From: a virus
DNA length: 20,083 nucleotides
Reading direction: 5' to 3' (one strand)
Virus record (IMG/VR): IMGVR_UViG_3300044491_002800
Span: 1 to 20,083 of that record
This document shows, piece after piece, positions 1-20,083 of the stretch. Position 1 is the first letter of the stretch; every line of letters begins with the position of its first letter. The notes below the pieces were generated by a model that was given only the letters and a program-made list of their open reading frames with translations, was not told the DNA's origin and made no database searches. The translations under genes were made by a program, and so were the position numbers.

Positions 1-212
1 CATCAGGAAGAAGCTGGGCAAAAGGAATAGAAACTGGAATATCTGGACTTGGTTTTTATTTAAGAAAACAAACTGACAGCAGTAGATCTGGAATAGGTAT
101 ACAATCACCAAGAAGAGTCAGAAAAGGTGGAGCTAAATTTAAAAATACTTCCTACATTTCGGCCTTTTTAAAAAAGTATGAAAAAGAATTTCAGAACCTA
201 CAAGCATTGTAG
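1..212 (+). CDS. Unknown protein, C-terminal fragment (5' end outside window)
   Basis: An open frame enters at the left edge, is read from base 3 and stops at TAG (210-212), giving the last 69 residues of a protein. The fragment is basic and Ser/Gly/Arg-rich, with a helical-looking end rich in Lys, Glu and Phe. I do not recognise a family from this piece. The TAG lies at the start of an AGTGTAA motif, 15 nt before the next ATG on the same strand, so it probably belongs to the same late structural gene group as the two genes downstream. That is inference from position only. Confidence 0.6.
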   Translation, partial: SGRSWAKGIETGISGLGFYLRKQTDSSRSGIGIQSPRRVRKGGAKFKNTSYISAFLKKYEKEFQNLQAL

Positions 213-220
213 TGTAAACA
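212..220 (+). promoter_or_regulatory. AGTGTAA motif before the 282-aa gene
   Basis: The core GTGTAA (212-217), followed by AC, lies 10 nt before the ATG at 228, and no Shine-Dalgarno sequence is present. The same motif precedes several other transcription-unit starts in this window. It is read here as a candidate phage late promoter element (see findings). Confidence 0.45.
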
Positions 221-227
221 ATATTTT

Positions 228-1076
228 ATGAAGGTTCAATATCAGCACGAATTAATGACAAGCTTTATGCTTTGGTTCGATCACGAACTTCTTCAAAAAG
301 GAGAAGCTTATTCAAATCAAACAGGTCTCCTTTACTATGATGACGATTCAAGGCTTCCAAGTCCCTACAAAGCTTATGCTAGCCCATACAAACAGTGGGT
401 AAATGATTCTTCAATATTTGGGGACACAAATCCAGTTATTCCAACATCCTTCAATGGTTACGACAGGACAGATAATATTATTTTTGATTTTGAAAACGGA
501 AGAATTATAGAAACTGGTGGAGCTTTTGGCACAGGTGAGGTATTAAGTGGAACATTTGCCGTAAAAGATTTCAATATTTATTTAACAAACGAAACAGAGG
601 AGGATTTAATTCTTGAAAATAAATTTGAAGTGAATAGTAGGTATTTAATGGACCCTAGTGCCGTAAAGCCCTATGATCAAATGGTTCCTGCTATATTTTT
701 GAACTGCGAATTTATGAGAAATGAAGGCTTTGCTTTTGGCGGCGAGGACAGAACCACAAATATAATTAAAGCGGTGGTTTTGGCTGAAAATTCTTATCAA
801 TTAGACGGAGCCTTGTCTATTTTCGCTGATTCTGCCAGAAAAGTGATTTCCAAAATACCTTTTTCAAAGCACCCTTCAACCGAATATAATGATATCAAAA
901 ACGGTTCCTATAATTATGTCACATTATCTAATACTTATTTAAATTCAAATCCATATTACATAGAAGATGTCACCGTTTCTAAAATTTCACAAAAAGCCCA
1001 AAGCAAAATTCCTAGTGATCTTCAAATAGGATTTATAGATTTTGAAATATCTACAAATAGATATCCTCGTTCTTAA
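228..1076 (+). CDS. Putative virion structural protein (282 aa)
   Basis: A complete 282-residue frame starts at the ATG 10 nt after an AGTGTAA motif. The protein is rich in Tyr, Asn, Phe and Asp, with no signal peptide, membrane segment or enzyme motif visible. Its composition and predicted beta character fit a neck, tail-completion or other virion protein. It lies 47 nt upstream of the tube-like gene in the same direction, which supports a role in the tail or connector. I do not recognise a named family, so the structural role is inferred from context and composition. There is no sign of truncation. The opposite strand of this stretch has no competing long frame. Confidence 0.75.
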   Translation: MKVQYQHELMTSFMLWFDHELLQKGEAYSNQTGLLYYDDDSRLPSPYKAYASPYKQWVNDSSIFGDTNPVIPTSFNGYDRTDNIIFDFENGRIIETGGAFGTGEVLSGTFAVKDFNIYLTNETEEDLILENKFEVNSRYLMDPSAVKPYDQMVPAIFLNCEFMRNEGFAFGGEDRTTNIIKAVVLAENSYQLDGALSIFADSARKVISKIPFSKHPSTEYNDIKNGSYNYVTLSNTYLNSNPYYIEDVTVSKISQKAQSKIPSDLQIGFIDFEISTNRYPRS

Positions 1077-1102
1077 ATTAATTTCACATTTTAAATTTTT
1101 AG

Positions 1103-1110
1103 TTGTAAAC
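1103..1110 (+). promoter_or_regulatory. TTGTAAAC motif variant before the tube-like gene
   Basis: TTGTAA (1103-1108) followed by AC lies 15 nt before the ATG at 1124. The sequence in between contains TATAAAT. It differs from the GTGTAA core at the first base. No SD is present before the ATG. This is a weaker copy of the motif found at other unit starts. Confidence 0.35.
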
Positions 1111-1123
1111 ATACATATAAATT

Positions 1124-2560
1124 ATGAGCAGAAATAGAGTTATTTATCAATCAGAAGCTCTCTTTTCTAGTAAGGACGTTAATTCCACTAGCAGAGCAGA
1201 CCATTCACAACTTCGCAGAGTACAATCCGCGAATTATTCTTTTAATGTTTCTCGTACTGACGTCAATCAGTTCGGTCAGCTATCTAGAATCGACTCTTTG
1301 ATTCTTGAGGCCCCAACCGTTTCTGCTGATATTTCGTACTACCTTGCGGACGGGTACAATGAACAAGTTTTAAAATTCTCGAATTCAAACCTAAATGTTG
1401 GATTTGTTTCGGGTCAAATTGAGTCTACGAGTGGACAAAATCTTTATATCATGACCGCTGCAGAAGGTAAAGATGCTAACTTTGGCACTGGAACATTCGG
1501 CGCAATTGGTATCGGTAATGCATATATCACAGACTATTCTTTTGAAGCTTCTGTTGGTTCGTTCCCTACTGTCAATATTTCCTTTGAAGGTTCAAACATC
1601 AATGCTTCTGCTGGTGTTACTGGAACCTCGGATGGATTTAGCGGCAACTTTACTGGTGCTGGAATTCTGCCAGTTTCTGGTACGCCTATTGATAACCAAA
1701 TTGCTGGCGACGGCATCGAAATTAGACCAACAAATGCAGAAACCGATGAAGGTTCGATTAGCGCCTTAAGACCTTCGGATATTACTTTTGATTTGGCTAA
1801 TGCAAATGGTGACACAATTGCTACAATTGATGGAAATGATGGCGCTCATATTCAAAGCGTTTCTCTAAGTATCCCACTTAGCAGAACACCAATCGAAAGA
1901 CTTGGAACCAGATTCCCATACGCTAGAACTGTAGATTTCCCAATTACTCCAAGCTTGTCGGTTTCAGCTATTGTTAATGAAACTGCACAAAGATCTTTGA
2001 CTAATATTGTTGCAGACGATGGTTTTATACCTTCCGCTCAGATCACAATTAAAGATGTAAATGGCAACAATGCCGCGATCTACAAACTTACTAACCTCAA
2101 GCTTGACTCTGAGTCATTTAGCTCTAGTATTGGCCCTAATAAGACCGTTGATTTGACATTTAGTCTTTCTATAGGTGGTCCAGATGATTTGGAAAACAAT
2201 GTTTTCTTCTCTGGTGCAAATACAGATGCTGAATTCGCTCTTCAACCAGTAGTTTTTTATGGAGACAATCTTCTTGCAGGTGAAACAGTTACAATTAATG
2301 GTGTAGAGGTTACTAGCGGAGACATTGCTGGTAAAACAGTTGGATACCTACATGGCGACGAAAGCAAACCATTTACTGTTAATTATCAAGGTAATGACAA
2401 TCTCGCAGTAACTTTAGCTGGCGGTGGCACAATTTCAGGAAATGCTGGTTTAAACAGCATAACTGGTGTTGAAGGAGTGAATACGACTTTCACATTTGAG
2501 CCCACCGACAATGCTGTTAGCGCTACAATTAGCGGCACTCTCGGATTAGAAAGTGCATAG
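1124..2560 (+). CDS. Putative tail tube protein with C-terminal Ig-like extension (478 aa)
   Basis: The protein is Ser/Thr/Gly/Asn-rich and almost entirely beta in character. Residues about 30-160 and 240-350 look like two beta-sandwich halves. Their pattern matches the two tandem paralogs at 16399-18484: an SYxF-type strand and an ISFEG/IYGDF-like end in the first half, then the strand ending SVSLSIPL, a Pro-rich turn, and a final TFSLSIGG-like strand. Residues about 370-478 form an extra Gly/Asn/Thr-rich region like the Ig-like domains often added to phage tube proteins. It is followed at once by a strong terminator, as expected for a highly expressed last gene. The tail-tube assignment is inferred from fold pattern, length and context; a different major virion protein is possible. 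Confidence 0.7.
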   Translation: MSRNRVIYQSEALFSSKDVNSTSRADHSQLRRVQSANYSFNVSRTDVNQFGQLSRIDSLILEAPTVSADISYYLADGYNEQVLKFSNSNLNVGFVSGQIESTSGQNLYIMTAAEGKDANFGTGTFGAIGIGNAYITDYSFEASVGSFPTVNISFEGSNINASAGVTGTSDGFSGNFTGAGILPVSGTPIDNQIAGDGIEIRPTNAETDEGSISALRPSDITFDLANANGDTIATIDGNDGAHIQSVSLSIPLSRTPIERLGTRFPYARTVDFPITPSLSVSAIVNETAQRSLTNIVADDGFIPSAQITIKDVNGNNAAIYKLTNLKLDSESFSSSIGPNKTVDLTFSLSIGGPDDLENNVFFSGANTDAEFALQPVVFYGDNLLAGETVTINGVEVTSGDIAGKTVGYLHGDESKPFTVNYQGNDNLAVTLAGGGTISGNAGLNSITGVEGVNTTFTFEPTDNAVSATISGTLGLESA

Positions 2561-2586
2561 TAGAATAACAAATATTCTTTAAATTC

Positions 2587-2615
2587 AAACCCCTCCAAAT
2601 CGGAGGGGTTTTTTA
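2587..2615 (+). terminator. Intrinsic terminator after the tube-like gene
   Basis: A perfect 10-bp stem, AAACCCCTCC (2587-2596) with GGAGGGGTTT (2602-2611), has a 5-nt loop and is followed by more T. It begins 27 nt after the stop codon. The stem is symmetrical, but the reverse side has only a weak T run, so it acts mainly on the + strand. Confidence 0.9.
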
Positions 2616-2680
2616 TTGCACAAAAAAGCGCAACCCCCGCTAGGCAGAGATCACGCTATCAGAGATATACTCTGGGGGTA
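2616..2680 (-). terminator. Folded spacer between convergent units, possible minus-strand terminator
   Basis: TTGCAC (2616-2621) can pair with GCGCAA (2628-2633) around an A6 loop. ACCCCC (2633-2638) can pair with GGGGGT (2674-2679), enclosing a smaller hairpin, CAGAG/CTCTG around ATATA. Read on the minus strand, the G-rich helix lies just after the stop of the 154-aa gene and is followed by a T6 run. It may therefore terminate the minus-strand unit. The fold is more elaborate than a plain terminator, and its exact form is uncertain. Confidence 0.45.
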
Positions 2681-2685
2681 ATTAA

Positions 2686-3150
2686 TTAGTTAGTGTCAGA
2701 CGCTTGCGCCCTTGACTCAATTCCTCCGACCTGTCTTGGGCTGGCTTGATAACTATTATATCTAGCTACCAAGTCCATAAGCTTGTTATTTGCGTCCTGA
2801 GCGAGGGTTTTATATACCTTGGATACTTCGTTCTTATTTACGAAAGTAATGGCATTATCGCCGTCTCTGACGCTAAGAATGTTGCCATTTGTGTCATTAG
2901 CGATTCCACGAATAGTATTTCTGGTTTGTTTAGTGTAATAGTGACATAGGTAAAGCTCCTTAAAGATGCTCTGCTCCTCAAGATTCAGTCCAGAAACTTC
3001 ACCACTTACTCCAGAAAAACTAGTATATATAACATTGTTTAATTGCCCAATATTATTTTCAAGCCATCCAGAGATAGATTCTATAGTTACTCCAGTAGAA
3101 TCAAACTCATTTACATAGATCGAGTTAGCTAAATCTCCAATATTGCTCAT
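2686..3150 (-). CDS. Possible head-completion / connector protein (154 aa)
   Basis: This is the last gene of the long minus-strand run. It encodes 154 residues, with an N-terminal half predicted helical (an ISGWLENNIGQLN-like helix, then LNLEEQSIFKELYLCHYYTKQ) and a Lys/Asn-rich C-terminus. The pattern of short helices, and its place after the capsid and SAP-like genes, fit small head-tail adaptor or head-completion proteins. I see no diagnostic motif, so this is inference. The ATG lies one base after the stop of the 85-aa gene, with no clear SD, suggesting translational coupling. The two plus-strand genes to the left converge on it. Confidence 0.72.
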   Translation of the reverse strand: MSNIGDLANSIYVNEFDSTGVTIESISGWLENNIGQLNNVIYTSFSGVSGEVSGLNLEEQSIFKELYLCHYYTKQTRNTIRGIANDTNGNILSVRDGDNAITFVNKNEVSKVYKTLAQDANNKLMDLVARYNSYQASPRQVGGIESRAQASDTN

Positions 3151-3151
3151 A

Positions 3152-3409
3152 CTAGTTTTTGCCTAAAATATTTTGAATAATATCAAACTTGCGAACTCCT
3201 TCTGCTGGAATTCCCAATTTCTTAGATATATTTTCAAGCTCGGACATTGATTTGCCTGTTAATTCTTCGTAAGAATATTGCTTTTTATTAACAGACTTTT
3301 TGGCAGATTTTTTCTTTGCTTTTCCCTTCGGCGTAGGAGTTTCTTCAACTTCTTCTTTGCCGTTTACGAATGTTAAGTTTTCTAAAATATCTTCTGATTG
3401 ATTTTCCAT
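3152..3409 (-). CDS. Small Lys-rich protein with SAP-like C-terminal domain (85 aa)
   Basis: The 85-residue product has an acidic start, a run of Lys/Ala (about residues 28-43) and a C-terminal helix-loop-helix segment (about 46-85: LTGKSMSELENISKKLGIP followed by KFDIIQNIL). The last part has the pattern of SAP / Rho-N / HeH-type DNA-binding folds: a short Ser-Glu-Leu helix, a KLG-type turn, then a second helix. The upstream 204-aa protein ends with a similar segment. The basic linker and fold suggest nucleic-acid contact, perhaps inside the capsid, but this is inference. Its ATG lies 8 nt after a GTGTAA motif and lacks an SD. Confidence 0.75.
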   Translation of the reverse strand: MENQSEDILENLTFVNGKEEVEETPTPKGKAKKKSAKKSVNKKQYSYEELTGKSMSELENISKKLGIPAEGVRKFDIIQNILGKN

Positions 3410-3415
3410 GTAATA

Positions 3416-3425
3416 TATTACACTT
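3416..3425 (-). promoter_or_regulatory. AAGTGTAATA motif before the 85-aa gene
   Basis: On the minus strand AAGTGTAATA precedes the ATG at 3409; the GTGTAA core is at 3418-3423, 8 nt away. It is among the best copies of the motif. There is no SD. It is a candidate late promoter. Confidence 0.5.
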
Positions 3426-3429
3426 AAAA

Positions 3430-4044
3430 TTAACCTCTTTTTAAATACTCTTGTCTAAGCGCAGAAATAAGTCTTATTCTATCAAAGCTAGGAGTGAATC
3501 CAAGCTTCATTGCCATTTCTTGAAGCTCTGATAGTGTTTTTCTTTTTAACTTTGTTTCGAAATCTTCTAGAGAATCTGAGGCTAGGACTTCTGACTTTTC
3601 TGCTGTCCTGCCTCCAGTTGAACCCCAATTTGTAGACCTCCACTCGTGAAAAGCTTTTATTAGAGCTTGGTCTTGTTGCTCTACGTCAGCAAATACTCTT
3701 GTTGCTGTTTTTGAAGCCATATTTGCCTTTTGAACAGGCGTCATATTTTCCAATTTTCTCTTGAAAACTCTTGTGTCGTTTGTTCCAAAAGGAGAAATTT
3801 TATCCGCGCCCCTTAGCTTTTCTTGAGCTTCGATCTCGTCAATCTCATCTCTTTCTTTCCCATCTGTATATTGAAGATTTTTTAACGCATCGTCTTTTTG
3901 CATTTCTTCATTATTTACCTCGTCTGCTTCAACCGCTGTTGTAATATCATAGATTCCAACCCTATAATCTTGCGGTTCTTCGCCTTCACCTGTTTCAGTG
4001 TATTTTTGCCCCTCTTCGTTTATTTGTTCTGATAAATTATCCAT
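3430..4044 (-). CDS. Acidic protein with SAP-like C-terminal domain (204 aa)
   Basis: I chose the ATG at 4044 (protein starting MDNLSEQ). The frame stays open up to a TTG at 4062, but that adds only six residues and has no better signal. The N-terminal half is very acidic and probably disordered. The middle (about 95-140) looks helical. The last 40 residues (LKRKTLSELQEMAMKLG and the helix after it) match the SAP/Rho-N-like pattern also seen in the 85-aa neighbour. The gene sits between the major capsid gene terminator and the 85-aa gene. No named family is recognised. A DNA-contacting or internal head role is possible. Confidence 0.75.
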   Translation of the reverse strand: MDNLSEQINEEGQKYTETGEGEEPQDYRVGIYDITTAVEADEVNNEEMQKDDALKNLQYTDGKERDEIDEIEAQEKLRGADKISPFGTNDTRVFKRKLENMTPVQKANMASKTATRVFADVEQQDQALIKAFHEWRSTNWGSTGGRTAEKSEVLASDSLEDFETKLKRKTLSELQEMAMKLGFTPSFDRIRLISALRQEYLKRG

Positions 4045-4076
4045 ATTGATATTATAAAACAAAATTATAAAAATTC

Positions 4077-4108
4077 AAAAAAAAGGGCCGCCCCGAAAGG
4101 CGACCCTT
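4077..4108 (-). terminator. Intrinsic terminator downstream of the major capsid gene
   Basis: On the minus strand a 10-bp stem (AAGGGTCGCC pairing with GGCGGCCCTT, one T-G pair) with a 6-nt loop is followed directly by a long T run (4077-4084 read as A on the + strand). It lies about 20 nt after the capsid stop codon and closes that unit. Confidence 0.9.
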
Positions 4109-4128
4109 AAATTTAGTAATCGTTTATA

Positions 4129-5220
4129 TTAGACAGTCACACCAACAAGAGCGCGATTGTCAAGAACAATACGACCTTCTTCGAGCGAGCCGAAGTAACC
4201 GATCTTGTTTTGACGAATGCTGTATTGGTCGTCAGCGATGAGGTTGAACTCGCCACCGTTTTCGGAGTCGATAGCAACTGGGCGAATCAGAGACTCACGG
4301 CTGCGGTCGATACCAACAACGATCTGATCGCTTGCAGGAGTGAAACCACCACCAGCAGCAGCGCCATAGATAGCGTTGAACTTCTGGCCATCGCCAAACT
4401 CATTCAGCTCAATAACATTGATGCCGTAGAATTCAGGAGCGCCAGCAGCGCGATATGCTTCTTCAGCAATAACGTCAGCAGTACGAACGTTAGAATTTGA
4501 GGCTGCGCCAGGAGCAGCTTTAGTGTTGATTGGGTTGTAAGCAATTGCACGAAGCTCTTCAACGATTTCAGGAGAAACGATGATGTCAGTCATGCCACGA
4601 CCTTGACGAGCATCAGGAGTGCCACCAACAAAAGAAGTGGTGATTCTCTTAGAGCGTGTCAATAGAGCGTTAAGATCAGCCAATGTGAAACGATTTGCTG
4701 ACTGAGCATCGATAACGTGACTAAAGCCATTAGTCGTTGCATTAGCGAGAGCGCTCATGATGACATTAGCAGAGATCGTGTTTTGCTTAAGAAGGATTTC
4801 TTGAGCAACACGAGTCATTGTCTTAGCTACAACGTCCATGCGGCTCTTAGCAGCATAACGACGATCAAAGCTTACTGCAGAGTCAAGGCTATAAGTAGCG
4901 ATCTTGAGTTCAGCAGATGTTGGAAGAACTTCCGAAGTAGGAAGGCCACCAGCACGGCTTTGGCTATAAACTTGAACATAATCTTCGTCAGAAACATCGA
5001 AGTACAGATCCAGCGGAATCGAAGGATTGTCATCAGCATTGTATTGAAGAGTAGTAAAGAGGTTAGACAATGCAGGAGCATTGTTGATAACTTCTGCGAG
5101 AACAGGTCCGATAAACTCAGCAAGAGCAGTTTGAGCTTCGTAAGCAACATCACGGTTGCGAGAAGCCATTGCTTTTACAAGCTCGACTTGTTCTGGAGTA
5201 TTTTTTAAAGTAATTTTCAT
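4129..5220 (-). CDS. Major capsid protein, HK97-fold (363 aa)
   Basis: The 363-residue protein has the layout of the HK97-fold capsid family found in many uncultured aquatic phages. It has a helical N-terminal arm (about 1-60), a central region with a long helix (KTMTRVAQEILLKQ), a sheet segment with a conserved IIVSPEIVEELRA-like stretch, and a C-terminal beta region ending RIVLDNRALVGVTV. There is no cysteine-rich or enzymatic motif. It is preceded by an AAGGAA-type ribosome site (5230-5235) and a TTTATAAT sequence touching the ATG. It is followed by its own terminator, as expected for the most abundant virion protein. Its place after protease-scaffold and decoration-type genes is the classic head-gene order. 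The base composition is less AT-rich than its neighbours, in line with high expression. Confidence 0.93.
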   Translation of the reverse strand: MKITLKNTPEQVELVKAMASRNRDVAYEAQTALAEFIGPVLAEVINNAPALSNLFTTLQYNADDNPSIPLDLYFDVSDEDYVQVYSQSRAGGLPTSEVLPTSAELKIATYSLDSAVSFDRRYAAKSRMDVVAKTMTRVAQEILLKQNTISANVIMSALANATTNGFSHVIDAQSANRFTLADLNALLTRSKRITTSFVGGTPDARQGRGMTDIIVSPEIVEELRAIAYNPINTKAAPGAASNSNVRTADVIAEEAYRAAGAPEFYGINVIELNEFGDGQKFNAIYGAAAGGGFTPASDQIVVGIDRSRESLIRPVAIDSENGGEFNLIADDQYSIRQNKIGYFGSLEEGRIVLDNRALVGVTV

Positions 5221-5241
5221 ATTATAAAGTTCCTTTTCTTA

Positions 5242-5862
5242 TTAACCAAGTTTGACGATAACATAATCACCAGCGAACTGGTCAGTAAGGCCGCCTTGAG
5301 AACTGCGCGAACCAGTTCCAAGAACCATACCAAGAGAAGCAGCAGAACCTACAGTAGCAGGACCTACAGTGCCATCACCAGCAACTTCGAAGCCGTCACC
5401 GATAGTAAACACAGAAGCTGCGCCACCTTCGATAGCATTTGCGCTCAAGGTAAAGACACCTTTAGTTGCAACAGGAACAGTTTGGCCAGGTAGAACAGCT
5501 TGAAGCTCTTCTTTCTTGGTTGTGTTGTAAATGAGTTTTTCACCATTCTCATCAGTCTTAGCTGTTTGATTCAGGGTCAATCCAAGAGGGATTTCGCCAG
5601 AAGCAGCAGCAGCAACTTCAAGAGGGTTAGTGGGATACATATCGCCACCGACGAATGGGTAATCTGTTTTGCCAAGGTAGCTGTTAGAACCGTAAGTAAT
5701 AACATCTTGGTCAAAATTACCGTCAGTGACCTTTACAAAAACGCCGTTAGAACCTTTGCCGTCACCAGTGGTGGACTCAAGAACGTCAGCGTTTTGAAGA
5801 GCGAAAACGTTAACAACGTCTTGCTCATTATATTGTCTGAATGGGAGTAATCTAAGTGCCAT
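5242..5862 (-). CDS. Head decoration-type virion protein (206 aa)
   Basis: This 206-residue, Gly/Ala/Val/Thr-rich beta protein lies directly upstream of the major capsid gene. It begins MALRLLPFRQYNEQDVVNVFAL. Proteins with this start and position occur next to the capsid gene in many uncultured marine and freshwater phages. The composition and lack of catalytic residues fit a capsid decoration or stabilising protein, made in large amounts with the capsid (21-nt gap, same strand). No SD is visible before the ATG, only an A/T-rich leader. The decoration role rests on gene order and composition and has not been shown by a known motif. Confidence 0.8.
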   Translation of the reverse strand: MALRLLPFRQYNEQDVVNVFALQNADVLESTTGDGKGSNGVFVKVTDGNFDQDVITYGSNSYLGKTDYPFVGGDMYPTNPLEVAAAASGEIPLGLTLNQTAKTDENGEKLIYNTTKKEELQAVLPGQTVPVATKGVFTLSANAIEGGAASVFTIGDGFEVAGDGTVGPATVGSAASLGMVLGTGSRSSQGGLTDQFAGDYVIVKLG

Positions 5863-5890
5863 AATTTTTTATATTTAAATTTTGTTTTTT

Positions 5891-6580
5891 TTATCCAAGA
5901 ATATTTTCGCGGCTAAAAGCAGCAGCAAACTTATCCTTCAAAGTTTTTGCAGAAGCTTGAGCTTCATTATTATTAGGAATTTCCTCGTTGGTCTGCTCTG
6001 CGTTCGCAAGAGCTTCTTCAACATCGACTTCCTCTTCTTCTGTTTCTTCTACTTCGGAAGCTTGAGAAGTAAGACGTTTTTCGATTTCTGCATCAACGCG
6101 AGCCTTGATCTCTTCTTCGAATTTAGCCTTAGCTTCTTTATTCTTGGAAGCCCAGAAAACTTCAAGCTCACTCTTGAACGAAGCAAAAGACTCTTCGGTT
6201 CCGTCGAGACCTTTAATTTTTTCAGCGATGAAAGCAGCATCGCTTTCTTCGAGATCATAAAGAGAATCGATTTCTTCCATGCGAAGATTAAAACGAGCCA
6301 CTGCTTCTTCAGCGGTTTTCGCAGCTTCAAACTCGGCAATGCGTTCTTGAGCAGACTTAAGCTCTTCCTTAATAGATTCTACAGAGGCTTGAAGCTCTTC
6401 ATTCGCAGAAGCGATTTTGACCTTCTCTTGTTCTGTAGCTTCAAGAGAAGCTTGGTACTCTTCATCTTTTTGTTTAATGGCGTCCGCAAAAGTTGCAGTC
6501 ATGCCAGCGATAGCTTCTTCGGAGAATTTCTTCTCAGTAAGAGATGCTTTGATTTCTGATAGTAGAGTTTCTAATTCCAT
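5891..6580 (-). CDS. Probable nested scaffold protein from an internal start (229 aa)
   Basis: Codon 279 of the protease-scaffold gene is an ATG (6578-6580) that starts exactly at the coiled-coil scaffold domain (MELETLLSEIKASL). It is preceded by ACTGTAAACAATA, nearly identical to the AGTGTAAACAATA before the gene at 228. An in-frame scaffold gene nested in the 3' end of the protease gene is well known from phage lambda (C/Nu3) and others. The product would be a 229-residue assembly core without the protease. The domain boundary and motif are seen in the sequence. Expression from the internal start is inferred. Confidence 0.6.
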   Translation of the reverse strand: MELETLLSEIKASLTEKKFSEEAIAGMTATFADAIKQKDEEYQASLEATEQEKVKIASANEELQASVESIKEELKSAQERIAEFEAAKTAEEAVARFNLRMEEIDSLYDLEESDAAFIAEKIKGLDGTEESFASFKSELEVFWASKNKEAKAKFEEEIKARVDAEIEKRLTSQASEVEETEEEEVDVEEALANAEQTNEEIPNNNEAQASAKTLKDKFAAAFSRENILG

Positions 6581-7414
6581 GATTTTAGTATTGTTTACAG
6601 TATTTTTTAAATTTTGTGAAATTTTGTTAGATATTTTTTTTAATTGCGCAGCTTGTGATTTATCAGATTTATTGATCTCCTCTTTTTCTTTAAAATCTTC
6701 GCTGATAATTCCTTTGACATTTGCGGCAGGCTTCATCGTGAAACCGATACCTAAAGGATAAACATCTCCGACAATCAAACGATAAATTGGAGTACCATCA
6801 TCCATCACTCCTTTTCCTCCAAAAGCTCTCAACATACCTTTCATTTCTGTGATCTTTTGTGGGTCTGAAATGATTTCTGCGTCTTTTAGGTTTTTGCTTC
6901 CAACAGCAATTTGATATTCGCTAAAACCAACTTCCCAACTTGCGGAAACTGTTTGATGTGTTTTGCTTTTCGGGTCAGTGCTTCTTCTTAGCGTTTCAAA
7001 AAAGTCCTTATCTACAGTTTTGTAAACGACTGCCCCCAAAGCGATATTGAAAGGATTTTGTTCATTCTCATCAACATTTATAAGAATCGCACTATCCGAA
7101 TAGTCGCTAAATCCAGCATTAACAATATGTCCTACAATTTTTGTTTTGTCGTGTTCTATATTTGTTGGTTTGTGGACGAACTGCTGAACAGAGTCAATTG
7201 CAGTTTTTGTACTCATCCCATCCCCATTTTTATTAAACTCATTAACGACTGCCGCATTAAATGCTATGCCCATTAAATCAATATTTTTGTCCAGATCAAC
7301 AGATGTCGGAATTAAACCTCTTAAATTTTGTATATTAGCTTTTGAAATGTCAATACCGCCAATTTCTTGACAAGCAGTTATTTCAAAATCAAAAGTTGTC
7401 GTATATTTATGCAT
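5891..7414 (-). CDS. Prohead maturation protease fused to scaffold (507 aa)
   Basis: I chose the ATG at 7414 (MHKYTTTF); a TTG at 7426 would add four residues. The first 235 residues look like a phage prohead serine protease. His88 in NIEHDK and Ser157 in the TVSASWEV stretch are candidate catalytic residues, in the order and spacing usual for HK97/T4 gp21-type enzymes, followed by a YPLGIGFTMKPA segment. Residues about 240-278 are a polar linker. Residues 279-507 are Glu/Lys/Ala-rich coiled coil, ending with an acidic stretch and a basic amphipathic helix (KTLKDKFAAAFSRENILG) like capsid-binding scaffold tails. The protease would free and digest scaffold during head maturation. The start overlaps the upstream gene by 8 nt. 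An in-frame internal start probably also gives free scaffold. Confidence 0.9.
   Translation of the reverse strand: MHKYTTTFDFEITACQEIGGIDISKANIQNLRGLIPTSVDLDKNIDLMGIAFNAAVVNEFNKNGDGMSTKTAIDSVQQFVHKPTNIEHDKTKIVGHIVNAGFSDYSDSAILINVDENEQNPFNIALGAVVYKTVDKDFFETLRRSTDPKSKTHQTVSASWEVGFSEYQIAVGSKNLKDAEIISDPQKITEMKGMLRAFGGKGVMDDGTPIYRLIVGDVYPLGIGFTMKPAANVKGIISEDFKEKEEINKSDKSQAAQLKKISNKISQNLKNTVNNTKIMELETLLSEIKASLTEKKFSEEAIAGMTATFADAIKQKDEEYQASLEATEQEKVKIASANEELQASVESIKEELKSAQERIAEFEAAKTAEEAVARFNLRMEEIDSLYDLEESDAAFIAEKIKGLDGTEESFASFKSELEVFWASKNKEAKAKFEEEIKARVDAEIEKRLTSQASEVEETEEEEVDVEEALANAEQTNEEIPNNNEAQASAKTLKDKFAAAFSRENILG
6593..6602 (-). promoter_or_regulatory. Internal TACTGTAAAC motif before the nested scaffold start
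   Basis: On the minus strand TACTGTAAAC is followed 12 nt later by the internal ATG at 6580 (14 nt after the CTGTAA core). It differs from the GTGTAA core only at the first G, and the sequence that follows (AATA) matches the copy before position 228. It is a candidate internal late promoter. Confidence 0.4.
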
Positions 7415-7841
7415 CTTTTTTTTCAACTACTTTCATTTCACCTTCTGGACCAACTTCCTCTTTCTTTTGGTCGTCTTTGGATAGCAGTTTTGAATAAGCG
7501 GCCTCGGCTTCTTCTGAAAGTTTACCTTCTTTTTTCATCTTTTCTAGAATAGTTTTTTGAAGAGCTGGGGGAAGTTTTTTTTGTTGCTCTGTCAACTCAC
7601 CCTCTCCAACTTTATTCATCATCGCTCTCATTTTATCATACTGCATACCGCAAGTTTTCTCAGTTTCGTTGTCATCCATCTCTGAAGTATCAACAAGCTC
7701 TTTGTCTTCCATAGAACAAACCGACATGAAAGACTTGTACATAGCCTCTTCTGTTTTATCGTACTTTTTTGCAATAGAGATTTCAATATTTCCGTGAGAA
7801 CGGTCAATATTCGCTACGAGTGGATTTTTAATTTGTTTCAT
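7407..7841 (-). CDS. Charged protein between portal and protease, possible prohead core (144 aa)
   Basis: The 144-residue product is rich in Glu, Lys and Met. It has a short beta-like start (NIEISIAKKY), a helix-forming middle, a segment LPPALQKTILEKMKKEG, and a charged disordered tail. I do not recognise a defined domain. It overlaps the portal gene by 14 nt at its 5' end and the protease gene by 8 nt at its 3' end, so its translation is coupled to both. Small charged proteins at this place in head operons often belong to the prohead core or help assembly, and that is the most likely role by position. No SD is visible. Confidence 0.75.
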   Translation of the reverse strand: MKQIKNPLVANIDRSHGNIEISIAKKYDKTEEAMYKSFMSVCSMEDKELVDTSEMDDNETEKTCGMQYDKMRAMMNKVGEGELTEQQKKLPPALQKTILEKMKKEGKLSEEAEAAYSKLLSKDDQKKEEVGPEGEMKVVEKKDA

Positions 7842-9783
7842 TTGAATGGTATAAAATTGCTGATGGGTAAAGTTCTAATTTATGAGCGTTTGAAATTTCA
7901 AAAATGCCATCAAGGGTTCCTAATTTTTCAATCTCGGTAAAGTCATTTACACAAGAAATTAATGTTTTTTGCCAATTTTCTTTTTCTGAAGCAGAAATGA
8001 CAGATTCGCAAAGTTTACTCAACATTTTATCTTGATCCTCATTTAAAGATTTTAGATTAAGTTTTTCTAACATTTTTTCTTTAGCGATAGAATTCAATGC
8101 TTCAATCTCATATATCGTTCCTTGAATACTTTCCCTTGAGAACTGATCTTTGGAACCTTCTGGGCGGCCAGGCATTCCATTGGTTGGTTTAACTTCAGGC
8201 TTTTCATCTTTTTCTTCTGGCTCAATCATTGGAACTCCGCCAACAACTGGATTAAAGTATCCCTTCTCTCTTTGTTCTACAAACTTTTCTTGAGCTTCTT
8301 CGAGTTCTTCAGCAAGAGGGAACCTGCCAGTATGGAAAAGATTCATCCCTTGTTCTGCAGAAAGAATACCAAGTTCCATAAGTCTTGTAGTGACACGCAT
8401 AAGTTGAGTTTCGTCACGAAGATCTATGTCTTTAAATTTAACAATTGGATATTGTCTGAACCCCAAGTCCTTGGCGATTCGACGCACCTCTGGTTGGAGA
8501 AAATCATGGATAAATGCTTGACGAGCTTCTTTAAGTCTATCAAGGAAGACGCGAGCTTTAATTTGTGCGCCGCTATACTTATCCTCATTAAGGATAATAT
8601 TTTGCAAACCTTCTTTAATGTCTTGATTGATGACTTCGTATTTTTGTGGCCCAACAACCTTGTTGATATCTGGAATAATGAAATCAGCTTTTGTTGTATA
8701 ATCAGAAACAAGAACGCGCCCAACAGATTCGTTTTGAAAAAGCTTTTGCATGGCCTTGACATTATTTGCATTAATGCCACCCTTATCTGGTTCTGCTCCC
8801 ATAGTTATCATGAGAATAACGTTTTCGACGGTCCTCATTATAGCCTGATCCATCTTCTTCATTTCTATCTTAGCGTTAATATCCTCAAGAACTGGATATC
8901 CAAATGGGATAGCAAATGGTTCATAATCTTGCTTTTTGTAGAAACTGTATGCCAATCTTTCGTTATCTAAATTTATCTTTAGTCCGTCTTTAAAATAAGC
9001 GCCATCTTTAATCAGTTTTCGATCTTCTGGATCTAAAGCCTCGAATACAGCTTTATCGTGATCATTTTTAGGATTCGCCAATCTTTCCATATCAAACTCA
9101 GAAAGAATCTTAGCGTAAGCCCCATCCTTCGTATTGAAAACAGTGCTTCTTTTAGCTACAATCTCAAAAGGATTCAAAACAATATATTTAATAGGAAATT
9201 TATTTTCTTTAGGGGAACCCTCAACAATTTTAGAAAACTTCTTGAAATCATTCAGGTCAAATTTCCCGTCTAATCTATAGAGAAAAATGTTTCCACTTCT
9301 ATAGTATTCTCTAAAATATTGATCTTTTAAATTCCAAAGATTAATTTTATCAAAAAGTTTCATAAAGAAATCTCTTGATGTCGCATTCCCACCTTCCAAA
9401 TAAATTTCCGAATTGGCAAATTCAGACATCATATCTATAGTATTCCTAAAGATAGGGACATTAGCGTAAGCTTTTTGACATAACTCAATAGCCTCTCTTA
9501 CATTGATACCATCTGAAGAAATTTCATAAGGCAGCAATCCCCCGCGAATTTGACTAAATTTATTAAGTGGGGCCGTAACAGAAGATCTGTTTATTCTTGT
9601 GCTAGTATTAGACGATGAGAGGTTGCTCACAGAACCAGACCGACTGTACGACCCCAGGGAAGTATGATAAGATTCGCCAGCAGTTGCTGGCTCAACGGCC
9701 TCTTGCGCTTGTGATACTTGCGGGGCAGCGTTTTCAAATTTGTTCCAGTAATTGGATTTTTTTGTATATTTTCTTTTAGTCAT
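7828..9783 (-). CDS. Portal protein (651 aa)
   Basis: The 651-residue protein has the architecture of a portal vertex subunit. A disordered Ser/Thr-rich N-terminus (1-85) is followed by a conserved core with REAIELCQKAYANVPIFRNTIDMM, a clip/wing region with YREYYRSGNIFLYR-like sequence, and a long stem-type helix stretch (INQDIKEGLQNIILNEDKYS, then a Lys/Arg-rich helix KARVFLDRLKEARQAFIHDF). Twelve copies would form the ring through which DNA enters the head and to which terminase docks. Beyond about residue 500 it has a Pro/Glu-rich linker and an extra helical domain (about 555-651), longer than minimal portals. The ATG overlaps the stop of the 51-aa gene by 8 nt. It lies downstream of the large terminase and upstream of the protease, the usual order. 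Confidence 0.93.
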   Translation of the reverse strand: MTKRKYTKKSNYWNKFENAAPQVSQAQEAVEPATAGESYHTSLGSYSRSGSVSNLSSSNTSTRINRSSVTAPLNKFSQIRGGLLPYEISSDGINVREAIELCQKAYANVPIFRNTIDMMSEFANSEIYLEGGNATSRDFFMKLFDKINLWNLKDQYFREYYRSGNIFLYRLDGKFDLNDFKKFSKIVEGSPKENKFPIKYIVLNPFEIVAKRSTVFNTKDGAYAKILSEFDMERLANPKNDHDKAVFEALDPEDRKLIKDGAYFKDGLKINLDNERLAYSFYKKQDYEPFAIPFGYPVLEDINAKIEMKKMDQAIMRTVENVILMITMGAEPDKGGINANNVKAMQKLFQNESVGRVLVSDYTTKADFIIPDINKVVGPQKYEVINQDIKEGLQNIILNEDKYSGAQIKARVFLDRLKEARQAFIHDFLQPEVRRIAKDLGFRQYPIVKFKDIDLRDETQLMRVTTRLMELGILSAEQGMNLFHTGRFPLAEELEEAQEKFVEQREKGYFNPVVGGVPMIEPEEKDEKPEVKPTNGMPGRPEGSKDQFSRESIQGTIYEIEALNSIAKEKMLEKLNLKSLNEDQDKMLSKLCESVISASEKENWQKTLISCVNDFTEIEKLGTLDGIFEISNAHKLELYPSAILYHSNETN

Positions 9784-9931
9784 CTTTTTTGTCTTTATCT
9801 CTAAATGATGTCATACATACAGCGATTCTTTGCTTAATATCTTTAAATTCTTTTTTCATGACCTTGTCGCTCAAACAACGAGACATGAATTGCTTTTGCT
9901 CCTCTTTTTTTTCTGGTTTTGGTATTGGCAT
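9776..9931 (-). CDS. Small conserved phage protein (51 aa) between terminase and portal
   Basis: This short frame encodes 51 residues beginning MPIPKPEKKEEQKQF and ending in a charged tail. Its core is F-x-S-R-C-L with an acidic residue, then V-M-K-K-E-F and KQR-x-A-V-C. This two-cysteine pattern recurs in tiny proteins or leader peptides near portal and protease genes of many phages, so it is likely a real gene. The two cysteines (residues 19 and 39) may bind metal or form a helical hairpin; the function is unknown. The start is supported by an AAGTGTAA motif (9949-9954 core) and a TTTATAAT sequence upstream. The stop overlaps the portal start in an ATGACTAA junction. Confidence 0.8.
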   Translation of the reverse strand: MPIPKPEKKEEQKQFMSRCLSDKVMKKEFKDIKQRIAVCMTSFRDKDKKDD

Positions 9932-9948
9932 AACTATTATAAAGTTAC

Positions 9949-9956
9949 TTACACTT
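9949..9956 (-). promoter_or_regulatory. AAGTGTAA motif before the 51-aa gene and portal
   Basis: On the minus strand AAGTGTAAG lies 17 nt before the ATG at 9931, followed by TTTATAAT close to the start. It falls in the 49-nt gap after the terminase stop, where a new unit for the portal, protease and scaffold genes could begin. Confidence 0.45.
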
Positions 9957-9980
9957 TTTAAAAGTCACTTTCCCAACTTT

Positions 9981-11831
9981 TTAAATAAACATTGGAGTAA
10001 AACCTTGATTGCTTTCTTGTGGGACATTCATCATATCATAATAAATATTCATCCCCCAGTTCCCTAAAACCAAAGCCGAATAGGAGTCCTTTCTCGCTCT
10101 ATCTACACCTTTTTGCCTCTTCAAATTAGAGGGCAAATCAAAGCTTTGAGTTCCTCCGTTAGAGCTAGAAACCTGTATTAGAGCGCATTCGGCTTTTGTT
10201 AAATCAATCATGTCTTTCTGATGTTCAATGAAGTCTATCATTTTTGCTCCAATATTTTTCTCATCTTCATATTTTGAGAATTTTAAATCTTTTATTGGTA
10301 TCTTTTTTGCTTTTTGCATAGAGTAATTGTCATCCATTGCGGTAGCTGCAAAATATAATCTTTTTCTATCAAATGCTGTTTGTAACATTTCGTTACCATT
10401 TCTAATCCAAACAGAGGTGGGTTTTCTTAGATAACATATGGTATTATCAGAAACATTGTATTGTCTTCTAGCTTCTTTGAGATCTTTTGTGTAATCGTGA
10501 GGGTTATCTAATCCCGCGTCAAATGTTCTTATCTTTAATTTATCTTTTTTAAACAGGTCACTTTCGTTGCATGAATTTATAAACTGAACGCCCCCGTTAT
10601 AGTCACCCACAATCATAATAACATTGAAGTGATCTAAAATATATTTGAAATAAGTCATGTGCTTCTTTAAATTTGTTCCAGGAAGCGCGTAACTATGAAC
10701 CAAGACACCTTTCTTCTGTTCTGGAAGGAGTTTAATTACCTGTATAGCAAAATCGTCAGATGCTTCGGATTCAGACCAAGATGGGTCAAATGCCAAAATA
10801 TACTCAGCGCCTTCTTCTCCAGCTACTTCAATAGATGGGGACTCTCCATCTTCAATTGTGCATTCGGCCATTTTGCTAATTTTAAAGTAACCAGCGCTAT
10901 CGTCTGTGAACTGAGCGTTAAACTCTCTATCAATTTGCGACTGACTCATTGTTCCTTTTGCTTGAGAAATCAAATTTTCATCATATAAAGCTTTTGGAGC
11001 GCAGTCATAACTAAACTGCATAATGCATCTCCTACCTTGGTTCTTTGCTCCAGGATTAAATATCATATTCTCATATGCTTGATACATTTTATAAAGATAT
11101 TCAAATTTGTAAGATGCGGATGATAAACCAATCATTTTATTTGATGGCCACTCGGTTCTCTCTTCCTCAGTCATTTTTCCAGCCGCAATCATAGCATCTT
11201 CGGCGTCTCTTATTTTTTGCCTTTCTGTGGGGTTTTCTACAACAGCCAAGAAAGGCATGATAACTTCGTTCAAAACCTTTTCTGGCATAAGTAGAAGCTC
11301 GTCAATGATGATTCTTTGAAAACGGAAACCACGAAGTTTTTCACCATCGCCAAGTGGTAAAGCGGTAATTCTGCTGCTACCAATTTGCATAGACCACTCG
11401 TCATTTGATTTGCTCACTTTGCCAATACACTGGCGAAATAATTCTGCTTTTTTATCTTGAGCTATATCTTCAATTTTTCTAAAGATCATTTTTGATTGCC
11501 TGAACGATTTAGAAATAATTCCAATGTGTACACCTTGATTTAACATAGCGTCCAACAAAGCAAAAATACCAGTCGAGAACGATTTCGACATACCGCGAGA
11601 CCAGATTCCTAAAAAGTAATCGTTCTCCATCATTGCTTTGACCGCCATATGTTGGAACGGAAATAACTCGATACCAGTAAGCAATTGAGTCGTAAATGTT
11701 ACATTGTCTTTTAAAAACTTGTATAATAAAATTTTTGCTTTAGTGTCTTCTAAATAACCTTCAGTATCTAAAATCTGCTGATTAATGGGCTCTCTTTTTA
11801 GAGGTTTTTGCTTTCCTAATTCCCAGCTCAT
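9981..11831 (-). CDS. terL: Terminase large subunit (616 aa)
   Basis: This is the packaging motor ATPase and nuclease. The ATPase half shows a variant Walker A (WSRGMSKS, residues 77-84), Walker B (IIIDE, 174-178) and a coupling motif SSAS (237-240). The RNase H-like nuclease half shows acidic residues in AFDPS (Asp349), VGDYNGG (Asp410) and the C-terminal KDSYSALVLGNW stretch (Asp582). The length of 616 is usual for the family. The gene has a strong SD, AAGGAGG (11836-11842), 4-5 nt before the ATG, unlike most genes here, and overlaps the nuclease gene by 4 nt (ATGA). The protein would cut concatemeric genomes and pump DNA through the portal encoded downstream. Assignment is firm; the class of packaging ends it makes cannot be read from the sequence. 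Confidence 0.97.
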   Translation of the reverse strand: MSWELGKQKPLKREPINQQILDTEGYLEDTKAKILLYKFLKDNVTFTTQLLTGIELFPFQHMAVKAMMENDYFLGIWSRGMSKSFSTGIFALLDAMLNQGVHIGIISKSFRQSKMIFRKIEDIAQDKKAELFRQCIGKVSKSNDEWSMQIGSSRITALPLGDGEKLRGFRFQRIIIDELLLMPEKVLNEVIMPFLAVVENPTERQKIRDAEDAMIAAGKMTEEERTEWPSNKMIGLSSASYKFEYLYKMYQAYENMIFNPGAKNQGRRCIMQFSYDCAPKALYDENLISQAKGTMSQSQIDREFNAQFTDDSAGYFKISKMAECTIEDGESPSIEVAGEEGAEYILAFDPSWSESEASDDFAIQVIKLLPEQKKGVLVHSYALPGTNLKKHMTYFKYILDHFNVIMIVGDYNGGVQFINSCNESDLFKKDKLKIRTFDAGLDNPHDYTKDLKEARRQYNVSDNTICYLRKPTSVWIRNGNEMLQTAFDRKRLYFAATAMDDNYSMQKAKKIPIKDLKFSKYEDEKNIGAKMIDFIEHQKDMIDLTKAECALIQVSSSNGGTQSFDLPSNLKRQKGVDRARKDSYSALVLGNWGMNIYYDMMNVPQESNQGFTPMFI

Positions 11832-12745
11832 CTTTCCTCCTTATCTAAAAAATATTGTATATCTACGTTCCAAAGCTTCTGACCCAGATGTAATAGTTTA
11901 GGAATTATTTCCTCACTATGTTTTCTATTATCAGTAAATACAAATTGGCAGTTACTGGCAAATTCGTGTTGAACGGAAATCAAATTAGAAAAAATCCAAC
12001 CTAGTTTTGGCGCTCTTCTCCCCTTTGTAAACACAGCTTCTTTTTCGATAGCCTTTATGGGTTTTTCTATAACAATATACATATAACTATCCAACTCCAC
12101 ACATCTTTGCATTTCTTTTTTAAACCTATCTACTTGCCCTCCAAATGTTGATAGAAAATCTCCTGCACTTTTTCTGTCCACAAAAGTATTAGAAAAATTT
12201 CCACCACCCAGTGCATAATCTCCAAAATCCAATTTTAAAATTTTAGATTTAGAGAATTCTAATGGCTGTTGTTCTCTTGTGTCTATTAAGACCTCAACAT
12301 CAACATCTTCATGAAATTCTTCAGGCATACCTTTGTAAAATATAGGTTTAACGCCCATAGCTTCACAAGCTTTTGTATATGTTCCAAAATGTTTTTTATA
12401 AATGTCTAAATCTGGTAGTTGGCGCTTCAGAAGCTCAATATAAAATGGGGCATGAGTGTATTTTTTTTCACTTATTCTTCTTTTGGCTAATTCGATTATA
12501 TAATTCTTTACTTCTTTTTGTGGCGCAGATTCGCACCACTTCACAAGTTGTGATCTTGAAGTAAAATCATTTTCAAAATATTCTTCTTTTTTCTTGAAGG
12601 GCAGTGGGTTTCCATTGAGCTTGTTAAATCTTGGATAGTGTTTCACATAGTAATCGGCCACATACATCTTATGGGCCTTTAAATGGCCGTGAAGACCCTT
12701 CTCTGAGTCAAACTCAGTTCCACATTCTTTGCATTTATAATACAT
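11828..12745 (-). CDS. C2H2 zinc-finger / ERCC4-type nuclease (305 aa)
   Basis: I chose the ATG at 12745 (MYYKCKECG); a TTG two codons earlier is also open. Residues 5-25 form a classic C2H2 finger (Cys5, Cys8, His21, His25; C-x2-C-x12-H-x3-H). Residues about 60-140 are a helical linker domain. Residues about 150-230 carry the ERCC4/XPF nuclease signature: LIDTRE (Asp155), LDFGDY (Asp173, Asp176) and VDRKSAGDF (Asp190, Lys192, Asp196). Known ERCC4 nucleases cut branched or flapped DNA. The finger probably gives DNA binding. The gene overlaps the HTH gene by 11 nt and terL by 4 nt, so it is made together with the packaging enzymes and may clear branched DNA before or during packaging. The domain assignment is strong; the packaging role is inferred. 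Confidence 0.88.
   Translation of the reverse strand: MYYKCKECGTEFDSEKGLHGHLKAHKMYVADYYVKHYPRFNKLNGNPLPFKKKEEYFENDFTSRSQLVKWCESAPQKEVKNYIIELAKRRISEKKYTHAPFYIELLKRQLPDLDIYKKHFGTYTKACEAMGVKPIFYKGMPEEFHEDVDVEVLIDTREQQPLEFSKSKILKLDFGDYALGGGNFSNTFVDRKSAGDFLSTFGGQVDRFKKEMQRCVELDSYMYIVIEKPIKAIEKEAVFTKGRRAPKLGWIFSNLISVQHEFASNCQFVFTDNRKHSEEIIPKLLHLGQKLWNVDIQYFLDKEER
11836..11842 (-). promoter_or_regulatory. Strong Shine-Dalgarno before terL
   Basis: AAGGAGG on the minus strand is the best ribosome-binding site in the window. It indicates that the host 16S rRNA tail can pair with purine-rich leaders, which makes the missing SD at the AGTGTAA-type starts notable. Confidence 0.8.
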
Positions 12746-13781
12746 CTTCAATACCTATACCTAAAACACGAGCTTTCCAGGCTGCCATGCCTTCAAGTCT
12801 TTGAGCTTCTTCTTTAATTACTTGTTTTTGCATTTCCGCGATACGAACCATATTTTTTCTTTCTTCCTCTTCTTGAAAAAGCTGAACAATAGACAAAAAC
12901 GACGCTGTTTCTTTTTGTTTGTTAGCTAAACGCGCGCCACGATCTCCTTGAAGTTTTTTAGTTAAATTTTCAATACGAGTTTCGCATTGATGATATTCGC
13001 CACTTTTAGCTTTAATAATTTCAGCAAGACGAACCGTCATTTCATCTTGATCATCTGCACTTTCAAACATATCGTTAAGTTTTTGAAGGTGGCTGGTAAT
13101 TAATTCTAAATTAATAATTTCCTTTGCGACATTCATATAAAGGTTCAATTCGTCAGCCGTAAGGTCTGGCTTATCCCAGGTCAATCTAACGAATTCTTGT
13201 TCAAATAACTCTTTATCTCTTGGATTCGTATAATTATTAACAATAGCGATAAATCTAGAATTGCTTAAATTAATTCTTAGTTTTTCGCAGCAATGTTGTT
13301 GATTCCTAGACATCTTACCTTCTTCTAGTCCATAACCAGTTGAGTCATTAATTTTTTTGAGCAATCTTGAAATAGCCTGTGGCGCAATATAGTTACCAGC
13401 AGAGTCTTCGCCTTTGTCTTTTTCTTCCTCTTTATGTTGGTTTATTACTTCATTGATAACTCTCCATTCTTTGGATAATCTAACTACTTTAGTCTGGAAT
13501 ATAATATCCGCTATTTCAGAAGTATTTAAATTGTCTGCTTGAAGCCTTTCAATTTCCTCCAATTGATCTTCCGTCAAATCTATTTCTTTTGACTTTTCTC
13601 TTTTTGTGGTTTTTGCTTTTAATCCATTTATAGCTAAGAATTTGGTTACAGCTCTACCTTCTTTAGATCTACCATCCAAGCTTTCATCTTTAAAGATGAT
13701 TTTAGTTATGTTTAAAATATTGGGATCTTTTTCAAAGATTTCTAAGATCATGTTTTTTTGATCTTCTGTTAATTTGATCAT
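12735..13781 (-). CDS. Helix-turn-helix repeat / coiled-coil protein, candidate small terminase (348 aa)
   Basis: The N-terminus holds two related HTH-like units, each starting LTEDQ (residues about 4-58 and 69-116) with an I-x-x-I-I-F core (ITKIIF, then IADIIF). The middle is helical with a Cys-Cys/His stretch (QQHCCEKLR). The C-terminal third is strongly charged coiled coil. DNA-binding HTH plus helical oligomer region, two genes upstream of terL, is the layout of small terminase subunits. No diagnostic family match can be claimed, and at 348 residues it is longer than most small terminases. It could instead be a transcription regulator. It has a good ribosome site (AAAAGGA, 13788-13794) and overlaps the sigma-like gene by 4 nt. 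Confidence 0.75.
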   Translation of the reverse strand: MIKLTEDQKNMILEIFEKDPNILNITKIIFKDESLDGRSKEGRAVTKFLAINGLKAKTTKREKSKEIDLTEDQLEEIERLQADNLNTSEIADIIFQTKVVRLSKEWRVINEVINQHKEEEKDKGEDSAGNYIAPQAISRLLKKINDSTGYGLEEGKMSRNQQHCCEKLRINLSNSRFIAIVNNYTNPRDKELFEQEFVRLTWDKPDLTADELNLYMNVAKEIINLELITSHLQKLNDMFESADDQDEMTVRLAEIIKAKSGEYHQCETRIENLTKKLQGDRGARLANKQKETASFLSIVQLFQEEEERKNMVRIAEMQKQVIKEEAQRLEGMAAWKARVLGIGIEDVL

Positions 13782-14449
13782 ATTATGTCCTTTTCTTTTA
13801 TAATTTCTTTTGCCTTTTCTTGAAAGATCTTTTTTAAATTTTTGATTTGCTTATATCCCGCAGAGCGTTTTTTTTCCGTAGTTTTAAAGCCTAAAAATTT
13901 TGCCACTTCCTCTTCTGATTTATTTTCTACAAAGAGCATGTTAAAAGCCGTGAAATGCCTATTATTCAAATGAGTCTTCATTTCTTTTTGTAGTTTTTGT
14001 AACGCTGACCCCAAATCAAGAAAAGTATCTTTTCTTTGGTATATTTCGTTAGTATGATTTTCCATTGTAACGGCTAGTTTTATATCATAGGCAGCTTTTT
14101 TTTTCTTTACCCAGTCCCTATATTCGGCACAAGATTCTTCTTGGTTACCGCTGATTGTTTTTAAACAGCTTGTTCCGCCAGCATTAAATTTGCATCTAAG
14201 GCATGGTCGCGCATAATTACCATAATGATTTCTTAAAAGGTTTTTGAATTGATTGGACACCACTCTGCTTAACCAAGGCTCTATCGGCTTTGATTGGTCC
14301 CATAGGTGCCACTTTTTATAGATATGAGCCATGATGATTTGTTTTATATCATCATAGTCAATGTACGCAACCGCATCAAGATCCCATTTGGAACGTTTTC
14401 TTTCGAGGGCAGCTTCTATTTCTTTTAGCTTATCTTCGAATTGATACAT
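13778..14449 (-). CDS. Sigma70-family-like factor with Cys4 insert, candidate late sigma (223 aa)
   Basis: Residues about 28-78 match sigma region 2: an acidic YDDI helix, then KPIEPWLSRVVSNQFKNLLR, like the PWLxRVxxNxxxN pattern of ECF-type factors. Residues about 145-212 match region 4, a helix-turn-helix ending in KQIKNLKKIF. Between them is a cysteine cluster (Cys83, 86, 95, 107) that could bind zinc and is not part of ordinary sigma factors. The product should redirect host RNA polymerase to phage late promoters. The repeated AGTGTAA motif in this window is the obvious candidate site. The start overlaps the zinc-ribbon stop by one base (TAATG) and the end overlaps the HTH gene (ATGA). 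The sigma identity is based on pattern recognition; the target is inferred. Confidence 0.8.
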   Translation of the reverse strand: MYQFEDKLKEIEAALERKRSKWDLDAVAYIDYDDIKQIIMAHIYKKWHLWDQSKPIEPWLSRVVSNQFKNLLRNHYGNYARPCLRCKFNAGGTSCLKTISGNQEESCAEYRDWVKKKKAAYDIKLAVTMENHTNEIYQRKDTFLDLGSALQKLQKEMKTHLNNRHFTAFNMLFVENKSEEEVAKFLGFKTTEKKRSAGYKQIKNLKKIFQEKAKEIIKEKDII

Positions 14450-14766
14450 TACAAATTATCGAAATCTCTAACTTTTCTAATTCTTTGTTTTGGCGCTGAT
14501 TTTCCAGCCAAAGAGCCCATTGTTTGCTGCATACTCGCCCCAAAATCATCAATTTCATATTCTAGCTTTGAAATGTATGGTACAGACTCTGCGTCCGTTT
14601 CGTCATCGCTCAGAGCTTCAATTTTTTTTGAAGTTTTTTCAGGTGCAACAGTTTTGCTTGCTTTTGCTATACCGTCAATAGGTGTTCCGCAATCAGAACA
14701 AAACTTGGGTGGGCTGAATTTGTATTCAACTTTCTTTCCACAATCTGTACAAAATTTAATCGCCAT
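14449..14766 (-). CDS. Zinc-ribbon protein (105 aa)
   Basis: The first 30 residues carry two CxxC knuckles (Cys6, Cys9, Cys23, Cys26) with CTDCGKK and CSDCGTPI, a treble-clef/zinc-ribbon seen in small nucleic-acid-linked proteins. The rest is polar and likely disordered, ending in a basic stretch RIRKVRDF. The role is unknown. It directly precedes, and is translationally coupled to, the sigma-like gene (TAATG), so a part in transcription is possible. There is no SD; the leader is A/T-only with TATAAAT close to the ATG. A long frame on the opposite strand is not credible, because the CxxC pattern supports this strand. Confidence 0.8.
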   Translation of the reverse strand: MAIKFCTDCGKKVEYKFSPPKFCSDCGTPIDGIAKASKTVAPEKTSKKIEALSDDETDAESVPYISKLEYEIDDFGASMQQTMGSLAGKSAPKQRIRKVRDFDNL

Positions 14767-14786
14767 AAATTTATAATAAATTTATT

Positions 14787-15479
14787 TTAATTATTCTCTA
14801 GTTTTGATACAATAAATTTTACGATTTCGCTTCTTTTAATGTCTTCTGTCGTGAATTTTTTACATACGACTCCATTTTCCACAGAGTCTTCGTCATTAAA
14901 TACATTAAAAATGTCAGCAAACCCACTATTGTTAATATCGCTTTGCATAATATCTCCGCAGATAATTATTTTTGAATTTTCTCCTATTCTTGTTAAAACC
15001 GTTACTAATTCGCTATAAGAGAAATTTTGGGCTTCATCAATTATTACAATTGTATCATTCCAGTTCGCTCCTCTAACATAATTAACAGGAATACAGTCAA
15101 ACATATTTTTTTCTCTTAATATTTTAATATCAGAAGTATTTAACATCTCATCGAGTTTATCGTAAAATGGGCTTGCAAAAATCGCAAACTTTTCTTCTAG
15201 AGATCCTGGCAGCGCTCCCATGCTTCTCTGTGCGCTCTCAGCTATGCTTCTAATGTATAGAATTCCTTTTTCAAGGTTAGAGTCTATCATCATCTGCAAA
15301 GCCGAATATGTAGCCATATAAGTTTTTGCGGTACCTGCTGGACCAGCCAAAAATAAAAGTTTTGAATTTGAATCGAGCGCCGTTTTTAAAAAATCTATTT
15401 GATTTTCGGTAAATTTAAATTTACGTTCCTTGAATCTTATTTTGTGATTCAATTGTTTGAATTCTAATGTATTGGACAT
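14787..15479 (-). CDS. phoH: PhoH-like ATPase (230 aa)
   Basis: The protein shows the PhoH family core: Walker A GPAGTAKT (46-53), the RSMGALPGSLEEK segment (about 85-97, matching the family's LGxLPG loop), Walker B IVIIDEAQN (144-152) and GDIMQSD (175-181). PhoH proteins are P-loop ATPases related to the SF1 helicase core. They are very common in marine and freshwater phages, with unclear function (RNA metabolism or phosphate stress are proposed). The length of 230 is normal for phage versions. The ATG lies 9 nt after an AAGTGTAAT motif. It is the first gene of a probable unit reading through zinc ribbon, sigma, HTH, nuclease and terminase. Confidence 0.93.
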   Translation of the reverse strand: MSNTLEFKQLNHKIRFKERKFKFTENQIDFLKTALDSNSKLLFLAGPAGTAKTYMATYSALQMMIDSNLEKGILYIRSIAESAQRSMGALPGSLEEKFAIFASPFYDKLDEMLNTSDIKILREKNMFDCIPVNYVRGANWNDTIVIIDEAQNFSYSELVTVLTRIGENSKIIICGDIMQSDINNSGFADIFNVFNDEDSVENGVVCKKFTTEDIKRSEIVKFIVSKLENN

Positions 15480-15487
15480 TTAATAAG

Positions 15488-15496
15488 ATTACACTT
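15488..15496 (-). promoter_or_regulatory. AAGTGTAAT motif before phoH
   Basis: On the minus strand AAGTGTAAT is followed by CTTATTAA and the ATG at 15479. The core (15489-15494) is 9 nt from the start and no SD is present. Confidence 0.5.
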
Positions 15497-16372
15497 TTAA
15501 CTAATCTTTTTAACAGCCCAAGCGTGAATTCTTGGCCTTACTTGGGTAAAAGCATTATAATAAAATAAAGAATCTGGCAAAGTTAAAGCAGCCCCATCTT
15601 TATTCCATAAAAATCCTGTTGCTGAATTAGCATGTAAATCAGAATATTGATATTCGCCTATACCGTTAATTATATTTACTAGATTTTCTGTACTTGGGTC
15701 TTCTATTTTATTTGCTCCTATATCGTTACTAGTAGAATTTGCCCCATAAATAGAAGCTTTAAAACTTACAAGTTGATCGCTTTGACCCTTATTTAAAACT
15801 TTGTAATTGAGACCCCAATACGAGCAAAAAAAGGTTTCAAAGTGGGGATATGCGTTACTAGAAGAAGTGCCAGATGATCCTACTATATTGAAATTTCCCT
15901 GACTTTCTTGAAATCTTATAGCCTCTAATTCTTCAGATCCATATGTTGAAAAGAATTTGTTATCACCTTGCTGCGCTGATCCATAAGAAGGATGCGTCAG
16001 CTTGTTGTAATAATCTAAAGTACTATCTCCTCTTATATATGCATTTCGAGATTGAGTTCCAATAAAGCCACTATTATTTAAGGATAATGGCAAAGAGTTT
16101 TCATCTTGGCTTTTAATTAAACCCACATAAGTAAAAGTGTCATTTGTTGTTCCGCCAGAATCAAGTGTTGTTGTTGCTGTAAGACCTTTATTTTCGTTAC
16201 CAGCCCCTGTTTGCACATAACTTACAAACATTCCTATTTTTATTTCCTCCCAGTCGTCTCCAAATGTAAATGGGACTTGGTAAGCGTAATTGGGTTCAAT
16301 TAGCAAAGTTTTATCTGTTCCATCTTGAAATTCGGGTTGTATTGTTTTTTCAAATATAAATCCACCAGCCAT
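15497..16372 (-). CDS. Putative virion structural protein (291 aa)
   Basis: The 291-residue product is rich in Gly, Asn, Ser, Thr, Tyr and Phe, with beta character and no enzyme motif, signal peptide or membrane segment. The start (GGFIFEKTIQPEF) and the end (RPRIHAWAVKKIS) are the most distinctive parts, but I do not recognise a family. It lies between the tube-like paralogs and phoH on the same strand, with its own AAGTGTAATA motif 8 nt from the ATG. A tail, fibre or adhesin-type role fits composition and place; this is inference. The start is clear, since no earlier in-frame ATG exists before the motif. Confidence 0.75.
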   Translation of the reverse strand: MAGGFIFEKTIQPEFQDGTDKTLLIEPNYAYQVPFTFGDDWEEIKIGMFVSYVQTGAGNENKGLTATTTLDSGGTTNDTFTYVGLIKSQDENSLPLSLNNSGFIGTQSRNAYIRGDSTLDYYNKLTHPSYGSAQQGDNKFFSTYGSEELEAIRFQESQGNFNIVGSSGTSSSNAYPHFETFFCSYWGLNYKVLNKGQSDQLVSFKASIYGANSTSNDIGANKIEDPSTENLVNIINGIGEYQYSDLHANSATGFLWNKDGAALTLPDSLFYYNAFTQVRPRIHAWAVKKIS

Positions 16373-16378
16373 AATATG

Positions 16379-16388
16379 TATTACACTT
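16379..16388 (-). promoter_or_regulatory. AAGTGTAATA motif before the 291-aa gene
   Basis: The core GTGTAA (16381-16386, minus strand) lies 8 nt before the ATG at 16372, preceded by an A/T tract. There is no SD. It is one of the best-conserved copies of the motif. Confidence 0.5.
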
Positions 16389-16398
16389 TTTTTAAAAA

Positions 16399-17703
16399 TT
16401 AATATAAGTCTTGATTTGTTTCTCCAGTGCTTCTATCTTCAAAATCGACTTGATTTTCAAAATAAATATCAACAAACCCTAACAAACCAGTTTCACCAGT
16501 TGAAAATTCTTCAAAGTCCACTCTATCTCCTGGAGCAAATCCAAATCCCACAAAACTACGAATATTTTGGAGATATTCTCCAGCTTGTATCCGTTCAAAG
16601 TCTTCTCCAGTTTTTGGCACTATCAATTGAACGATTCTTTCAAAAAGATTTTCATTTGTTTCTCCCACTGGTTTGTTTTCAAAATCAATTATATTTCCGA
16701 AAAGACCAAACTGTAATCTATTTCTAGCTATACCTATATTTTCTAAAACTCTATTTACTTGATCCAAGCAGCTTCCAATTTCTGTAGGTTTAACTATTGA
16801 TCTAGTTATCCTGTTGACTGTTGAGTAAGCTGAATAATCATTAGATAATTGCAAAACCTCACCAGCTTTAGAATTTAAATTTTGTTGGCTGATTGAGGCT
16901 TCTTTAAATTGAAATGCATTCAAAGCACAACTTCCAAAAGAAAAATCTAAATCACTTAAATCAACCCCGCTAGATTGTATATTTTCAGCCTCTTCTTGGA
17001 TTTCTTTGATTTGAATTACGCTTTGGGAGTTCTCTGGCAAAGCGAAAATCATACTTATGTTTTTTGTTAAATTGTTGTTATCAACTAATCCAGTTACATC
17101 CTCGACTTCCTGTTCAAGCATTTCTATGTCGGCAGATATTTTATGAGAAACTGGAGATAATATACTAACCTTAGATGCATTTATGCCTCCTATTTCATTG
17201 TTTGGTTTTATATCAAAAGAGGCTTTATAATCTAAGGACTTAATTGCGGATACTTTTTGATCTAAATTAAATATTTCTAATGTGGGCGTTTTATCTAAAA
17301 CCTCAAAATCACTTTCGGCTGTTGAAGTTTTTAAATCCTGAGTTGGCTTCAAATCTCCAAAAATACTCAAATCAACATCTACTTTGCCAAATCCATTAGA
17401 ATCCAGATTCAGCCCATAACTAGATATACAAGCATCTGTAAAGTCTATAGCGTTATTTTCATATACGAATTGCCCAGAAAGATTTGTAAAGCCAGTTAAA
17501 CTTTGAAAAAAGTCGGCTCCATTGTATGGTTTTGAAAGGCGGCAGGTTATTTTAGGCGGCCCATAGATTTTTCTATTTATGCCCCTTTTTGCCAAAAGTG
17601 TTGTAGAGCTTTCTGTTATTGAATAATCAAAAGATATATCTTCTATCCCAGTCAACAATACGCCTTCTAGTATTATAAAACTTTTTTCAGAGCCATTAAG
17701 CAT
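16399..17703 (-). CDS. Tube-like virion protein, paralog 2, with C-terminal DFE/GET repeats (434 aa)
   Basis: Residues 1-300 are clearly paralogous to the 262-aa protein just upstream. Shared landmarks are TGI(E/T)D(I/V)SF, LLA(K/N)RGI(N/T)RK, SKPY, TDLSGQF/TNLSGQF, ISSY and the IFGDLKP/IYGDFKP end of the first half, then DFEVLD / YEFEEL and a second matching half. Residues about 310-434 are absent from the paralog and carry three copies of a DFE-x(3-4)-GET unit (about 339-354, 395-410, 419-434). Two-domain beta proteins of this sort fit tail tube, tail-terminator or baseplate-hub roles. The ATG overlaps the upstream stop by 8 nt (ATGCTTAA), typical of a tandem duplicate read as one message. 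The duplication is seen directly; the tail role is inferred. Confidence 0.8.
   Translation of the reverse strand: MLNGSEKSFIILEGVLLTGIEDISFDYSITESSTTLLAKRGINRKIYGPPKITCRLSKPYNGADFFQSLTGFTNLSGQFVYENNAIDFTDACISSYGLNLDSNGFGKVDVDLSIFGDLKPTQDLKTSTAESDFEVLDKTPTLEIFNLDQKVSAIKSLDYKASFDIKPNNEIGGINASKVSILSPVSHKISADIEMLEQEVEDVTGLVDNNNLTKNISMIFALPENSQSVIQIKEIQEEAENIQSSGVDLSDLDFSFGSCALNAFQFKEASISQQNLNSKAGEVLQLSNDYSAYSTVNRITRSIVKPTEIGSCLDQVNRVLENIGIARNRLQFGLFGNIIDFENKPVGETNENLFERIVQLIVPKTGEDFERIQAGEYLQNIRSFVGFGFAPGDRVDFEEFSTGETGLLGFVDIYFENQVDFEDRSTGETNQDLY
16402..16689 (-). repeat. Three DFE-x-GET protein repeats in the tube-like paralog 2 tail
   Basis: The encoded units are IDFENKPVGETNENLF (16642-16689), VDFEEFSTGETGLLGF (16474-16521) and VDFEDRSTGETNQDLY (16402-16449). 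The last is the exact C-terminus. The last two are spaced closely and the first is 40 residues earlier, next to a related GEDFER stretch. Confidence 0.75.
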
Positions 17704-18484
17704 TTAAATCCAACCCTTTATATTTAATAGACATTTTTACTAAATCTCCAGCAGCGACGCTAACTTCTTGAGATTCTAAACTCGCATTTGGTATATTATA
17801 AGTATTAAGAACAACTGATCCAGAGTCTTGTATATTAAATAAAATATTTCTATTAAAGGTTTCGGACTCCATCAAACCCGTGACGTCCTCAAATTCTTGT
17901 TCATCCATAAGCATTTCTGCTGAGGCAGAATATTGTATAGGCGAAAATATTTTAGAAGTAGAAGATTTTACAGAGTTTATTTCGTAGGTCGGCTTAATGT
18001 CGAAATTTACAGAATACGAAAAAGACGTTAATATCGAATTTCTGCCTTCTACGTCTATAAATACAGATTCTGGCGCTAATTCTTCAAATTCGTAATCTGA
18101 AAGTCCTGATGCTAAATTTGTGGTGGGTTTAAAATCTCCATATATTTTCATATCTATAGAAACTTTTGGAGATGCTTGGGTATCAACAGATATAGAATAA
18201 GAGGATATTGCTCCGCCATTAAATTCTACAGCATTTTCTCCATATATGAATTGGCCCGATAAATCGGTTATTCCTGTAAATTCTTGAAATCTTTCTTTGC
18301 CCAAATAGGGTTTTGAAATTTTGCAGTTGATGACGTGTCCTTTATTAACTTTTCTTGTTATGCCTCTATTAGCTAAAAGGACGATGGCATCTTCTTGTAT
18401 TTGAGAGCTAAAAGATACATCAGTAATTCCAGTCACCTCGCAATTTTGTAAAATAAGTTTTGTTTCCTCTGAGCCTACAAACAT
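17696..18484 (-). CDS. Tube-like virion protein, paralog 1 (262 aa)
   Basis: The 262-residue protein consists of two beta-rich halves and is the short member of the tandem pair. The first half (about 1-125) ends SIDMKIYGDFKP. The second (about 150-262) contains SYSVNFDIKPTYEIN, EFEDVTGLMES and ends in VKMSIKYKGLDLNA. The pattern also matches, more distantly, the 478-aa gene on the other strand, so three tube-like proteins occur in the window. It is the first gene of the minus-strand run. Its ATG lies 8 nt from an AAGTGTAAAC motif; an AAAGGA sequence lies too far upstream to act as SD. The duplication is certain; the tail role is inferred. Confidence 0.8.
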   Translation of the reverse strand: MFVGSEETKLILQNCEVTGITDVSFSSQIQEDAIVLLANRGITRKVNKGHVINCKISKPYLGKERFQEFTGITDLSGQFIYGENAVEFNGGAISSYSISVDTQASPKVSIDMKIYGDFKPTTNLASGLSDYEFEELAPESVFIDVEGRNSILTSFSYSVNFDIKPTYEINSVKSSTSKIFSPIQYSASAEMLMDEQEFEDVTGLMESETFNRNILFNIQDSGSVVLNTYNIPNASLESQEVSVAAGDLVKMSIKYKGLDLNA

Positions 18485-18490
18485 AATATG

Positions 18491-18500
18491 GTTTACACTT
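18491..18500 (-). promoter_or_regulatory. AAGTGTAAAC motif before the tube-like pair
   Basis: The core GTGTAA (18493-18498, minus strand) is 8 nt before the ATG at 18484. It marks the right end of the minus-strand gene run. A copy facing the other way starts at 18541, so this is a divergent start region. Confidence 0.5.
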
Positions 18501-18540
18501 TTTCCTTTTAAAAATTTTTTTTCCTTTTTTTATTTTTTGT

Positions 18541-18656
18541 GTGTAACACTATTTACCCCCATTTGCTTAATCGCGTGGTGTGTTTTGCTATTCGGTCGCA
18601 TAGAATTTTAAGCTCCAATTTCCTACTCCAAGGATTTTGGGGCTTTTTATTTTTTT
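18541..18656 (+). ncRNA. Possible short RNA unit 1: GTGTAA motif to terminator
   Basis: GTGTAAC at 18541 follows a T-rich tract. About 70 nt further on is a hairpin terminator. No convincing frame lies between, so a short noncoding transcript of roughly 100 nt is possible. This is inferred from the motif plus terminator only. Confidence 0.35.
18610..18656 (+). terminator. Intrinsic terminator of short unit 1
   Basis: AGCTCCAA (18611-18618) pairs with TTGGGGCT (18637-18644), with an inner TCCT/AGGA helix, followed by TTTTT A TTTTTTT. It is a good + strand terminator. Confidence 0.75.
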
Positions 18657-18657
18657 A

Positions 18658-18666
18658 GTGTAATAT
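18658..18666 (+). promoter_or_regulatory. GTGTAATAT motif before short unit 2
   Basis: TTAGTGTAATATATA overlaps the end of the previous T tract and matches the best minus-strand copies. The core lies 12 nt before an ATG at 18676. Confidence 0.4.
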
Positions 18667-18675
18667 ATACCGCAG

Positions 18676-18741
18676 ATGATTATAAAAACAACAGAAATGA
18701 ATAATAGACCACAATCAAGTATTGGGGCCTTTGTTGTGTAG
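18676..18741 (+). CDS. Possible 21-aa peptide in short unit 2
   Basis: ATG at 18676 opens a 21-codon frame (MIIKTTEMNNRPQSSIGAFVV) ending at TAG 18739-18741. It follows a GTGTAA motif at the distance seen for real genes and lies before a terminator. There is no homologue I recognise and no SD. It could be a leader peptide, a small protein or chance. Confidence 0.25.
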   Translation: MIIKTTEMNNRPQSSIGAFVV

Positions 18742-18769
18742 TTTTTTATAACTCTCCGAATCAACTTAG

Positions 18770-18805
18770 CCCCGACTTGTAAAAAAGTTGGGGTTTTTGT
18801 TTTTT
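18770..18805 (+). terminator. Intrinsic terminator of short unit 2
   Basis: CCCCGACTT (18770-18778) pairs with AAGTTGGGG (18785-18793, one G-T pair), with a loop of GTAAAA, followed by TTTTTGTTTTTT. It is a strong + strand terminator just before the tRNA promoter. Confidence 0.88.
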
Positions 18806-18810
18806 GGGGA

Positions 18811-18838
18811 TTGACATTTTATTTTTCATATACATAGT
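18811..18838 (+). promoter_or_regulatory. Sigma70-like promoter for the tRNA region
   Basis: A perfect -35 TTGACA (18811-18816), a 16-nt spacer and a weak -10 CATAGT (18833-18838) lie about 40 nt before the first tRNA and directly after a terminator. This suggests that the tRNA array is transcribed by host RNA polymerase with its housekeeping sigma, unlike the AGTGTAA units. Confidence 0.5.
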
Positions 18839-18880
18839 GATGGGTATTGATCTTTGATGGTTTATTTAAAAATTTTAATT

Positions 18881-18952
18881 TGTAGGGAGGTTAGGTAGCC
18901 AAAGGAGTCTCATAAGCTTCTTGAGCAGGTTCAATTCCTGCCCCTGCAACCA
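18881..18952 (+). tRNA. tRNA-Met (CAT) with an atypical D arm
   Basis: The acceptor TGTAGGG pairs with CCCTGCA, followed by ACCA. The anticodon arm GGAGT-CTCATAA-GCTTC gives anticodon CAT (18911-18913), and the T arm is GCAGG-TTCAATT-CCTGC. The D region (18888-18903) is short and does not form a normal D stem-loop; only a GGTT/AGCC helix with a 4-nt loop is possible. CAT could be Met, initiator Met or lysidine-modified Ile. The first pair is U-A, so it is not a typical C-A initiator. Confidence 0.82.
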
Positions 18953-19322
18953 TTTATAGTAGTATAATAATTTATAAATTTAATGGCTCTCTAAGCCAAA
19001 TATCAAATTAGAGTTAAACGTCTTGTAAAAATGGCGTCCAAACCAACTTCGGTTGAGAGGGGCGAGAAAGAATTTTTTTTGTTCTTTGAATTATAAACAT
19101 TGAGATTTATGATTCATATTACTCTCACCAGTGTGTGATCTGAAAGACTGATAGTATCGCGCTTCAGACATTAATCGATTATTCGTGTCGCGACTATCCT
19201 TCGGGTGAGAGACATTTTAGAACATACTACACGGTTAGGCGAGATAACTTCAAACGTGACTTAGCACTTACGTTCATTGGGTAATGTAAGTGCCTCTGGT
19301 ATGTTCATTCAATTTATTTTAT
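18953..19322 (+). ncRNA. 370-nt noncoding folded region between tRNA-Met and tRNA-Ser
   Basis: No credible gene lies here. Hairpins are visible throughout. CTCTAA (18989-18994) pairs with TTAGAG (19008-19013). CGTCC (19035-19039) pairs with GGGCG (19060-19064) around an AACC/GGTT hairpin, followed by T8 (19073-19080). An 8-bp outer stem CTCTCACC/GGTGAGAG (19122-19129 with 19204-19211) holds an inner GATAGT/ACTATC plus CGCG/CGCG helix. A second 8-bp outer stem GAACATAC/GTATGTTC (19220-19227 with 19299-19306) encloses a CACTTAC/GTAAGTG hairpin (19265-19271 with 19286-19292) and a GTTA/TAAC hairpin. The family is unknown. It may be one or several structured RNAs. Confidence 0.55.
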
Positions 19323-19410
19323 GGAGGAATGGCTGAGTGGCTTAAGGCGGCTGACTTGAAATCAGTTGACGTGAAAGCGTCCGTGGGTTCAAATCCTACT
19401 TCCTCCGCCA
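19323..19410 (+). tRNA. tRNA-Ser (TGA)
   Basis: The acceptor GGAGGAA pairs with TTCCTCC and is followed by GCCA. The anticodon loop CTTGAAA gives TGA. A long variable arm (GACG/CGTC type) marks it as serine class II, and the T arm is GTGGG-TTCAAAT-CCTAC. The length of 88 nt is normal. It reads UCA codons, favoured in AT-rich genes. Confidence 0.95.
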
Positions 19411-19414
19411 TTTG

Positions 19415-19491
19415 CGAGAAGTAGCGCAGTCTGGTAGCGCATCTGGTTTGGGACTAGAGGGCCGCAGGTTCGAATCCTGTCTTCTCGACCA
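19415..19491 (+). tRNA. tRNA-Pro (TGG)
   Basis: The acceptor CGAGAAG pairs with CTTCTCG, followed by ACCA. The anticodon arm TCTGG-TTTGGGA-CTAGA gives TGG. The T arm GCAGG-TTCGAAT-CCTGT is present. It lies 4 nt after tRNA-Ser, so they probably share one transcript. Confidence 0.95.
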
Positions 19492-19497
19492 TTTTAA

Positions 19498-19573
19498 GGT
19501 CGCATAGTTTTAATTGGCAAAACAGTTGATTTGTAATCAACCTTTCTCGGTTCAAGTCCGAGTGTGACCTCCA
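19498..19573 (+). tRNA. tRNA-Thr (TGT)
   Basis: The acceptor GGTCGCA pairs with TGTGACC (one G-T pair), followed by TCCA. The anticodon arm GTTGA-TTTGTAA-TCAAC gives TGT. The T arm is CTCGG-TTCAAGT-CCGAG. The CCA end is encoded. Confidence 0.93.
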
Positions 19574-19575
19574 TT

Positions 19576-19637
19576 TTATGTTGGGAATTGTCTGTGGTGG
19601 GCAATTTTAAAACTTTCTAACCCAACATAATATTTTT
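19576..19637 (+). terminator. Long hairpin between tRNA-Thr and tRNA-Glu
   Basis: A perfect 10-bp stem TTATGTTGGG (19576-19585) with CCCAACATAA (19621-19630) encloses an inner AATTGTC/GGCAATT hairpin (19586-19592 with 19600-19606), and a T run follows. It may be a terminator or partial terminator within the array, or a small folded RNA or processing signal. A weaker GTTAGT/ACTAAC pairing follows at 19648-19678. Confidence 0.5.
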
Positions 19638-19687
19638 CCTTGAGTTTGTTAGTTCTCATATATAAGACAAAGACTAACTAATTTTAT

Positions 19688-19765
19688 GCCCCTATCGTCT
19701 AGTCAGGTCTAGGACACCGCGTTTTCATCGCGATAACCACGGTTCGAATCCGTGTAGGGGTGCCA
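19688..19765 (+). tRNA. tRNA-Glu (TTC)
   Basis: The acceptor GCCCCTA pairs with TAGGGGT (first pair G-T), followed by GCCA. The anticodon loop TTTTCAT gives TTC, with a CGCG/CGCG stem topped by one C-A mismatch. The T arm CACGG-TTCGAAT-CCGTG is perfect. The D region has the CGTCTAG-type sequence usual for bacterial Glu tRNAs. Confidence 0.9.
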
Positions 19766-19767
19766 CT

Positions 19768-19877
19768 TTAATACGTGTGTAGCTCAGTTGGTAGATCGGT
19801 ATCCTGTTATGATGGTCAATCGCCGAAAAAGCACAGGCTCTACATGACGTGGGTTCAAATCCCATCACACGTATTAA
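19768..19877 (+). other. Aberrant tRNA-like element with a 12-bp acceptor helix
   Basis: A tRNA-type acceptor ACGTGTG/CACACGT, a D arm (AGCTCAGTTGGTAGATC, one stem mismatch) and a T arm (GTGGG-TTCAAAT-CCCAT, 19849-19865) are all present at normal spacing. A loop CTGTTAT (19804-19810) at the canonical place would give anticodon GTT (Asn), but on a stem with a G-G mismatch. About 33 nt of extra sequence lies before the T arm. Alternatively CCTGT/ACAGG (19803-19807 with 19833-19837) closes a 25-nt loop. There is no encoded CCA. Instead the acceptor helix continues to 12 perfect base pairs (19768-19779 with 19866-19877). It could be a decayed tRNA-Asn copy or a tRNA-like structured RNA. Confidence 0.6.
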
Positions 19878-19886
19878 TCATTTTAT

Positions 19887-19961
<75 letters not shown>

Positions 19962-20083
19962 TTTTACACAGGCGGTGTTGAAAGTAGAAACACTGCGTGG
20001 GCCAGCGTCCGAGGAAGGCGGAATATCGACTCGGTTAATTCTATGGCATTTTCGTGACCGTAACTTGCATAAACGCGGAGCGC
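19962..20083 (+). ncRNA. GC-richer folded noncoding sequence at the right edge (start of a larger RNA?)
   Basis: No open frame fits. About half the bases are G or C, well above the rest of the window outside tRNAs. GCGGTGTT (19972-19979) pairs with AACACTGC (19989-19996), and CCGAG (20009-20013) pairs with CTCGG (20030-20034). It may be the 5' part of a structured RNA continuing beyond the window. Confidence 0.4.

What the first reader, a model, noticed from the sequence alone, without database searches (positions are those of the whole stretch)
19768..19877. tRNA-like element with a continuous 12-bp acceptor helix, long insertion and no CCA
It keeps a nearly normal D arm and T arm but has about 33 extra nt between the anticodon arm and T arm (or a 25-nt loop on a 5-bp stem). 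The acceptor pairing runs five more base pairs where the 3' ACCA should be. The perfect complementarity of the extension suggests selection or a recent event rather than random decay. It lies between intact tRNA-Glu and tRNA-Asn and could be chargeable only after processing. Possible roles are a tRNA decoy, an RNase P substrate mimic or an inserted pseudogene.
Basis: seen in the sequence. Interest (0 to 1): 0.72.

Follow-up and report, generated by a model that had tools for sequence, protein, structure and literature searches.

The report
Sealed tRNA-like RNA in phage array
Marine phages carry, among their ordinary tRNA genes, a tRNA-shaped piece whose ends are zipped shut by five extra base pairs; two related phages keep the zip, one by a matched pair of mutations, so it is probably a small RNA that imitates tRNA rather than a dead tRNA, though what it does is not shown.

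Summary
Window 19768-19877 holds a tRNA-derived element with a perfect 12-bp terminal helix, a normal T arm, a D arm with one mismatch, about 33 extra nt and no CCA. Rfam's tRNA model scores it 43 bits (cut-off 29); ARAGORN misses it. None of 128 tRNAs in the fetched contigs has more than 2 leader/trailer pairs beyond the acceptor; this one has 5. The element is not private. Two other IMG/VR contigs carry it, in different tRNA neighbourhoods. One has an A-U to G-C compensatory change in the extension and an A-U to G-U change at the first acceptor pair; the third differs only in the variable part of the D loop. No ordinary tRNA was found in its place. The sample is only three near-identical copies, and function is untested. 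These arrays hold several further non-tRNA modules closed by helices, including a second CCA-less tRNA-like one, without Rfam families. Most likely it is a stable, non-chargeable tRNA-mimic RNA released by processing of the flanking tRNAs. The closest precedent is phage T4 species 1 RNA (rnaC). 'No CCA' alone means little: ordinary tRNAs in these arrays lack it too.

The parts
19768..19779 (+). 5' strand of the 12-bp terminal helix (19768-19772 extension, 19773-19779 acceptor)
   Evidence: kept in L103/L023 and L104
19782..19797 (+). D arm GCTC-AGTTGGTA-GATC, one C.U mismatch, G18G19 kept; loop length differs in L104 (TT to A)
19799..19815 (+). possible anticodon arm, loop CTGTTAT, anticodon GTT (reading a); alternative stem CCTGT 19803-19807 with ACAGG 19833-19837 (reading b)
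   Evidence: the interior is invariant, so no covariation test is possible
19816..19848 (+). extra about 33 nt replacing a normal variable region; contains GCTCTAC, which can pair with D-arm sequence GTAGA 19791-19795
19849..19865 (+). T arm GTGGG-TTCAAAT-CCCAT
   Evidence: invariant in three copies
19866..19877 (+). 3' strand of the 12-bp helix; occupies the place of discriminator and CCA
19878..19886 (+). array linker TCATTTTAT before tRNA-Asn, like the CATTTTA linkers after the other tRNAs
19574..19634 (+). neighbouring non-tRNA hairpin module between tRNA-Thr and tRNA-Glu; variants keep pairing (A-U to G-U)

Best explanation
It is a tRNA-derived small RNA module in a marine phage tRNA array. 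Shown: tRNA-like sequence and fold elements; a 12-bp sealed end kept in relatives; movement between array contexts. Inferred: it is transcribed with the array and released when tRNA-Glu's 3' end and tRNA-Asn's 5' end are matured, giving an RNA of about 110-121 nt. The sealed helix hides the place where RNase P, CCA addition and charging act, so it stays an uncharged, stable RNA. The T loop and D loop let it keep a tRNA-like elbow, so it works as a tRNA mimic that binds tRNA-recognising proteins (a sponge or decoy) rather than as an adaptor. The partner is unknown.
For: 12-bp helix. tRNA model score of 43 bits. Two relatives keep all 12 pairs, with A-U to G-C in the extension and A-U to G-U at the first acceptor pair. 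If the four substitutions between window and L103 were dropped at random, three or more in the helix with all pairs kept has p 0.003, and any compensatory pair p 0.015. The remaining differences fall at tRNA position 26 and in the variable D-loop site, as in real tRNAs. 0 of 128 tRNAs show more than 2 extension pairs. Different neighbours in L104 and L023. Leader/RCCA pairing is an RNase P anti-determinant with effects of orders of magnitude (PMC10731613). T4 rnaC gives precedent for a CCA-less, T-arm-bearing RNA annotated as small and stable in a phage tRNA cluster.
Against: Only three copies, about 97-98% identical, so the covariation is a single event; the tool's column-shuffle control is not significant (164/500). 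The whole-RNA folding z-score is modest (-1.98). The fold of the middle is unresolved. There are no expression data, and no partner protein or target was found.
Confidence: 0.5

Rival explanations
1. Decaying tRNA pseudogene: an insertion disrupted an ordinary tRNA, and the copy spread recently by array recombination; the extra pairing is chance or a leftover of linker sequence.
For: Copies nearly identical and so recent. An ordinary tRNA-Lys with the same acceptor and T arm and no extension exists in a Clostridium MAG contig (L130).
Against: The extension is kept with a compensatory change. No tRNA in 128 shows such an extension. No intact counterpart was found in viral contigs.
Confidence: 0.27
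2. Cis-acting array part: the sealed helix works as a spacer or insulator that orders processing of the neighbouring tRNAs or protects the polycistronic transcript.
For: Other modules in the same arrays are also closed by end helices, and stem-loops flanking a tRNA can enforce the order of RNase P processing (PMC10731613).
Against: A plain hairpin would do; it does not explain the kept T loop, D-loop Gs and invariant middle.
Confidence: 0.15
3. A working tRNA-Asn (GUU anticodon, 33-nt variable arm) made usable by trimming, unwinding of the end helix and CCA addition.
For: Reading a gives a full cloverleaf with U33 and anticodon GUU. CCA-less tRNAs exist in these arrays.
Against: A normal tRNA-Asn lies next to it in window and L023. 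Position 73 is A, whereas the window's tRNA-Asn has G73. Five extra pairs should block RNase P (PMC10731613).
Confidence: 0.07

Closest known systems
Phage T4 species 1 RNA (rnaC, NC_000866 70908-71046)
   Same: RNA annotated as small and stable in a phage tRNA cluster, with a tRNA-type T arm (CCGGG-TTCGAAT-CCCGG) near the 3' end and no CCA
   Different: 139 nt; not detected by the Rfam tRNA model; no 12-bp sealed helix seen; no significant match to our model (14.6 bits, E 4)
Ordinary bacterial or phage tRNA (RF00005)
   Same: Acceptor, D and T arm sequences; 43 bits
   Different: 12-bp acceptor, extra 33 nt, D-stem mismatch, 3' end paired
GOLLD and ROOL phage RNAs
   Same: Noncoding RNAs of unknown function encoded near phage tRNA islands (PMC12286853)
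   Different: Hundreds of nt, not tRNA-derived; no Rfam match in these arrays
Bacterial YrlA (Y RNA with tRNA-like module)
   Same: Noncoding RNA with a tRNA-like part
   Different: The weak hit (25.5 bits, cut-off 69) spans parts of two adjacent genes and is chance

Membership tests
Functional tRNA | Score above the Rfam tRNA cut-off | tested here: met
   43.0 against 29 bits
Functional tRNA | 7-bp acceptor with free 73-CCA 3' end (encoded or added) | tested here: not met
   Place of 73-76 lies inside the 12-bp helix
Functional tRNA | Regular anticodon arm and variable region | tested here: inconclusive
   4-bp arm with GUU loop possible, but a 33-nt variable region and rival folds of equal energy
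Functional tRNA | Aminoacylation | not testable with these tools
   Needs an experiment
T4 species 1 RNA | Encoded in a phage tRNA cluster, T arm, no CCA | tested here: met
T4 species 1 RNA | Sequence or structure homology | tested here: not met
   Model R1 gives 14.6 bits, E 4, on the T4 locus
T4 species 1 RNA | Stable RNA in infected cells | not testable with these tools
   No expression data for this phage
GOLLD/ROOL | Match to family covariance model | tested here: not met

The most novel reading that the evidence does not exclude
A new family of phage tRNA mimics with sealed ends, made in bulk with the phage tRNAs to occupy a host tRNA-binding protein such as a defence anticodon nuclease or a processing enzyme.
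Probability: 0.12. Interest if true: 0.75.

Novelty: new variant of a known kind. Interest (0 to 1): 0.45.

Why it matters
Phage tRNA arrays are usually annotated as lists of tRNAs. Here they also carry movable, helix-closed noncoding modules, one of them a tRNA with its end sealed. T4's tRNA-cluster RNAs C and D are, from general knowledge, still without a known role. A sealed, RNase P-resistant mimic would give a simple testable idea for why phages keep such RNAs.

Tried and rejected
DNA searches for the element in 50,697 phage records gave only tRNA cross-matches. L102 and the other loci are chance hits inside unrelated sequence. Antisense targets: no shared stretch above 17 nt apart from the element itself, the longest being loci chosen by those same patterns. 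YrlA match rejected as spanning two genes. The whole-spacer end-helix test was uninformative for spacers holding several modules. An intron reading was considered and dropped: no known phage system splices a 25-nt anticodon-loop insert (own knowledge). The search for an ordinary parent tRNA found only L130 tRNA-Lys in a Clostridium MAG. Paper searches for T4 species RNAs and for tRNA-like phage decoys gave nothing useful.

Full report
What is there. The window is a 20,083-base virus record with a phage large terminase gene at 9981-11831 and a tRNA array at 18881-19961. Its ends, 19768-19779 and 19866-19877, are perfectly complementary over 12 bp. The inner seven pairs are a tRNA acceptor stem and the outer five replace the discriminator and CCA. 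Rfam's tRNA model matches it at 43 bits with an insertion. The T arm is regular, the D stem has one mismatch, and about 33 nt are extra.

Is it more than chance. Among 128 distinct tRNAs in all contigs fetched, leader/trailer pairing beyond the acceptor never exceeded two pairs, even counting G-U; this element has five. Shuffling the spacer 300 times never gave as strong an end helix.

Relatives. Pattern scans of IMG/VR found two further copies: L103/L023 (contig 3300007539_000811) and L104 (3300021378_002206). L023 has the same order of tRNA-Glu, element, tRNA-Asn, although its tRNA-Asn is a different gene. In L104 the element follows another tRNA-like module and precedes the start of an atypical tRNA-Met sequence. 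The element is therefore a module that moves as a unit, bounded by the array linker CATTTTAT. Other arrays of the same phage group (L001, L003, L015, L036, L041) lack it.

Covariation. Alignment A1 shows these differences: columns 5/110 A-U to G-C in the extension; columns 8/107 A-U to G-U at the first acceptor pair; column 33 (tRNA position 26) G to A; and TT to A in the variable part of the D loop. All 12 pairs are kept in all copies. Placing L103's four substitutions at random gives three or more helix hits with all pairs intact with p 0.003, and any compensatory pair with p 0.015. With three sequences the column-shuffle control is not significant (164/500), so this is suggestive evidence resting on one event.

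Fold of the middle. Three readings have similar energies: a cloverleaf with anticodon GUU and a 33-nt variable arm (-23.9 kcal/mol), the CCTGT/ACAGG stem (-20.4), and a three-way junction using GUAGA/UCUAC (-23.8; the unconstrained minimum is -29.2). The interior does not vary between copies, so alignment cannot decide. The two changes outside the helix fall where real tRNAs tolerate change, which slightly favours the tRNA-like elbow.

Context. The arrays contain several non-tRNA modules closed by helices: 19574-19634, whose variants keep pairing; 19122-19211 and 19220-19306; an approximately 200-nt RNA starting near 19964, complete in L003 and L015; and a 182-nt CCA-less module ending in a tRNA-like part in L104 and L134. 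None matches an Rfam family at the thresholds used, except that L104 and L134 were not themselves scanned against Rfam.

Mechanism. [quoted passage not shown] A 12-bp helix without RCCA should therefore escape 5' maturation, CCA addition and charging. The likely outcome is a stable uncharged RNA released by maturation of its neighbours, as T4 species 1 RNA is annotated to be a small stable RNA in its tRNA cluster. What it binds is unknown; a tRNA-protein sponge is the most natural reading of a kept elbow with a blocked end. This last step is inference.

Verdict. It is most likely a conserved tRNA-mimic module, a new variant of tRNA-cluster-encoded phage RNAs, with a recent pseudogene as the main rival.

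Noticed in passing
window 19964-20083; complete in L003 4655-4859 (-) and L015: About 200-nt RNA-like element closed by ACACAGG/CCTGTGT, 97.5% conserved over the 122 nt in the window and found behind different tRNA-Asn genes; no Rfam match. Folding z-score is only -0.96.
   Followed up: partly
L104 7081-7262; L134 2538-2718 (-): Second CCA-less module ending in a tRNA-like part (T arm, 5-bp acceptor), 93% identical in two phages; T-arm and anticodon-arm changes look pair-preserving.
   Followed up: partly
L003 3902-4495 (-), L015 13717-14413 (-): Roughly 550-nt conserved noncoding stretch between tRNA-Gln and tRNA-Met, possibly a large ornate RNA; no Rfam hit.
   Followed up: no
L015 4482-4551 (+): tmRNA model hit above cut-off (54 bits) squeezed into 70 nt, as if only the tRNA-like domain of tmRNA were kept.
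   Followed up: no
window 18881-18952: Atypical tRNA-Met (29 bits) with a reduced D arm, conserved in several related arrays.
   Followed up: no
window 19122-19211 and 19220-19306: Two helix-closed modules inserted between tRNA-Met and tRNA-Ser, 99% identical in L104, absent from L023.
   Followed up: partly
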